Of a stretch of DNA of 64,000 nucleotides, positions 1 to 64,000 are shown piece after piece. The stretch is from Nocardia sp. BMG51109 (GTDB lineage Bacteria > Actinomycetota > Actinomycetes > Mycobacteriales > Mycobacteriaceae). A model generated the notes under the pieces. It was not told the origin of the DNA, searched no databases, and saw only the letters and a program-made list of their open reading frames with translations. Location: contig NZ_JAFQ01000004.1 of the NCBI RefSeq assembly GCF_000526215.1, positions 2,170,001 through 2,234,000 on the forward strand. The letters run 5' to 3'. The position numbers and the translations under genes are program-made. How positions within the stretch are numbered: position 1 is the first letter of the stretch; each line of letters starts with the position of its first letter.

Positions 1-1398
1 CGCGGACGCGCAGGCCCGTCCCTCGGCGATGGCCCACACGATCAGCGACTGGCCGCGGCCCATGTCACCGGCGGCGAATACGCCGGGGACGGTGGTCTGC
101 CAGTCGGTGTCGCGCTTGACGTTGCCGCGCTGGTCGTAGCCCACGCCCAGATCCTCGAGCAGACCGGCCTTCTGCGGTCCGGTGAAGCCCATGGCCAGCA
201 GCACCAGCTCGGCCTCCAGGGTGAAGTCGCTGCCCTCGACCTTCTCGAACCGGCCGTTGACCATCTGCACCTCGTGCGCGTGCAGGGCCGTCACCTTGCC
301 GTCCTCCCCGACGAAGCGCTCGGTGTTGACCGAGTACACCCGCTCGCCGCCCTCCTCGTGGGCCGAGGACACCCGGTACATCAGCGGGTAGGTCGGCCAC
401 GGCGTGGACTCCGCGCGGGTCTCCGGCGGCCGCGGCATGATCTCGAACTGATGCACGCTCGCCGCGCCGTGCCGGTGCGAGGTGCCCAGGCAGTCGGCGC
501 CGGTGTCGCCGCCACCGATGATGACGACCCTCTTGCCCCGGGCATTGATTGGGGGCAGGCCGTTCTCGTCGGTGATCGGATCGCCCAGCTGCACGCGGTT
601 GGACTGCGGCAGGAACTCCATCGCCTGATGGATGCCGTCCAGGTCGCGGCCCGGAATCGGCAGATCGCGCGCGATCGTCGCGCCGCCGGCGAGCACCACC
701 GCGTCGAACCGCTCGCGCAGCTGGGCGGCCGTGATGTCGACGCCGACGTTCACGCCGGTCTTGAAGACCGTGCCCTCCGCCTCCATCTGCGCCAGCCGGC
801 GGTCGATGAAGCGCTTCTCCATCTTGAACTCCGGGATGCCGTAGCGCATCAGGCCGCCGATGCGGTCGTCGCGCTCGAACACCGTCACCGTGTGACCGGC
901 CCTGGTCAGCTGCTGGGCCGCCGCCAGGCCGGACGGCCCCGACCCCACCACGGCGACCTTCTTGCCGGTCAGCCTGGTCGGATACACCGGGGCCACCCAG
1001 CCTTCGTCGAAGGCGTTCTCGATGAGTTCGACCTCGACCTGCTTGATGGTCACCGGATCCTGGTTGATCCCGAGCACGCACGACGCCTCGCACGGCGCGG
1101 GGCACAGCCGCCCGGTGAACTCCGGGAAGTTGTTGGTGGCGTGCAGGCGATCGATGCCCTCGCGCCAATTGCCCCGGTATACCAGGTCGTTCCACTCGGG
1201 AATCAGGTTACCCAGCGGGCATCCGTTGTGGCAGAACGGAATTCCGCAGTCCATGCAGCGGCTGGCCTGGGTCTGCAGGGTCTCGTCCGGGAAACCCTCC
1301 TCGTAGACCTCTTTCCAGTCCATCAGCCGCAGCGGAACCGGCCGCCGCTCGGGCAGCTCCCTGGTCGTGTGCTTCAGAAATCCTTGTGCGTCACCCAT
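1..1398 (-). CDS. gltD: Glutamate synthase small subunit, 3' end beyond window
   Basis: This is the beta subunit of NADPH-dependent glutamate synthase. It passes electrons from NAD(P)H through FAD and Fe-S clusters to the large subunit, which makes glutamate from glutamine and 2-oxoglutarate. The start codon is at 1396-1398 (protein begins MGDAQGFLKH) and 466 codons are in the window, nearly the family's usual length of about 480, so only the extreme C-terminus is missing. The N-terminal Fe-S cysteines are visible (CMDCGIPFC, then CPAPCEASC). An FAD-binding VVGSGPSGLAAA and a second dinucleotide motif IIGGGDTGADC follow. It lies 86 bases downstream of gltB on the same strand and is probably cotranscribed with it. 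Confidence 0.95.
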   Translation of the reverse strand, partial: MGDAQGFLKHTTRELPERRPVPLRLMDWKEVYEEGFPDETLQTQASRCMDCGIPFCHNGCPLGNLIPEWNDLVYRGNWREGIDRLHATNNFPEFTGRLCPAPCEASCVLGINQDPVTIKQVEVELIENAFDEGWVAPVYPTRLTGKKVAVVGSGPSGLAAAQQLTRAGHTVTVFERDDRIGGLMRYGIPEFKMEKRFIDRRLAQMEAEGTVFKTGVNVGVDITAAQLRERFDAVVLAGGATIARDLPIPGRDLDGIHQAMEFLPQSNRVQLGDPITDENGLPPINARGKRVVIIGGGDTGADCLGTSHRHGAASVHQFEIMPRPPETRAESTPWPTYPLMYRVSSAHEEGGERVYSVNTERFVGEDGKVTALHAHEVQMVNGRFEKVEGSDFTLEAELVLLAMGFTGPQKAGLLEDLGVGYDQRGNVKRDTDWQTTVPGVFAAGDMGRGQSLIVWAIAEGRACASA

Positions 1399-1484
1399 GA
1401 ACGGCCTCTGCCCTTCGCGCCTTACCAACAAAATTCTCAGCGACGGGCGACCCCGAATGGTGACAGCGCCTCGTCCACATGCAG

Positions 1485-4400
1485 TCAGCCACGAGCGGCC
1501 TCCATGATCGCCTCGCCCACATCCCGGCCGGCCTTCTCGGCCTCGGAGATGGCGAGCAGGACCTTCTTGTAGTCGCGCGGCATCACCTTCACGAAGTGAT
1601 TCACCTGCTGCGACCAGTCACCGAGAATCCGGTCCGCGACATCGGAACCGGTCTCGTCGCGGTGCCGGGTCACGACGTCGCGCAACCAGGTGAAGTCGTC
1701 GCCGGACAGCTGCTCGATCGCATCGGCCTGCTCGGCGTTGACCCTCCTGTCGAAGGTGCCGTCCGGGTCGTAGACGAACGCGATGCCGCCCGACATGCCG
1801 GCGCCGAAGTTGCGGCCGGTGTCGCCGAGGATGACCACGCGACCGCCGGTCATGTACTCACAGCCGTGGTCGCCCACGCCCTCGACCACCGCCGTGGCGC
1901 CCGAGTTGCGGACCGCGAATCGCTCACCCACCGCGCCGCGGATGAACGCCTGCCCGTTGGTGGCGCCGAACAGGATCACGTTGCCCGCGATGATGTTCCG
2001 CTCCGCCACGAACTCGGCGGGGGCGTTCAGGGCGGGCCGCAGGATCAGGCGACCGCCCGAAAGCCCCTTGCCGACATAGTCGTTCGCGTCGCCGAACACC
2101 CGCAGCGTGATACCCGCCGGCACGAACGCGCCGAAGCTGTTGCCCGCCGAACCGGTGAAGGTGATGTCGATGGTGTCGTCGGGCAGGCCGGCGCCGCCGT
2201 ACAGCTTCGTCACCTCGTGGCCGAGCATGGTGCCGACCGTCCGGTTCACGTTCGTGATCTTGGTTTCGAACTTCACCGGCTTGCCGCGTTCCAGCGCATC
2301 GGCGGACTGCGCGATCAGCTCGTTGTCCAGCGCCTTGTCCAGGCCGTGGTCCTGGTCCTTGGTGCGGCGGCGGTCCTGGTACATGAACGCCGTCTCGACG
2401 TCGTCGAGGATCGGCGACAGGTCCAGCTTGGCCGCCTTCCAGTGCTCCTTGGCCTTGGTGGTGTCGAGCAGGTCGACCCGGCCGATGGCCTCGTCGAGCG
2501 TGCGGAAGCCCAGCGCGGCCAGCAGCTCGCGCACCTCCTCGGCGATGAACAGCATGAAGTTCTCGACGAACTCCGGCTTACCCGTGAACCGCTGGCGCAG
2601 CACCGGATTCTGCGTCGCGACGCCCACCGGACAGGTGTCGAGGTGACACACCCGCATCATGATGCAGCCCGAGACCACCAGCGGCGCGGTCGCGAAGCCG
2701 TACTCCTCGGCACCGAGCAGCGCGGCAATCATCACGTCGCGGCCGGTCTTCATCTGGCCGTCGACCTGCACCACGATTCGGTCGCGCAGGCCGTTGAGCA
2801 GCAGCGTCTGCTGGGTCTCGGCCAGGCCGAGCTCCCAGGGACCGCCGGCGTGCTTGAGCGAGGTCAGCGGCGAGGCGCCGGTGCCGCCGTCGTGGCCCGA
2901 GATGAGCACCACGTCGGCGTGCGCCTTCGACACGCCCGCCGCGACCGTCCCGACACCTGGCTCGGCGACCAGCTTCACGTGCACCCGAGCCTGCGGGTTC
3001 GCGTTCTTCAGGTCGTGGATCAGCTGCGCCAGATCCTCGATCGAGTAGATGTCGTGGTGCGGCGGCGGCGAGATCAGGCCGACGCCCGGCGTGGAGTGCC
3101 GCACCTCGGCGACCCACGGATATACCTTGTGCGCCGGAAGCTGCCCGCCCTCACCGGGTTTCGCGCCCTGCGCCATCTTGATCTGGATATCGGTGCAGTT
3201 GGTCAGGTAGTGCGCGGTCACGCCGAAGCGGCCGGACGCCACCTGCTTGATCGCGCTGCGCCGCCAGTCGCCGTTCTCCTCGGGCTCGAACCGGGCCGGC
3301 GATTCGCCGCCCTCGCCCGAATTCGACCGGCCGCCCAGGCGGTTCATCGCGATCGCCAGGGTCTCGTGCGCCTCGGCGGAGATGGAGCCGTAGCTCATCG
3401 CGCCGGTGGAGAACCGCTTGGCGATATCGCGCGCCGACTCGACCTCGTCGATCGAAATCGGATGGCGCCCTTCGGTCTTCACCTTGAACAGGCCGCGCAG
3501 CGAGGCCAGCCGCTCGGACTGGTCGTCGACCAGCCTGGTGTACTCCTTGAAGATCTTGTACTGGCCGGAACGGGTGGCGTGCTGCAGCTTGAACACCGTG
3601 TCCGGGTTGAACAGGTGATACTCGCCCTCGCGCCGCCACTGGTACTCGCCGCCGACCTCGAGCTCGCGGTGCGCGCGCTCGTTGCGGTTCTCCAGGAACG
3701 CCACCCGGTGCCGGGCCGCGACCTCGCCGGCGATCTCGTCCAGGCCGATGCCGTCCAGCGGCGAGTTCAGGCCGGTGAAGTACTGGTCGCACAGCTCCTG
3801 CGCCAGGCCGACGACCTGGAACAGCTGGGCGCCGCGGTAGGAGGCGATGGTGGAGATGCCCATCTTGGACATCACCTTCAGCACGCCCTTGCCGGCGCCC
3901 TTGATGTAGTTCTTGACCGCCTTGTCGTAGTCGACGGCCAGATCGCCGGTACTGCCGGGCAGCTCCAGCGAGTGCCGCTCGAGCATGTCCTCGATCGACT
4001 CGAAGGCCATATACGGATTGATCGCGGCCGCGCCGAAGCCCACCAGCGTCGCCATGTGGTGTACCTCGCGGGCGTCACCGGCCTCCACGACCAGGCCGAC
4101 CATCGTGCGGGTGCGCTCGCGCACCAGATGGTGGTGCACCGAGGAGGTCAACAGCAGCGACGGGATCGGCGCCAGCTTCTCGTTGGACTCGCGGTCGGAC
4201 AGCACGATGATGCGCGCGCCGCCGTCGATCGCGGCCGACACCTGCTCGTTGATCGCCTGCAGCGCCTTGCGCAGGCCCTTGCCGCCCTTCTTGACCGGGT
4301 ACAGGCCGTGCACGACCACCGAGCGCAGGCCCGGATGCGAGCCGTCGTCGTTGATGTGGACGAGCTTGGCCAGTTCGTCGTTGTCCAGGATCGGCGAGGT

Positions 4401-6179
4401 CAACGTGATCTGGCGACTGGACTCCGCACTCGGGTGCAGCAGGTCGGCCTCGGGGCCGATCATGCTGCGCAGGCTGGTCACTATCTCCTCGCGGATGGCA
4501 TCCAGCGGCGGGTTGGTGACCTGCGCGAACAGCTGCGAGAAGTAGTCGAACAGCAGCCGCGGGCGGGCCGACAGCACCGCGATCGGGGTATCGGTGCCCA
4601 TCGAGCCGAGCGCCTCGCCGCCGGTCTTGGCCATCGGCGAGACCAGCAGGCTCAGCTCCTCGGTGGTGTAGCCGAAGATCTGCTGCCGGATCAGCACCCG
4701 GTCGTGCGACATGTGCACATGCGGGCGATCGGGCAGGTCGGACAGCTTCGTCGGACCCTCGTCCAGCCACTCCTGGTACGGGTTCTCGGTGGCGAGCTGG
4801 GTCTTGATCTCGTCGTCGTCGATGATGCGACCCTGCGAGGTGTCCACGAGGAACATGCGGCCGGGCTGTAATCGGGTCTTCTTCACCACCTTGGCCGGAT
4901 CGATATCCAGCACGCCGACCTCGGAGGCCATCACGACCAGGCCGTCGTCGGTGACCCACACGCGCGAGGGTCGCAGGCCGTTGCGGTCGAGCACCGCGCC
5001 GATGACGGTGCCGTCGGAGAAGCACACCGACGCGGGCCCGTCCCACGGCTCCATCAGGAACGAGTGGTAGCGGTAGAAGGCGCGGCGCGCCGGGTCCATC
5101 GACTCCGCCCGCTCCCAGGCCTCCGGGATCATCATCAGCACCGCGTGCGGCAGGCTGCGGCCGCCCAGGTGCAGCAGTTCCAGCACCTCGTCGAAGCGGG
5201 CGGTGTCCGACGCGCCCGGGGTGCACACCGGGAAGACCTTCTCCAGACGGTTGCGGCCCTCGTGGTCGACGCCGAACACGTCGGAGTTCAGCAGCGCCTC
5301 GCGGGCCCGCATCCAGTTCTCGTTGCCGGTGACGGTGTTGATCTCGCCGTTGTGCGCGACCCGGCGGAACGGATGCGCCAGCGGCCAGGACGGGAAGGTG
5401 TTGGTGGAGAAGCGCGAGTGCACGATGCCCAGCGCGGATTCCATCCGGTCGTCCTGCAGATCCAGGTAGAACGCCCGCAGCTGCGGCGTGGTGAACATGC
5501 CCTTGTAGACGAAGGTCTGGCCGGACAGGCTCGGGAAGTAGACGGTCTCGCGCCCGACCGCGCCCTCGCCGGGGCCCTGCTTGCCGAGCTCGCGCTCGAC
5601 GCGCTTGCGCACCACGTAGGCGCGGCGCTCGAGATCCATGCCGGACAGCTGCTCGGACGAATCGGGCGGCGAGGCGATGAAGAGCTGGCGGAAGGTCGGC
5701 ATCGCGTCGCGCGACAGCGCGCCCAGCGACGACTCGTCGATGGGCACCTCGCGCCAGCCGAGTACGGCCAGGCCCTCTTCCCGGACGATCTTCTCCACGT
5801 GGTACCGGGCGCGGGCCGCCTCCCGGCGGGCCTGCGGCAGGAAGGCGATGCCGGTGGCGTAGGAACCCTCGGGAGGAAGTTCGAAGGCGGCGTCCGATTC
5901 GGCGAGAACAGCACGGAAGAACCGATCCGGAACCTGGATCAGGATGCCGGCGCCGTCACCCGAGTTGGGCTCGGCGCCCGCGGCACCACGGTGTTCCAGG
6001 TTCAGCAATGCCGTAATAGCCTTGTCGACGATGTCGCGGCTGCGGCGGCCGTGCATGTCGACGACGAACGCGACGCCACACGCGTCGTGCTCGTACGCCG
6101 GATCGTAGAGACCGGTGGGTCCCGGGTTGCGGTGCTGCCCGTGGGACCCCGGTGACCGGTGGCCAGGAAGTTGCGTCAT
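1485..6179 (-). CDS. gltB: Glutamate synthase large subunit
   Basis: This 1564-residue alpha subunit of glutamate synthase carries the glutaminase, FMN and 3Fe-4S centres of ammonium assimilation. The class II amidotransferase cysteine is Cys34 in DACGVAFV, so a 33-residue propeptide must be removed to expose it. The central and FMN-binding synthase domains follow, with [13 protein letters not shown] near residue 1100. The 3Fe-4S cysteines ([12 protein letters not shown]) lie near residues 1165-1177. The C-terminal GXGXG-type beta-helix contains repeated GG-rich turns (for example [13 protein letters not shown]). Length is normal for the family. It is the first gene of a gltB-gltD operon reading left, with no gene for about 770 bases upstream. 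Confidence 0.97.
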
Positions 6180-6893
6180 GCCTCTGCCTTCAAAAATCAG
6201 GCCTTCGATGAAATCGGGCCTTCGTCGAACGCTTCCGTCTAGACTGCGCCCGGACGTTTCGGAGACCAGCGGCGCTGATGGTCATCCCGTGCAGTCGACT
6301 CTCCAGTTGTCCTACCCGCTTCGATGTCGTAGCCGGGTGCTCGGCGGTAACGGAACTCTTACGAATTCCCTACCCACCGAGCCGTTGTCGCCCGCTAGGC
6401 TGGGTGCCACGGCTCGTGGCCGGAACGGGCGATGTAGTCGGACATTTCGTGCCCGACATAAGAGCAAACGATAAGTCAGGACCTGAGCCCAACCAACTTA
6501 GGTTGTGCTAATAATGGCTACTACCTGGGCTTCTTCATGGGTCCTCCACTACCTGCGCGTTCTCCAGTGTAAAGCAGGGTTGGATGATCACTGAGTCGTG
6601 TTTGCCACTGTTCGCCATCGTCGCGCCGCACCGCTCGCTGTGCCTGCACATACGCCGCAAGATGCCCTCTTACCTGCATCAATAAAGAATTCCCAGGCTC
6701 CGCCACGGACAAACCGACTGTAAGGCGGCTAACTTCGCGGTCACGCGAAGGAGACGTTCCGGATACGCGGGAAGCAGGAGGCAGCTGCGTTCAGACCGTA
6801 CGGCTTGCTTTCCCGGACAAACCTCTCAGCACCATGCCAGCAAACCCACCGCGTGCGGTTTCTCACACAGCGGTGCCCCTCGCCCGGCGACCC
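6180..6893. other. Long intergenic region upstream of gltB
   Basis: About 700 bases without a convincing gene. It must hold the gltBD promoter at its left end. The part from about 6480 to 6700 is clearly less GC-rich than its surroundings. A 63-codon reading frame on the minus strand (6521-6712) has low third-position GC, unlike the real genes here, and no recognisable product, so I do not call it. I see no RNA gene or clear operator. Confidence 0.5.
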
Positions 6894-6965
6894 GAATCAG
6901 GGTGCCGAGCACAGCGCGAATCAAGGTGCCGAGCACAGCGCGAATCAGGGTGCCGAGCACAGCGC
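6894..6965. repeat. Three tandem 24-bp repeats over the end of the chorismate mutase gene
   Basis: Three direct copies of a 24-bp unit (6894-6917, 6918-6941, 6942-6965), with one base differing in the middle copy. The unit is the last codons of the minus-strand chorismate mutase gene (…ALCSAP) plus its stop. Because 24 is a multiple of three, each copy carries an in-frame TGA. The first TGA met by the ribosome is at 6945-6947. Confidence 0.9.
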
Positions 6966-7607
6966 GGCGGAACCGCGAACCAGCGCCGCACCGTGCAGCG
7001 GATCGACACGTCCCGAGCTCAGCACGCCGAGCGCCGTGCCGGTCAGCCGCTGGGTGCAGTCGGGCCCGGTCAGGAGCGCGCGGCCCCGGGCCAGCTCCCG
7101 CACGATGCCGACATTCGCCCGATCGATCACCGGGCGGACGGCGGCCAGGTCGGGCGGTGTCGCGGGCACCGAACGCGAATCGAACCGCCACCGGCCGTGC
7201 AGCCCGCGCTGCACGATCTTGTTGGCCTCGATCTGGCCGAGGAACACCTGCCGCACCCACGAGTCCGGCAGACCCAGGTCGGCGCCCAGGGCGGCCATCG
7301 AGTCGTAGACCTCGGTCTCGCGCACGGGGTCGTCGATCACCGGTGGTTGTCCGGTGCGGACGGAGGTCGCCCACTTGGCGGCGGCCACCGCGTCGGCGGT
7401 GTTCAGCCGCTCCAGCACCAGTTCCACCAGGCGGTCGAGGGTTTCGGGGCCCGCCGTGCCGGGAGTGGCCACAGCGGGGGTGGCCGGATCGCCGGGTACC
7501 TCCGCGGCGGCGACCGCCGCCACGGGATCCGCGGGGATCGGCAACAACTGGACGGATACCGCCCCGAACGACATCGCCGCGGTCAGTGCGAGGACGGCGC
7601 CACGCAT
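6945..7607 (-). CDS. Secreted chorismate mutase (AroQ gamma type)
   Basis: This 220-residue protein is probably an exported chorismate mutase, converting chorismate to prephenate, similar to the secreted enzyme of M. tuberculosis (Rv1885c). The chosen ATG at 7605-7607 follows a strong AGGAGG at the right distance and gives a clean signal peptide (MRGAVLALTAAMSFG…). Upstream in-frame starts have neither. The mature part shows the AroQ helix features: AVAAAKWATSVRTGQP with its Arg/Lys, then QVFLGQIEANKIVQRGLHGRW, the family's Gln-containing helix. Cysteines near the C-terminus (DCTQRL, AALCSAP) fit the disulfide of the gamma class. It stands alone, with no aromatic pathway neighbours. Its 3' end is embedded in a tandem repeat. 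Confidence 0.85.
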   Translation of the reverse strand: MRGAVLALTAAMSFGAVSVQLLPIPADPVAAVAAAEVPGDPATPAVATPGTAGPETLDRLVELVLERLNTADAVAAAKWATSVRTGQPPVIDDPVRETEVYDSMAALGADLGLPDSWVRQVFLGQIEANKIVQRGLHGRWRFDSRSVPATPPDLAAVRPVIDRANVGIVRELARGRALLTGPDCTQRLTGTALGVLSSGRVDPLHGAALVRGSAALCSAP

Positions 7608-7923
7608 GCGAAACCTCCTGTCGCCGAGCCCGAACCGAATTCCGGGCCATTGTCCATACCACCGTGCCCCATGGATTCGGGAGCGCCCGCGATGTAGCAC
7701 TCGCCGATGATCTGTGAACCTGACCACATACCCGGGGGCGTACTCGGTAGAACGGGCCCCAGCCTGTCACGCTGTGTCTGATCGCGCACGGTCCTCGGCC
7801 GTGCTCGGCGAGGCCACCGCGGTGATGCGAGCCGCCGCCGGGCTCGATCCGCCGTGTGGGCGACACCGAACGACTGTCGCCGAGCCCGCGAAAATCCCTG
7901 GGACTTGGAGGATGTGAGATCCC
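7608..7923. other. Divergent intergenic region
   Basis: This 316-base spacer separates the minus-strand chorismate mutase gene from the plus-strand DUF4407 gene, so it should hold both promoters. The AGGAGG of the chorismate mutase gene sits at its left edge. I see no other convincing element. Confidence 0.4.
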
Positions 7924-9672
7924 ATGACCGCCCCCCACATCCCCGAGTCGCCCGCTGCCACCGCGTCCGGCGACCCGGCCTCCCGATTCTCCGTCGCCGC
8001 GCCGCTGGCCTGGCTCGGTGGCGCCGACACCGGACCCATCGACCGGCACGAACGCTCCGGCTACGCGGTCGGCGGCGCGGCGGTGCTGCTGTTCGCCGCG
8101 GTGTCCGGCGTGGTGGTCGCCGCGGCCACCGGTGCGGCGCACTGGCCGCCGCTCGGCGTCGCGATCGCGACACTGCTCACCGTGCTGCTGGTCGCGGCCG
8201 GTTCTCGGGCACTGTCCACCCCCTCTTCGCGGACGTTGTCCACTGCCGCGCTGCCCGGCCGCCGCGGCCGGCTGATCGGCCGCGTCGTCGTGGCGGTGCT
8301 GGCCGGTGTGGTGATCGCCGAACTCGCCGGGACCGTGCTGCTCGGCGGCAGCGTCGACCGGACGCTCGACGAAAGGGCAAGGCGCGACGCCGAATCCGCG
8401 CCCGCGGCGGTCACCGCTCGCGCCGAACTGGCACAGGCACGCACCGAGCGGGCCGAGCTGGACCGAACGGTCGCCGCGGCACAGGGCGATATCGAACAGG
8501 CCCTGATCGTCGCTCGCTGTGAATACAACCCGACGCCGGAATGCCCGCAGACCAAGATCACCGGAGTGCCGGGCCAGGGACCGGAGGCACAGACCGCGAA
8601 CGCCATGCTCGACGACGCCCGTGCCCGGCTGGTCGCGTCGCAGGCGCGGGTGCGGCCGCTCGACGATCGGATCGCCGGACGGCAGCAGGACCTCGACCGG
8701 GCCCGCGCCGGCGCGGTCGGAACCGGCGATCGCGGACTGGGCGCGCGCTGGCTGGCGATGAACGACTACACCACGGGCCACGCCGGCGGCCTGCTGCTGC
8801 GCTTCGCGACCCTCGCGGTGGGCGTCGTACTCGCTCTGCTGCCCCTGCTGGTGCGCTGGTGGCGCGGGGAGACCTCGTTCGAACGCCGCATGGCGGCGCG
8901 GGCGGTGGTCGACCGGGCCGAGCAGGACGCCGCGGCGGCTATCGCGATCAAGCGGGCGGAGGTCCGCGCCGAGGCCGAAAGTCTGCGCGCCGACCAAGAA
9001 TTGGCCGCGACCCGGCTGGCCGCGCACGCCGACACCGCCATCGACCGCGAGCGGCAGCGCACCCGCATCGTCGCCGCCCTCGGCAACTTCGAGATCGGCA
9101 TCACCGAACCCGCGCGCCGGGCGGTCGCCGACTTCGAGACGCTGGCCGAACTTCCGCCCGCGCCCGAGCATCGACAGCACGACCCCGTTCCCCGGGAGGC
9201 AACCATGTCATCGTCCGGCCTGCCCGCCCGGCCCTCCTCGGGTACCGGCGTTCCGCCGGCGAAAAAGGAGGCCGGCCTGGAACTTCCGGTGATCGGCACG
9301 GTGCCGTTCTCCGATACCGCGGCCCGCTGGATCCGGCCGCTGGTGCCCTCGTTCGTCGCCAACGCCGTCGGCACCGCCACGCACCCACTGCGGACCGTCC
9401 GGCACGCGATCGAGGAGGCGGAGGAGATCACCTTCACCCTGCGCCGTACCCGCAAGGTCACGGTGCACTCCGACGAATCGGGCCACGGCGGACCGGCCCC
9501 CGGTTCGGACCCGTACGCCCAGCAGGTGGCATCCCGGATCGTCGACGCGCAGGATCCGGCCCGCGCGGGCCTGACCACGCCGAACCGGTACGACGCCGTC
9601 GCCGCCCGCACCGGTGCCCGGGAATTCGAGCACCGAGATCCGCGCCAACTCCCCCCGCCCGGTAGGGACTGA
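7924..9672 (+). CDS. DUF4407 membrane protein
   Basis: This 582-residue protein matches the layout of DUF4407 proteins, whose function is unknown. Hydrophobic segments occur at about residues 47-97 (two helices), 116-141 and 289-316. Between the third and fourth is a roughly 140-residue Ala/Glu/Arg-rich region likely to form an extracytoplasmic coiled coil, containing two cysteines (RCEYNPTPECPQ). Another charged helical stretch follows the last membrane segment (RAEQDAAAAIAIKRAEVRAE), then a disordered cytoplasmic tail with a conserved-looking block around residues 450-520. It stands alone between divergent and convergent neighbours, so context gives no role. Confidence 0.75.
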   Translation: MTAPHIPESPAATASGDPASRFSVAAPLAWLGGADTGPIDRHERSGYAVGGAAVLLFAAVSGVVVAAATGAAHWPPLGVAIATLLTVLLVAAGSRALSTPSSRTLSTAALPGRRGRLIGRVVVAVLAGVVIAELAGTVLLGGSVDRTLDERARRDAESAPAAVTARAELAQARTERAELDRTVAAAQGDIEQALIVARCEYNPTPECPQTKITGVPGQGPEAQTANAMLDDARARLVASQARVRPLDDRIAGRQQDLDRARAGAVGTGDRGLGARWLAMNDYTTGHAGGLLLRFATLAVGVVLALLPLLVRWWRGETSFERRMAARAVVDRAEQDAAAAIAIKRAEVRAEAESLRADQELAATRLAAHADTAIDRERQRTRIVAALGNFEIGITEPARRAVADFETLAELPPAPEHRQHDPVPREATMSSSGLPARPSSGTGVPPAKKEAGLELPVIGTVPFSDTAARWIRPLVPSFVANAVGTATHPLRTVRHAIEEAEEITFTLRRTRKVTVHSDESGHGGPAPGSDPYAQQVASRIVDAQDPARAGLTTPNRYDAVAARTGAREFEHRDPRQLPPPGRD

Positions 9673-9702
9673 CCCGGCACGACACGCCCGGAAAACGCGG
9701 AT

Positions 9703-9718
9703 TGTTTCACGTAGAACA
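9703..9718. promoter_or_regulatory. Degenerate parS-like site
   Basis: TGTTTCACGTAGAACA differs from the ParB-binding parS consensus TGTTTCACGTGAAACA at two adjacent positions. It lies in the intergenic space after the DUF4407 gene. The neighbourhood is near-origin by synteny, where parS sites cluster. Binding is not shown by sequence alone, and I found no perfect parS in the window. Confidence 0.35.
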
Positions 9719-9964
9719 TGTAAAAGCCCAGCTACCAACGGTTTTCCCGGATGCCCGTCCAGTCGGCCCCGTCCGACCGGACGCCCTGCGGCCCCGAATC
9801 GTCGCGCACCCGACGAACGAGAACGATGCCGCGCGAGATCAGCTCGGGCGGGCCGGTCCCGCGCGGCGCCGGTCCGGTGACGTCGGCGGACAGGGCCGGG
9901 CCGAGGATGTGGTGAGCGCGACAATGCCGACCGTCCGGACCGACCGACAGGACGAACCCGGCTC

Positions 9965-11545
9965 TCAGGGGACCCGCTCGGTGGCGGACAGCTCCCGCGG
10001 CCCGGTGCCACGATCGAGTGCCGGCCGCTCCGGGGACGTCGCGGTGCGGGCGGCGATGACCGCCGCGAGCAACAGGATCGCGGCGGTCGCGATCGACGCC
10101 AGGTGGATACCGGACACGAAGGCCGCGCGCGCCGAATCGAGTAGCGTCGCGGCCACCTGATCCGGCAGGCCCGCGGACACGTCCACGGCACCGCCGAGCG
10201 ATTCGCGCGCGGCGCCCAGCTGCGGCGCCGGTACCGCGGACACGTCCAGTCCGTACCGGAACATCGACATCACCACGCTGCCCAGCACCGCGACACCGAG
10301 CGCGATGCCCGCCTCGTACGCGGTCTCCGACACCGCGGCCGCCGCACCGGCGCGCGCGGGCGGCGCCGAGCCGACCACCAGATCCGACGAGACCGTCAGC
10401 GCCACACCGACACCCGCGCCGACGAGCAGGAACCCGGCGACGAATGCGCCGACACCGGCCGCCGGATCCGCACCGAGCCGAACGAACAGCCCGGCGCCGA
10501 GCGCGGCCACCACCAGCGCCCCGGCCAGCACCCGGCTCGGCTGCCACCAGCGCACCAACCACGCCGACACCAGCGCGGACACCATGCTGGCGAGCATGCC
10601 CGGCAGCAGGTACAGCCCGGCGTCCAGTGCCGAACGCCCCTGCACCAGCTGCAGATACTGCGACCCGAAGAACAGCACACCGGCCAGCGCGAACACCGCC
10701 AGCAGATTGGTCAGCACCGCGGTACGGAACCGCGGCAGCGCGAACAGCCGCAGATCCAGCATCGGGTCGGCCAGGCGGCGCTGCCGGCGCACGAACAACA
10801 CGCCCGCCAACGCGCCGACCAGCGCGACGCCCAGCCGCACGAGACTCGGGCCGTGCGCGGCGGTCTCCTTGACCGCGTACACGACCGGCACCAGCGCCAT
10901 CATCGACAGCCCGGCGCTGACCAGGTCGAAACGGCCCGGATGCGGATCCCGCGACTCGGGCACCAGGATCGGGCCGAGCGCCACGAGCACCAGCATCACG
11001 GGCAGGTTGATCAGGAACACCGAGCCCCACCAGAAATGCTCCAGCAGCCAGCCGCCCAGCAGCGGCCCGAACGCCGCGCCACCGGCGGCCGCCGCGCTCC
11101 ACACCGCGATCGCGGTGGTGCGCTGGCGCGCGTCGGTGAACATCGCGCGGATCAGGCCCAGGGTGGCCGGCATCAGCGTGGCACCGGCGACGCCCTGCAG
11201 CACGCGCGCGGCGATCAGCATCTCCGGATTCACCGACCACGCGGCAAGCACGGAGGCGACGCCGAACCCGGCGGCGCCGAGCAGCAGCAGCCGGCGGCGA
11301 CCGACGCGATCACCGAGTGCACCCATCGTGACCAGCAGACCCGCCAGCACGAACGAGTACACGTCGATGATCCACAACAGTTGCGACGTGCTGGGAGCCA
11401 GGTGGGCGCTGATCGCGGGGACCGCGATATCCAGCACCGTGGCATCCACGGAGACGAGCAGCAACGCCAGTACCAGAACGCCGAGGCCTGCCCAGTCCCG
11501 GGCAGTTGCCCGGCGCGGGATCGCGGTGGCGTTGCGGGTGTCCAT
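9965..11545 (-). CDS. MFS drug exporter, DHA2 (14-TM) family
   Basis: This 526-residue proton-driven exporter most likely expels drugs or toxic metabolites across the membrane. The start at 11543-11545 (MDTRNATAIP) follows an AGAAGG. The reading frame continues upstream through the TetR gene region but has no membrane protein character there. DHA2 features include LLWIIDVYSFVLAGLLVTMGALGDRVGRR (motif A at the loop after TM2) and RVLQGVAGATLMPATLGLI (motif C/D region). About 14 hydrophobic helices are visible. It is divergent from a TetR gene, with two palindromic operators between them, so it is very likely repressed by that protein and induced by a ligand. Confidence 0.9.
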   Translation of the reverse strand: MDTRNATAIPRRATARDWAGLGVLVLALLLVSVDATVLDIAVPAISAHLAPSTSQLLWIIDVYSFVLAGLLVTMGALGDRVGRRRLLLLGAAGFGVASVLAAWSVNPEMLIAARVLQGVAGATLMPATLGLIRAMFTDARQRTTAIAVWSAAAAGGAAFGPLLGGWLLEHFWWGSVFLINLPVMLVLVALGPILVPESRDPHPGRFDLVSAGLSMMALVPVVYAVKETAAHGPSLVRLGVALVGALAGVLFVRRQRRLADPMLDLRLFALPRFRTAVLTNLLAVFALAGVLFFGSQYLQLVQGRSALDAGLYLLPGMLASMVSALVSAWLVRWWQPSRVLAGALVVAALGAGLFVRLGADPAAGVGAFVAGFLLVGAGVGVALTVSSDLVVGSAPPARAGAAAAVSETAYEAGIALGVAVLGSVVMSMFRYGLDVSAVPAPQLGAARESLGGAVDVSAGLPDQVAATLLDSARAAFVSGIHLASIATAAILLLAAVIAARTATSPERPALDRGTGPRELSATERVP

Positions 11546-11608
11546 CGTCCTTCTGCCCTTCTGTCGTTCTCGACTTCCGTGTCGTCGGCGTTCGACGGCA
11601 GAGAGTTT

Positions 11609-11624
11609 TACCGTCCAGACGGTA
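11609..11624. promoter_or_regulatory. TetR operator 1
   Basis: TACCGTCCAGACGGTA consists of two 7-bp inverted arms (TACCGTC/GACGGTA) around a 2-bp centre. It lies in the divergent promoter between the MFS exporter and the TetR gene, 29 bp from a second copy. This is typical of an autoregulatory TetR site. Confidence 0.8.
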
Positions 11625-11637
11625 CAGTACCAAAGAT

Positions 11638-11653
11638 TACCGTCCGGACGGTA
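11638..11653. promoter_or_regulatory. TetR operator 2
   Basis: TACCGTCCGGACGGTA is a perfect 16-bp palindrome with the same arms as operator 1. It ends 12 bases before the TetR start codon, so bound repressor would block the regulator's own promoter. The centre-to-centre spacing of 29 bp is close to three helical turns. Confidence 0.85.
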
Positions 11654-11665
11654 CAGTCGAGGACC

Positions 11666-12211
11666 GTGACGACCACCACCCGCGACCGGATACTCGACGC
11701 ACTGGAGACCCTGCTGCTGGACAAGGGCATGTCCCAGGTGACCCTGGAGAACGTGGCGGCGACCGCCGGTGTCTCCAAGGGCGGCCTGCTGTACCACTTC
11801 AAGAACAAGGACGCGCTGCTGGCCGGCCTCGTGCGGCGCCTCGGTGAACGCACCGACCAGCAGTTGAACAATGCCGTGGCGCAGGGCAAGTCGGTCGCCG
11901 AGTGGTATCTGCAGGCGCCGAGCCCCGACAACGACTCCGACGCACTGGAGCTGGCGCTGTACCGGTCCATGGTGGCGGCCATGCGCACGGTCGACGCCCC
12001 GCACGACGAGCGCGACGACGAGGTGCGCCGCGCCCTCGCCGAGGTCATGTCGACCTGGGGCGCGGCCCTGGACGACGAGGTCGACGATCCGGTCCGCGCC
12101 GAGGTCATCCGCCTGGTCGGCGACGGCGTCTACCTGCGCGCCCTGCTCGGCATGCCCTCCGTCGACCCGGACCGCTATCGCGCCGTGGTCGCTCGCCTGC
12201 TGGCGCTCTGA
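11666..12211 (+). CDS. TetR-family repressor of the adjacent exporter
   Basis: This 181-residue regulator begins with GTG (VTTTTRDRILDALETLL). The helix-turn-helix is TLENVAATAGVSKGGLLYHFKNKDALL, residues about 23-49. The C-terminal ligand-binding part is acidic and not diagnostic of any inducer. Two copies of a palindrome lie immediately upstream, so it probably represses itself and the divergent DHA2 exporter. There is no clear Shine-Dalgarno sequence before the GTG, which lies about 12 bases after the second operator. Leaderless translation is possible. Confidence 0.9.
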   Translation: MTTTTRDRILDALETLLLDKGMSQVTLENVAATAGVSKGGLLYHFKNKDALLAGLVRRLGERTDQQLNNAVAQGKSVAEWYLQAPSPDNDSDALELALYRSMVAAMRTVDAPHDERDDEVRRALAEVMSTWGAALDDEVDDPVRAEVIRLVGDGVYLRALLGMPSVDPDRYRAVVARLLAL

Positions 12212-12427
12212 ACCGGCCGATCCGGCCGGCACGCAGCTTTGTCCGGCCGTGCACATTATTGTGCGTAGGGGAAACGAAGTATCCCGCACCGTGGGGGCAC
12301 CCGGCATCGGCGAAGAAGGCGGACAGATGGGTTATTCGCGCACTCGGCCGCCCCACGTCCGTGCCCGGCCGCCACGCCCGGCCTTCGATCCCCGACGGAG
12401 CGCGTCCACCGGACCGGTGACGCCGAC

Positions 12428-13342
12428 GTGACCACGGACCATTCCGGTGCGGGGGCGGCCCCGATCCCCGGCTCCGATGCTCCGGAACGGCTTCCGGTCC
12501 GGCCGCTGACCTTCCGGGAGTCGCTGGATCTGCCGTTCGCGGTGCTCACGGAACACATCCGGTTGCTGGGCGGGCTGGTGGGGGCCGCATATCTGATCGC
12601 GGTCGGCGCGGTGGCCGCCCTCACCGTCGCCGGATCGGCCGCGACGGGCGGTTCCGATGCCGGAACGGCCTGGGCCGCGGTGCTTTCCACGGTGGTACTC
12701 GCCTGGCTGCTGCGCTGGTACGTGCGCGGGGTGACCGTGCCGGCCGGGCTGGCGAGCCTGCACCGGCGTCCGATCGATCGACGGTCGGCCCTCCGGGACC
12801 TGAGACGCGCGGCGGGTCCGCTGCTGCGGTACCGGGCGGTGTCCACCCTGATCGGCCTCGGCGTGCTCGCGCTGGGCGCGATATTCGTCGTCACTGTGCT
12901 GCCCGCACTGGTCTGGCTCGGCTGGCTGCGGGCACGACGGTGCCTGACGGTTCCGGCGCTGTTGGACGAGTCGGCGCCGTCCGGGGATTCGGCGCCGTTC
13001 GGGCAGCCGATGCCCTACCGCACCGCGGCAACACGGGCGAAAACCCTTGCGGCGGGCGGTGAGTGGCGGCTGACCGGGGTGTGGCTGTACCTGCGTGGCG
13101 TGCTGCTGGTGCTGATCGTGCCGCTGGTCGGCGGCACGCTGTTCGTCTCGGAAATCTCCGGCACCCACCGCTGGGCCGCGATCGTCCTGTCGACGGCCAC
13201 CGTCCTGCTGTTCGCCGCCCTCGCCGAGGCGGTGGAATCGGCCGCCGACGTGGTCGGCTACGCCGATCGCCGCTGCCGGCGCGAGGGCTGGGACATCCGG
13301 ATTCCGGTGGTGGGCAACCGAACCCGGGCGGGGGCGGCATGA
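12428..13342 (+). CDS. Membrane protein of the MoxR module
   Basis: This 304-residue integral membrane protein has a short soluble N-terminus and about six hydrophobic segments, for example residues 46-72 (LLGGLVGAAYLIAVGAVAAL), 81-95, 135-165, 218-238 and 247-265. I do not recognise a named family. It is the first gene of a five-gene stretch: its stop overlaps the next start as ATGA, and a DUF4129-like protein, a MoxR ATPase and a DUF58 protein follow. A role in assembling or anchoring that membrane-associated chaperone module is inferred from context only. Confidence 0.7.
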   Translation: MTTDHSGAGAAPIPGSDAPERLPVRPLTFRESLDLPFAVLTEHIRLLGGLVGAAYLIAVGAVAALTVAGSAATGGSDAGTAWAAVLSTVVLAWLLRWYVRGVTVPAGLASLHRRPIDRRSALRDLRRAAGPLLRYRAVSTLIGLGVLALGAIFVVTVLPALVWLGWLRARRCLTVPALLDESAPSGDSAPFGQPMPYRTAATRAKTLAAGGEWRLTGVWLYLRGVLLVLIVPLVGGTLFVSEISGTHRWAAIVLSTATVLLFAALAEAVESAADVVGYADRRCRREGWDIRIPVVGNRTRAGAA

Positions 13343-14421
13343 CCGGAACCGATCCGGCGGGCACCCCTCCACTCCGTACCCCGCCACCGCCGATCTATTC
13401 GCCACCGGGCATCGACGAACCACCGGCGCCGCCGCCACCCGCGCTCGGCGCCGCCGGCGATCACCGCGGTGCGGCGGAAGCGGCGGCGGGACAGCACGAC
13501 TACGACACCGCCCTGCGCGAGCGATACCGGGCCGTGGTGCGCGGCCTGGAGCAGCGCGGCGTCCTGGCGGTCCGGCGATCCCGCACCGCCCGGGAGACCG
13601 CCACCGACGCGGTTGCCGCGCTGCCCGACCGGGCCGGCGAGCTACCCACCGCCGCAGACGGTTTCGACGAGGTCGTCTACGGCGGCCGGGCGGCCACCGA
13701 GGCCGAATACCGGCGGCTCGAGCAGGCCGACGTCTTTTCGCTGGCTCCACCCCCGCCGCCCGAGCCGGTCGAGGCCGCGCCCCCGCGCGACCGGTCGATC
13801 CGGATTCCGCCGCTGCCGCAGTTGATTCGCGATCCCAAGTTCTGGGCCGTTCTCCTCGCCGTGATCGGGCTGGCGCTGATCGTCTACCTGCTGATCCAGC
13901 TGGCCACCGCGCCCAGCGCACCGCCACCGCCCGAACCGCCGACGCAGCCTCCGCCGACTCCCGACGACTACTCGCCGCCCACCCCGAATCTCGGCGAGGG
14001 CTCGGATTCGATCTTCGCGCGGACACCGGCCTGGCTGGCCTACGGTGGCCTGCAGTGGCTGGTCTTCGGCGCGATCGTGGTGTGGTGGCGGGCCCGTCGC
14101 CGCGGCGCGCTCGTCGGCGAGCCGCGCCCGGTGCAGATCGCGGCGAACGAACTGCTCGCCGGGCAGGCGGCGCTGTACCGCAGGTCCGGGGACCGCGATC
14201 ACGTGGCGGCCACGCTGCGCGCGGCGTCGCTGCGCCGAATCCGGACCGTCCTGGGCGTGACCGCGGACGCGCCCGCCGACCGGATCGTCGCCGCGGTCGC
14301 CGGCCGCACGGGCCTGCCCGCCGCCGATATCGGCACTGCCCTGTTCGGCCCGGTCCCGGACGACGAGACGCTGCGACTGGTTGCCGCGCAACTGCGAAGA
14401 ATCGAATCGGAGATCGGATGA
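13339..14421 (+). CDS. DUF4129-domain membrane protein
   Basis: This 360-residue protein starts by ATGA overlap with the previous gene. Residues 1-40 are Pro-rich. A soluble part with DYDTALRERYRAVVRGLEQRGVLAVRRSRTARE follows at about residues 55-88, then single membrane helices near 172-192 and 233-252. The C-terminus has ELLAGQAALYRRSGDRDHVAATLRAASLRRI, which resembles DUF4129-type proteins found next to moxR. Such proteins combine short membrane anchors with a soluble region whose function is unknown. The order with MoxR and DUF58 genes matches modules found in many actinobacteria. Confidence 0.7.
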   Translation: MTGTDPAGTPPLRTPPPPIYSPPGIDEPPAPPPPALGAAGDHRGAAEAAAGQHDYDTALRERYRAVVRGLEQRGVLAVRRSRTARETATDAVAALPDRAGELPTAADGFDEVVYGGRAATEAEYRRLEQADVFSLAPPPPPEPVEAAPPRDRSIRIPPLPQLIRDPKFWAVLLAVIGLALIVYLLIQLATAPSAPPPPEPPTQPPPTPDDYSPPTPNLGEGSDSIFARTPAWLAYGGLQWLVFGAIVVWWRARRRGALVGEPRPVQIAANELLAGQAALYRRSGDRDHVAATLRAASLRRIRTVLGVTADAPADRIVAAVAGRTGLPAADIGTALFGPVPDDETLRLVAAQLRRIESEIG

Positions 14422-14431
14422 CGGAGACCTG

Positions 14432-15415
<984 letters not shown>

Positions 15416-15418
15416 GCG

Positions 15419-16711
15419 ATGGTCGTCACGGGACGGCTGGCCGCGGTCGCCGCGGTCGCCGCGGTGGGCGCGACGGCGCTGGCGACCTGGTGGGCCGTGG
15501 TGCTGCTCACCGCGCTACTGGCCGTACTGGCAATCGTCGATGTGCTGGCCGTGGGCCGGGCCGAGCACCTGCGGCTGTCCCGCAGCCCGCACACCACCGT
15601 CCGGTCGGGACAGTCGACGACCGTCGAGTTGACGGTGCTGAACCACGGCGACCGCACCCTGCGCGGCCGGTTGTGGGACGACTGGCCCGACAGCGCGCAC
15701 GCCACCACCCGCTCGTATCCGCTGCACCTGCCGCCGAACACCCGAACTCGGCTGCCCACCACGCTGCGACCGGATTACCGCGGCGACCGCGCGGCGGGCC
15801 CGGTGACCCTGCGACTGTTCGGCCCGATGGGCCTGGCGGGCAAGCAGTTCCGCCGCGACGTCCCCGCCCGGCTGCGCGCGCTGCCGCCGTTCCGCAGCGA
15901 GGGAATGCTCGCCTCGAAGGTCGCAGAGCTCCACCTGCTCGAGGGCAGCACGGTGATCAACGCGCGCGGCCAGGGCTCGGAATTCGACTCCTTCCGCGAA
16001 TACGTTCCCGGCGACGACGTCCGGGCGATCGACTGGCGGGCCACCGCGCGCGCCGCCGATGTCCTGGTGCGTACCTGGCGACCGGAACGGCACCGCCGAG
16101 TGCTGCTGGTGCTCGACACCGGGCGGCTCGGCGCCGGCCGGATCGGCGCGGGCACCCGGCTGGATGTGAACATCGAGGCCGCGCTGCTGCTGGGCGGGCT
16201 GGCCGCCGCGGCCGGAGACACCGTCGACCTGCTCGCCTACGATCGGCGGGTGCGGGCCGAGGTGCAGGGCAGCAGCGGAAAGGGCTTGCAGCCCAGGCTG
16301 ATGCACGCCCTGTCCGGCGTCGTCCCCGCCCTGGTCGACACCGACACCGTCGGCCTGGCCCGGACGGTGGTGCAGCGCTCGCGCCGCCGCAGCCTGATCG
16401 TGTGGTTCACCAGCCTGGACGGGGCGATGGTGGAAGAGAATCTGCTGCCGGTGCTGCCAGTGCTCACCCAGCGGCACCGAGTCCTGATCGTCTCGGTCAC
16501 CGATCCGGATGTGGCCGCGGCGGCGGCGCGGTACGGCACGGCGGACGAGATCTATACTGCGGCCGCCGCCGAATCCCTGCTCGCCGAGCGCACGGCGACC
16601 CGGGAATCCCTGCGCCGCAAGGGTATCGACGTGGTAGCCGCCGCCCCCGACCGCCTGCCCGCACAACTGGCGGACGAATACCTGGAACTCAAGCGCTCCG
16701 GCGGACTGTGA
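15419..16711 (+). CDS. DUF58 (VWA-like) membrane protein, MoxR partner
   Basis: This 430-residue protein has two N-terminal membrane helices (residues about 7-45). The DUF58 signature follows: GQGSEFDSFREYVPGDDVRAIDWRATARAADVLVRTWR, residues about 182-220. A von Willebrand-like fold is indicated by RRVLLVLDTGRLGAG, where the metal-site residues are partly changed. Its start lies three bases after the moxR stop, so the two are cotranslated. Family knowledge says MoxR ATPases act on or with DUF58 proteins. The client in this organism is unknown. Confidence 0.88.
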   Translation: MVVTGRLAAVAAVAAVGATALATWWAVVLLTALLAVLAIVDVLAVGRAEHLRLSRSPHTTVRSGQSTTVELTVLNHGDRTLRGRLWDDWPDSAHATTRSYPLHLPPNTRTRLPTTLRPDYRGDRAAGPVTLRLFGPMGLAGKQFRRDVPARLRALPPFRSEGMLASKVAELHLLEGSTVINARGQGSEFDSFREYVPGDDVRAIDWRATARAADVLVRTWRPERHRRVLLVLDTGRLGAGRIGAGTRLDVNIEAALLLGGLAAAAGDTVDLLAYDRRVRAEVQGSSGKGLQPRLMHALSGVVPALVDTDTVGLARTVVQRSRRRSLIVWFTSLDGAMVEENLLPVLPVLTQRHRVLIVSVTDPDVAAAAARYGTADEIYTAAAAESLLAERTATRESLRRKGIDVVAAAPDRLPAQLADEYLELKRSGGL

Positions 16712-16991
16712 CGATCGGAGCCCACACCGGCGCCTCGCCGGATACGAATGCCGTCGGGCCGATAGGGCATCGGCATACGGCAGGACCGGCCCGGTACCGA
16801 TGAGCGACGACACGAGCCGAGGAACGTGCCCCCAGGAGACTCCCGAACGACACGCTCTGACGGTGGAGCGGCGTTACGGGCGTACAGGGTGATCACTCAG
16901 GCACCCCTCCCCCCCGAAATCGGGCCGGAAAGACGTGCACCACCAACGGTTCCAGGCCCGGCACGGCACACGCCGCCGCCGGAGCGCCGGA

Positions 16992-17789
16992 TCACGCCGG
17001 CTGCCGCCAAGCTACGGGCTGCGGGGAGGGAGCGACGGGCGCCGGTGTCAGGGTGCGGCGCTGGCGCTCGGCGATCACCGCACCGAGGATCTGTAGAGGT
17101 GGGTAGCCGACCGGGGGTACCACTCGCAACTGCTCGCAGACGGCGGCGACCAGGGCGACCCCGAGGTTGTGCTGCGCCTCGGGCGTCAGCGTCCGGAATC
17201 GGGTCAGATACTGCCGGACCGGCAGGGCGAGGTCTTCGCTCAGACCGGACAGATCGAGCCGCTGCACCCAGCCCAGCAGCCACGGCGGCGCGACCGCCAA
17301 GGCGGGCATGGGAATCCGGGCCCGGTCGTGCACGACCACCGTGCCGGCGAGCACGTCGCCGACCCGCCGCGCCCGGGGCGAACACAGCGAGGTGACCACC
17401 GCGACGACCCCCAGCCCGCCCAGAGCCCAGAAGTCGACGATCGCGCCGGCGAGTCCGCGGGTGAGGGCGTGGCGGAAGTCGATGGGCCCGCCGTCCTCGC
17501 GGACCACGCGCAGCCCCAGCGCCAGCTTGCCCACGGTGCGGCCGCGCAACAGCGTCTCGCAGGTGATCGGGTAGCCGGCCAGCACGGAGACGACGATGAC
17601 CAGCAGAGCGACGTCCAGCCACGCGGTATCGGGCCGCACCCACACCAGCACGGCCGAGGCGCCGAGCACCAGCAGCCAGCCCACCACCAGTTGCAGCACC
17701 ACATCGATGACGAATGCCGCGGCCCGGGTGGGGATGCGCGCGATCGGCAGGTCCAGGGCGACGGCTTCGCCGGTAGTGAAAACGGCCAT
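16992..17789 (-). CDS. RDD-family membrane protein
   Basis: This 265-residue protein has an RDD domain in the first 150 residues: ARIPTRAAAFVIDVVLQL contains the Arg and Asp of the family name, with three membrane helices at about residues 25-45, 55-78 and 117-140. TLLRGRTVGKLALGLRVVREDG is the conserved loop. The C-terminal 100 residues are soluble and end in a Pro-rich tail. RDD proteins are of uncertain function, possibly transport. It is divergent from the SpoIIM-like gene by 45 bases and faces the MoxR operon. The same pair is found beside moxR2 in mycobacteria. Confidence 0.85.
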   Translation of the reverse strand: MAVFTTGEAVALDLPIARIPTRAAAFVIDVVLQLVVGWLLVLGASAVLVWVRPDTAWLDVALLVIVVSVLAGYPITCETLLRGRTVGKLALGLRVVREDGGPIDFRHALTRGLAGAIVDFWALGGLGVVAVVTSLCSPRARRVGDVLAGTVVVHDRARIPMPALAVAPPWLLGWVQRLDLSGLSEDLALPVRQYLTRFRTLTPEAQHNLGVALVAAVCEQLRVVPPVGYPPLQILGAVIAERQRRTLTPAPVAPSPQPVAWRQPA

Positions 17790-17834
17790 GCTGCAGACAG
17801 ACTAGCCTCTTGCGGTGGACCACGGGAGGAACCG

Positions 17835-18839
17835 ATGGACGTGGACGCGTATGCCTACGCGCACAGGCGATCCTGGGATCGGCTCGACCAGCTGGCCCGG
17901 CAGCGGCGGCTGACCGGCGCCGAGGCCGACGAGCTGATGCTGCTGTATCGCCGCACCTCGCAACAGCTGGCCCGGCTGCAGTCGCATTCCCCCGATCCCG
18001 AGCTGATCGCCGGTCTCGGTGCGCTGCTGGCCCGGGCGCGCGGGCGGGCGCTCGGCACCCAGGCCGACGCCTGGCGGGAGGTGGGGCTGTTCTTCACGCG
18101 CCGGTTCCCGGCGGCGGTGTACCGCGCGTGGCCGTGGTGGGCGGCGGTGGCGGTGCTGTTCCTGGCCGTCTCGGGCGGGATCGGCACCTGGGTGTCCGGT
18201 TCGGCCGCCGCGCGCCGCGCATTGGGCATTCCGGCCGACACCGACGCGCTGACCGCTCCGGGCGGGGAGTTCGAGACCTACTATTCCGAGCATCCGCACG
18301 ACGCGTTCGCCGCTCAGGTGTGGACGAACAACGCGGCGGTGTCGGCGGTGGCGCTGTTCACCGGGCTACTGCTCCTGCCCGCGGCGTACGTACTGGTCAT
18401 GAACGCCGTCAACGTCGGCATCTCGGCCGGGCTGATGGCCGACGCCGGACGCCTGGACTCCTTCTTCGGTTTCATCCTGCCGCACGGCATGCTCGAGTTG
18501 ACCGCCGTCTTCGTGGCGGGTGGCGCCGGCCTGAAACTCGGCTGGACACTGGTCGACCCGGGCCGGCTCAGCCGGGCGCAGGCGCTGGCGCGACAGGGCC
18601 GGGCGACCGCGACGATCGCGTTGGGGCTGGTCGTCGTGCTGCTCGTCTCGGGGCTCATCGAGGGATTCGTGACGCCCAGCGGCCTGCCCGCGCCGGTGCG
18701 GATCGCGATCGGGCTGGTGGCCGAGATGGGCTTCCTCGGATACGTGTTCGGCGCCGGGCGATCGGTGGAACGTGACCCGACAGTTACCGACGGGCGCACG
18801 GGTGATCATGGGGCGGAAAATCGGTTGCGGGAAGCGTGA
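17835..18839 (+). CDS. SpoIIM/DUF95-like membrane protein
   Basis: This 334-residue stage II sporulation protein M-like (DUF95) membrane protein starts MDVDAYAYAHRRSWDRLDQLARQRRLTGAEADELM. That is the actinobacterial form in which a soluble N-terminal helix precedes the membrane part. A GGGAGGA lies seven bases upstream. Five to six hydrophobic helices follow from about residue 105, with the conserved FGFILPHGMLELTAVFVAGGAG near residue 213. In sporulating firmicutes SpoIIM aids septal peptidoglycan remodelling. In non-sporulating actinobacteria the role is unknown, but association with MoxR/DUF58/RDD is conserved. Confidence 0.87.
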   Translation: MDVDAYAYAHRRSWDRLDQLARQRRLTGAEADELMLLYRRTSQQLARLQSHSPDPELIAGLGALLARARGRALGTQADAWREVGLFFTRRFPAAVYRAWPWWAAVAVLFLAVSGGIGTWVSGSAAARRALGIPADTDALTAPGGEFETYYSEHPHDAFAAQVWTNNAAVSAVALFTGLLLLPAAYVLVMNAVNVGISAGLMADAGRLDSFFGFILPHGMLELTAVFVAGGAGLKLGWTLVDPGRLSRAQALARQGRATATIALGLVVVLLVSGLIEGFVTPSGLPAPVRIAIGLVAEMGFLGYVFGAGRSVERDPTVTDGRTGDHGAENRLREA

Positions 18840-18877
18840 CCACCGACCATGATTCGGACGGGGAGATTTGAGATCCA

Positions 18878-18911
18878 CTGGCCGCAGCGAGTCCAGCTCA
18901 GCTGCGGCCAG
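18878..18911 (+). terminator. Hairpin after the SpoIIM-like gene
   Basis: A 10-bp perfect stem (CTGGCCGCAG/CTGCGGCCAG) with a 14-base loop lies about 40 bases after the stop at 18839. There is no long T tract, as is common for actinobacterial terminators. Confidence 0.55.
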
Positions 18912-19602
18912 CGTTACCGTCAACTCTACACAATCGTTATCGCGATGCAACCAGCCGCGCAGCCGCCGGGCGTATAAGTCACAGACCGGAAACGGCGCCG
19001 CGACGGTCTAGTCCGCAAACATTCGGCGTCCCCCGGTCCGACGGAGTGGCGGACACGGACCGGCGAACCATCCGGTCCCTCCCATTCGACCGATTCGGCA
19101 TTTCCGGTTCGCCCGAAAGATCGACCTCGCCGGTTTGCCATGCACCACTTCGCGCTGGGACTTCGCCCTGTATGGGCTGTTTATAAGTATCAAACCGAAG
19201 ATGACCGCAAGATTGCCACGCCGGTAACAGACCAAAAGTATGAAACATCGAAGATTGCTTGAGTCACATACTGTATTGAGGTCAACTTCACAGATACATG
19301 CCAGTTGCGCGCCGCAACAATCGCGATAACGGTACAGACAAGATGCGCCCGCAACCCTCCCGTAGTACGGTCCTCGCCCCCTGCGGGCTCGCCAGGTGCG
19401 GCGAAGATCACACCCGGCAAAGCACATCGAAGCGACGCGGTCGCCGTGTCGTCGCAACCTCGCCCCCGGCGTCTCCGGTCGCGACCGAAACCCGGCGTTC
19501 CGACCGACCGCGAAGTGGAACGGCGCCGGGTCACGGACAGCCACAACGGGTTTCGCGGCCGAACGGCTGCACAGCCGGGGGCGAACCGCGAAGATATCCC
19601 CC
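18912..19602. other. Intergenic region with an AT-rich patch
   Basis: About 690 bases without a gene I can support. From about 19170 to 19330 the base composition is much more AT-rich than the rest of the window. Reading frames here lack the expected third-position GC and have no recognisable product. It must contain the promoter of the PhoU-like gene. Confidence 0.45.
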
Positions 19603-20265
19603 GTGCGGACGAAATTCTCCTTCGAACTCGCAGCACTGACCGATGAGCTGGCCCAACTGTCGGAACTGGCGCGCGAGGCCACCGAACGCGCCGCGGTGGC
19701 GGTGCGAGAGGCCAACCTGACCGCCGCCTACGAGGTCCTCGCCATCGATGAACGGGTGCAGACGCTGCACGATGCCTGCGAGAACAGGGCGGTGATCCTG
19801 CTCGCCCTGGAGGCGCCGGTCGCCCGCGATCTCCGGCACGTCGTGAGCGCGATCCAGATCAACGACAACCTGACCCGGATGAGCTGGCTCACCAGCCGCA
19901 TCGTCGACAGCGTGGTGCATCGATATCCGAATCCGATTGCGCCGCCGGACATTCTGGAGTCGCTCGGCGAGATCGGCGAGATCGTCACCGGCCTCGCCGC
20001 GGGCGCCCATCACGCCATCGTCGACGACGAACTCCCGGCCGATCGCCACCCGGTCGCCACCGACGGGCGGCTCGCCGACATCCAGCAGCGGATCCGGCAG
20101 TCGGTATCGGCGCCGGACTGGCCGCACGGCAACGCCATGGCCGTCGACCTCGCCCTGCTCATCCACCACTACGAACGCTGCGCCGAGCACTGCGTGCGCA
20201 TCGGCCGCCTGATCCGCTTCTTCCACACCGGAATTCCGCTGTCGGCGCAGACCGACGAACCGTGA
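19603..20265 (+). CDS. PhoU-like protein
   Basis: This 220-residue helical protein belongs to the PhoU family, which modulates phosphate signalling by the PstSCAB transporter and a sensor kinase. The start GTG at 19603 gives VRTKFSFELAALTDELAQLSELA. Two PhoU repeats are suggested by AREATERAAVAVREANLTAAYEVLAIDERVQTLHDACE (residues about 20-60) and by AMAVDLALLIHHYERCAEHCVRIGRL near the C-terminus, the latter being the typical second-repeat metal-binding helix. No pst or phoR gene is nearby, so it is an orphan copy like PhoY of mycobacteria. Confidence 0.82.
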   Translation: MRTKFSFELAALTDELAQLSELAREATERAAVAVREANLTAAYEVLAIDERVQTLHDACENRAVILLALEAPVARDLRHVVSAIQINDNLTRMSWLTSRIVDSVVHRYPNPIAPPDILESLGEIGEIVTGLAAGAHHAIVDDELPADRHPVATDGRLADIQQRIRQSVSAPDWPHGNAMAVDLALLIHHYERCAEHCVRIGRLIRFFHTGIPLSAQTDEP

Positions 20266-20469
20266 ACCCGTGCGACTCGGCATCACCGTGCGCGCGAGCG
20301 CCGCTCGCGCGCACGGTGGATGGTTCCAGCCGTCACGTCACTCGCACGCCCACAGATACCCCGGTTGACTGAAATCCGCGCCACGGGCCGGTATAGGCCG
20401 AACGAAGATTGTGATATCCCGAACACCCCCTGAGACACCGCGAAAGGACCGACACGGCACCGATACGAC

Positions 20470-20498
20470 GAAGGCCCGGATCCGAGATCCGGGCCTTC
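20470..20498. terminator. Bidirectional terminator hairpin
   Basis: A perfect 13-bp stem (GAAGGCCCGGATC/GATCCGGGCCTTC) with a 3-base loop lies between the convergent PhoU-like gene and tRNA-Leu. It begins six bases past the 3' end of the tRNA on the minus strand. Confidence 0.7.
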
Positions 20499-20504
20499 GA
20501 TGCG

Positions 20505-20590
20505 TGGTGGGCGAAGGGGGACTTGAACCCCCACGTCCCGAAGGACACTGGCACCTGAAGCCAGCGCGTCTGCCATTCCGCCACTCGCCC
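20505..20590 (-). tRNA. tRNA-Leu (anticodon CAG)
   Basis: The minus strand reads GGGCGAGTGGCGGAATGGCA at the 5' end. The anticodon loop is CTTCAGGTG in a 5-bp stem (CTGGC/GCCAG). A long variable arm is present (GTCC TTCG GGAC), then TGGGGGTTCAAGTCCCCC and the acceptor TTCGCCC with encoded ACCA. The acceptor pairs GGGCGAG/TTCGCCC. The long variable arm and the CAG anticodon identify leucine. A tRNA-Leu beside fhaA is the same arrangement as in mycobacteria. Confidence 0.96.
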
Positions 20591-20837
20591 GAGCGACTGA
20601 GAGACAGTATCACGCAGCCGCAGCCGAGATGAAATCGCCTGTTCAGCAGGCTTGTAACCATCCTGTTGCGGGCCGGGAACTTCGCTGGCCTGCCGAGAGT
20701 TACAGGTGTGGAGGATCGTGGATATCATGCAGAGACCGTGTCCGTCCCACGACACGCCCTATTTGCGTGTCGCGGATTGGTGACAGACGGGATCGAAGTC
20801 GGAAGACAGGACGTGCGCACACCGAAGGGAGGCCGAG

Positions 20838-22208
20838 ATGGGGATCGTGTCGCGCTTCGAGCGCCGCTTGCAGGGCGCCGTCGGCGATGCCTTCGCCCGG
20901 GTCTTCGGTGGCAGCGTCGTGCCTCAGGAAGTAGAGGCGGCGCTGCAGCGCGAGGCCATCGATCGGGTGACCGAACTCGATGGCGGACATCTGCTGGCTC
21001 CCAACAGTTACGTGATCACCATCAACACGTCGGACCTGCAAGAACTCGACGCGGATCACGAACTGACCAGTCGTGCCTTCGCCAAGCATCTGCAGGACTT
21101 CCTCCGTGAGCAGGGTTGGCAGACCTACGGCGAAGTGCACGTCGAATTCCAGGCATCCCCTACGCTGCACACCGGGCAGTTCAGGACGCGCGGCCGGGTC
21201 GACCCGGACGTGGGTCGCCGGAATCCGCCGGACCGACGGCCGCCCGACCGGCCTGGACAACCCGCACAACGAACCGCAAACCCGCAACCAGGAGCTGGCC
21301 CCATGACGCAGAACTCAGGCTACGACCCCAGCCGTGAGCCCGCGGAGTCCGATCCACGCAACCGCGGGTACGCGCCGCCCGGTGGCCGCCCCGGACCGGG
21401 GACCTACGACTACGGCCGCGGCGGGCAGTACCCCGCCGCCGGTGACTATGCCGCGCCGGAGTCGCAGCAGGCTTACGGCGACTATCAGAACGGCTACGAC
21501 TACCAGCCGGGTGCCGCTGGGGGCTACCCGCCGCAGGGTTACGCCGACCCGGGCTACGGCCAGCCGCCCGGATACGACCAGGGCGGCTACGCCCCGCAGG
21601 GCTACGTGGACCAGGGCTACGGGCAACAGGGTGGCTACGACCAGGGTTACGCCGATCAGGGGTACGACCAGGGTTACGGGCAGCAGGGCTACCCCAACCA
21701 GGACTACGCGCAGCAGGCCTACGGCCAGGCCCCCGGCGGATACGACCCGGGGTACGCGCCGCAGGGCTACGCCCAGCCCCCCGGATACGATCCGGGCTAC
21801 GCCGACCAGGGCGGATACGAGCAGGCCGGCTACGCCCCGCAGGGTTACGCGGAGCCCGGCTACGGCCCTCAGGGCGGCTATGCCCCCGCGCCGGCGCAGC
21901 CGCCGCAGCGGGGCGGCTCCGGCTTCTCCGCCACCCTCCAGCTCGACGACGGCAGCGGCCGCACGTACCAGCTACGAGAGGGCAGCAACATCATCGGCCG
22001 CGGCCAGGACGCGCATTTCCGCCTCCCCGATACCGGTGTGTCCCGGCGGCACATCGAGGTCCGCTGGGACGGTCAGGTCGCGATGCTCTCCGACCTCGGA
22101 TCGACCAACGGAACCCTGGTCAACGGCTCGCCCGTCCAGGATTGGCAACTCGCCGACGGCGATGTGATCCGCGCCGGGCATTCCGAGATCCTGATCCGAA
22201 TCGTCTGA
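20838..22208 (+). CDS. fhaA: FHA-domain protein FhaA
   Basis: This 456-residue phosphothreonine-binding protein is, in mycobacteria, a substrate of PknB and a partner of MviN in controlling peptidoglycan precursor export. Residues 1-125 form the DUF3662 domain ([25 protein letters not shown]…). A Gly/Tyr/Gln/Pro-rich linker of about 220 residues with many GYxxQGY-like repeats follows. The FHA domain at about residues 365-456 contains [19 protein letters not shown] and [11 protein letters not shown] with the phosphopeptide-binding Arg, Ser, His and Asn. GGGAGGCCGAG precedes the ATG. It is separated from fhaB by a strong hairpin, so it may be expressed apart from the rest of the cluster. Confidence 0.96.
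21500..21890 (+). repeat. Degenerate coding repeats in fhaA linker
   Basis: Runs of short, imperfect repeats encode Gly-Tyr-x-x-Gln-Gly-Tyr and related Tyr/Gly/Gln/Pro motifs. The protein segment is low in charge and probably disordered. Such Tyr-rich linkers are usual in FhaA proteins and vary in length between species. Confidence 0.8.
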
Positions 22209-22231
22209 TCCCGTAAGCTGCCGGTGCAGGT

Positions 22232-22267
22232 CACGATGTGGCCCGAGAATCCTCGGGCCGTATCGTG
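22232..22267. terminator. Strong hairpin between fhaA and fhaB
   Basis: A 16-bp stem (22232-22247 with 22252-22267, two G-T wobbles in the middle) closes a 4-base AATC loop. It lies 24 bases after the fhaA stop. It probably ends fhaA transcription and separates it from the fhaB-pknB operon. There is no T tract after it. Confidence 0.7.
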
Positions 22268-22393
22268 ATCGCAACCGGTCGTCGGTCCTATTATGCTGCC
22301 AACACTCGCTCGGCAGCCGGGCCGTGCTGACCAGCACGCCGGTTGGGGGTCGAACCGTACCAGCGGCACCGGTCGAACAGGAGGTGGAGCGCC

Positions 22394-22861
22394 GTGCAGG
22401 GACTCATCCTGCAGCTGACCCGTGCGGGGTTCCTACTGCTGTTGTGGCTGTTCGTCTGGGCGGTGCTCAGGACCCTGCGCAGCGATATCTACGCGGCATC
22501 CGGCATCCGGATCCAGCCCCGGGCCCCGCGTGGTTCCGCGGTGCTGCCATCCTTCAGCCGTGGCCAGAAGGGCGCCAGACATCTAGTGGTGACTCAGGGT
22601 TCACTCGCCGGCACTCGCATCACGCTCGGTCAACAGCCGGTGCTCATCGGGCGTGCCGACGACTCCACTCTCGTGCTGACCGACGACTACGCGTCGACCA
22701 GGCATGCGCGGTTGTCCCCGCGCGGCGACGACTGGTACGTCGAAGATCTAGGATCCACCAACGGGACCTACCTCGACCGAACGAAGGTCACCACGCCCGT
22801 CCGAGTTCCGCTCGGTACCCCAGTCCGTGTCGGTAAGACAGTGATCGAGCTGCGATCGTGA
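22394..22861 (+). CDS. fhaB: FHA-domain membrane protein FhaB (FipA)
   Basis: This 155-residue protein starts with GTG (VQGLILQLTRAGF) after a strong AGGAGGTGGAG; earlier in-frame starts lack this signal. One N-terminal membrane helix (residues about 9-27, FLLLLWLFVWAVLRTL) is followed by a Pro/Arg linker and a C-terminal FHA domain with LIGRADDSTLVLTDDYASTRHARL and [15 protein letters not shown]. In mycobacteria FhaB/FipA is a PknA/PknB substrate that links FtsZ and FtsQ at division. Its stop overlaps the pstP start as GTGA, making it the first gene of the operon running to pknB. Confidence 0.94.
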   Translation: MQGLILQLTRAGFLLLLWLFVWAVLRTLRSDIYAASGIRIQPRAPRGSAVLPSFSRGQKGARHLVVTQGSLAGTRITLGQQPVLIGRADDSTLVLTDDYASTRHARLSPRGDDWYVEDLGSTNGTYLDRTKVTTPVRVPLGTPVRVGKTVIELRS

Positions 22862-24294
22862 CTCTAGTTCTCCGCTACGCAGCGCGTAGCGACCGTGGTC
22901 TCGTCCGGGCAAACAACGAGGATTCCGTCTACGCCGGTGCGCGCCTGCTCGCGCTCGCCGACGGCATGGGCGGTCACGCCGCGGGCGAGGTGGCCTCCCA
23001 GTTGATGATCGCCGCCCTCGCCCACCTGGACGACGACGAGCCCGGCGACGATCTGCTCGGCAAGCTCGACCGCGCCGTGCGCGAGGGCAACGCCGCCATC
23101 GCCGACCAGGTCGAGGAGGAGCCCGAGCTGGACGGGATGGGCACCACGCTCACCGCGATCCTGTTCGCGGGCAAGAAACTCGGGCTGGCCCACATCGGCG
23201 ACTCCCGCGCCTATCTGCTCCGGGCCGACGAACTCGCCCAGATCACCCGCGACGACACGTTCGTGCAATCGCTGGTGGACGAGGGCCGCATCACGCCCGA
23301 GCAGGCGCACACCCATCCGCAGCGGTCGCTGATCATGCGCGCGCTCACCGGCAACGAGATCGAGCCCACCCTGACCGTCCGGGAGGCCCGCGCCGGCGAT
23401 CGCTACCTGCTGTGCTCCGACGGCCTGTCCGACGTGGTCAGCGACGAGACCCTGGCCAACACGCTGCGCGAGGGCAATACCGACGAGGCCGCGGACCGGC
23501 TCATCGAGCTGGCGCTGCGCAGCGGCGGCCCCGACAACGTGACCGTGGTCGTCGCCGACGTCATCGACCTGGACTACGGCCAGAGCCATCCGATCGTGGC
23601 GGGCGCCGCCTCGGTCGAGGACGACGAGGAGATCCCGCCGCCCAACACCGCCGCGGGCCGGGCGGCGGCGATGCGCCCCCCGCGCGCGACGCCCCGCCGG
23701 GCCCCCGTGGCGGCGGAGCCACCCGCCCCGCGCAAGAGTCACAGGCTGCGCTGGATCCTGCTGGCGACGGCGCTGATCATCGCGGTCGTGGTCGGACTCG
23801 TGGTGGGCTACAAGATGATCCGCAGCAACTACTACGTCGGCACCGACAACGGCGCCATCGTGATCATGCGCGGACTACCCGGCTCGGTGCTGGGATATTC
23901 GATCCGCGACGTGGACCAGCTCGCCTGCATCGATCGCGGCAACCGGCTCAGCCTGCTGCCACCCGGCAACGGCTTCCCGTCCGGCTGTAAGGAGCTGCAC
24001 GTCGACGACCTCCGGCCGTCCGGCCGTGACAAGGTGGTCAACAACGGCCTGCAGCCCGGCACCTCCGACGACGCCCGTCGCCAGCTCGAGAAGCTCACCT
24101 CGCAGGAACTGCTGCCGGCGTGCGAGAAGCCCGCCGCACCGCCGGCGACACCGCCGGCCGACAACCCGGCTCCCGCCCCGGGCAATCCGAGCCCGACCAA
24201 TGCTCCCGCGCACTCCGAGCAGCCGGCCCCGCCCGCGACCACCGCCGCGCCGACCCCTCAGACTCCAGGGGAGAACTGCAGGAAGGCGGACTGA
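22858..24294 (+). CDS. pstP: Ser/Thr protein phosphatase PstP (PP2C)
   Basis: This 478-residue PP2C phosphatase reverses phosphorylation by PknA and PknB. It starts with GTG overlapping the fhaB stop. Metal-binding PP2C motifs are [13 protein letters not shown] (residues 10-22), [11 protein letters not shown] (about 38-48), [18 protein letters not shown] and [14 protein letters not shown] Pro/Arg juxtamembrane part leads to one membrane helix at about residues 295-319. An extracytoplasmic domain of about 100 residues ([19 protein letters not shown]…) and a Pro-rich tail follow. Two cysteines in the outer domain may form a disulfide. The rodA start overlaps its stop by one base. Confidence 0.96.
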
Positions 24295-25808
24295 TGTCCG
24301 CACCGGCACCACCGTCCGCCGGGGCTTTTCCCAGTCCCCCGGGCGGTTTCGCTCCCGCGCCGCCGCCGACGACCAGGCGCAACGTCGAGGCGTTGCTGCT
24401 GGCCGGCGCGGCGGCGATCACCACCGTGGCACTGGTGCTGGTCGAGGCGAGCCAGGATCAGGAGGTCACCTGGGACCTGGCAAAGTTGGGGCTGGCCTAT
24501 CTGGCGTTGTTCGGGGTCGCGCACCTGGCCGTGCGCCGGTTCGCGCCGTTCGCCGATCCCCTGCTGCTGCCGATCGCGGCCCTGCTCAACGGCCTCGGGC
24601 TGGTGCTCATCCACCGGCTGGATCTGGCCGACGAACAGAACGCGGTGTACAACGGCTCGGCCATGCCGTCCCCCGACGCCAACTCGCAGGTGCTGTGGAC
24701 GGCGTTCGGCATCACGCTGTTCGTCGGGCTGCTGGTGCTGTTGCGCGACTACCGCACGCTCGCGCGCTACAGCTACACCCTGGGACTACTCGGCCTGGTC
24801 GCCCTCGTCATCCCGGCGCTGCTGCCCGGCAAATTCTCCGAGACCAACGGTGCCAAGATCTGGATCCGGCTGCCCGGATTCAGCGTGCAGCCGGGTGAAT
24901 TCGCCAAGATCCTGCTGATCATCTTCTTCGCCTCGGTGCTGGTTGCCAAGCGCGAGCTGTTCACCGCCGCCGGGCGCCGCATTCTCGGCATGGAGCTGCC
25001 GCGCGGGCGCGACCTCGGGCCGATCCTGGCCGTATGGCTGGTATGCCTGGCCGTGCTCGTCTTCGAAAAGGATCTGGGCACCTCGCTACTGATCTTCGCG
25101 ACGGTGCTGGCGCTGCTGTACATCGCCACCGAACGGGTGGGCTGGCTGATCGTCGGCGGGTTGCTGCTGGCGGCCGGATTCTTCATCGCCTACAACAGCT
25201 TCGGGCACGTGCAGGTCCGGGTCGCGACCTGGCTGCACCCGTTCGACGACTACAACAGCACCGGTTATCAGATCTCGCAGTCGCTGTTCGGGCTGGCCAC
25301 CGGCGGACTGGCGGGCACCGGGCTGGGCAGCGGGCGGCCCTCGCAGGTGCCGTTCGCCAATACCGACTTCATCGTCGCGACCATCGGCGAGGAGCTCGGA
25401 CTGATCGGGCTGACCGCGATGCTGATGCTGTTCGCCATCTTCGTGGTGCGCGGCCTGCGCACGGCGCTGGCGGTCCGCGACAGCTTCGGCAAGCTGCTCG
25501 CCGCCGGGCTGTCGTTCACCATCGCGGTCCAGGTGTTCGTCGTGGTCGGCGGCGTCACCAAACTGATCCCGCTGACCGGCCTCACCACACCCTTCGTCTC
25601 CTACGGTGGCTCGTCGCTGCTGGCCAACTACGCGCTGCTGGCGCTGCTGGTGAAGATCTCCGATTCGGCCCGGGCACCGGCCCCGTCCCGGCGCCGTGAG
25701 CAGCAGGCCCCCATCGCCGATGCGCAGACGGAACTCATTCGCGGTGCCGGTGAGGGGCAGGGCGGCGATCCTCGTCAACAACCACGGCCGAGAGGAGAAG
25801 CGGTATGA
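24294..25808 (+). CDS. rodA: SEDS peptidoglycan glycosyltransferase RodA/FtsW family
   Basis: This 504-residue SEDS membrane enzyme polymerises lipid II into glycan strands during elongation, paired with the class B penicillin-binding protein encoded next. A 35-residue Pro-rich N-terminus precedes about 12 membrane helices. SEDS features include [50 protein letters not shown] and the C-terminal [26 protein letters not shown]. The start ATG at 24294 overlaps the pstP stop, and its own stop overlaps pbpA as ATGA, indicating coupled translation. Confidence 0.96.
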
Positions 25809-27271
25809 ACACACCACTGCGCCGCGTCGCCGTGGCCGTGATGATCATGATCGTCGCGCTGCTCGCCAACGCCACCTACGTCCAGGTGATCAAGGCCGAC
25901 AGCCTGCGCAGCGACCCGCGCAACTCGCGGGTTCTGCTCGACGAGTACTCGCGCCAGCGCGGCCAGATCTCCGGCGGCGGCACCGTGCTGGCGGGCTCGG
26001 TCGCCACCGAAGACCGCTACAAGTACCTGCGCACCTACCCGACCGACCCGATGGCCTACGCCCCGGTCACGGGCTTCTATTCGATGCAGTACGGCAGCAA
26101 CGGGCTGGAGCGCGCCGAGGATTCGGTGCTCAACGGCTCGGACAGCCAGCTGTTCGGCCGGCGGCTGGTGGATATGATCTCCGGCCGCGACCCGCGCGGC
26201 GGCAACGTGGTCACCACCATCGATCCGGCCATGCAGCAGGTCGCCTACGAGCAGCTGACCAGCAAGGGCTACACCGGCTCGGTGGTGGCGATCGAGCCGA
26301 GCACCGGACGCATCCTGACCATGGTCTCCACTCCCAGCTACGACCCCAACCAGCTGGCCGGCCACGACGGCGCCAAGAGCACGGAGACCTGGGATTCGCT
26401 GTCGGCCGACGAGCGCCAGCCGATGCTCAATCGTGCCGTCTCGGCGACCTATCCGCCGGGCTCGACGTTCAAGATCGTGACAGCCGCCGCGGCGTTGTCG
26501 ATGGGTATCAAGCCCGACGACCAGTTCACCGCGGCCCCCAACATCACGCTGCCGGGCACCAGCACCACGCTGGAGAACTACAACGGCGCGACGTGTGGCG
26601 ACGGGGGCACCGCCTCGCTCTACGAAGCCTTCCGCAGGTCGTGTAACACGGCATTCGCCGAGATCGGTATGAAGGTGGGCGCCGCGAAACTGAAGGACGA
26701 GGCGACGGCGTTCGGCATCGGCCCGCACCCCGGAATCCCGATCCAGTGGGCCGACAGCACCGTCGGAACCATCCCGGACAACCCGTCCCTCGCGCAGAGC
26801 AGCATCGGCCAGCGCGATGTGGCGCTGACCCCGCTCGACGACGCCGTCATCGCCGCCACCGTCGCCAACGGCGGAGTGCGGATGGAGCCGCGGCTGGTCG
26901 ACCAGTTGCAGGGCCCGGACCTGAGCGAGCTGTCCAAGACCAAGCCGGTCTCGGTCGGCCAGGCGATCAGCGCCCCGGTGGCGACGGAGCTGACCAATCT
27001 GATGATCGCGTCGGAGAAGAACACGTCCGGAGGGAATCAACCACGCCCGTACCAGATCGCGTCCAAGACCGGAACGGCCGAACACGGCGACGACCCGCGC
27101 AACACCCCGCCGCACGCCTGGTACACGGCCTTCGCACCGGCGCAGAACCCGAAGATCGCGATCGCGGTCATCGTGGAGAACGGCGGGGACCGCGCGCTCG
27201 CGGCCACCGGCGGATCGGTCGCCGCCCCGGTCGCCCGAGCGGTACTCGACGCCGGACTCCAGGGGGGTTGA
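25805..27271 (+). CDS. pbpA: Class B penicillin-binding protein PbpA
   Basis: This 488-residue transpeptidase crosslinks peptidoglycan at the septum or wall with the RodA protein. An N-terminal membrane anchor (residues about 7-25, [21 protein letters not shown]) is followed by a dimerisation region. The transpeptidase domain has the catalytic STFK (about residue 220), SCN (about 278) and KTG in SKTGTAE (about 420). In mycobacteria PknB phosphorylates PbpA. The ATG overlaps the rodA stop, and the pknA start is about 50 bases downstream. Length is normal. Confidence 0.96.
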
Positions 27272-27322
27272 CCCAATGACCGTGCTAATCAGCACCACGA
27301 GACGATGCCTACGGGGGCTGCA

Positions 27323-28840
27323 ATGCTGAACAACGGTGCGATGATCGCGGACCGCTATCGACTTCAACGGCTGATCGCCACCGGCGGCATGGGCCAGGTG
27401 TGGGAGGCACTGGACACCCGGCTGGACCGCCGGGTGGCCGTGAAGGTCCTCAAGGCGGAATTCTCCGCGGACCCCACCTTCCGGCACCGTTTCCGCACCG
27501 AGGCCAAGACCACCGCGCAACTCAATCATCCGGGCATCGCGGGCATCTACGACTACGGCGAGACCTACGACCCGCAGGGCGGCGAAACCGCCTATCTGGT
27601 CATGGAATTGGTGCAGGGCGAACCGCTCAACGCCGTGCTGAACCGGATGAACCGGCTGTCGGTCGCCCAGGGCCTGGACATGCTGGAACAGACCGGCCGC
27701 GCGCTGGAGGTGGCGCACGCCGCCGGCGTCGTGCACCGCGACGTGAAGCCCGGCAATATCCTGGTGACGCCGACCGGCCAGGTGAAGATCACCGATTTCG
27801 GCATCGCCAAGGCGGTGGACGCGTCCCCGGTGACCAAGACCGGCATGGTGATGGGCACCGCCCAGTACATCGCGCCCGAGCAGGCCACCGGCGAGGACGC
27901 CACCGCGTCCAGCGACGTGTACTCGCTCGGGGTGGTCGGCTACGAGGCGCTGTCCGGACATCGGCCGTTCTCCGGCGACGGCGCGCTCACGGTAGCGATG
28001 AAGCATGTGCGCGAGAATCCGCCGCCGATGCCGACGGACCTCCCCCCGAACGTGCGCGAACTCATCGAAACCACGATGACCAAGGATCCGGCCGGCCGCT
28101 ACTACAGCGGCGGCGAGTTCGCCGATGCGGTGGCGGCCGTCCGGGCCGGACGCCGGCCACCACCGCCCCGCGGCCTCGGATCGCCGCAGACCGGCGCCGC
28201 GCGCGTGCTGCCGCCCGCCGGTCCGACCGCGATGCTGCCGCGCGACGAATACGACGACGCGACCGTCCGCTACCCGACCCAGAATGCCGGCGGTACCGCC
28301 GCCATGTCCCGCCGCGCCGCACCCGTTCCCCCCGACGACGAGGGCAAGTCGCGGTTCAGCACCGGACAGAAGGCACTGGCCGGGCTCGGCATCGGCGCGC
28401 TCGCCCTGGGCGGCATCGCGGCCTGGGTGCTGCTGAGCGGTGATCCGCCGGAATCCTCGGTGACGCCGGTGAAGTCGCCGACCTCGCAGGTCGCGCCCCC
28501 GCCGGTGCCCACGACCACCACCGAACCGCCGACGACCCAGTACGAGCCGCCCCAGACGTACACGACCACGCCGGAACAGCCGACGACCACGCAACCGCCG
28601 ACGACCACGACCACCCCCGGACCGCCGAGCAGCACGCGGACGCAGCGCCCCTCGTCTACCGCGCCGACGACCACGGGTCGCCTGTCCCGGCCGTCTCTGG
28701 ATCTACCATTTACGGAGATTCCCGGTCTCGACGGCAACTACGGGACACACGGAACCCGCGGCACCGGCGGCAACGGAATCCCCGGCACCACCCCCGACAG
28801 CAGTAGTTCCCCGGACACCGCACCGCAAGGACTGCCATGA
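27323..28840 (+). CDS. pknA: Ser/Thr protein kinase PknA
   Basis: This 505-residue transmembrane kinase controls cell shape and division. The kinase domain spans residues about 8-270: glycine loop [18 protein letters not shown], catalytic [20 protein letters not shown] and the activation segment [18 protein letters not shown] Pro/Arg-rich linker, one membrane helix ([22 protein letters not shown]) and a long extracytoplasmic Pro/Thr tail follow, with no PASTA domains. I prefer the ATG at 27323 ([14 protein letters not shown]), behind GGGGG. An in-frame ATG six codons earlier (27305) is possible. Its stop overlaps the pknB start. Confidence 0.95.
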
Positions 28841-30738
28841 CGACCCCGAAGCATCTCTCCTCTCGCTACGAGTTGGGCGAGATCATCGGGTTCGGCGGGA
28901 TGTCCGAGGTTCACAAGGCCCGCGACGAGCGCCTGGGGCGCGACGTCGCGATCAAGGTGCTGCGCGCGGATCTGGCCCGCGACCCCACCTTCTATCTCCG
29001 GTTCAAGCGCGAGGCCCAGAACGCGGCCGCGCTGAACCACCCGGCGATCGTCGCCGTCTACGACACCGGGGAGGCGGAGGTCGACGGCGGCCCGCTGCCC
29101 TACATCGTGATGGAGTATGTGGACGGCGACACGCTGCGCGACATGGTGCGCGGCAAGGGCCCGCTGCTGCCGCGCCGCGCGATGGAGATCATCGCCGACG
29201 TGTGCGCCGCGCTGGACTTCAGCCACAAGAACGGCATCGTGCACCGCGATATGAAGCCCGCCAACATCATGATCAACCGGCAGGGCGCGGTGAAGGTGAT
29301 GGACTTCGGCATCGCCCGCGCGATCGCCGACAGCTCCAACCCCATGACCCAGACGGCCGCGGTGGTCGGCACGGCGCAGTACCTGTCTCCCGAGCAGGCC
29401 CGCGGCGAGACCGTGGACGCCCGCTCCGACGTCTACTCCGTGGGCTGCGTGCTCTACGAAATCCTCACCGGCGAACCGCCTTTCACCGGCGATTCCCCGG
29501 TCGCCGTCGCTTACCAGCACGTGCGCGAGGATCCCCGGCTGCCCTCGCTCGTGCACCCCGGAGTCCCGCGCGAGCTGGATTCGGTCATTCTCAAGGCGAT
29601 GGCCAAGAATCCGGCCAACCGCTACCAGACCGCCGCGGAGATGCGCGCCGATCTGATCCGCGTGCTGGGCGGGCAGAAGCCGCAGGCGCCGATGGTGATG
29701 ACCGACGAGGACCGCACCACGATCCTCGGCAGCACCGAGCCGCCGCCGCGCACCTACCGCACCGTCGAACGCGATGACGTCGACGAACCCGAACCCGACG
29801 AGCCCCGCAACCCGCGCCGCACCGCCGTGCTGGTGGCGGGCGGCCTGGCCGCGCTGGCGGCGGTGTTCGCCCTGTTCTGGTTCCTGATCGGCCCCGGCAG
29901 CGGCCCCGGGCAGGTGACGGTGCCCGACCTGGCGAACAAGCCGGTCGGGCAGGCGCAGAACGAACTGCAGAAGGCCGGTTTCAACGTGGCCACGCAGGAG
30001 AAGGCGAACAGCCAGGTCGCGGTCGGCAATGTCATCAGCACCCAGCCCCTCGGCGGTTCGAGCGCACCCAAGGGCAGCGTCGTCACCCTGCAGGTCTCCC
30101 GGGGCCCGCAGGAAGTCCCGCTGCCGACCCTGACCGGACTCGGTCAGCAGGACGCCGAGAAGCAGCTGACCGCGCTGGGCCTGCAGGTGGATCCGAACGT
30201 GGGACGCGACTGGTCCAGCCCCGCCGACAAGGACAAGGTGATCGAGACCGACCCGCCGATGGGTTCCAAGGCCGATGTGGGCAGCACGGTCAAGCTGACC
30301 CTCGGCAAGGGCCCGGAGCAGATCCCGGTCCCCTACGTCGTCGGTCAGCCGAGCGACGTGGCGGAGTCGAATCTGACCAAGAGTTCCGGATTCCGGATCA
30401 ATGTCGTGGAAGTGCCGAGTTCCTCGGCCAAGGGCACGGTGATCAGCACCGACCCGCCCTCCGGGACGATGGCCGACAAGGGATCGGTGGTGACCGTCCG
30501 GGTCTCCAGCAGCGAGATCTCGATGCCGCAGCTGGTCGGCCTCACCCCGTCCGCCGCGGTGAACGCGCTGCGCCAGCAGGGCTGGACCGGCGGCGCGGGG
30601 CAGATCCGTCAGTCCACCCAGAACACGCTCGACGCGGGCAGCGTGGGCCGCGTCATGAGTCAGGAGCCGTCCGCCGGATCGTCCATCGACCGCAACGGCA
30701 CCGTCACCATCGTCACCGGGGTGCTCGGACCGCCGTGA
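28837..30738 (+). CDS. pknB: Ser/Thr protein kinase PknB with PASTA domains
   Basis: This 633-residue receptor kinase senses peptidoglycan fragments and coordinates wall synthesis with division. The kinase domain (residues about 1-275) has [36 protein letters not shown] and an activation loop [21 protein letters not shown] with the usual phosphorylated threonines. A membrane helix at about residues 328-350 is followed by four PASTA repeats, starting near [27 protein letters not shown] and ISMPQLVGL. It is the last gene of the fhaB-pknB operon; its start overlaps the pknA stop as ATGA. Confidence 0.97.
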
Positions 30739-30759
30739 CCTCGGCGCCCCTGCACCGCG

Positions 30760-31263
30760 TCAGGAGGGCTCAGGATCGCGGGACAGGGTGAGGTGCCGGT
30801 TCATGGACATGGCCTCGTCGGCCAGGTCCGCCAGTTCGATCACCTCGATGCCGTGTTCGCGCAGCTTCTCCACGCCGATGCAGTCGTCGACGAAGGTGGG
30901 TGGTTCGCGCCACGCGATGACCACGCGCGGAATGCCCGCGGCCAGAATGCGATCCGCGCACGGCGCCCGCCCCGGCGAGGCCCGCTGCGAGCAGGGTTCG
31001 AGGGTGCTGTAGAGGGTGGCCCCGGCCAGGCGCGGCTCGGAGCCGAGCTTGTCCAGGGCCGATTCCTCGGCGTGCACCTTGGCATCGGTTTCCCGCGAAT
31101 AACCGTGTGCCAGTTCGACTCCGTCGTCGGCGACGATCACGGCCCCGACCGAGAAGGCGGTCCGGCTCGGCGGGCACAGCCGGGCCAGCCCGATCGCATG
31201 GTGCATCCAGAACCGGTGTGTCCCAGGGCCTTCCCCGCCCGAATCGGCGAAGCGCGAAGTCAC
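30760..31263 (-). CDS. RibD-type deaminase domain protein
   Basis: This 167-residue zinc-dependent deaminase resembles the N-terminal half of RibD, which deaminates the 2,5-diaminopyrimidine intermediate of riboflavin synthesis. Zinc ligands are visible as HAEES (about residue 64) and PCSQRASPGRAPC. The segment AFSVGAVIV is the usual core strand. It starts with GTG overlapping the stop of the reductase gene (GTGA), so the two halves of RibD are encoded as separate, coupled proteins in reversed order. It could act in riboflavin synthesis or on a related pyrimidine in secondary metabolism. No other rib genes are in the window. Confidence 0.8.
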   Translation of the reverse strand: MTSRFADSGGEGPGTHRFWMHHAIGLARLCPPSRTAFSVGAVIVADDGVELAHGYSRETDAKVHAEESALDKLGSEPRLAGATLYSTLEPCSQRASPGRAPCADRILAAGIPRVVIAWREPPTFVDDCIGVEKLREHGIEVIELADLADEAMSMNRHLTLSRDPEPS

Positions 31264-32072
31264 TGTGGTGTTTCCATGTCGTGCGACCTTCCATCGGTCG
31301 GCGGCTCGGCCTGCCTCGGCAGATAACGCAGCAGCGCGACGTCCCCGATCCGGTCGACGTCCGCCAATACCATTCTGCGCCGGGACCCGCCCGGAAAGTC
31401 GGCCGGATGCAGGAAATGCGGCGCTCGGGAGTCGCCGATCAGCACCGGCGCCACGGCCAGCAGCAGTTCGTCGGCCAGATCGCCGGCCAGGAAGGCGGTG
31501 TGCACGTGGCCGCCGCCCTCCACCATCAGCCTGGTCACGCCGCGCCGGCCGAGGTCGTCGAGCAGCGCGCCGAAATCGGGTGTCCCGCCGAGGGATACGA
31601 CCTCGGCCAGGGTGTCGAGCCGATCGCCGATCCGGGCCGCGCCGACGTCGGTGGTGTAGACCAGTTTGTCGCCGCCGCTGTGGAAGAAACGCAGCCGGGG
31701 ATCGAGATCGCCGCCGGCGGTGACGGTCACCTTCACCGGATGTTCCGGCTTGCCCGCGGACACCCGGCGGGCACGCCGGCTGTCGCTGCGCACCAACAGC
31801 CGCGGATCGTCGCGGCGCAGGGTCTCCGCGCCGGCCAGAATGGCGTCCGAATCGGCCCGCACCGCGTCGACCCTGTCGAAATCGTCCGGATTCGACAGCA
31901 GCAATCGCTCGGGACCGGCGTCGTCGAGGTAGCCGTCGACACTCACGGCCACAGACAGCACGACATGCGGACGAGGATGTGCACGACTTTCAGCGCCGGC
32001 CTCGCCGCCGGTGTCAACGGGTTGCCCGGCGGTCGTCTGCGGTCCGTCCCGGCCCGCGGAGTTGTCGCTCAC
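31260..32072 (-). CDS. RibD C-terminal-type pyrimidine reductase
   Basis: This 270-residue protein of the RibD C-terminal reductase family reduces 5-amino-6-ribosylaminouracil 5-phosphate with NADPH in riboflavin synthesis. It resembles the stand-alone mycobacterial Rv2671 type. Features are RPHVVLSVAVSVDGYLDD (residues about 34-51), VDAVRADSDAILAGAETLRRDDPRLLVR (about 68-95) and TRLMVEGGGHVHTAFLAGDLADELLLAVAPVLIG (about 185-218). The first 30 residues are extra and poorly ordered. It starts with GTG and is preceded by four 18-bp imperfect repeats. The coupled deaminase gene follows. Confidence 0.82.
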   Translation of the reverse strand: MSDNSAGRDGPQTTAGQPVDTGGEAGAESRAHPRPHVVLSVAVSVDGYLDDAGPERLLLSNPDDFDRVDAVRADSDAILAGAETLRRDDPRLLVRSDSRRARRVSAGKPEHPVKVTVTAGGDLDPRLRFFHSGGDKLVYTTDVGAARIGDRLDTLAEVVSLGGTPDFGALLDDLGRRGVTRLMVEGGGHVHTAFLAGDLADELLLAVAPVLIGDSRAPHFLHPADFPGGSRRRMVLADVDRIGDVALLRYLPRQAEPPTDGRSHDMETPQ

Positions 32073-32108
32073 CGTGGTGTATCCCCGCCGGGCATTCGCC
32101 GCTCCTGT

Positions 32109-32180
32109 GTGGTCCGTACTGCGACAGTGGTCCGTACTGCGACGGTGATTCGTACTGCTACGACGGTTCGTACTGCGACG
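32109..32180. repeat. Four imperfect 18-bp direct repeats
   Basis: Four contiguous 18-bp units (32109, 32127, 32145 and 32163) share the core CGTACTGC. The first is GTGGTCCGTACTGCGACA. They lie in the 124-base gap between trpG/pabA and the reductase gene, where the promoter or leader of the reductase-deaminase pair would be. The spacing leaves no spacers, so this is not a CRISPR array. It could be an operator array or simple slippage. Confidence 0.8.
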
Positions 32181-32196
32181 ACGTCGGCCCGAACCG

Positions 32197-32835
32197 TCAG
32201 ACCAGCGCCGCGACCTCTGCCTCGAGCTGATCGATCAGGCCCTCCGGCGGGCGCTCACCGCATACCTCCAGCCAGTTGGCCAGCATTCGGTGACCGCCCT
32301 GCGTGAGCACCGATTCCGGGTGGAACTGGACGCCGTGCAGGGGCAGGGTGCGATGCCGCATCGCCATCATGACGCCGCTCTCGGTCCTGCCCAGCACCTC
32401 GAACTCGTCGGGCAGGGTCTCGGGCAGCACGGTCAGCGAGTGGTAGCGGGTGGCGGTGAACGGGTCGGGCAGTCCGGCCAGTACGCCCGCGCCGACGTGG
32501 AACACCGAACTGGTCTTGCCGTGCAGCAACTCGGCGGCCCGGGTGACGGTGGCGCCGAAGGCCGCGCCGATAGCCTGATGCCCCAGGCACACGCCGAGCA
32601 ACGGGACGCGCTGCCGGGCGCACGCGTGCACCAGGTCGATGCTGCTGCCCGCCCGGTCGGGAGTCCCCGGACCCGGGCTGATCAGCACACCGTCGAACCC
32701 GGTGACGGCCTCGTCCACATTCGCCAGCTGCGCGTCGTCGTTACGCCAGACGGTCGCCTCCGCGCCCAGCTGGCCCAGATACTGGACCAGGTTGAATACG
32801 AAGCTGTCGTAATTGTCGACGACCAGTACACGCAT
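32197..32835 (-). CDS. trpG: Anthranilate/aminodeoxychorismate synthase glutaminase subunit
   Basis: This 212-residue class I glutamine amidotransferase supplies ammonia to anthranilate synthase (tryptophan) or aminodeoxychorismate synthase (folate). Motifs are MRVLVVDNYDSFVFNLVQYL at the start, oxyanion SPGPGTPDRAG, nucleophile Cys in LLGVCLGHQAIG (about residue 83) and HPES near residue 172. It is the positional match of Rv0013, annotated trpG in M. tuberculosis; pabA is equally defensible since one subunit often serves both. It is divergent from crgA and no TrpE/PabB partner is nearby. Confidence 0.92.
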   Translation of the reverse strand: MRVLVVDNYDSFVFNLVQYLGQLGAEATVWRNDDAQLANVDEAVTGFDGVLISPGPGTPDRAGSSIDLVHACARQRVPLLGVCLGHQAIGAAFGATVTRAAELLHGKTSSVFHVGAGVLAGLPDPFTATRYHSLTVLPETLPDEFEVLGRTESGVMMAMRHRTLPLHGVQFHPESVLTQGGHRMLANWLEVCGERPPEGLIDQLEAEVAALV

Positions 32836-33005
32836 GGTTCGAGAGTACGCGGCGGATGCGATGAAGCCAGCTGGGATAGCCTTTAGGCAGACCGGCAGGT
32901 GCGCGCGGCGCAGTCGACGATGTCGTCTCGTCGACCACAGCCGCCGAGCGCATGCGCGGCCGCATGCCCCGCCGGTACGACCTGTACGCCGAATACGAGG
33001 ACGTC

Positions 33006-33272
33006 ATGCCCAAGTCGAAGGTCCGCCGCAAGAAGACCGACTACACGCTCACACCGACCAGCCGCACCCCGGTGAAGGTGAAGGGCGGCCCGTCGCCGGT
33101 CTGGTACGTCACCATCATGCTCGGCTTCATGCTGGCCGGTCTGGTGTGGTTGCTGGTGTACTACCTCGCCAACGACAAGATCTCGTGGATGGCCGATCTG
33201 AACGCCTGGAACTTCCTGATCGGTTTCGGGCTCATGGTCATCGGCCTGATCATGACGATGCGGTGGCGCTGA
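33006..33272 (+). CDS. crgA: Cell division protein CrgA
   Basis: This 88-residue actinobacterial septation protein recruits peptidoglycan synthesis proteins to the FtsZ ring. It begins [14 protein letters not shown], the typical basic N-terminus, and has two membrane helices (residues about 38-57, [22 protein letters not shown], and about 68-86), ending in MRWR. An in-frame ATG 18 codons upstream is less likely, since MPKSKVRRK is the conserved family start. Its place between trpG and the PH-domain gene matches Rv0011c. Confidence 0.95.
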
Positions 33273-33371
33273 CCGGCCGGTGAGGCACCGGCACACCGCG
33301 GCGCTACAGCCGTGTTATTCATGCACACTTGTGGATGATCCTGTGGACAACTCGAGGAGCGATTGGGGACC

Positions 33372-33821
33372 GTGACCGCATCCGATTCGGCGCCTCGGCT
33401 CGCCTGGTCCACCCCTCCGGCCGCGCTCGCCGCGACGGCCGTCGGCGGTGTCGTGCTGATCGGCGCCGCCGTCCTGACCGGCGATGCGCCCAGCCGGCTG
33501 CTGGTCGGCTTGGCGGCGCTGTTGCTGCTGGGCCTGACCGCGCTCGGGCTGCGGCAGCGGCCGCGGCTGACGATCGTCCCGGGGGCCGACCCGGCGCTGA
33601 TCGTGCGTGGCCTGTTCGGGCCGGTGGAATACCCGCGCGAGAAGATCCTGCGGGCGCGCGTGGTGGGCTTCCGGCGGCTCGGCCGGAAGGTGCCCAACCT
33701 GGAACTCGATGTCGACCACCGCGGCGACGAGCGGCTGTTGATCTTCGGCCGCTGGGATCTCGGCACGCATCCCCAGGACGTCCTCGACGCGATGATCGAG
33801 CAGGGGCTCGTCCGCGAATAG
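33372..33821 (+). CDS. PH-domain membrane protein (Rv0010c-like)
   Basis: This 149-residue protein has two N-terminal membrane helices (residues about 15-58) and a small PH-like domain containing RPRLTIVPGADPALIVRGLFGPVEYPREKILRARVV and LDVDHRGDERLLIFGRWDLG. Function is unknown; the position next to crgA matches Rv0010c of M. tuberculosis. I use the GTG at 33372. A TTG three codons earlier sits close to an AGGAG and cannot be excluded. Confidence 0.8.
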   Translation: MTASDSAPRLAWSTPPAALAATAVGGVVLIGAAVLTGDAPSRLLVGLAALLLLGLTALGLRQRPRLTIVPGADPALIVRGLFGPVEYPREKILRARVVGFRRLGRKVPNLELDVDHRGDERLLIFGRWDLGTHPQDVLDAMIEQGLVRE

Positions 33822-33909
33822 GCCCGCTCGCGAATAAGCCGGGCTCGCGGGCCGACCGGCCCAGCACACAACCGCGCCCGACCAGCCCAGGACGGCCCGC
33901 CCGACCGGC

Positions 33910-34776
33910 TCAGGACAGCTGCGCCGCCGCGGCCGCGATGAGCACGAGCGCACCCACGACCAAGCCGGCCACGGCACCCCAGCCGATCGTCCGCGCGGCC
34001 TGCGGGCTACCGGCCTTCAGCCACTGCGGCAGGAAGAGGATGCCGGCCGTGGCGAGCGTGCCGGCGGCGAGACCGCCGAGATGGCCCCACAGCGACACGT
34101 TCGGCAGCGACACGCTGATGAGCAGGTTGATCGCGATGAGCACCAGCACCTGGGTCGGGCTCTGCCGCAGCCGCAGCAGGATCACCGCCATAGCGCCGAA
34201 CAGGCCGTAGATCGCGCCCGACGCGCCCGCCGTCGCCGTGTCCTGGGCCAGCCACATGACCGCGGCCGACCCGCCCAGCAGCGAGGCCAGGTACACCGCG
34301 ATGAACCGCAGCCGGCCCAGCACCATCTCGCAATCGCGGCCGAGGATGAACAGCGCGAACATGTTGACCAGCAGATGGAGCGGACCGTAGTGCAGGAACC
34401 CGGTGCCGAGCACCCGGATCCACTCCCCGTCGGCCACCCTCGGCGGCGCCAGCACCCAGTCGTAGAACAGCGTCGATCCATAGTTGGACGTGATGCTGTG
34501 CGACTGCCCGGCGGTGATCCCGAAGATCGCGACGTTGATCGCGATCAGCACATAGGTCACGTACGGAACCGACCGCTGGGCGGCGGGGGCGCCGGCCACG
34601 GTGCGCACCGGGCGCACGTCGGCCTGCCCCTGGCGCACGCAGTCGACACAGTGCTGGCCGACCGAGGCCGGCCGCAGGCATTCCGGACAGGCCGCCCGAC
34701 CGCACCGAGTGCATGCCAGGCCGGTGGGCCGATCGGGATGGCGGAAGCAGGCCGATGCGGGCGGTTGGGGATTCAC
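33910..34776 (-). CDS. Rhomboid-family intramembrane serine protease
   Basis: This 288-residue intramembrane protease starts with GTG (MNPQPPASAC) behind CGGAG. A cytoplasmic B-box-like zinc-binding region at residues about 9-46 has the Cys/His set CFRHPDRPTGLACTRCGRAACPEC…HCVDC. Six membrane helices follow. The catalytic serine lies in TAGASGAIYGLFGA and the histidine in SLWGHLGGLAAG; HLLVNMFALFILG is the usual helix with the accessory His/Asn. Substrates are unknown. It is 17 bases downstream of ppiA and is probably in one transcript with it. Confidence 0.93.
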   Translation of the reverse strand: MNPQPPASACFRHPDRPTGLACTRCGRAACPECLRPASVGQHCVDCVRQGQADVRPVRTVAGAPAAQRSVPYVTYVLIAINVAIFGITAGQSHSITSNYGSTLFYDWVLAPPRVADGEWIRVLGTGFLHYGPLHLLVNMFALFILGRDCEMVLGRLRFIAVYLASLLGGSAAVMWLAQDTATAGASGAIYGLFGAMAVILLRLRQSPTQVLVLIAINLLISVSLPNVSLWGHLGGLAAGTLATAGILFLPQWLKAGSPQAARTIGWGAVAGLVVGALVLIAAAAAQLS

Positions 34777-34793
34777 GGAACTCCGATGAGGCT

Positions 34794-35330
34794 TCAGTCG
34801 AGAGAAATGGAAGAGATGACGACCGGATCCTTCGGTCGGTCGTTGCGGTCGGTCGGCGTGATGGCGATGGCGTCGACGACCTTGCGCGAATCCGCTTCCA
34901 CCACCTCGCCGAAGATGGTGTGGCGGCGGTTCAGGTGCGGCTGCGGCGTGACGGTGATGAAGAACTGCGAACCGTTGGTCCCCGGCCCGGCGTTGGCCAT
35001 GGCCAGCAGATACGGGCGATCGAAGCGCAGCTCCGGGTGGAACTCGTCGCCGAACTCGTACCCCGGACCACCGCGGCCCGTGCCGGTCGGATCACCGCCC
35101 TGAACCATGAACCCATCGATCACGCGGTGGAAGGTGCCACCGTCGTAGAACGGGCCGGAGCTGCCACCGCTCGCGTTCTGCGTCGAGTACTGCGCCGAAC
35201 CGTCGGCCAAACCGACGAAGTTGCGCACCGTCTTCGGGGCATGGTTACCGAAGAGCGAGATCTTGATGTCGCCGTGGTTGGTGTGCAGGGTGGCCACGGC
35301 GGTCTGATTCGGTGAGGTCACGACGAACAT
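34794..35330 (-). CDS. ppiA: Peptidyl-prolyl cis-trans isomerase, cyclophilin A type
   Basis: This 178-residue cyclophilin catalyses proline cis-trans isomerisation during protein folding. Active-site residues appear in [31 protein letters not shown] (Arg, Phe, Gln) and [33 protein letters not shown]. No signal peptide is seen, so it is cytoplasmic. The start ATG is at 35328-35330 ([21 protein letters not shown]). Position next to the CwsA-like gene and crgA region matches Rv0009. Confidence 0.95.
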
Positions 35331-35454
35331 CGTGCCATGCACGCGGGGTATCGAGCCGCATCTGACCGCGCGCTGCCGCTGTGTTCGATCGGCATCGTTC
35401 CCGAGTACTCCGTGATTGCGCATGGTGCCGCCGGCCCGCCCCCCATGCGGTGCC

Positions 35455-35625
35455 CTACGGCAGGCGCGCGGCCTCGTGTGGCGTGGATCCGTTGGTCGAG
35501 TACCCCAGGCGCGGGGGCTCGGTGGCGGGTTCCGGAAGTTGCGGGCGGCGGCGAGCCACCAGCCAGGCGGCGCTGCCGGCGAATCCGACGAGGGCGGCGA
35601 CGATCAGCCGATTGCGCAACTGCAT
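35455..35625 (-). CDS. Very short CwsA-like membrane protein
   Basis: A 56-residue product: short basic start (MQLRNRLI), one membrane helix (residues about 7-24, [16 protein letters not shown]), then [15 protein letters not shown]. From memory of the family, this resembles only the C-terminal membrane helix and Arg/Pro tail of mycobacterial CwsA (about 145 residues), which interacts with CrgA and Wag31 at the poles. It occupies the same place, next to ppiA. No frame upstream supplies the missing N-terminal part. There is no clear ribosome binding site; an in-frame GTG lies seven codons earlier. Confidence 0.45.
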
Positions 35626-35670
35626 GCGACCACTGTGGCACAGCACGACATTTCGTGCAGAAAAGGCTGC

Positions 35671-36519
35671 TCAGCGGCTGACCGAGCGCTTGAACTGACG
35701 CACGGCCAGCGGCACGAACACCACCAGGATCACGACCACCCAGATGAGCGTGGTCAGCGTCGGGTGCTGCATCGGCCAGGCATCCGCCCCCGGCACCGCC
35801 GGACCCGAGTTCCCGAACAGGTCGCGGGTGGCCTGGGTGACCGCCGAGACCGGATTCCATTCGGCGAACACCCGCAGCGGGGCCGGCAGCTTATCCAGCG
35901 GGACAAAGGTATTGGCCAGGAAGGTCAGCGGAAAGATGACCATGAAGCTGGCGTTGTTGAACACCTCGGGCGCCCGCACGATCAGGCCGACCACGGCCAT
36001 GATCCAGGAGATCGCGTAGGCGAACAGCAACAGCAGCACATAGGCCAGCACGGCGTCGAGCAACGATCCGCGGATGCGCCAGCCGACCACGAGGCCCGTC
36101 AGCGACATCACGACCAGGCTCACCACGTTGATCACGACATCGGCGGCGGTGCGGCCGATGAGCACGGCCACCGGGGCCATCGGCAACGAGCGGAACCTGT
36201 CGATGATGCCCTTCTGCATATCCTCGGCCAGGCTCAACCCGGTGAACGTCGCACCGAAGACCGAGGTCTGCGCGAAGATGCCGGCGATCAGGAACTCGCG
36301 GTAGCCACCCGGCGGGCCGGGCACCTCGATCGCCGTACCGAAGATGTAGGCGAACAGCAGCACGAACATGATCGGCGACAGCGTCGAGAAGATCAGCACG
36401 TCCGGAACGCGCCTGATCTTGATGACGTTTCGCTTCGTGATCGTCAGGCTGTCGGTGACCACCATCGACATCCGCTGGCCGGCCGAAGGCCGATCGGCCA
36501 GGGCGGTAACCGTACTCAT
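35671..36519 (-). CDS. ABC-2 type exporter permease (DrrB-like)
   Basis: This 282-residue permease of the daunorubicin-resistance (DrrB) type has six membrane helices. Features are DSLTITKRNVIKIRRVPDVLIFSTLSPIMFVLLFAYIFG near the start and RFRSLPMAPVAVLIGRTAADV plus NTFVPLDKLPAPLRVFAEWNPVSAVTQATRDLF, both typical of the family. The start overlaps the stop of the ATPase gene as ATGA. Substrate is unknown: drug, lipid or secondary metabolite export are all possible. Confidence 0.92.
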   Translation of the reverse strand: MSTVTALADRPSAGQRMSMVVTDSLTITKRNVIKIRRVPDVLIFSTLSPIMFVLLFAYIFGTAIEVPGPPGGYREFLIAGIFAQTSVFGATFTGLSLAEDMQKGIIDRFRSLPMAPVAVLIGRTAADVVINVVSLVVMSLTGLVVGWRIRGSLLDAVLAYVLLLLFAYAISWIMAVVGLIVRAPEVFNNASFMVIFPLTFLANTFVPLDKLPAPLRVFAEWNPVSAVTQATRDLFGNSGPAVPGADAWPMQHPTLTTLIWVVVILVVFVPLAVRQFKRSVSR

Positions 36520-37553
36520 CGGGAATGTCCTTCCGTGGCTTCGACGCGATCGGCGGCGCGCTGCCCGCCGGCACTGCCGTTCTCGCCGGCGCCGCCGTTC
36601 TCGCCGATCAATTCGTCGGCCTCGTGGCCGGTCAGGGTCAGGAACACGTCGTCCAGCGACGGGCGGCGCAACCCCACGTCGTGAATTCGGACCCGGTGTT
36701 CGGCTAGGCGCCCGATCGCATCCACCAGGGCCTGCGATCCCTCGCTGACCGGCACGGTGATACGGCGCAGGGCGGGCTCGAGATGTATCTCGCCCACGGC
36801 GAGCGGGGCGAGGGCCTGCTGCGCGATCGCGAGACTGTCGGCCTGCTCGACGGTGAGCTCGATGCGGTCGCCGCCCACCATGGTCTTGAGTTCGTCGGCA
36901 GTACCGCGGGCGATGACCTTGCCGTGGTCGATCACGGCGATCGTGTCGGCCAGCCGGTCGGCCTCCTCCATGTACTGCGTGGTCAGCAGCAGCGTCGTAC
37001 CACCGGCGACCAGTTCCTCGATGACGTCCCACAGGTCGAGGCGGGCGCGCGGATCCAGGCCGGTGGTCGGCTCGTCGAGGAACAGCACCGGTGGGTTCGC
37101 GACCAGGGCGCCGGCCAGATCCAGGCGGCGGCGCATGCCGCCGGAGTAGCCCTTCACGGGTCGGTCGGCGGCGTCGGTGAGCCGGAACCGGTCCAGCAGC
37201 TCCCGCGCGCGGTCCTTACTGCGCTGCACGCCCATGTGGTACAGCCGCCCGACCATCTCCAGATTTTCGAACCCGGTCAGGTACTCGTCGACGGCCGCGT
37301 ACTGCCCGGAGGCGCCGATGCGCGCGCGCAGCCGCTGCGGTTCGCGCAGTACGTCGATCCCGGCCACCGTGGCGCTGCCGGCGTCCGGAATCAGCAGCGT
37401 GGTCAGCACCCGGACCGTCGTGGTCTTGCCGGCACCGTTGGGGCCCAGTAGCGCGGTGACCGTCCCCTCGGGGACCGTCAGATCGAGTTCGTCCAGGGCG
37501 GTCAGCCGACCGTACTTCTTGACCAGACCCTCGGCGATGATGGCGTCGGGCAT
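36516..37553 (-). CDS. ABC exporter ATPase (DrrA-like)
   Basis: This 345-residue ATPase has Walker A GPNGAGKTT (residues about 41-49), signature YSGGMRRRLDLAGALV, Walker B PVLFLDEPTTGLDPRAR and the switch His in LLLTTQYMEEAD. The C-terminal DrrA-type domain (LDDVFLTLTGHEAD) is followed by a Gly/Asn/Glu-rich tail of about 35 residues. I choose the ATG at 37551-37553 (MPDAIIAEGLVKKYG); the frame is open 41 codons further up but has no family similarity there. It is cotranscribed with the permease. Confidence 0.92.
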   Translation of the reverse strand: MPDAIIAEGLVKKYGRLTALDELDLTVPEGTVTALLGPNGAGKTTTVRVLTTLLIPDAGSATVAGIDVLREPQRLRARIGASGQYAAVDEYLTGFENLEMVGRLYHMGVQRSKDRARELLDRFRLTDAADRPVKGYSGGMRRRLDLAGALVANPPVLFLDEPTTGLDPRARLDLWDVIEELVAGGTTLLLTTQYMEEADRLADTIAVIDHGKVIARGTADELKTMVGGDRIELTVEQADSLAIAQQALAPLAVGEIHLEPALRRITVPVSEGSQALVDAIGRLAEHRVRIHDVGLRRPSLDDVFLTLTGHEADELIGENGGAGENGSAGGQRAADRVEATEGHSR

Positions 37554-38289
37554 GAGGCACCTGCCGTTCATGGATGGGTGTGTGGCGACCTGATCAACAG
37601 CGACCCGATCGACCTTGGCGCCAGTATTGCCCACAGCACCGACAAGTTTCATCCGAATATCGTGGAACCCGAACATGCTGGTCGACGACCCGCCACCGTG
37701 GATGGTCTCCGGACGGCAGGAGGCCGCATCCCGGGGATCCGGCGGTGCTCGGGGGTGCCGGCGGGATGCGGCCGATTAGATCGTCGCCGACCGGCCGGAC
37801 CGGATCCCGAGTAGCGCGCTACTCGATCTCGCACATCCGGCGATACTCACCCGGACGACCGCACGCGGATTCGACACGCCGGAGGAACCGGGCAATCCGG
37901 AACGGCACAACCAGGCCGGGCGCGAACGGATCGTCGCATACGCGACACCGACCCCCTATACGCCTCACATCCGGGTTGGTTCGGCAAGATGGAAATGCTT
38001 GTCCCCCAACATATTCAAGCGTTTCGAAGCACTACCGGCACCCGCTTCCGAAAGGCGGAAACAGGCCTCCGCGACCACGACCGGAAAAAGTTTCCGAAAG
38101 TGGCGGCCCTCATACACACACAATCGCGAATCGTCGCGTAGGATCATTCACGTCGGCCCCTCCCCCCCGGGCCGACCTTACGCGGGCCTCGGCTAACTCC
38201 CCCCCTTCGCCGAGGCCCGCTCCTAATTTCCGGGTCTTTCCGAGCCGACCTCTTCGCGGCCAACTTCCTTCTCCCGGTGGCGATCCCGG
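37554..38289. other. Intergenic region with paired hairpins
   Basis: About 735 bases between the ABC operon and the adenylate cyclase gene, both on the minus strand. The reading frames here are not convincing. From about 37970 to 38140 it is more AT-rich than the surroundings. The left part should contain the promoter for the ABC genes, and the right end holds two C-rich hairpins listed separately. Confidence 0.45.
38152..38220 (-). terminator. Two adjacent hairpins after the adenylate cyclase gene
   Basis: Hairpin one pairs 38152-38159 with 38169-38176 (GTCGGCCC/GGGCCGAC). Hairpin two pairs 38182-38193 with 38209-38220 (GCGGGCCTCGGC/GCCGAGGCCCGC). Both loops contain runs of seven C on the plus strand. 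They lie 70-140 bases downstream of the minus-strand cyclase stop and probably end its transcript. Confidence 0.55.
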
Positions 38290-39300
38290 TCAGGCGCGCC
38301 GTAGCACGTGCGAGCGCAGGCGATTGAATCCGCGCACCCGGACCCCGCGCAGATGCCGCAGGGTGAATCCCGGTTCCCCGGCCACCTGTGCGGCCGCGCC
38401 GTCATCGATCAGCACCGTCCCGGGCCGGGCCACACCGGTCAGCCGCGCCGCCGTGTTCACCACCGATCCGTACAGATCTCCGAAGCGTTGCAGCACCTCG
38501 CCGTAGGCCAGCCCCACCCGCAGCTCCGGCGTGCTCCCGTCGGCGAGCGCGGCTTCCTGGACGGCCAGTGCGATCCGGGCGCCCACCGCCGCCGATTCGG
38601 CGGCGAACATCACCTCGTCGCCGACGTTCTTGATGACCCAGCCGCCGTTGCCGGTGATCGCGTCGGTGGTGATGGTCTCGAACGACTCCAGCAGCCGGGT
38701 GAGTTCCTCGGGATCGAGATGGCGGGTCAGCCGGGTGTAGCCGACCATGTCGGCGAAGCCCACCGCCAGGTCGCGCAGGGTGGTGTCGCCGCCGCCGGAC
38801 CCGTCGCCGTCCAGCGAGCGGCCCAGCGCGGCCGCCAGGTGCCGGCGCCAGGCATAGGCCTGCAACTGCTGCAGCGTCGAGACGACCTCCTCGGTCGCCT
38901 CCTGGGCGATCGCGGCCTCATCGGCGGCCGGATCGGCGGCGGTGATCGCCCGGATGCGGTCCACGATCTCCTCAGCCACCAGGTCGACCTGCCATTCGGC
39001 CAGCCGCGCCATCGACTGGCCGAGCGTGCGCGCGGCCCCCGACTGCTGCCGCACGTCGGTCGCCGCCAGCGCCGCCAGGCTCTGAAAGTTGTTGACCGCC
39101 TCGACATCCGCGTCGGTGTACTCGACCGCCTCGTCGTCCGGGTTGGCCGGGAAGCCCAGCGATATCCACAGCCTGCGGGTCAGCTCCGGCGGCAATCCGG
39201 ACTGCCGGGAGACGTCCTCCCGCGTGTAGCGGCGCGGACCGTTCAGCAGGTATGGCTCGACGACCGATTGCACCAGCTTCGACAACTCCGGAGACGCCAT
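38290..39300 (-). CDS. Class III adenylate/guanylate cyclase with regulatory N-domain
   Basis: This 336-residue cyclase makes cyclic nucleotide, probably cAMP. Residues 1-165 are a helical regulatory domain of the kind seen in mycobacterial Rv1264/Rv2212, where it is autoinhibitory or pH-sensing. The catalytic domain begins near residue 175. The first metal Asp is in VGFADMVGYTRLTRH, substrate Lys and second metal Asp in VIKNVGDEVMF, and transition-state Asn and Arg in GSVVNTAARLTGVARPG. All key residues are present, so activity is expected. It stands alone next to tRNA-Ala and has a hairpin pair downstream. Confidence 0.92.
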   Translation of the reverse strand: MASPELSKLVQSVVEPYLLNGPRRYTREDVSRQSGLPPELTRRLWISLGFPANPDDEAVEYTDADVEAVNNFQSLAALAATDVRQQSGAARTLGQSMARLAEWQVDLVAEEIVDRIRAITAADPAADEAAIAQEATEEVVSTLQQLQAYAWRRHLAAALGRSLDGDGSGGGDTTLRDLAVGFADMVGYTRLTRHLDPEELTRLLESFETITTDAITGNGGWVIKNVGDEVMFAAESAAVGARIALAVQEAALADGSTPELRVGLAYGEVLQRFGDLYGSVVNTAARLTGVARPGTVLIDDGAAAQVAGEPGFTLRHLRGVRVRGFNRLRSHVLRRA

Positions 39301-39489
39301 GTCTCGACCTTACGGCCCGCTCGGCCACGCATCATCGGGTAGTGATCACTCACTGTCCGCGCGCACCGCCCCCGAACCGAATCCCTGTGTGATTCATGAC
39401 ATCTCACCTGCTGCGCCGGGAAGCCGTCCGGCACTGCGGATTTCGACCGCCGGACGCATCCGATGCGCCGACGGGAAGCGGATACCGCC

Positions 39490-39565
39490 TGGTGGAGCCT
39501 AGGGGAATCGAACCCCTAACCCCTGCCTTGCAAAGGCAGTGCTCTGCCAATTGAGCTAAGGCCCC
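39490..39565 (-). tRNA. tRNA-Ala (anticodon TGC), copy 1
   Basis: The minus strand reads GGGGCCTTAGCTCAATTGGC at the 5' end. The anticodon loop is CTTTGCAAG, then GGGGTTCGATTCCCC, acceptor AGGCTCC, discriminator A and encoded CCA. The 7-bp acceptor pairs with one G-T. Its 5' end is 12 bases after the DLW-39 stop on the same strand, so they probably share a transcript. A second, inverted copy lies at 48734. Confidence 0.96.
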
Positions 39566-39577
39566 GGGTGCACCCCG

Positions 39578-39685
39578 TCAGCGGGAGGTCACCTCGTGCC
39601 ACAGGTCGGCGTCGTTGCGCTGACGGAACTTGCTGACGGCGAACACGACTGCGGCAACCACGCCGATGGTGAGGAGAAATTTCAT
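39578..39685 (-). CDS. DLW-39 family small protein
   Basis: A 35-residue protein beginning MKFLLTIGVVAAVVFAVSKF and ending DADLWHEVTSR. The C-terminal DLWHEVT block and total length match the actinobacterial DLW-39 family of unknown function, usually found near gyrA and tRNA genes by the origin. It has one N-terminal membrane helix or uncleaved anchor, then a basic/polar tail. It is followed after 12 bases by tRNA-Ala on the same strand. Confidence 0.88.
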   Translation of the reverse strand: MKFLLTIGVVAAVVFAVSKFRQRNDADLWHEVTSR

Positions 39686-39911
39686 GGCTCCCACCCTACT
39701 GCGATGCGCGGAACCGGGCGTCGCGAGGACCGGGCTCCGCCGACCCGGCCGCCACCGCCGCGACGGCCTCGCTCCCGGCAACCGGCCGCCCGAACACGCC
39801 GCCGATTGCCATTTGTTAACTATCACTGAGACCGGGTACATAGAATCCTCGCAAAAGGTGCAATGTTCGCGGGTGTGGTGTCGGCGACGGTGGCGGCGAG
39901 GGGAGTTCACG

Positions 39912-41426
39912 GTGGGCGCGTGCGCGCAGGTGCGGGTGGCGGTCGTCGGTGCGGGTTTCGGCGGAATCGGCATGGGATCTGCGCTGAAACGCGCCGGTTT
40001 CGACGACTTCGTGATCCTGGAGAAGGGCGCGGACGTCGGCGGCGTGTGGCGGGAGAACACCTACCCCGGATGCTCGTGTGACGTACCGTCGCACCTGTAT
40101 TCGCTGTCCGTTCGCCCGTACCGCGATACCGGCACGCGCTACCCGCGGCAAAGCGGCATTCTGGCGTATCTGCACGAGGTCGTCGCGGCCGAGGGGCTCG
40201 AACCACATCTACGGCTGCGGACCGCGATCCGCGAGGCCGTCTACGACGACACCGCCGGCCACTGGACCCTGGCCACCGCCGACGGCGGTGTGGTCGTCGC
40301 CGACACCGTCATCTTCGCGGTGGGTCAGCTGCACCGGCCCTACGTACCCGACATCGCGGGCCGCAGTGAGTTCACCGGCGCGGCGTTCCACTCCGCGGCC
40401 TGGGAGCACTCCCTGGATCCGCGCGGCCGCGACGTGGCCGTGATCGGCACCGGATCCAGTGGCGCGCAACTGGTCCCGCGGATCGCCGGCGACGCCCGCC
40501 GGGTCACCGTCTACCAGCGGACACCGCACTGGATACTCCCCAAACCACGCGCGCGGTTCGGCGCGGTGGCACGGACGGCGCTGCGGCTGCCGGGGATGCA
40601 CGGACTGTATCGGCGGGCCCTGCACCACGGGGCGGATCTCGCGCTGACGCCGATCGCCGGGCGCGGCTGGTCGGCCCGGCCGGCCCAGCACCTCGCCCGG
40701 ACACATCTGCGCAGGCAGATCCCCGATCCGGCGTTACGGGCCGCGCTCACACCGCAGTACCCGATCGGGGCCAAACGCATCCTGTTCGACAGCGACTTCT
40801 ATCCGGCACTGCGGGAGGAGCACGTCGAACTCGTCACCGAGACCATCGCCAGGATCACCGCCGACGGCATCGAGACGGTCGACCGGCGGCACCGTCCCGC
40901 CGACGTCATCGTGTACGCCACGGGGTTTCGGGCACCGGAGTTCCTGGTGCCGCTGACCGTCGTGGGCCGGGCGGGCGCGAGCCTGCACGAGCGCTGGGCC
41001 AGGGGCGCCGACGCCTATCTCGGGCTGGCCGTGCCCGAGTTCCCGAACATGTTCCTCATCGCCGGCCCGAACACCTTCCTGAGCACCGGATCCAACCCCT
41101 TCATGAAGGAATGCCAGATCCGCTACATCATCGAATGCCTCCGCTGGCGCGACCGGACCGGCGCGGCCGCCATCGAGGTGGCGCCCGACGTCGCCGCACG
41201 GTACCGGGAGTGGCTGCGGGACCGGCTGGAGGCCACGGTCTGGACCTCGGGAGGGAGCTGGTATCAGCACGCCAGCGGCGCCGTCACCAATCCCTGGCCC
41301 GCCTCCGCGCGCCGGTTCGACCGGATGACCCGGACCGACCCTTCCCGTGCGTTCGTGCCGGACACCCTTCGCCGCCCCGGCCCCGCGGTGGCCGAACCGC
41401 ACAGGGCGGCGGTCGGCGAGCCCTGA
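39912..41426 (+). CDS. Baeyer-Villiger-type flavin monooxygenase
   Basis: This 504-residue FAD/NADPH-dependent monooxygenase is likely to insert oxygen into ketones or hydroxylate a substrate. The GTG start at 39912 follows AGGGGAG. The FAD motif is VVGAGFGGIGMG (residues about 10-21). The Baeyer-Villiger fingerprint FxGxxxHxxxW is seen as FTGAAFHSAAW (about 154-164). The NADPH motif is VIGTGSSGAQ (about 177-186). The C-terminal motif YATGF is present. The substrate is unknown; steroid or alkyl ketones are plausible given the genes further right, but it is not linked to them by operon structure. Confidence 0.9.
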   Translation: MGACAQVRVAVVGAGFGGIGMGSALKRAGFDDFVILEKGADVGGVWRENTYPGCSCDVPSHLYSLSVRPYRDTGTRYPRQSGILAYLHEVVAAEGLEPHLRLRTAIREAVYDDTAGHWTLATADGGVVVADTVIFAVGQLHRPYVPDIAGRSEFTGAAFHSAAWEHSLDPRGRDVAVIGTGSSGAQLVPRIAGDARRVTVYQRTPHWILPKPRARFGAVARTALRLPGMHGLYRRALHHGADLALTPIAGRGWSARPAQHLARTHLRRQIPDPALRAALTPQYPIGAKRILFDSDFYPALREEHVELVTETIARITADGIETVDRRHRPADVIVYATGFRAPEFLVPLTVVGRAGASLHERWARGADAYLGLAVPEFPNMFLIAGPNTFLSTGSNPFMKECQIRYIIECLRWRDRTGAAAIEVAPDVAARYREWLRDRLEATVWTSGGSWYQHASGAVTNPWPASARRFDRMTRTDPSRAFVPDTLRRPGPAVAEPHRAAVGEP

Positions 41427-41445
41427 CGCGGGCGGACGTCCAGGA

Positions 41446-42834
41446 TCAGCGAGTACGAACGGTGAGGCCGGGGTTGTCGTCGAGCACGGTGCCGATCGGC
41501 TGGCCCAGCAGGATGGGCAGATGCCCGCAACCCTGGTCCAGCGGCGTGGCGGCCGTGAGGATGGCGCTGTTGACCCCGACCGCCTTGGTGCCGGCGAAGA
41601 TCGGCCCGCCGCTGTCGCCGCGCTGGGCACAGAGATTGACCACGAACATGTCCTCAATCTCGACGGCCTTCCCATCGTGCCCCGGCACGTCGCTCAGCCG
41701 GCCCTGCTGGCCCACCGCCAGGACCGGGCCGCAGGAGTAACCGGACCGAAAGCCGGACTTGCACACCGGGACTCCGACCACCGGGTCGGCCGTTCCGTCG
41801 ATCCGCAGCAGATCCCGCTCGTCGCCGGCCGCCGCGTCGCTGCTGCCGAGAGACGGCCATCCGGCGCTGCTGCCCGCGCCCTCGGCCGGGGGCGCCACCC
41901 GCTCGGTCGACACCAGGTTGTTCCGGAATCGCGGTGCGGCCGAATCGTCGATCCGGATGATCGAGTAGTCGTGCGGGGCGAAGTTCGAAACCTCGAAGTG
42001 GCCGATCTCGTCGCCACGCCGATTGTCGCGGATATCGAAGACCTGTTGCGGCCGTGCGCTTTTCGCGGCAGGGTCGACCAGGTTGCCGGGATCGCAGTGT
42101 CCGGCGGTGATATTGACCGCATGCCCCTCGGCATCGGTGCCGTTGAAGCCGTACGAGCACCGGTGGGTCTTGCCGCCGAGTTCGACCGCATAGGGCCGGC
42201 CGCCGACGACGGGCTCGGTGGACTCGGCGTCCGCGATCGGCCGGCCGGCAGCGGGGCCGTCGTCGGGCAGGACCTCGGGCATCGCCATCACGACGGAACG
42301 GACGGGCCCGACCGCGTCGGGCACCCGGACGTCCTCGGTCGCGCGGATCTCGAGGCTGTTGTGCAGCAGATCGACGCCGTATCCGACGATGGCATCCGCC
42401 ACGGATCGAGGCTGGTCACCCAGCCAGCGCTCGAACGCGGCCTGGCGGTCGCGCAGCCTCGCCTCGCTGTCGGCGACCGTCTCCACCACGAATCCCGCCT
42501 TCTGGGCGTCCCTCCGGGCACCGGATGCGGGCGTCCCGGCGGTCAGCATGACGATCGGGCGGCCGCCGTCCATCCGTGTTCCGCCGAAGACGGCCGGATA
42601 CGTGCGGCGGGCCGCCTTCGCGAACTCCGACAGCCGCTGCGCAGTGGCGACCCGGGCGAGATATTCGTGCGCGTCGATGCCCAGGTCCCGGCGCACCGCC
42701 TCGATCAGGCCGAGGGGCAGCGGAACGTCGTCGGGACCGGGGTCGGCCGCGACCGGCGGTGCGGTCGAAACGGCCACGGCCACGGCGGCACAGCAGCCCA
42801 GAACGGTGCGGAACATGCGCGAACCCGGAGTCAT
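41446..42834 (-). CDS. Secreted S1-family (trypsin-like) serine protease
   Basis: This 462-residue exported protease has a signal peptide at residues 1-30 (…LGCCAAVAVAVSTAPPVAADP). A prodomain of about 170 residues with the AlphaLP-type ARVATAQRLSEF region follows. The mature domain carries His in VNITAGHCD (about residue 237), Asp in HDYSIIRID (about 280) and Ser in CAQRGDSGGPIF (about 422). Paired cysteines suggest disulfides. The start ATG follows AGGAGG at eight bases. It is convergent with the monooxygenase gene. Role could be nutrient acquisition or virulence; substrates are unknown. Confidence 0.9.
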   Translation of the reverse strand: MTPGSRMFRTVLGCCAAVAVAVSTAPPVAADPGPDDVPLPLGLIEAVRRDLGIDAHEYLARVATAQRLSEFAKAARRTYPAVFGGTRMDGGRPIVMLTAGTPASGARRDAQKAGFVVETVADSEARLRDRQAAFERWLGDQPRSVADAIVGYGVDLLHNSLEIRATEDVRVPDAVGPVRSVVMAMPEVLPDDGPAAGRPIADAESTEPVVGGRPYAVELGGKTHRCSYGFNGTDAEGHAVNITAGHCDPGNLVDPAAKSARPQQVFDIRDNRRGDEIGHFEVSNFAPHDYSIIRIDDSAAPRFRNNLVSTERVAPPAEGAGSSAGWPSLGSSDAAAGDERDLLRIDGTADPVVGVPVCKSGFRSGYSCGPVLAVGQQGRLSDVPGHDGKAVEIEDMFVVNLCAQRGDSGGPIFAGTKAVGVNSAILTAATPLDQGCGHLPILLGQPIGTVLDDNPGLTVRTR

Positions 42835-43085
42835 CGAGCTGCCTCCTGAGAGGATGGACAGTGGTGGTGACCGTTCCCGATGCTATGTCACACCCGTCAC
42901 AAAATGGACCAATTGGTCTTCGGCCGTGTCGGTGTCACGCCGCCGGAGTTCATCCGGGCCGAGCAGAGTGCCCGCAGGCAGAGGAACACGGCGACATCCG
43001 GTTCCACACCCGGACTCGGTCCGCTCCGAATAGTTCACGGTGGTCCGTCGGCCCCACAAGGGTGAGCGGACCGCCGGTCGGTCAC

Positions 43086-43123
43086 GTCGCCGGACCGGGC
43101 GGGAGGGCGTTCGGCCCGGCGAC
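43086..43123 (-). terminator. Hairpin after the Nat-type ABC operon
   Basis: The arms GTCGCCGG and CCCGGCGAC can pair, enclosing a GC-rich loop, just downstream of the minus-strand permease stop at 43129. The rest of the 294-base gap to the protease gene (42835-43128) holds nothing else I can name. Confidence 0.45.
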
Positions 43124-43128
43124 GTCGG

Positions 43129-44493
43129 TCATCCGGGCAGCCCGGCGGTCGATGCGGTCCGGTCGTCTTCGGGCACATCTCTCGCCGGGGCCTCCGGCTC
43201 CTCGTCGCGCGCCGCCGGGGCGGCCTCGACAACCGCGCCGGATTGCCGCCCTCGACCGAACAGCCGTGCCCGGCTCGATCGGTCGAGCCGCAGCGCGGTA
43301 CGCAGCGAGACACGGCTTCCGGTGAGCAGCACGGCATTTCCGTAGACGCGCCCGGCCAGGCGGGCGGTCACCGCGATCGTCACCAGGGTGAGCGCCACGG
43401 CGGCGGCCATCTGCCAGCCGGGCACCGTATAAGCGGCGCGCATCGGCATCAGGACCGGCGACAACAGCGGGACCAGCGACAGAACCACCGTCGTCGTCCC
43501 GTTCGGGTGGGCCGGCACCGTGGTCTGCCCGATCAGGTACGCCGCGATCACCAGCACGGTCACCGGGGTGGCGACCGAGGCCAGATCCTCCTGCCGGGAC
43601 ACCAGCGACGCGGCCGCGGCGATCACCAGCGCGTACAGGAAATAGCCCAGCAGGTACCAGACCAGCGCCCACCCGACCACGCCGGTGAGGACCGCGGCCG
43701 ACATGTGCAGCACCCCCGTCGCCACCGCGGTGCCGGCGCCGGCCGCCGCCAGCACCGCGACCTGGGCGATCGTCACGATGCCGATGCCGAGTACCTTGCC
43801 CGCCAACAGTTCCCAGGGACGGATCGTCGCCAGCAGCAGCTCGACGATGCGGTTGGCCTTCTCCTCGACCACCCCCTGCCCCGTCAGCTGGATGCTGATC
43901 AGCAGCATCACGTAGGTCAGCACGCCCACGACACTGGCCATGCCGATGCGGGCGGCGCGGTGCTCGTCGGCCGCCTGCAACGGATGGGTGACCACCGTCG
44001 CCGAGGCCAGGGCCTGCTGAACCGTGGCCGGGTCGCCGCCGAGCGTGACGATCTGCTGATTCAGCGCGAGCTGCCGGGCCAGCAGGCCGAGCGGCGCCTG
44101 CAGATCGTTCGGCAGCGCCGAGTTCACCACCACCTGCAGCCGGGCGGCCCAGTCGTCGGGAGCGTCCACCAGCACGGCCGCCAGATCACCGTCGCGGACC
44201 TTCGCCTCACCCGCGGCCCGGTCGACCACCGTGGTCCGGATCTGCTTGCCCGTCGCCTGCCCGGCGCTGACCAGCAACTGCTGGTATTCGGCCGTCTCCG
44301 CGGTGACACCGATCTGCTGCACCGACGCGGCCTGGCCCCGGCCCAGGAAGTGGAACAGCAGCACCGAACCGACGACCGCCGCCAGCAGCACGATCGTGAT
44401 CACCAGGAACGATCGCGAGCGCAGCCGGGTACCGACCTCCCGGGCGGCGACGAGCCGAATCGCCTGCGTCCCGGACATCTGATCGCTGCTCAC
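43129..44493 (-). CDS. ABC-2 exporter permease (NatB-like)
   Basis: This 454-residue membrane subunit of a Na+/drug-type exporter has an N-terminal REVGTRLRSRSFLVITIVLLAAVVGSVLLF, an extracytoplasmic domain of about 140 residues, then five to six helices (RIGMASVVGVLTYVMLLISIQLTGQGVVEEKANRIVELLLATIRPWELLAGKVLG). The last 60 residues are a charged, probably disordered, cytoplasmic tail. Its start overlaps the ATPase stop. The outer domain shares a 31-bp identical DNA stretch with the neighbouring ATPase gene. Confidence 0.9.
   Translation of the reverse strand: MSSDQMSGTQAIRLVAAREVGTRLRSRSFLVITIVLLAAVVGSVLLFHFLGRGQAASVQQIGVTAETAEYQQLLVSAGQATGKQIRTTVVDRAAGEAKVRDGDLAAVLVDAPDDWAARLQVVVNSALPNDLQAPLGLLARQLALNQQIVTLGGDPATVQQALASATVVTHPLQAADEHRAARIGMASVVGVLTYVMLLISIQLTGQGVVEEKANRIVELLLATIRPWELLAGKVLGIGIVTIAQVAVLAAAGAGTAVATGVLHMSAAVLTGVVGWALVWYLLGYFLYALVIAAAASLVSRQEDLASVATPVTVLVIAAYLIGQTTVPAHPNGTTTVVLSLVPLLSPVLMPMRAAYTVPGWQMAAAVALTLVTIAVTARLAGRVYGNAVLLTGSRVSLRTALRLDRSSRARLFGRGRQSGAVVEAAPAARDEEPEAPARDVPEDDRTASTAGLPG
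44136..44166. repeat. 31-bp direct repeat, copy in permease gene
   Basis: This stretch is identical, base for base, to 44678-44708 in the adjacent ATPase gene. On the coding strand both encode DAPDDWAARL in the same frame. The two proteins are otherwise unrelated. Confidence 0.85.
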
Positions 44494-45398
44494 GCGGCCT
44501 CCTGATCGGTATCGGCGACGACATGCTGGAACAACTCGCTCAAACTGGGCTGCACGCGGGCGAATTCGCGCACCGGGCTCACGGCCAGCGCGGCCGCGAG
44601 CACCCGCTGGTCGTCGACTTCCTCGGTCAGGCGCAGGGTCCAGCGCGACCCGTCTCGGTGATCCACCTCCACGCCGGGCAGCCGGGCGGCCCAGTCGTCG
44701 GGAGCGTCGGGCACGTCGATCGCGAGCCGGGCCGGCCCGCGACTACGCAGTTCGTCGACCGTGCCGCAGGCGATCACGGTGCCGTTGCGGACGATCCCGA
44801 CCCGATCGCACAGCCGCTCGACCAGGTCGAGCTGATGCGAGGAGAACACCACCGGGCTGTTGCCGGCCTCGCAGCGCTCTCGCAGCACCGAGCTCATCAC
44901 CTCGACCGCAACCGGATCCAGGCCGGAGAACGGCTCGTCGAGAACCAGGATGTCCGGGTCGTGCACCAGCGCCGTCGCCAGCTGCACGCGCTGCTGATTG
45001 CCCAGGCTCAGCTTCAGCACGTCGTCGTCGGCGCGCCCGTCGATGCCCAGTCGCAGCATCCACAGCCGCGCCGCGGCATCCGCCTCCCAGGCCGGAACAC
45101 CGTGCAGGCGAGCGAAATACCGCAATTGCGCACCGACCGGCATGCGCGGATACAACCCTCGTTCCTCCGGCATGTACCCGATCCGCCGACGCACCGCTAG
45201 ATCGATCGGCCGCCCCGCCCAGCGCACTTCCCCGCCGTCGGCGCCCACCACTCCCATGACGATTCGCATGGTGGTCGTCTTTCCGGCGCCGTTGGCGCCG
45301 ACGAAACCGAACATCTCTCCCGCGCGCACGTCGAATGTCATGTCCGACAACGCCACCACGTCGCCGTACCGCTTCCGCAGACCCGCGATTTCCAACAC
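44490..45398 (-). CDS. ABC exporter ATPase (NatA-like)
   Basis: This 302-residue ATPase has Walker A GANGAGKTT (residues about 37-45), a signature reading LSLGNQQRVQLATALV (Gly-Asn-Gln replaces the usual SGGQ, as in NatA/DUF4162-type exporters) and Walker B DILVLDEPFSGLDPVAVEV. The switch His is in VVFSSHQLDLVERL. The C-terminal 70 residues form the small DUF4162-like domain. Here lies DAPDDWAARL, shared with the permease. The permease start overlaps its stop, so they form an operon. Confidence 0.92.
   Translation of the reverse strand: MLEIAGLRKRYGDVVALSDMTFDVRAGEMFGFVGANGAGKTTTMRIVMGVVGADGGEVRWAGRPIDLAVRRRIGYMPEERGLYPRMPVGAQLRYFARLHGVPAWEADAAARLWMLRLGIDGRADDDVLKLSLGNQQRVQLATALVHDPDILVLDEPFSGLDPVAVEVMSSVLRERCEAGNSPVVFSSHQLDLVERLCDRVGIVRNGTVIACGTVDELRSRGPARLAIDVPDAPDDWAARLPGVEVDHRDGSRWTLRLTEEVDDQRVLAAALAVSPVREFARVQPSLSELFQHVVADTDQEAA
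44678..44708. repeat. 31-bp direct repeat, copy in ATPase gene
   Basis: Second copy of the repeat at 44136-44166, 542 bp away, in the same orientation and reading frame. It falls in the C-terminal small domain of the ATPase. Confidence 0.85.
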
Positions 45399-45751
45399 GC
45401 GAACTCCTCGCCTCCCATTCGCCGTACCCGTAATTCGATATGCCTTCTACATGCCTTGGACATCCACTGAATGACGTGAAAACAGCGCGCCGACCCGCCG
45501 ATTCGGGGCGCTCGTGCGGCCGCGCACCCACAGTAGGTGAGCGGCCGCGCGCTCCCCGGCCACCCGGTCGGCGCGTCGCCGCACACCCTGGTGACAAATC
45601 ACCGCATTTCTCATTTCGTACGCATGTCCCAATGGATTTCGACCGCGCACGACGCCGGCTGTTGCGTCGAAACTCGATCGCGGTTGGCTACGATCACCGC
45701 CGGGGCCGCAGAGCCCCGGATATTCGAACTGACTCTACGAAGGGTGAATTC
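45399..45751. other. Divergent intergenic region
   Basis: About 350 bases between the minus-strand ABC operon and the plus-strand hemophore-like gene. It should hold both promoters. I see no convincing gene, repeat or operator here. Confidence 0.4.
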
Positions 45752-46150
45752 ATGAGGATGCTCAACGCCCGCTGTGCGATCGTCGCCGTAGCCGTCGGCG
45801 GATTCGCGGTCGGCACCGGGTTGTTCGGATCGGCAGCCGCGTCCGCCGACGCGGTCGACGATATCGGGCCGTTGCTGACTTCGAGCTGTTCCTTCGCTCA
45901 GATCGACTCCGCGCTGCACGAAGTCGCGCCCGATACCGCCGCCCGGCTGGATTCCGTTCCCCTGCAGAAGAATGTTCTGCAGCTCGTGCTCTCCCAGCCC
46001 GCCGACAAGCGCGCGGCGATGTACGAACAGTTGACGACGCAGCGCAAGAAGCTCGCCAGCACCACCGGTATGGATGCCGGACTCGGCGTCGATAGGCCGG
46101 AAATCGGTCCGGTCATGCAGCGGGTCGCCGATTCCTGCCAGCGTTACTGA
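45752..46150 (+). CDS. Hemophore-related secreted protein
   Basis: A 132-residue exported protein with signal peptide (MRMLNARCAIVAVAVGGFAV…AAASADA, cleavage near residue 32). The mature part is helical with two cysteines (LLTSSCSFAQ and DSCQRY) that likely form a disulfide, and ends in Tyr. Size, cysteine spacing and the DDIGPLLTSSCSFAQIDSAL motif fit the Rv0203/Rv1174c hemophore-related family of mycobacteria, some of which bind haem. I cannot identify haem ligands here. GAAGGGTG precedes the ATG. It lies just upstream of two tiny peptide genes. Confidence 0.78.
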   Translation: MRMLNARCAIVAVAVGGFAVGTGLFGSAAASADAVDDIGPLLTSSCSFAQIDSALHEVAPDTAARLDSVPLQKNVLQLVLSQPADKRAAMYEQLTTQRKKLASTTGMDAGLGVDRPEIGPVMQRVADSCQRY

Positions 46151-46306
46151 GGTCGCCTACTGGTCGGTTGTTTTATAGGGCGATCGTCCAAATAAAACAA
46201 ACCTGGCGAAGTTCCCGACACGCCGCCGCGGTTCAGCGGTAACAGAGCCATAGTTGGCATGATCGCTCGTGCTAGTTCACCATCAATCACGCAACAGGAG
46301 GAAAAC

Positions 46307-46393
46307 ATGCTTCTGCCCGTCGTTGGCAGTGCCGCCGGTCTGGCCGTCGCCGCTCTGGGCACGATTGCTGGCATCATCATCGCGGTGATCTGA
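46307..46393 (+). CDS. 28-residue hydrophobic peptide A
   Basis: A short gene with a near-perfect ribosome binding site (AGGAGG, seven bases before ATG). The product begins MLLPVVGSAAGLAVAALG and ends GIIIAVI; it is almost wholly hydrophobic, with one Pro and no charged residue. It is paralogous to the peptide at 46555: same length, 20 of 28 residues identical, same MLLPVVGSA start and GIIIAxI end. A terminator-like hairpin follows 17 bases after the stop. I do not recognise a family. It should insert in or bind to a membrane. Confidence 0.75.
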   Translation: MLLPVVGSAAGLAVAALGTIAGIIIAVI

Positions 46394-46410
46394 TCCAGTA
46401 ATCGATGAAA

Positions 46411-46447
46411 GCGGGTCGGACGTCTGCAGGAGGGACGCCCGACCCGC
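46411..46447 (+). terminator. Hairpin after peptide A
   Basis: GCGGGTCGG at 46411-46419 pairs with CCGACCCGC at 46439-46447; further inner pairing is possible. ATTTCG follows. It lies between the two peptide genes. Confidence 0.65.
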
Positions 46448-46554
46448 ATTTCGCCGTTACGAGCCCGCCGATAATGCGGCGGGTGCACTACCTCGAGACA
46501 TTTGCTCGGCATATTCGCCGAGTCAGCGCACACACCTAGAAACAGGAGAGAACC

Positions 46555-46641
46555 ATGCTGCTGCCCGTCGTGGGAAGTGCTGTCGGTGCGGCCGTCGCCG
46601 CCGCCTCGGTCATCACCGGGATCATCATCGCGATCATCTAG
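46555..46641 (+). CDS. 28-residue hydrophobic peptide B
   Basis: Second member of the pair, with the ribosome binding site CAGGAGAGAACC before ATG. It begins MLLPVVGSAVGAAVAAAS and ends GIIIAII, uncharged and hydrophobic throughout. Third-position GC is high as in real genes of this genome, and the differences from peptide A are largely conservative. It has its own upstream region of 160 bases with small inverted repeats (CCCGCCG/CGGCGGG near 46465-46485) and its own hairpin downstream. Each peptide thus looks like a separate transcription unit. Function is unknown. Confidence 0.75.
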   Translation: MLLPVVGSAVGAAVAAASVITGIIIAII

Positions 46642-46660
46642 TATCGCGCTCCGAACAGAC

Positions 46661-46696
46661 GCGGGCCGGACGCCACGGACTTGGCGACCGGCCCGC
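46661..46696. terminator. Hairpin after peptide B
   Basis: GCGGGCCGG at 46661-46669 pairs with CCGGCCCGC at 46688-46696. It lies between peptide B and the convergent esterase gene, and could serve both. Its sequence and placement resemble the hairpin after peptide A. Confidence 0.65.
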
Positions 46697-46705
46697 GCTT
46701 CGTTA

Positions 46706-47797
46706 CTACAGGCCCATGCCCCGGGCCAGGACCGGCCAGGACCGCTCGAATTCGTCCTGCCAATAGCCCCACGAATGAGTGCCGGGGCCGAGATGATAAG
46801 TCGCCGGAATGCCGAGGGACTCGAGCCGGGACTTCATGTTCTGCGTGCAGTAGTTGGTCGCGGCCTCGATCAGACCGCCGACCGTGACCTGATTGACCAA
46901 CCCACCGACTCCGGGCAATGCATAGGGGTCGCCCAGTGCGTCGTGCCGGCCCGGCATGCCGTTCCCGGACGACATGTAGATGTTGAGCCCGCGTAAATGC
47001 TCGGCCTGAATGTACGGATCGTTCTTCTCCCATTCGGGCGAGCCGACCGGGCCCCACATGTTGTCGGCATTGCCGCCGCCCCACGCGACCGCGGTTTTCA
47101 CGAATCGTGAGCCGACCGGATCGCTGGCTTGAACACATCCGCTGTAAGCCGCCGCCGACTTGAACAGACCCGGCTTCGCGATCGGCAGCGACAGGACCGT
47201 GGTGGCGGAGGTGGAAATTCCGGCGATGGCGTTCAGGCCGTTCGTGCCGAGCGCCCGATCGATGATCGGCGGCAGTTCCTCGGTCAGGTAGGTCTTCCAT
47301 TTGTTGCGCCCGAGCGCGGGATCGTCCTTGATCCAGTCGGTGTAGTAACTGAACTTTCCACCGATCGGCAGGATCAGGTTCGCATTCTTGTCCGACATGA
47401 ACTCCTGGGCATGACCCTTTGCCTGCCAGGATGCCTCGTCCAGACCGCCGCCCGCACCGCTGAGCAAGTACAGGCTGGGCCGCGGCCGCGACCTGTCGGT
47501 CGGCAACTGGATTTCCACCGGAAATTTCTGATCCATGGCCGCGGAATAGATCTGGAGCCGGATATTTCGGTCATCGATGCGCTCGACACCGGCGAGGTGC
47601 GAACCATCGGGCGCCGTGGCGCCGGTTTCCGCCCCGGCCACCGGCGCCGGTGCGGCATATCCGGGCGAGGCGCCGAGTACCGACCAGGCCAGCAGCCCGG
47701 ACAACGCGAAACCGGTAACGGTGCGTGCGCGACGCGCGTTGAGAACCCCTGCTTTCAAACCCCAATTCATACCCAAGCTTTTAGCACGCCCATTCAT
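46706..47797 (-). CDS. Secreted Ag85/esterase-family mycolyltransferase-like protein
   Basis: A 363-residue exported alpha/beta hydrolase of the antigen 85/esterase D group, which in mycolate-bearing bacteria transfers mycolic acids to trehalose or arabinogalactan. The signal peptide ends near residue 49 (…VLGASPGYAAPAP). The nucleophile elbow reads AGISTSATTVLSLP (GxSxS). The C-terminal GTHSWGYWQDEF has the catalytic His and the Trp-rich motif of Ag85. A Cys pair (YSGCVQ, TNYCTQ) is present. Start could also be the ATG nine codons later. Whether it transfers mycolates or only hydrolyses esters is not clear from sequence. Confidence 0.88.
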   Translation of the reverse strand: MNGRAKSLGMNWGLKAGVLNARRARTVTGFALSGLLAWSVLGASPGYAAPAPVAGAETGATAPDGSHLAGVERIDDRNIRLQIYSAAMDQKFPVEIQLPTDRSRPRPSLYLLSGAGGGLDEASWQAKGHAQEFMSDKNANLILPIGGKFSYYTDWIKDDPALGRNKWKTYLTEELPPIIDRALGTNGLNAIAGISTSATTVLSLPIAKPGLFKSAAAYSGCVQASDPVGSRFVKTAVAWGGGNADNMWGPVGSPEWEKNDPYIQAEHLRGLNIYMSSGNGMPGRHDALGDPYALPGVGGLVNQVTVGGLIEAATNYCTQNMKSRLESLGIPATYHLGPGTHSWGYWQDEFERSWPVLARGMGL

Positions 47798-47839
47798 ATC
47801 CGACCGGCACCGACACCATGAAATTCGCGCACGGAAAAA

Positions 47840-48559
47840 TCAACCGCCGGACGACGGTTTCCGATGGTTGTAGCCGGCCACCGGCGTCGACAGCTGCGCC
47901 ACGACCTCGTGATGGAGCTGTCGCTTGATATCGGCGAGGACCGGCCCGCGGGTGTGTGCCACATTCTTGGCGTATTCGACCGCGGCGGGGAGCACGCCGT
48001 CCGCGGGCGCGATTTCATCGATCAGACCCCGGTCCAGCGCCTCGGGGCCGCGATAGCGGCGACCGGTGGCCAGCGCCTCGTGCACGGTCCGCGGCGGCAG
48101 CCGCGCGGCAGCCAGGGCCACGGTGCCGGGGGCGTACGACGTGCCGATCGTGATACCCGGGAAGCAGAAGTAGCCGCGATCGTCGCGCATCACGGCGCGA
48201 TCGTGGGTGAGCGCCAGAAACGCGCCGGCACCGAAGGTGTGGCCCTGCAATGCGGCGACCGTCGGCAGCGGAGATACCAGCATCCGCGCGAACAACCGCT
48301 GGATCTCGCTCAGGTAGGTGTCGACCTCGCCCGGATGCTCCGCGACCCAATTCAGATCGGCGCCGGTCGAGTAGAACTTGCCGGCGCCGACCGTCACCAC
48401 CGCCCGCGGGCCCGGCTCCGCCTCGACCTCGTCGAGCAGTGCGTGGAATCGCGCCATCCACTCCGGGTGGAACCGGTTCTCCGGATCGCTGCTGTCGGTA
48501 TGCTCGGCGTCATCCAGATGCAGGATCGCGACATCGCCCTCGTGTTCAAGGTACGGCAC
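47840..48559 (-). CDS. Enoyl-CoA hydratase/isomerase family protein
   Basis: A 239-residue crotonase-fold protein, starting with GTG (VPYLEHEGDVAILHLDDAEH). Oxyanion-hole regions are GAGKFYSTGADLNWV (residues about 60-74) and ALQGHTFGAGAFLALTHDRAVM. The usual hydratase glutamates are not obvious: GITIGTSYAPGTVALAAARL sits where the second Glu would be. It may therefore be an enoyl-CoA isomerase (PECI-like) rather than a hydratase. It could serve fatty acid or steroid side-chain degradation. An open frame continues upstream, but without family similarity. Confidence 0.83.
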   Translation of the reverse strand: MPYLEHEGDVAILHLDDAEHTDSSDPENRFHPEWMARFHALLDEVEAEPGPRAVVTVGAGKFYSTGADLNWVAEHPGEVDTYLSEIQRLFARMLVSPLPTVAALQGHTFGAGAFLALTHDRAVMRDDRGYFCFPGITIGTSYAPGTVALAAARLPPRTVHEALATGRRYRGPEALDRGLIDEIAPADGVLPAAVEYAKNVAHTRGPVLADIKRQLHHEVVAQLSTPVAGYNHRKPSSGG

Positions 48560-48658
48560 GGGGTGAATGCTACACAGTTGCTGACAACCCTCCCGAGATT
48601 TCCGAGGAGCGTGTACGGCGGGCCGGACGAGCCCCGACCGGCGCAACCGATCCCGCTT

Positions 48659-48689
48659 TTTGACCACGCATACGCCCGGAAGGTACCGT
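48659..48689 (+). promoter_or_regulatory. Possible promoter of tRNA-Ala copy 2
   Basis: TTGACC (48660-48665) and TACCGT (48684-48689) with an 18-base spacer, 45 bases before the tRNA. It is a fair sigma-70-like match but unproven. Confidence 0.3.
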
Positions 48690-48733
48690 TTCGGAGCACA
48701 CGATCGACACTTCGCACTGGTCGAGTGCACGAT

Positions 48734-48806
48734 GGGGCCTTAGCTCAATTGGCAGAGCACTGCCTTTGCAAGGCAGGGGTTAGGGGTTCGATTCCCCTAG
48801 GCTCCA
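48734..48806 (+). tRNA. tRNA-Ala (anticodon TGC), copy 2
   Basis: Identical to copy 1 at 39490-39565 through the discriminator base and in opposite orientation. After the acceptor AGGCTCC and discriminator A the sequence reads CAA, so CCA is not encoded and must be added, unlike copy 1. The acceptor 3' end and following bases are duplicated just downstream. Confidence 0.95.
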
Positions 48807-48830
48807 CAAGTGATCAGGCTCCACAAGTGA
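48799..48830. repeat. Duplicated tRNA 3' end (15-bp direct repeat)
   Basis: AGGCTCCACAAGTGA occurs at 48799-48813, where it contains the tRNA-Ala 3' end, and again at 48816-48830. A shorter third match (GGGCTCCAC) follows at about 48834. Duplicated tRNA 3' ends are typical of attachment sites left by integrative elements, though no integrase gene is in the window. Confidence 0.7.
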
Positions 48831-48849
48831 ATCGGGCTCCACCGGCGCA

Positions 48850-49752
48850 TCAGACGCCGTCGGCGAATCGCTCGATCTGGCTGTGGATCTCCTCGGCGAC
48901 CAGATCGGGTTCGCGGAGCAGCACGTAGTGGTCGGACTGCTCGGCGACGACGTGGTGACCCCTGGGGGACCTGGCCGCCTGGCGGGCGTGCAGGTCGTTG
49001 AGGGTGGTGCGGAGCTTGCGGTTCATACCGTTCCCGGCCCGTCCCGCGGAGATCACGGTGACCGGAAGATCGCCGAGATTCGGTGGTGTCTCGCGGTATA
49101 CGGCCAGCTCGTCGAGGAACGTACGTCCCTGGTCGGCGAAGGTCTTCATCGCCTGCGCGGTGAATCCCTCCCGCCGCATGTCCTCGCGCGCGTCCGGGGG
49201 CAGCGGCGTGATGATCGAGCGGAAGAACGGCCGCAGTACCCGCAGTCGTGCCGCCGCGACCCCGAGCGCGTGGTTCGCCCGTTCCATCTTTCGGAACGAC
49301 GGGGTGAACAGGGCGTCCAGGCCCTCCTCGGTGGGGTCGACCAGGACGAGTCCGGCGATCCGGTCCGGGTTCGCGGCCGTCGCGGCGCGCGCGATCGGTC
49401 CGCCCGCGCTGTGCCCGACGAGCACGTACGGCCCCGCGCCGAAGTGGTCGAGCACCTCGCCGAGATCGCCGGCCATCCGGGCCAGTGTCCGCGACGACGG
49501 GTCGGGCGCGCTGCGACCGAGGCCGGAGCGGTCGTAGACGATCGCCCGCGCCCACTCCCCGACCTGTGACTGCACCAGCGCCCACATGGACCGGCTGGCC
49601 GCGCCGCCGGCCTCGAACACGACGGTCGGCATGCCCGGATCTCCCGGGCCCGGCAGCACCATCGCGTGCAGCCTGCGCCCGTCCGAGGTCGTCACCCATT
49701 CGGAAGCGCCCTGGGTGTGCCGCTCGGGCGACGACGCGCTGGTCTTCTCCAC
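48850..49752 (-). CDS. Alpha/beta hydrolase
   Basis: A 300-residue hydrolase with the nucleophile Ser in YVLVGHSAGGPIARAAT (GHSAGG), an acid residue probably in VVLVDPTEEGLD or nearby, and the His in AEQSDHYVLLREPDLV. The oxyanion segment is VVFEAGGAASRSMWALV. The GTG start at 49752 (VEKTSASSPERHTQG) follows AGAGG; the open frame upstream has no similarity to hydrolases. The substrate is unknown. It is the first gene after tRNA-Ala copy 2 and faces it. Confidence 0.83.
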   Translation of the reverse strand: MEKTSASSPERHTQGASEWVTTSDGRRLHAMVLPGPGDPGMPTVVFEAGGAASRSMWALVQSQVGEWARAIVYDRSGLGRSAPDPSSRTLARMAGDLGEVLDHFGAGPYVLVGHSAGGPIARAATAANPDRIAGLVLVDPTEEGLDALFTPSFRKMERANHALGVAAARLRVLRPFFRSIITPLPPDAREDMRREGFTAQAMKTFADQGRTFLDELAVYRETPPNLGDLPVTVISAGRAGNGMNRKLRTTLNDLHARQAARSPRGHHVVAEQSDHYVLLREPDLVAEEIHSQIERFADGV

Positions 49753-50125
49753 TGGTTCAACCTCTTTCGCCGATGGTTGGCCCCGACACCAGTACCCGGC
49801 CGACGGCCGGTCCGAGGACAGCGTACGCATCGGCGGCGACAGTGTGACCACACACCTCTCCCGAGACCGATCGAGCGGCGGAGTCCCGTCGGCCGGACCA
49901 TTCGGGCACGGCCCCCGCACGGAACAAGCGGGTACAGCCCAGCAGCCGGGCAGAGCGAGTACCGGTGGGCGGCGCCGGGGGCGGCTCGAAGGCAGCTGAT
50001 GTCCAGCGAACACCACGCCAACTGTCCGATACCAGGGCACCGGAACTCGGCCGACACAAGGCGAATGCGAGCCATTCGGCGCCGGATGGCCAGAGGCTCC
50101 GATCCGCGAGCGACCGCGGACGCGG
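49753..50125. other. Intergenic region
   Basis: About 370 GC-rich bases between two minus-strand genes. It should contain the hydrolase promoter. I see no gene, repeat or operator I can support. Confidence 0.4.
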
Positions 50126-50959
50126 TCAGAGGTTCCGGACCCGCTCGTCGTAGTCGCGGCGGGCGGCGTGGTCGACCTCGTCGAGGAAGATGCGGTCGAC
50201 GCCCAGGCGGCGCGAGGAGAACTCGCCGACCCGGCGCGGAGTGAGCTTGTTCAGGCCGGCGAGGATGCCGGCCAGCCGGGTGACCACCACGCGGCGGCGC
50301 GGGCGGGCAATGAGCTCGGCGACCGCGCGGGCGACGTCGCCGGGCTCGGCGAGCAGGCCCATCGGCGCTCGGGTGCCGGCGATGAGCTCGGTCCGGGTGA
50401 ACGTCGGCAGCACCGCCGAGAACCGCACACCGGTGCCGCGGTGCTCCAGCCGCATCGCCTCGGTGAAGCCGAGCACCGCCTGCTTGCTCGCGCAGTACGT
50501 GGCCATCCCGGGAGTCGGGTTCTCCCCGGCCAGCGAGGCGATGTTCACGATGTGCCCGGCCCGGCGCGAAAGCATCCGCGGCAGTGCGAGTTTGGTGCCG
50601 AGCATGACGCCGTAGACGTTGATGTCGAGGATCCGGTGGGTGATCTCGTCGGATTCCGCGGTGAACCGTCCGACCGGCATGATGCCCGCGTTGTTGATCA
50701 GCGCATCGATCGGCCCCAGCTCGCGCTCGGCCGCGTCGAGGAACTCGGCGAACGAGTCGTGATCGGTGACGTCGAGCGGCAATCCCGCGCCGAGCCCGAG
50801 GTCGGCGGCCGTCCGAGCCGCCGCCTCGGCGTCGACGTCGCCGATCGCGACCCGGGCACCCCGGCCGGTCAGCTCGGCGGCGATCGACCGGCCGATGCCG
50901 CGCGCGCCGCCGGTGACGGCGACGACCCGGCCGGCCACGGCCGTGCGGCTCTTCGCCAT
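50126..50959 (-). CDS. Short-chain dehydrogenase next to cyp51
   Basis: A 277-residue SDR with cofactor motif VTGGARGIGRSIA (residues about 15-27; GDVDAEA suggests NAD preference), NNAGIMP, and catalytic Ser in NIASLAGE and YCASK (Tyr-x-x-x-Lys). The C-terminus is extended and basic (RRDYDERVRNL). A similar SDR (Rv0765c) lies beside cyp51 in M. tuberculosis. The ATG at 50957-50959 follows GGAGG. Between it and cyp51 lies a 74-bp repeat that adds in-frame upstream codons, so a longer N-terminus is possible. It is probably cotranscribed with cyp51. Confidence 0.87.
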   Translation of the reverse strand: MAKSRTAVAGRVVAVTGGARGIGRSIAAELTGRGARVAIGDVDAEAAARTAADLGLGAGLPLDVTDHDSFAEFLDAAERELGPIDALINNAGIMPVGRFTAESDEITHRILDINVYGVMLGTKLALPRMLSRRAGHIVNIASLAGENPTPGMATYCASKQAVLGFTEAMRLEHRGTGVRFSAVLPTFTRTELIAGTRAPMGLLAEPGDVARAVAELIARPRRRVVVTRLAGILAGLNKLTPRRVGEFSSRRLGVDRIFLDEVDHAARRDYDERVRNL

Positions 50960-50960
50960 A

Positions 50961-51135
50961 CCGCCTCCGGTCGCATCGCTCACGGCTGCATCACCTGCGG
51001 GCACTCGCGGCTCCCTCCGTGGTGACGCACGCTGCCGCCTGCGGTCGCGCCGCTCATGGCTGTACCACCTGCGGGCATTCCCGGCTCCCTCCGTGGTGAC
51101 GCACGCTGCCGCCTCCGGTCGCGTCGCTCATGCCC
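50961..51135. repeat. 74-bp direct repeat, 2.4 copies, between SDR gene and cyp51
   Basis: Units start at 50961, 51035 and 51109; the last is partial and runs into the end of cyp51. Copies differ at a handful of positions. Each unit carries, on the minus strand, a start-like segment encoding …SDATGGG behind which comes a ribosome-binding GGAGG. The repeat thus multiplies the cyp51-SDR junction and possible start sites. Confidence 0.85.
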
Positions 51136-52483
51136 GGTGCCTGCGGCGGTAGCGGACGGCGCAGGGCTGCTGTAGCTGCACGACCATCTTCGAGTGGTCG
51201 TTGCGGTAGGTGTCGGACGGCTGCACCATCTCGAATTCCCAGTCCCGCAACAGGATCGAGAAGATCGCCTTCAGCTGCATGAGGGCGAAGGCCGCGCCGA
51301 CGCAGCGGTGCCGCCCGGCGCCGAAGGGGATCCAGGTCCAGCGGTTGATCAGATCGGCCTGGTTCGGATCGATGTAGCGGCCCGGATCGAACCGATCGGG
51401 CTCGGGGAAGTCCTCCGGGATGCGGTTGGACACCGCGGGGGTGGCCGCGACCATATCGCCGGGCGCGATCCGATTGCCGCACACCTCGAACTCGTCGCGG
51501 GCGATCCGCATCAGGATGATCAGCGGCGGATGCAGCCGCAGCGTCTCCTTCAGCACCGCCTCCAGCTGCGGAATCTGCCGCAGCGCATGGAAACTGACGT
51601 CCTTGCCGTCGGCATAGAGCTCGTCGAGCTCGGTGACCACCTGGTCGAGCACGCCGGGATTGCGCAGCAACTCGATGACCGTCCACGCCGCGGTGCCGGA
51701 GGTGGTGTGGTGCCCGGCGAACATCATCGAGATGAAGATGCCGGTGATCTCGCTGGCGGAGAACCGCAGCTCGCCCTGCTCGTCGCGGACCGAGACGAGC
51801 ACGTCCAGCATGTCCCGATCCTCCTTGCCCCGAGGAGGATTCGCGATCCGCCCGTTCATGATCTCCTGCACCAGCTCGACCAGTTCGGCCCGGGCGGCGT
51901 CGCGGCGGCGGAAGCTCTCGATCGGCGCGTAGGGGTCGACGTAGCACAGCGCGTCGGTGCCCTGCTCCAGTTCGTGGTACAGGTGCGCGAAGCGGTCGTC
52001 GAGCTCCTCGCGGAACTTCACCCCGATCAGGCAGGCCGAGGAGGTGTAGATGGTCAGCTCGGCGAAGAACTCCAGCAGATCGATCTCACCCGAGTCACCC
52101 AAGCGTGAGAGCATCCGATCCACCTCGCGGGCAATGGTTTCCGCATGACCGCGCATGTGCTCACCGCGCAGCGCCTGATTGTGCAGCATCTCCTTGCGGC
52201 GCTCCGGGCTGGCGTCGAACACCACGCCCTCGCCGAAGATCGGCTTCATGAACGGATACGCCGCACCCTGATCCAGATCCTCGTCGGCGGAGCGGAAGAA
52301 GAACTCGTTGGCTTCCGCACCCGACAGCAGGATGACATCGTTGTCGGCCAGCCGGAACGATCCGACGTCACCGCATTCCGTGCGCACCCGCCGCATCAGC
52401 GCGATCGGATCGGTACGGAACTCCTCCAGATGTCCGTGCTCGTGTTCGCCACCGGAGACCTGCTGCGGCTTGACCACCGTCAT
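51128..52483 (-). CDS. cyp51: Sterol 14-alpha-demethylase CYP51
   Basis: A 451-residue P450 very close to mycobacterial CYP51 (Rv0764c). Shared blocks include VSGGEHEHGHLEEFRTDPI, ANEFFFRSADEDLDQGAAYPFM, GEGVVFDASPERRKEMLHN and the I-helix FAGHHTTSGTA. The ExxR motif is KETLRLHPPLIILMR, and the haem-binding loop is FGAGRHRCVGAAFA with the Cys ligand at about residue 394. CYP51 removes the 14-alpha-methyl group of lanosterol-type sterols. In M. tuberculosis a ferredoxin gene (Rv0763c) adjoins it; none is present here. A 14-bp palindrome lies 40 bases upstream of the start. Confidence 0.95.
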   Translation of the reverse strand: MTVVKPQQVSGGEHEHGHLEEFRTDPIALMRRVRTECGDVGSFRLADNDVILLSGAEANEFFFRSADEDLDQGAAYPFMKPIFGEGVVFDASPERRKEMLHNQALRGEHMRGHAETIAREVDRMLSRLGDSGEIDLLEFFAELTIYTSSACLIGVKFREELDDRFAHLYHELEQGTDALCYVDPYAPIESFRRRDAARAELVELVQEIMNGRIANPPRGKEDRDMLDVLVSVRDEQGELRFSASEITGIFISMMFAGHHTTSGTAAWTVIELLRNPGVLDQVVTELDELYADGKDVSFHALRQIPQLEAVLKETLRLHPPLIILMRIARDEFEVCGNRIAPGDMVAATPAVSNRIPEDFPEPDRFDPGRYIDPNQADLINRWTWIPFGAGRHRCVGAAFALMQLKAIFSILLRDWEFEMVQPSDTYRNDHSKMVVQLQQPCAVRYRRRHRA

Positions 52484-52523
52484 CTTTCGAACCCTTCAGC
52501 CGATGTCTCGTCATACAAGTTGC

Positions 52524-52537
52524 TGGACACTTGTCTG
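52524..52537. promoter_or_regulatory. Palindromic operator in front of cyp51
   Basis: TGGACACTTGTCTG fits YGGACANNTGTCYG, found also at 56075, 56210 and 60174. It lies 41 bases before the cyp51 start, in a 123-base gap after the acyl-CoA ligase gene. It is probably bound by the TetR protein encoded at 56217. Confidence 0.65.
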
Positions 52538-52606
52538 GACGGTACTACGGTTACCGTTGCGGAGCAAGACTCCGCTGGTCCAGCGGTGCCCAGGGAGGCC
52601 GACGCA

Positions 52607-54256
52607 CTAGCCGACGACATGGTCCGGCGACCGCGACTCGGCGTACTCCCGGGCCCAGCGGTAGTCGGGTTTACCGCTCGGCGCGCGGCGGACGACGTCG
52701 GTCACCCAGATCCGGCGCGGGAGCTTGTAGCCGGCCAGATGAGCGCGGATATGACGCTCCAGCGCCCCGAAATCGATATCGCCGGAGGCGGTGTGAACCG
52801 AACCGGCGCCGGCCACCGAGACGACCGCCGCCACCTGGTGGCCCCACTGATCGTGCGGGACACCGATGACCACGGCGTCGTAGATCGAGTCGTACGCCTT
52901 GGTGACGGCCTCGACCTCCTCGGCGAACACCTTCTCCCCGCCGGTGTTGATCACCATGTTGCCCCGGCCGATCAGCGTGATCGAGCCGTCCTCCTCGACC
53001 CGCGCCCGGTCGTCCGTGATCACCATGCGGACCCCGTCGACGGTCCGGAAGAGCTTGTCGGTCTTGACCTGGTCCTTGTAGTACCCGATAGGGACCGAAC
53101 CGGTCTTGGCGAACCATCCCTCGCCCGCGGTGACCCGGCGCCCGGCGTCGTCGACCACCACCGAGCCGCGGCCGACCTGCACGCGCGGCCCCCGGCCCGG
53201 GTCGTCGTCGCGCTGCGCGAAACCCATACCGCCGAAGCCGGTTTCGGAGGATCCGATCGAGTCGGAGATCAGTGCCTGCGGAAACAGTTCCAGCAGATCG
53301 TTCTTCGCCGCCTGGGACAGCAGCGCGGCGCCCGAGGCGATGACGAACAGCGACGACGCGTCGACCGGGTCGGCCCGATAGGCGTCGATCAGCGGCCGCG
53401 CCATGGCGTCACCGGTGATCACCAGCACCCCCGGCCGTTCCCGGGCGACCGTCTCCCACACCGTCGCCGCGTCGAACGCGGGCATCAGCACCACCGAGTT
53501 GCCGCTCCACAACGCGGTGAAAGTGGGCATCATCGCCGAGGGATGGATCAGCGGCGGCAGGATCAGCCACCGGCTCGGCATGGCCTGGGTCCCCATCCGC
53601 GACTGCTGGAACTCGTCGGCCACCGGCTCCCCGGTGTAGAAGTCGATGCCGCCGCCGAGCACCCGCCACATGTCCTCCTGCCGCCACATCACGCCTTTGG
53701 GCATGCCCGTGGTGCCGCCGGTGTAGACCATGAACAGGTCGTCGGGGCTGCGGTCGCCGAACACCCGCGCCGCCGGAAAATCCCGCAGCGCTTCCTCGTA
53801 CGGCACCGAACCGGTCTCGACGGACGAATCCTGACCGTCGCCCACGACCGAGCCCTGACCATCGTCCACGATGATGGCCTGCCGCACCCCCGGCACCAGC
53901 GGCCGGACCCGCTCGACCAGCCGGGCGTACCGGCGATGGTGGAACACGACCTCCAGATCCGCGTTGTCGTAGACGTAGCGCAGTTCCTCGGCCCCGTACC
54001 GGTAGTTGATGTTGATCGGTACCGCGCGCAGCTTGTAGCAGGCGATGAGCGTCTCCATCGTCTCGATGGAGTTGTGCATCTGGATTCCGACGTGGGTCCC
54101 GGTGCCGACCCCGATCGATCCCAGATACCGCGACAGCCGGTCCGCGCGAGAATCCAGCTCCCGGTAGGTGATCCACCGCCTACCCTGCACGAGCGCCACC
54201 CGGTCGGGCATGGCGTCGACGGCGTGCTCGAACAGATCGGCGAAGTTGTTCGGCAT
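52607..54256 (-). CDS. Acyl-CoA synthetase, FadD19-like
   Basis: A 549-residue AMP-forming ligase. Motifs are VYTGGTTGMPKGVMWR (ATP-binding P-loop, residues about 164-179), SIGSSETGFGG (about 335) and the C-terminal GYYKDQVKTDKLFRTVDGVRMVITDD and GYKLPRRIWVTDVVRRAPSGKPDYRWA with the catalytic Lys. These blocks closely follow mycobacterial FadD19, which activates C24-branched sterol side chains. A steroid or branched fatty acyl substrate is therefore plausible, but closely related FadD enzymes cannot be excluded. It lies upstream of cyp51 on the same strand. Confidence 0.9.
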   Translation of the reverse strand: MPNNFADLFEHAVDAMPDRVALVQGRRWITYRELDSRADRLSRYLGSIGVGTGTHVGIQMHNSIETMETLIACYKLRAVPININYRYGAEELRYVYDNADLEVVFHHRRYARLVERVRPLVPGVRQAIIVDDGQGSVVGDGQDSSVETGSVPYEEALRDFPAARVFGDRSPDDLFMVYTGGTTGMPKGVMWRQEDMWRVLGGGIDFYTGEPVADEFQQSRMGTQAMPSRWLILPPLIHPSAMMPTFTALWSGNSVVLMPAFDAATVWETVARERPGVLVITGDAMARPLIDAYRADPVDASSLFVIASGAALLSQAAKNDLLELFPQALISDSIGSSETGFGGMGFAQRDDDPGRGPRVQVGRGSVVVDDAGRRVTAGEGWFAKTGSVPIGYYKDQVKTDKLFRTVDGVRMVITDDRARVEEDGSITLIGRGNMVINTGGEKVFAEEVEAVTKAYDSIYDAVVIGVPHDQWGHQVAAVVSVAGAGSVHTASGDIDFGALERHIRAHLAGYKLPRRIWVTDVVRRAPSGKPDYRWAREYAESRSPDHVVG

Positions 54257-54317
54257 TTTTCGACTTTCTCGAAGGTCGTTACACGACGGTCTGCGGCAAT
54301 GTCTCGGGCCCGACCGG

Positions 54318-55229
54318 CTAGCCGCCGATCATGCGCGCCAGGTCGTCCACCTCCCAGGGCGGACTCTCGTTGTGATCGCGGAAACCGAGCGGAGTGGGCG
54401 TCGGCCGCGCGAATTTCCCGACGAATCCCCCTGCGGCGATGAGGACTTCGCCCGTCACCGCGGCCGCGGCGGACGAGGCCAGATACAGGTACACCGCGGC
54501 CGCGTACTCCGGCGGCGGTGCGTCCAATGCTCCGTGCATCGTCATCTCGTCGAGCATTCCGCGCCGATGCAGCTCGCGGATCTGCTCCTCGTAGTCGGCG
54601 CCGGTGGACAACCGCGTCCTCGCCCCCGGACAGACCACGTTCGCCCGCACCCCGTGCTCCTTCAGTTCCGCGGCGAGGGCGAGGGTCAGGCTCGTCACCG
54701 CGCCCTTCCCGGCCGGATAGCCGGTGCCGCCGTAATCACCGAGATAGGCGAACGATCCGGTGTTGACGATCGCACCGCCGCGTTGCGCCACCATCCGCGG
54801 CGCCGCCGCGCGGCAGGTGTTGAACGCCGTGGTCAGGTGCGCGTCGAGCAACGATCGCCATTCGGCGACGGTGATGTCGAGAATCGAGGACCGCGGCGAT
54901 TCCGCGACCGCCGCGCAGTTCACCAGGATGTCGATGGACCCGAACTCGGCGACGCAGCGGTCGATCAACCGATCGGCGACCTTCTCGTCGGCGGCCGACC
55001 CCGCGACGGCCGCCGCACGGCCACCGGCGTGCTCGATCGCGCCGGCGACCTCGTGCACGGCATTCTCGCTGCGCGAGTTGACGATCACGCCGGCACCCTG
55101 CGCGGCCAGCAGCTCGGCCACGGCGCGACCGATGCCGCTGCCGCCGCCGACCACGACCGCCCCGCGACCCGGCAACAACCGCTCGCCGGTCATATCCGCC
55201 TCCCCACTCGCCGTCGCGTCGCCGTTCAT
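54318..55229 (-). CDS. Short-chain dehydrogenase
   Basis: A 303-residue SDR. The cofactor loop is VVVGGGSGIGRAVAE, with NSRSENA after beta-2 suggesting NADP. NCAAVAE replaces the usual NNAG; the Ser is in NTGSFAYLG, and the catalytic motif reads YPAGKGA (Tyr-x-x-x-Lys kept). The C-terminus has VTGEVLIAAGGFVGKFARPTPTPLGF, found in SDRs of steroid and hydroxyacyl metabolism. The ATG at 55229 overlaps the stop of the upstream SDR gene. A second strong start (GGGGAGGCGGAT, ATG at 55193) is 12 codons later. Confidence 0.85.
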   Translation of the reverse strand: MNGDATASGEADMTGERLLPGRGAVVVGGGSGIGRAVAELLAAQGAGVIVNSRSENAVHEVAGAIEHAGGRAAAVAGSAADEKVADRLIDRCVAEFGSIDILVNCAAVAESPRSSILDITVAEWRSLLDAHLTTAFNTCRAAAPRMVAQRGGAIVNTGSFAYLGDYGGTGYPAGKGAVTSLTLALAAELKEHGVRANVVCPGARTRLSTGADYEEQIRELHRRGMLDEMTMHGALDAPPPEYAAAVYLYLASSAAAAVTGEVLIAAGGFVGKFARPTPTPLGFRDHNESPPWEVDDLARMIGG

Positions 55230-56011
55230 GTCGCGGGCGCCTCCAGCGGCGCCTCGGGCTGGACCTCGACCACCACGAGATGAGCGCCGCGCGGCGTATT
55301 CACCACCGCGGCAACGGCGGCCGCCATATCCGAGGCGCGCAGCAGATAGGGATGGCGGGCGAAGCCCCACTTCACCCAGTCCTCGATCAGCGGACCGACG
55401 ACCTCTGCCGACGCGTCGCCGCCCATCCCGGTGCGGGTGGGGCCCGGCCGGACCAGCGAGGCTCGGACCCCGGTGCCCTCCAACTCCATCCGGAGCTGCC
55501 GCGTCAGCGCCTCGACGCCGGCCTTCGACGCGCTGTAGGCGCCGGTGCGCGGCCGCGGATCGGGGGCGCAGTCCGACCCGATCACGACGAAATCGCCGCG
55601 CTGCCGTTCGATCATTCCCGGCAGCACCCGGTGGGCCAGCCGCTGCACCGCCGTCAGGTGCACATTCACCTGCAGCGCGAAACGTTCCGGATCCATCTCG
55701 TGGATCAGCGCGAATTCCAGATCACCGGCGCCGGAGACCAGGATCTCGGCCGGCCCGTGGGCGGCCTCCGCGGCGGTGACGAACTCGTCGACGGCGGTGC
55801 CGTCGGTGACATCCAGATAGTGCGCGATCGCCTCGCCGCCGTCGGCGCGGATCTTGCCGACCAGCTCTTCGCACTGTTCGACCCGGCGCGCGCCCAGCGC
55901 CACCGGATGTCCCTGCGCGGCCAGCATCGCGGCGGTCGCGGCGCCGATTCCCGAGGAGGCGCCCGCGATCAGTACGGGGCGGCGCGGGGGATTCGGTTCG
56001 AAACGTGGCAT
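55226..56011 (-). CDS. Short-chain dehydrogenase
   Basis: A 261-residue SDR starting MPRFEPNPPRRPVLIAG behind GGAGGG. Cofactor motif AGASSGIGAATAAMLA, ALGARR (Arg residues suggest NADP), SGAGD in place of NNAG, and the catalytic Ser and Tyr-x-x-x-Lys in VVIGSDCAPDPRPRTGAYSASKAG. The substrate is unknown. It is the first gene of an operon with the next SDR and probably the acyl-CoA ligase. A 14-bp palindrome lies 64 bases upstream. Confidence 0.86.
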   Translation of the reverse strand: MPRFEPNPPRRPVLIAGASSGIGAATAAMLAAQGHPVALGARRVEQCEELVGKIRADGGEAIAHYLDVTDGTAVDEFVTAAEAAHGPAEILVSGAGDLEFALIHEMDPERFALQVNVHLTAVQRLAHRVLPGMIERQRGDFVVIGSDCAPDPRPRTGAYSASKAGVEALTRQLRMELEGTGVRASLVRPGPTRTGMGGDASAEVVGPLIEDWVKWGFARHPYLLRASDMAAAVAAVVNTPRGAHLVVVEVQPEAPLEAPAT

Positions 56012-56074
56012 TGGTTCGACCCTCCGGAGAACGCCAGAATTCACAGATGTCCGGGCATATCTAAAACACTTGAC

Positions 56075-56088
56075 CGGACAGGTGTCCG
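56075..56088. promoter_or_regulatory. Palindromic operator in front of SDR operon
   Basis: CGGACAGGTGTCCG has perfect arms CGGACA/TGTCCG around a GG centre. It lies 64 bases before the SDR start at 56011, on the divergent side from the TetR gene. Confidence 0.7.
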
Positions 56089-56209
56089 AACATTAACACG
56101 GCGAACCCCGAGGCACAATGGACCAGGCGTGAGCGTTGCCGGGACGGCCGGAATCCGGCGGCCGACGCGCCGGGCGGCAATTTGCTCCACCTATCGACCG
56201 CCCGTAGTC

Positions 56210-56223
56210 TGGACAGGTGTCCG
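56210..56223. promoter_or_regulatory. Palindromic operator overlapping the TetR start codon
   Basis: TGGACAGGTGTCCG covers the GTG start codon of the TetR gene (56217-56219). TAGTCT just upstream (56205-56210) could be the -10 box. Binding here would block the regulator's own transcription. Confidence 0.7.
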
Positions 56224-56813
56224 ATCATGATTCCGTCGCCGGTGAGTCGACCCGCCGCCGCCTGAACAAGAAGCAGGCCGACACCGTCGACCGCCTGACG
56301 AAGGCCTCCGTCGACGTGCTCGCGAGCGCCGGATTCAGCGGTCTGACCGTGCGCATGGTGGCCGCGGCCGCGGGCGTGGGCACGGCGACCGCCTACACCT
56401 ATTTCTCCTCCAAAGAGCATCTGATCGCCGAGGCGTTCTGGCGGCGCCTCGCCCAGACCCCACCGCCGGACCACTCCGGCATCGACGATATCGCGGCCCG
56501 GGCCGTCGTGGCGCTGCGGCAGATCGCCGGCATCCTGGGCAGCGAACCGGAGATGGCGAACGCCGTCACCAGCGCACTACTGGGGAGCGATCCCGACGTC
56601 GCGCACCTGCGCATCCGGATCGGGCTGGAGATTCGGCGGCGGATCATCGACGCGCTCGGCTCGGATTCCGATCCCGACCTCATCGAGGCGTTGGAGCTGC
56701 TGTATTCGGGGGCGCTGCTGCGGGCGGGGATGGGATACGCCTCGTACACCGAGATCGCCGACCGCATGGAGACCACCGCGCGGCTGCTGCTGGCCGCGGC
56801 CGACATGCACTAG
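56217..56813 (+). CDS. TetR-family regulator of the steroid-type cluster
   Basis: A 198-residue TetR protein with HTH LTVRMVAAAAGVGTATAYTYFSSKEHLIAEAFW (residues about 42-74). The C-terminal domain (EMANAVTSALLGSDPDVAHLRIRIGLEIRRRI) resembles actinobacterial regulators of fatty-acid or steroid genes, but I cannot name an orthologue. There is no Shine-Dalgarno sequence; with a -10-like TAGTCT six bases before GTG, translation may be leaderless. Copies of one palindrome lie at its own start and before three neighbouring promoters, so it probably autoregulates and represses the whole cluster. Confidence 0.9.
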   Translation: MSDHDSVAGESTRRRLNKKQADTVDRLTKASVDVLASAGFSGLTVRMVAAAAGVGTATAYTYFSSKEHLIAEAFWRRLAQTPPPDHSGIDDIAARAVVALRQIAGILGSEPEMANAVTSALLGSDPDVAHLRIRIGLEIRRRIIDALGSDSDPDLIEALELLYSGALLRAGMGYASYTEIADRMETTARLLLAAADMH

Positions 56814-56831
56814 GTCCCCGAAATGCACTGG

Positions 56832-56856
56832 GTCCGAGGCCGGTTCGGCCCCGGAC
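56832..56856. terminator. Hairpin between convergent TetR and SDR genes
   Basis: GTCCGAGGCC pairs with GGCCCCGGAC with one A-C mismatch and a 5-base loop. It lies between the TetR stop (56813) and the stop of the minus-strand dehydrogenase (56886). A short duplication of the end of the TetR gene (ATGCACT…GGTCC) precedes it. Confidence 0.5.
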
Positions 56857-56885
56857 CGCCTGCCTGTATCAGCTGCCCACCTGTG

Positions 56886-57620
56886 CTACTTGTGCGGTAC
56901 CGCCGCCACCAGGCCACCGTCCATGACGAACTCCGATCCGGTCGCGTACGCGGACTCGTCGCTGGCCAGGAAGACGACGAAGGTGGAGACCTCGGCGGGT
57001 TCGGCCGGGCGGCCCAGCGGGATGGTCACCAGGTCGTCGGGGATGTTCGCCGTCATCGGCGTGCGGATCAGGCCGGGGTGCAGCGAGTTGACCCGGATCT
57101 TGTGCGGCGCCAGCTCCAGGGCAGCCGATTTGGCCAGCCCCCGGACACCCCACTTGGAGGCCACGTAGCCGTGCGCCCAGGGCGCGCCCCGCAGGCCCTC
57201 GATCGAGGAGACGTTGATGATCGAACCGCCACCGGCGGCGATCATCGGCTCGATCGACGCCTGAATGCCGAGGAACGTGCCGGTGAGGTTGACGTCGAGG
57301 ATCTGGCGCCACTTCTCCAGGGAGAACTTCTGCAACGAGCTGCCGTTGATGATGCCCGCGTTGTTGACCAGGACGTCGAGCTTGCCGAAATCGTCGACGG
57401 CCGTGGCGACCGCCGCCTGCCACTGATCGGGCTGAGTGACGTCGAGAGGGACGTAGCGGGCCGCCTCGGCGAGCTCGCCGGCCAGGGCCTTGCCCTCGTC
57501 GTCGAGGATGTCGCCGATGACCACGCGGGCGCCCTCGGCCACCAGCTGCCGGGCGTGCTCGGCCCCCATCCCCCGCGCGCCCCCGCTGATCAGTGCAACC
57601 TTGCCATCTACACGTCCCAT
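56886..57620 (-). CDS. 3-alpha/20-beta-hydroxysteroid dehydrogenase-like SDR (FabG3 type)
   Basis: A 244-residue SDR closely resembling mycobacterial Rv2002 (FabG3, 20-beta-hydroxysteroid dehydrogenase). Shared blocks are GKVALISGGARGMGAEHARQLVAEGARVV, GDILDDEGKALAGELAEAARYVPLDVTQPDQW, NNAGIINGSS, ILDVNLTGTFLGIQ, the catalytic NVSSIEGLRGAPWAHGYVASK and LASDESAYATGSEFVMDGG. GDILDDEG indicates NAD(H). A steroid substrate is likely by similarity. It is divergent from the DapB-like gene over a KstR-type box. Confidence 0.9.
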   Translation of the reverse strand: MGRVDGKVALISGGARGMGAEHARQLVAEGARVVIGDILDDEGKALAGELAEAARYVPLDVTQPDQWQAAVATAVDDFGKLDVLVNNAGIINGSSLQKFSLEKWRQILDVNLTGTFLGIQASIEPMIAAGGGSIINVSSIEGLRGAPWAHGYVASKWGVRGLAKSAALELAPHKIRVNSLHPGLIRTPMTANIPDDLVTIPLGRPAEPAEVSTFVVFLASDESAYATGSEFVMDGGLVAAVPHK

Positions 57621-57643
57621 GGCCGTGACGCTACCATACGAAC

Positions 57644-57657
57644 TAGAACATGTTCCA
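57644..57657. promoter_or_regulatory. KstR-type operator
   Basis: TAGAACATGTTCCA fits the published KstR consensus TNNAACNNGTTNNA exactly. It lies in the 93-base divergent promoter between the hydroxysteroid dehydrogenase-like gene and the DapB-like gene. KstR represses cholesterol catabolism genes in mycobacteria and rhodococci. A degenerate copy of the cluster palindrome (CAGACACTGGTCCG, 12 of 14) directly follows at 57656. Confidence 0.7.
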
Positions 57658-57713
57658 GACACTGGTCCGGAAGGCTGTTCACTGTCCCGAGGTTCTGTCA
57701 CGAGGAGTTTTGT

Positions 57714-58790
57714 ATGCCCATTCGCGTCGCACACATCGGCACCGGAAATGTCGGACGGCTCGCGCTCGGCCAGCTGATCGACGACCCGCAGTACGAGCTG
57801 GTCGCGGTCGGTGTGTCGACGCCGGCGAAGGTGGGCAGGGACGCCGGCGAACTCGCCGGACTCGACGTCCACACCGGCATCGCGGCCACCGACGACATGG
57901 ACGAGGTGCTCGCCACCCGGCCGGACTGCGCGGTGTACTGCGCGATGGGCGACACCCGGCTGCCCCAGGCGATGGCGGATGTGCAGCGGATTCTCGCCGC
58001 CGGGATCGATGTCGTCGGATCCGCGCCGGGCACGCTGCAGTACCCGTGGCAGGTGATGGCGGACAAGTACATCGGGCGCGTGGAAGAGGCCGCGCGCCAG
58101 GGCGATTCGAGTGTGTTCATCACCGGTGTCGACCCCGGCTTCGCCAACGACCTGATCCCGTTCGCCTTCGCCGGCACCTGTCAGGAGATCGAACAGGTGC
58201 GGTGCAGCGAGATCGCCGACTACGCCACCTACGACGGCTCCACCGTCATGTTCGACGTCATGGGATTCGGCAAGCCGCTGAGCGAGATGCCGATGCTGTT
58301 CCAGCCGGGCGTGCTGAGTCTGGCCTGGGGTACGACGCTCCGGCAGCTGTCGGCCGGACTGGGCATCACGCTGGACGAGATCACCGAGACCACGGACCGC
58401 GAGCCCGCGCCCGAGGCGTTCGACGTGGCCGCCGGGCACATCCCCGAGGGCGGCCTGGCGGCCGTGCGCTTCGAGATCCACGGGATCGTCGACGGGCGCT
58501 CGGCGATCGTGGTCGAGCACGTCACCCGGCTGCGCGGGGATCTGCGGCCGGACTGGCCACAGCCGGCGCAACCGGGCGGCTCGTATCGGGTCGAGATCGT
58601 CGGCGAACCCTCCTACACCGTCGACATCTGCCCGACCAGCCGGCGCGGCGACCACAACCACGCCGCCATCGTCGCGGCCGCCGGGCGGATCGTGAACGCC
58701 ATACCGGCGGTGGTCGCGGCGCCGGCCGGCATCCGGACCACCCTGGATCTCCCGCTGATCACCGGCAAGGGGCTCTACACGCGGCACTGA
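57714..58790 (+). CDS. DapB-like NAD(P)H-dependent dehydrogenase
   Basis: A 358-residue protein of the dihydrodipicolinate reductase-like/amine dehydrogenase group, behind a GAGGAG. The Rossmann motif is RVAHIGTGNVGRLAL (residues about 4-18). Other features are CAVYCAMGDTRL, GSAPGTLQYPW, ITGVDPGFANDLIPFAFAG and the C-terminal ITGKGLYTRH. Actinobacteria have many such paralogues, several in steroid or terpenoid gene sets, but the reaction is generally unknown. It is controlled from the promoter carrying the KstR-type box. Confidence 0.83.
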   Translation: MPIRVAHIGTGNVGRLALGQLIDDPQYELVAVGVSTPAKVGRDAGELAGLDVHTGIAATDDMDEVLATRPDCAVYCAMGDTRLPQAMADVQRILAAGIDVVGSAPGTLQYPWQVMADKYIGRVEEAARQGDSSVFITGVDPGFANDLIPFAFAGTCQEIEQVRCSEIADYATYDGSTVMFDVMGFGKPLSEMPMLFQPGVLSLAWGTTLRQLSAGLGITLDEITETTDREPAPEAFDVAAGHIPEGGLAAVRFEIHGIVDGRSAIVVEHVTRLRGDLRPDWPQPAQPGGSYRVEIVGEPSYTVDICPTSRRGDHNHAAIVAAAGRIVNAIPAVVAAPAGIRTTLDLPLITGKGLYTRH

Positions 58791-58798
58791 CCGGCGCC

Positions 58799-58833
58799 GA
58801 CCGGCTCGCCGGAATCCGCCGGGCGAGCCGGTC
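58799..58833. terminator. Bidirectional terminator hairpin
   Basis: A perfect 12-bp stem (GACCGGCTCGCC/GGCGAGCCGGTC) with an 11-base loop between convergent genes. Its right arm reaches the stop codon of the P450 gene at 58833-58835. Confidence 0.75.
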
Positions 58834-60059
58834 TACCGGTAGGACACCTGCCAATGCTTGATGCCGTTGATCCAGCCGGACCGCAGGCGTTCGGGGGCGG
58901 CGAGTTCGCGGAGGTTGGGCATGGCATCCGCGATGGCGTTGAACATCAGGTCGATCTCCAGCCGGGCCAGGTTCGCGCCGATGCAGAAGTGCACGCCGGT
59001 CCCGCCGAACCCCAGGTGGGGGTTGGGATCGCGCAGCACGTCGAAGGTGAACGGATTCTCGAACGCGGCGTCGTCGAAATTGGCCGAGCTGTAGAACAAT
59101 CCGAGCCGATCGCCCGCCTTGATCGGCCGGCCGCCCAGCTCGTGATCCTCGGTCGCGGTGCGCTGGAACGCCGTCACGGGGGTGGCCCAGCGCACGATCT
59201 CGTCGGGTGCGGTGCGCGGCCGCTGCTCGCGGTAGAGCTCCCACTGTTCGGGATGGTCGACGAACGCCTTCATCCCGTGCGAGATCGCGTTGCGGGTGGT
59301 CTCGTTGCCGGCCACCGACAACAGGATCACGAAGAATCCGAATTCGTCCGAACCGAGCGCCTCCCCGTCGACATCGGCGTTGACGAGCTGACTGACGATG
59401 TCGTCGACCGGGGTCCGGCGGCGCTGCTCGGCCATGTTCCAGGCGTAGCCGAGGATCTCCGCCGACGCCACGACCGGGTCGCCGTATTCGGGATCGTCGT
59501 AGTTCAGCATCTGGTTCGACCAGTCGAACAGCTTGTGCCGGTCGTCCTGGGGCACGCCCAGCAGCTCGGCGATGGCCTGCAGCGGCAGCTCGCAGGCGAC
59601 CTGCTCGACGAAGTCACCGCCGCCGGAATCCTTGGCCGCGTGCACGATTCGTTCGGCCCGTTCGGTCAGGGCCGCGCGCAGCCCCTCCACCGCGCGGGGA
59701 CTGAACCCCTTCGAGACGATGCGCCGGATCTTGGTGTGCTTGGGCGGATCCATGTTCACCAGCAGGGCCGTGGTGGACTCCAGCTGCTCCGGCTCCGCGA
59801 AACCGGGCAGCCGGATGATCGCCCCCTTCTCCTGCGAGGAGTACCGCTCCGGGCGGCGCGAGATCTCCTTGATGTCCTCGTGCCGGCTCACCACCCAGTA
59901 CCCGCCGTCCTCGAACGGCGCGGCCTGCTCGGGCGTCTGCTGGTTCCACCACACCGGGGCGGTGCTGCGCAGATCGGCGAATTCGGCGACCGGACTGCGA
60001 GCGGCCCACAACTCGGGGTCGGTGAAATCGAACCCCGCCGGTATCGACGGTGCGCCCAT
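58833..60059 (-). CDS. Cytochrome P450, CYP125-like
   Basis: A 408-residue P450 very like mycobacterial CYP125 (Rv3545c), the cholesterol C26/27-hydroxylase. Shared blocks include PAGFDFTDPELWAARSPVAEFADLRSTAPVWWN, MDPPKHTKIRRIVSKGFSPRAV, DFVEQVACELPLQAIAELLGVPQDDR, I-helix VAGNETTRN, ATPVTAFQRTA and SGWINGIKHWQV. The haem loop is FGGTGVHFCIGANLARL with Cys near residue 357. It differs enough to be a paralogue with another steroid or branched-chain substrate. No ferredoxin gene is adjacent. The cluster palindrome lies 115 bases upstream. Confidence 0.92.
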   Translation of the reverse strand: MGAPSIPAGFDFTDPELWAARSPVAEFADLRSTAPVWWNQQTPEQAAPFEDGGYWVVSRHEDIKEISRRPERYSSQEKGAIIRLPGFAEPEQLESTTALLVNMDPPKHTKIRRIVSKGFSPRAVEGLRAALTERAERIVHAAKDSGGGDFVEQVACELPLQAIAELLGVPQDDRHKLFDWSNQMLNYDDPEYGDPVVASAEILGYAWNMAEQRRRTPVDDIVSQLVNADVDGEALGSDEFGFFVILLSVAGNETTRNAISHGMKAFVDHPEQWELYREQRPRTAPDEIVRWATPVTAFQRTATEDHELGGRPIKAGDRLGLFYSSANFDDAAFENPFTFDVLRDPNPHLGFGGTGVHFCIGANLARLEIDLMFNAIADAMPNLRELAAPERLRSGWINGIKHWQVSYR

Positions 60060-60486
60060 AATTCCTCCTCACGTCCGCATCGTCGCGAACTTCAGATCAA
60101 CCGCGAAAGTGCCGGGCCGAGCATGCCGACGGCCTGCTCACGCCGCGGCGGCCCGGATAATAGGACAGCATCCCGGACATGTGTCTGGACGCTACCACCG
60201 TACAGCAGTGCGGACAATGAATCCCGGTCTCCGGCCCGATCTTCGAGGGACCGCCGCGGCCCTGGCAGTCGCGGCCGACAGCTGTGCCCCGCACCCGGAC
60301 GGCATCGGGACCTGATCCGGGTCGATGGAGGGTTCGCACCGGACGACATCGTCGCCTGCTCCGAGTCGGGGGCCACCCGAATCCGCCGCGCGATGCCCGG
60401 GGCCGACAAGAGCGCGGTGCCCGTTGGTCCCTAGGTTCGGCAACGGATCGCCGAGGCCCGGCGGTGTTCACGAGACCCGGAGGTGT
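60060..60486. other. Intergenic region with P450 promoter
   Basis: About 430 bases without a supported gene. It holds the promoter region of the CYP125-like gene, including the palindrome at 60174, and to the right the downstream region of the minus-strand ABC operon. Confidence 0.45.
60174..60187. promoter_or_regulatory. Palindromic operator in front of the CYP125-like gene
   Basis: CGGACATGTGTCTG fits YGGACANNTGTCYG. It lies 115 bases upstream of the P450 start. Confidence 0.65.
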
Positions 60487-62589
60487 TCAGGGGTGGTCGA
60501 GCTGCTCCGCATCGAGCAGGCTGCGCATGATCGTCGTCTCGGGGTGTGCGAGAAGGGTTTCCGGGGTGCCGGTTTCGGCGATCCGGCCGCGGTCGACGAT
60601 GGCGATGCGGTCCGCTCGGCCGAGTTGGCCGCGCAGGTCGTGGCTGATGGACAGCACCGCGGCGCCGGTGCTGCGGCGATACTCGTCGACGTAGTCGAGG
60701 ATCCGCCGGGCCATCGGCCGGTCCAGGGCCGTGGTGATCTCGTCGCAGATCAGCACCCGCGGATGCGCCAGCAGGGCACGGGTGAGCGCGGCGCGCTGCA
60801 GTTCGCCGCCCGATAATCCGGACGGATGCCGCCGCGCCTGGTCGCCGTCGATGCCCAGGTCGGCCAGCATCCCGACGGCGGCGGACCGGGCGGATTCCCG
60901 GTCGAGCCCGCGCAGCCGGACACCGGTCGCGGCGACCTGATCGAGCACCGGGCGACGCGGGTCGAACGACGACGCCGACTCCTGCCAGACGTACTGGACC
61001 GCGGCGATCTGCGCACGGGAGCGCTTGCGCAGCACCGGTATCGGCGCGCCGTCGAGCAGTACCGCGCCGGAATCCGGGGCGACCAGCCCGGCGACACAGC
61101 GCGCGAGGGTGGACTTGCCCGCGCCGGAGACGCCGATCATCCCGAGCAGTTCGCCCTGCCCGAGTTCGAGATCGACGCTCCGCAGCACCGGAGTACCGCG
61201 CAGTGCGAGCGACACTTCGCGCAGCCGTACCGCGGGCCGGGCGGTGCGCGGCGCGGCCGGGCGTCGCGCCGGTTCATCGGCCGCCGTCGAGCCGTCCGCG
61301 ACCAGGCGCCCCGCGCGCACGAACAGGATCCGGTCGCTGATCCGGTCGGCCGCGAACGGATCGTGCGTGATGAGCACGACGGCCTTTCCGGCACAGCGCA
61401 ATCCGGCCAGCCCGGCCAGCAGGTCGGCACGCGCGATCGAATCCAGCCCGACGGTGGGCTCGTCGACCACCAGCACATCGGGCTCGCAGGCCAGGACCTG
61501 AGCCAGCGCGAGCCGGGCACGCTCGCCACCCGAGAACTGATGCGGGAACTTGCGCAGGAACCGATCGAGATCGGCATCGACGATATCGAAGGCGGCGCTC
61601 GACAGCGCCTGTGCCACATGCGCCCGTCGCCGGGCGCGGCCGCGGCGCCGACCGCCCGCGCGTCGATGGTGCAGCTCGGCCAGCTCACCCAGCGCCGCCC
61701 CGATGCGCCGCGCGGGATTCAGTGTCGCCGCGGCATTCTGCGGCAGATAGCCGACCCGCAGCCGGCCGGGCTCACCGGCACGGCGAATCTCACCGCCGAT
61801 CTCGATACCCGGCCGGTCCACGCCGGCCAGCGCCGCCGCGATCGTGGTCTTCCCGGCGCCGGAGGGGCCGAACAGCGTGATGATCTGCCCGGCACGGACA
61901 TCGAAGTCGACGTCCTCGACGAGCACGGCCGCCCCCGCACGAGCGGTGAGCCCGCGCACCGAAAGCACCACCGGCCCCTCCTCGTCCACGGCTCCGCCGT
62001 CTGCGACAGCCTCATCGGCTGAATCGTTGTCCAGGACACCGCTCTTCACGACGCGGCCGGTCACCGCGTTGCGATTCGCTACGCCGACGCTCACCGGATT
62101 GCCGTGGGCGGCACCGCCACTCGCCGGGCCGTCATCGGCCATCGCCGGTTCGTCGTCGGACGTACGAGGCTTCGGGGCACTGTCGTCCGAGGTAGCGGGC
62201 CTCACCGGATCGTCGTCCGGCACGCTGCTATTCGCAACACGACCATCCACGAAATTCCCTTGTGCGGCAGTGCCGAGCGCCGGACTGCCGTGTGCGGCAC
62301 TGCTGTGCGACAGGCCACTCTCTTCAGCACCTCCGTTCGAGGCACTCTCGACCACCGGATGCCCGTCCGCGGCGCTGCCGTGCGTCGGATCGCTGTTCGC
62401 GGCACCGTCGTGCGCCGGACTGCCGTGGGCAGAACCGCCGGCCGGACTGCTGTCCGCGGCACGGGACTTCGCCCGAATGTCGTTCGCGGCCACGCGGTTC
62501 GCGGGACCGTGTTCGGGCGATTTCTTGTGCGCGGCACCGTCGGCCGAATTGATATTCGGGGCATCGGTTTTCGGGGGATTGTCGGTCAC
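60487..62589 (-). CDS. Peptide/nickel-type ABC importer, fused double ATPase with long N-terminal extension
   Basis: A 700-residue fusion of two DppD/DppF-type ATPases. Domain one: Walker A GPSGAGKTT, signature FSGGERARLALAQV, Walker B VLVVDEPTVGLD. Domain two: GVSGAGKST, LSGGELQRAALTRALLA, VLICDEITTALD. The start GTG at 62587-62589 overlaps the permease stop (GTGA). The first 195 or so residues are low-complexity Ala/Gly/Ser/Asp with degenerate repeats such as AAHGSP, ADGHP and AANSDP. This is unlike normal ATPases, which begin near the first strand. The two ATPase domains look intact. The substrate may be a peptide, metal or siderophore. Confidence 0.85.
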   Translation of the reverse strand: MTDNPPKTDAPNINSADGAAHKKSPEHGPANRVAANDIRAKSRAADSSPAGGSAHGSPAHDGAANSDPTHGSAADGHPVVESASNGGAEESGLSHSSAAHGSPALGTAAQGNFVDGRVANSSVPDDDPVRPATSDDSAPKPRTSDDEPAMADDGPASGGAAHGNPVSVGVANRNAVTGRVVKSGVLDNDSADEAVADGGAVDEEGPVVLSVRGLTARAGAAVLVEDVDFDVRAGQIITLFGPSGAGKTTIAAALAGVDRPGIEIGGEIRRAGEPGRLRVGYLPQNAAATLNPARRIGAALGELAELHHRRAGGRRRGRARRRAHVAQALSSAAFDIVDADLDRFLRKFPHQFSGGERARLALAQVLACEPDVLVVDEPTVGLDSIARADLLAGLAGLRCAGKAVVLITHDPFAADRISDRILFVRAGRLVADGSTAADEPARRPAAPRTARPAVRLREVSLALRGTPVLRSVDLELGQGELLGMIGVSGAGKSTLARCVAGLVAPDSGAVLLDGAPIPVLRKRSRAQIAAVQYVWQESASSFDPRRPVLDQVAATGVRLRGLDRESARSAAVGMLADLGIDGDQARRHPSGLSGGELQRAALTRALLAHPRVLICDEITTALDRPMARRILDYVDEYRRSTGAAVLSISHDLRGQLGRADRIAIVDRGRIAETGTPETLLAHPETTIMRSLLDAEQLDHP

Positions 62590-63407
62590 GGGGACTCGCT
62601 TGCTCGGGCCGTGCGGGTGGCGATGGTGCGTGGGTCGGCGAGAAGGTCGTCGCACAGTAGGTTGATCCCGACGACCAGCAGCACGATCAGGCCCGCCGGC
62701 AGCGCGACCGACCATGGCGCGATGGTCAGCGCGTCCTTGTTGGCGGCCACCGAGACCGCCCAGTCCGTGGACGTGGTGTCGAAGCCGAGGCCCAGGAAGT
62801 TGGCGGAGGCGAGGAAGTAGACCGCCGTCGTGAAGCGCACGCCGAGGTCGGCGGCGATCGGGCGGATCATCTCGCGCGCGGCGTAGTTCCCGTACCGGTA
62901 GGCCCGGCTCTCGCCCTGCATCCGCAGGGCGTCCATCACCGGGCCGTGCACGACCGACCGGGCCGCCATCCGCACGAAACGGGCGATCGGCGCCACCAGC
63001 GCGATACCGACCGCGCAGGCGATCGCCACCGCCGACCCGCGCGTGCGCAGCGCGGCCACCATGATGATCAGCAGCGACGGCAGGCACAGCAGCACATCGA
63101 TCGGCCGCATCAGCAACTCGTCGAGCCACGCCCGCGGCGCCGCGGCGGCCGCCACACCGATCAGGAACCCCACGACGTAGGCGCCGAGCACGGTCAGCGC
63201 GGCGACCAGGAGAAAAGTGCGGCCGCCCGTCAGCGCCGCGGCGAGCACGTCCCGGCCGAGGCGGTCGGTGCCGAACGGCGACCACTGCGACGACTCGAAC
63301 GGCGCCTGCCGCTGCGCCGGCGCCGAGCCCGCGACGAACGGTCCGGCGACCGCGAACAGCAGCGGCACCGCCACCAGCGTGAGATATATCCACCGCCGCC
63401 GGGTCAT
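62586..63407 (-). CDS. Peptide/nickel-type ABC permease (DppC-like)
   Basis: A 273-residue membrane subunit with six helices. The N-terminal PFGTDRLGRDVLAAALTGGRTFLLVA block is the DppC signature. The EAA loop region is ALRMQGESRAYRYGNYAAREMIRP. It overlaps both neighbours (start with the next permease's stop, stop with the ATPase start), so translation is coupled through the operon. Confidence 0.9.
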   Translation of the reverse strand: MTRRRWIYLTLVAVPLLFAVAGPFVAGSAPAQRQAPFESSQWSPFGTDRLGRDVLAAALTGGRTFLLVAALTVLGAYVVGFLIGVAAAAAPRAWLDELLMRPIDVLLCLPSLLIIMVAALRTRGSAVAIACAVGIALVAPIARFVRMAARSVVHGPVMDALRMQGESRAYRYGNYAAREMIRPIAADLGVRFTTAVYFLASANFLGLGFDTTSTDWAVSVAANKDALTIAPWSVALPAGLIVLLVVGINLLCDDLLADPRTIATRTARASESP

Positions 63408-64000
63408 CGCGGCATGCCTTCCGCGGAGCGGGGAACCAGCCGCCGGCCGACGAGATCGATCAGCAGGTTGACCACGACGGCGACGACACCGGTGATCGAG
63501 ACGATCGCGAGGATCACCGGATCGTCGCGGTTGCCGATCGCCCCGATCAGCTCCGACGCGATACCGGGCAGCACGAATACGGCCTCGACGATGAGTACCC
63601 CGGACAGCAGCCCGTCCCCGGTCCGCCCGAGCTCCTGCAACGCCGGCCCGAGCGCATTGGGCGCGACGTGCCGCAGCAACAGCGATCCGCGGCCGACGCC
63701 GAGCCGCCGGGCCTGCGCGATATAGGGCTGGTCCAGCACGTCGACGACCCCGGCCCGCACCTGCCGCACGAGCGGGGCCGCGACCCGGGCGACCATCACG
63801 ATCAGCGGCAGGACCAGATATTCGGGCCGCGCGAGCAGTGTGTCCTGATCGGTGCCGAGAAATGTCGCCGGCAGCAGCCGCAGATTCACCGCCAGATAGG
63901 TGACCAGCAGCACCGCCAGCACGAAATCCGGCACCGAGTCGAATCCGATACTGACCGAGGTGATTACGCGATCGCGCAGCGAGCCCGGCCGCAATCCGGC
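63404..64000 (-). CDS. Peptide/nickel-type ABC permease (DppB-like), 5' end beyond window
   Basis: The last 198 residues of a DppB-type permease; the frame is open to the window edge, so the start lies outside. Visible are DSVPDFVLAVLLVTYLAV, a LPLIVMVARVAAPLVRQVRAGVVDVLDQPYIAQARRLGVGRG stretch containing the EAA-loop ARRLG, and EAVFVLPGIASELIGAIGNRDDPVIL, all family hallmarks. It is the upstream gene of the operon with the DppC-like permease and the fused ATPase; a binding protein gene may lie further upstream. Confidence 0.9.
   Translation of the reverse strand, partial: AGLRPGSLRDRVITSVSIGFDSVPDFVLAVLLVTYLAVNLRLLPATFLGTDQDTLLARPEYLVLPLIVMVARVAAPLVRQVRAGVVDVLDQPYIAQARRLGVGRGSLLLRHVAPNALGPALQELGRTGDGLLSGVLIVEAVFVLPGIASELIGAIGNRDDPVILAIVSITGVVAVVVNLLIDLVGRRLVPRSAEGMPR

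Follow-up and report, generated by a model that had tools for sequence, protein, structure and literature searches.

Very small envelope proteins have been described in Corynebacterium, and these are the closest known systems to the Nocardia peptides we report here. In C. glutamicum, PorA and PorH (45 and 57 aa) are presequence-less envelope proteins encoded as a tandem pair and are described as MytC substrates (PMC12632848, PMC11927696), with porA and porH lying between groEL2 and a polyphosphate kinase gene (PMC5944148). Another small envelope protein of this species, ProtX (Cg2875; ~3.9 kDa), is reported to be mycoloylated at Ser37, near its C-terminus, and is described as the product of a single gene (PMC5310785). 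The PorA proteins of C. urealyticum (37 aa) and C. jeikeium (40 aa) are single tiny polypeptides which form cell-wall channels (PMC5944148) and are described as amphipathic with charged pore-lining residues. The enzyme Cmt1/MytC is the protein O-mycoloyltransferase of C. glutamicum, with an S189/E310/H341 triad and a mobile segment (residues 271-311) that gates the active site, and it is MytC, not MytA, that is reported to acylate the small presequence-less PorA at Ser15 in vitro (PMC11927696).

The Nocardia peptides are likewise very small and tandemly encoded, but they differ from PorA and PorH in being 24-32 aa long, uncharged and non-amphipathic, in forming arrays of up to six copies, and in lying beside an enzyme gene; no significant sequence match was found with Pfam, NCBIfam or PDB sequences. 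They also lack the charges of the C. urealyticum and C. jeikeium PorA proteins, and their candidate modification site is near the N-terminus, unlike that of ProtX, with which they were compared by description only. Our analysis suggests that the Nocardia peptides would work like PorA, PorH and ProtX without belonging to the PorA/PorH type, as judged by sequence and amphipathicity.

Two peptide genes in a Nocardia window

The window analysed here is a stretch of 64,000 nucleotides from Nocardia sp. BMG51109, in which the first-pass annotation had pointed to a tandem pair of 28-residue hydrophobic peptides between a hemophore-like gene and an Ag85-like esterase gene. The features of the locus are:

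44490-45398, minus strand: ABC transporter ATPase with a DrrA-like C-terminal domain (PF00005)
45752-46150, plus strand: hemophore-related secreted protein, a recurrent neighbour (TIGR04529, 46.5 bits against a cut-off of 32)
46217-46264, plus strand: upstream element GACACGCCG-N28-TTGGCATGATC, putative promoter or operator of the array
46296-46301, plus strand: Shine-Dalgarno (SD) sequence AGGAGG of peptide 1, read from the sequence
46307-46393, plus strand: peptide 1, MLLPVVGSAAGLAVAALGTIAGIIIAVI (28 aa; HMM E 1.0e-9)
46408-46450, plus strand: terminator-like hairpin (inverted repeat) that follows peptide 1 and lacks a U tract
46544-46548, plus strand: SD sequence AGGAG of peptide 2, read from the sequence
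46555-46641, plus strand: peptide 2, MLLPVVGSAVGAAVAAASVITGIIIAII (28 aa; HMM E 6.6e-9)
46660-46697, plus strand: hairpin after peptide 2 (inverted repeat)
46706-47797, minus strand: MytC/Cmt1-like mycoloyltransferase of 363 aa with Ser195, Glu311 and His341 (alignment with the MytC triad)
47840-48730, minus strand: enoyl-CoA hydratase-like gene, synteny marker (PF00378)

Peptides 1 and 2 are real genes. Both plus-strand ORFs are present as first described, each with its own ribosome binding site (AGGAGG and AGGAG), and the peptides share the MLLPVVGSA start, end in GIIIAVI and GIIIAII, contain no D, E, K or R, and are 75% identical. The spacing between the genes is 161 bp rather than 162, and the hairpin noted after each gene is there with a longer stem than the 9 bp first given, the arms being 17 nt and 88% complementary after peptide 1 and 16 nt and 94% complementary after peptide 2. 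A 44-aa in-frame extension of peptide 1 from 46259 is possible; we take MLLP as the start because of the SD and because relatives conserve this start. Under strict criteria (an SD, 20-45 aa, a mean Kyte-Doolittle value >1.6 and none of D/E/K/R), a scan found only peptides 1 and 2 in the window and gave no match in a 400 kb control made up of 20 stretches from other places of the genus picked at round coordinates. The two genes differ at 23 nucleotides but at only seven residues, and none of 3000 neutral simulations had so few residue changes (mean 13.4). The first-pass annotation had made its case depend on conservation and on an excess of silent changes, and we found that both genes are conserved and that silent changes dominate.

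Peptide families and selection

A single-sequence search of the genus recovered matches in 18 of 148 genomes at E<=1, and a profile of 26 members did so in 21 of 150 genomes at E<=0.1, with 16 full-length and five partial (G001, G009, G013, G119 and G141, E 0.06-0.09; left out of the class A count). Class A therefore stands at 53 copies in 18 loci of 16 genomes, with 1-6 copies per locus of either 28 or 32 aa, the longer form being the shorter with four extra mid-helix residues; M1, L3, P4, G7, S8 and G11 are invariant in the 26-member alignment. Full-length class A matches were restricted to Nocardia when 401 genomes of the family (31 genera) were searched (one match outside the genus, G303 at E 0.008, was partial and dropped). 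Scanning the places marked by the neighbouring genes where class A was not matched revealed two further groups, class B (27 aa, MLLSVTVPLGLGV..., loci L131-L135) and class C (25 aa, MLLLGLGSILGP..., loci L136-L138, of which L138 is annotated as 24 aa from a later start). Profile searches placed these in 5/148 and 3/148 genomes, respectively (G004, at E 0.004 a partial match within a 608-aa frame, is left out of the class B count). Carriers of class A, B or C amount to 24 of about 150 genomes and no genome has two of the three.

Purifying selection has acted on the larger classes, with pooled dN/dS values of 0.30 for the 28-aa form (25 distinct DNAs), 0.27 for the 32-aa form (21) and 0.24 for the 27-aa class (9), taken over all pairs, which are not independent; the value of 0.72 for the 25-aa class comes from two sequences and says little. 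At one locus (L041) two copies encode the identical 32 aa with 14 silent differences. A hydroxyl residue is invariant in each class: Ser8 (Ser7 in the 24-aa form) in all 52 class A and C peptides, where it adjoins Gly7 and so is a Ser/Thr in a small-residue context, and Thr6 in 11/11 class B peptides, most of which also have Ser4 (Phe4 in L134). The candidate acceptor hydroxyl is not at one homologous place across all classes. With Eisenberg moments of 0.07-0.22 the peptides lack amphipathicity, a small-residue helix face was mostly not above shuffles, and the start, set by the SD and the conserved MLL, suggests that these 24-32 aa products have no presequence. No family had been recognised at first pass, and this held in searches of Pfam, NCBIfam, PADLOC and PDB, which gave no significant match, and of Rfam, with no match at E up to 1; our literature search did not turn up an account of these peptides. 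The class A-C peptides are families new to the searches made here.

Upstream element, hairpins and translation starts

Sequences preceding the first copy can be aligned between the 28-, 32-, 27- and 25-aa classes. The pattern GACACGCCG-N22-46-GGSATGATC has 32 matches in 31 of 148 genomes, and 20 of these, in 20 genomes, have a length of 48-50 bp and TTGG, i.e. GACACGCCG-N28-30-TTGGSATGATC. In 19 of the 20, a peptide begins 40-62 bp further on in the retrieved sequence; in the remaining one, G008, the coordinates place it 46 bp away. Of the 12 matches without TTGG, 11 were fetched and have no peptide downstream. A stricter pattern found 22 stretches among GTDB contigs, 14 from Nocardia (vulneris, vinacea, pseudobrasiliensis, pseudovaccinii, alni, tenerifensis, brasiliensis (twice), sp. 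CDC159, colli, suismassiliense, transvalensis, ninae and altamirensis), all with a peptide 40-49 bp downstream, and eight from unrelated bacteria, none with a peptide downstream. With up to three mismatches allowed, 11 of 12 carriers have exactly one site, at the array, while the spacing in the twelfth (G036) is not matchable by a fixed pattern. Five class A loci (L036, L039, L042, L043 and L147) have no element match, and in L040 the element differs by one base.

That each copy should be followed by a long hairpin was considered as a general rule and was not borne out. Perfect stems of >=7 bp follow 35/63 copies and occur in 698/2000 random windows, which barely discriminates, and stems of >=14 bp follow 17/63 copies (no random rate was computed for this class). 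Mean downstream folding energy is -28.0 kcal/mol for copies and -24.9 kcal/mol for random windows, and three of the 63 copies fall under the first percentile of the random set. CTGCAGGAGGG is found repeatedly in hairpin loops 3' of copies in several species, including at 46424 in the window, and this sequence is absent from the 400 kb control. A short ORF followed by a hairpin might suggest a leader or regulatory ORF that is translated in order to control the gene that follows, but the next gene is convergent on the other strand, the residues are conserved with silent changes dominating, and the unit has been multiplied; we consider the chance of this to be close to negligible.

Small size, hydrophobicity, tandem repeats and hairpins are also what would be expected of a type I toxin array, in which hydrophobic toxic peptides are silenced by antisense RNA, and the Ldr and Ibs type I toxins are likewise tandem small hydrophobic peptides. 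We nevertheless find a toxin array very unlikely in Nocardia, as local SD accessibility (75-nt windows folded) is 0.45 for copies (n=63) and 0.43 for ordinary genes (n=137), so that within these windows the SD does not look specially hidden, the Rfam and PADLOC searches were without a match, and the arrays are found in the context of an envelope enzyme. No match to plasmids or phages was found either, in a search whose sensitivity is limited by the low-complexity filter; this counts against a toxin array as well as against spread by such elements.

Linkage to a MytC-like enzyme

The gene convergent with the array and 64 bp from it encodes an enzyme with the esterase fold (PF00756), as the first-pass label of Ag85-like implied, but its closest PDB match is Cmt1/MytC, with 235 bits to Cmt1 (PDB 8qhf, 4h18), 162 to PS1 and 97 to Ag85A; the hemophore-like assignment of the other neighbour was upheld. 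S195, E311 and H341 are invariant in 18/18 aligned Nocardia enzymes and line up with the Cmt1 motifs, and a candidate MytC-loop region is present which aligns to Cmt1 with a 6-residue shortfall and is shorter in PS1. We note that the enzyme beside the array in G036 (L037/L088) has one in-frame stop in its MytC-like match. MytC-like enzymes are found in 148/148 genomes and therefore the enzyme alone is no predictor of the peptides.

Among 26 peptide loci (18 A, 5 B and 3 C), two were left out because the array is at a contig end (G059 and G066), and 19 of the 24 assessable loci have a MytC-like gene no more than 3 kb away (11/16 A, 5/5 B and 3/3 C). In class B the enzyme is 1.2-1.3 kb from the peptides, and at the loci inspected a further reading frame separates the two; in L131-L134 we take this frame to be similar to a SAM-dependent methyltransferase. 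The loci without a nearby MytC-like gene are the five without an element match; L039 and L042 keep the ABC, hemophore and hydratase neighbours, and a 1087-aa frame near the class A peptide in L147 (L147:2294-5557) presumably resembles an MmpL/RND transporter. A separate 33-aa SD-led hydrophobic ORF, MSVDVDNVIVVGQALVTVLGVIVKVLPIVLGWF, is seen at L036:15009-15110 and is unrelated to the arrays.

A tree of 53 enzymes (leaving out identical proteins and those under 250 aa) has two clades with 100/100 support. All peptide-linked enzymes fall in clade 1, where they make up 22 of 27, and none of the 26 sampled clade 2 enzymes has a peptide in flanks of 1.5-2.8 kb; it should be noted that the loci are a non-random set, with peptide loci sought, the rest taken from the top of the match list, and many flanks of 1.5 kb. 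The clade 1 exceptions are L081 and L082 (contig breaks), L163 and L169 (which have the class D ORF described below) and L089 from G045, where the flanks and the class C-group enzyme are retained without the element and peptide that would lie between the flanks (L139). The linked enzyme, with MytC/Cmt1 as its best PDB match (4h18, 8qhf) and the triad aligned, differs in belonging to a Nocardia paralogue clade tied to peptide genes, and its activity is a prediction. All five class B enzymes and that of L169 have a stretch of 50 residues where class A and C enzymes have 36-37 (a 14-residue insert), and no insert was found in seven core enzymes (seen in the alignment or script-matched). The stretch aligns with the mobile 271-311 segment of MytC, and as the class B and D enzymes are sisters we regard the insert as one event.

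Other neighbours are kept less regularly. The hemophore-related gene is present at 13/16 A (one partial, L040), 5/5 B and 0/3 C loci, and a homologue of the ABC ATPase (74-77%) is kept beside seven other peptide loci; class C and most class A loci lack it. Leaderless bacteriocins are typically cationic. Leaderless short peptides in multi-copy loci, with an ABC transporter near the array of the window and near seven further ones that might act as an export or immunity pump, could describe bacteriocin-like peptides, but ours are without any charged residue, the ABC gene is absent at most loci, and near-identical copies are under purifying selection across species, which leaves this reading highly improbable.

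We give more weight, while still thinking it unlikely, to non-lipidated inner-membrane small proteins which act as helpers of the MytC-like enzyme, of the ABC transporter or in mycolate handling, so that they would share a pathway with MytC rather than being its substrates. An uncharged single-span composition with no signal peptide, an acceptor position that is not strict between classes, and the ABC homologue kept beside seven other loci would all fit such helpers. They fit less well with the ABC gene missing at most class A loci and class C when the MytC-like gene is at 19/24, with the invariant hydroxyl kept in each class, and with arrays of up to six near-identical copies, which suit an abundant structural product over a regulator.

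Proposed role in the outer envelope

The explanation we favour, tentatively and at somewhat under an even chance, is drawn from sequence comparisons: the peptides may be minimal mycomembrane proteins, probably O-mycoloylated at the invariant Ser/Thr by the linked enzyme. That they are probably new, unusually small outer-envelope proteins is suggested by the families usually being close to a mycolyltransferase-type gene. The first-pass annotation had offered toxins of a type I system and envelope peptides among its possibilities; the envelope branch is strengthened by the MytC-like linkage, the upstream element and purifying selection, and the toxin branch gains no support, given a local SD accessibility close to that of ordinary genes, the lack of PADLOC or Rfam matches and the envelope-enzyme linkage. 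In the proposed mechanism the tandem array would be expressed from one dedicated promoter, and each peptide would consist of one hydrophobic segment, free of charges, that has a single invariant hydroxyl near its N-terminus (Ser8 in the window). The MytC-like neighbour, or a paralogue, would move a mycoloyl chain from trehalose monomycolate to that hydroxyl, acylation would anchor the peptide in the outer membrane, and the copies would probably assemble into oligomers that serve as a channel, scaffold or anchor. We infer the acylation, the placement in the outer membrane, the formation of oligomers and an export that needs no signal peptide. A water-filled PorA-like pore is less likely because of the lack of charges and the low amphipathicity.

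Several points temper this proposal of mycoloylated envelope peptides. Five of 24 loci are without a MytC-like gene, the acceptor position varies, and amphipathicity is low, unlike PorA. O-Mycoloylation sites are described as Ser, less often Thr, among Gly/Ala with no strict motif (PMC11066868), and because of this the acceptor-context match is weak. The case for acylation is also tempered by the report that S15A/S56A substitutions left PorH surface assembly unimpaired (PMC12632848), from which acylation may be dispensable for such proteins, and by the finding that some foreign MytC orthologues do not function in C. glutamicum (PMC5310785).

If the proposal is true, protein O-mycoloylation extends beyond Corynebacterium with predicted substrates genetically tied to the enzyme, MytC substrate choice becomes directly testable, and Nocardia, N. 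brasiliensis included, gains named outer-membrane components whose small size lets them escape gene callers. Even if acylation is wrong, the searches made here found no precedent for a conserved family of uncharged 24-32 aa peptides that has an upstream element to itself.

Small ORFs beside other MytC-like genes

It is possible, though we hold this with distinctly more doubt, that mycolate-bearing actinobacteria have dedicated enzyme-substrate loci in which a MytC paralogue is accompanied by its own multi-copy substrates of 21-54 residues, with the Nocardia arrays, class D and the Rhodococcus MGS peptides as branches; these would be a renewable set and the smallest lipidated outer-membrane peptides known.

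Class D is a 54-aa hydrophobic ORF with repeated GS motifs (L163:2027-2191 and L169:1726-1890); two genomes, one of them Nocardia transvalensis, have it upstream of a clade 1 MytC-like gene (G137, G195 and G218, at E 0.004-0.009, are left out of this search). The pair has Sd/S 17.1/45.7 and Nd/N 21.9/113.3.

In six genomes of another, Rhodococcus-like genus of the family, five of 30 fetched MytC-like loci (L248, L258, L261, L263 and L267) have one or two tiny ORFs, eight in all, of 21-41 aa and all starting MGS (the count leaves out L254, with two starts of one frame and no MGS start). The same filter gave nine matches in the 400 kb control, one with GS among the first eight residues, and three at core Nocardia loci, and the number of MGS ORFs alone is weak because such control matches occur. 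One of the peptides shares 98% identity with a Rhodococcus sp. PvR044 protein annotated as hypothetical. The 21-aa MGS pair is uninformative, and the 41-aa pair has Sd/S of 20.8/30.5 against Nd/N of 10.2/89.5.
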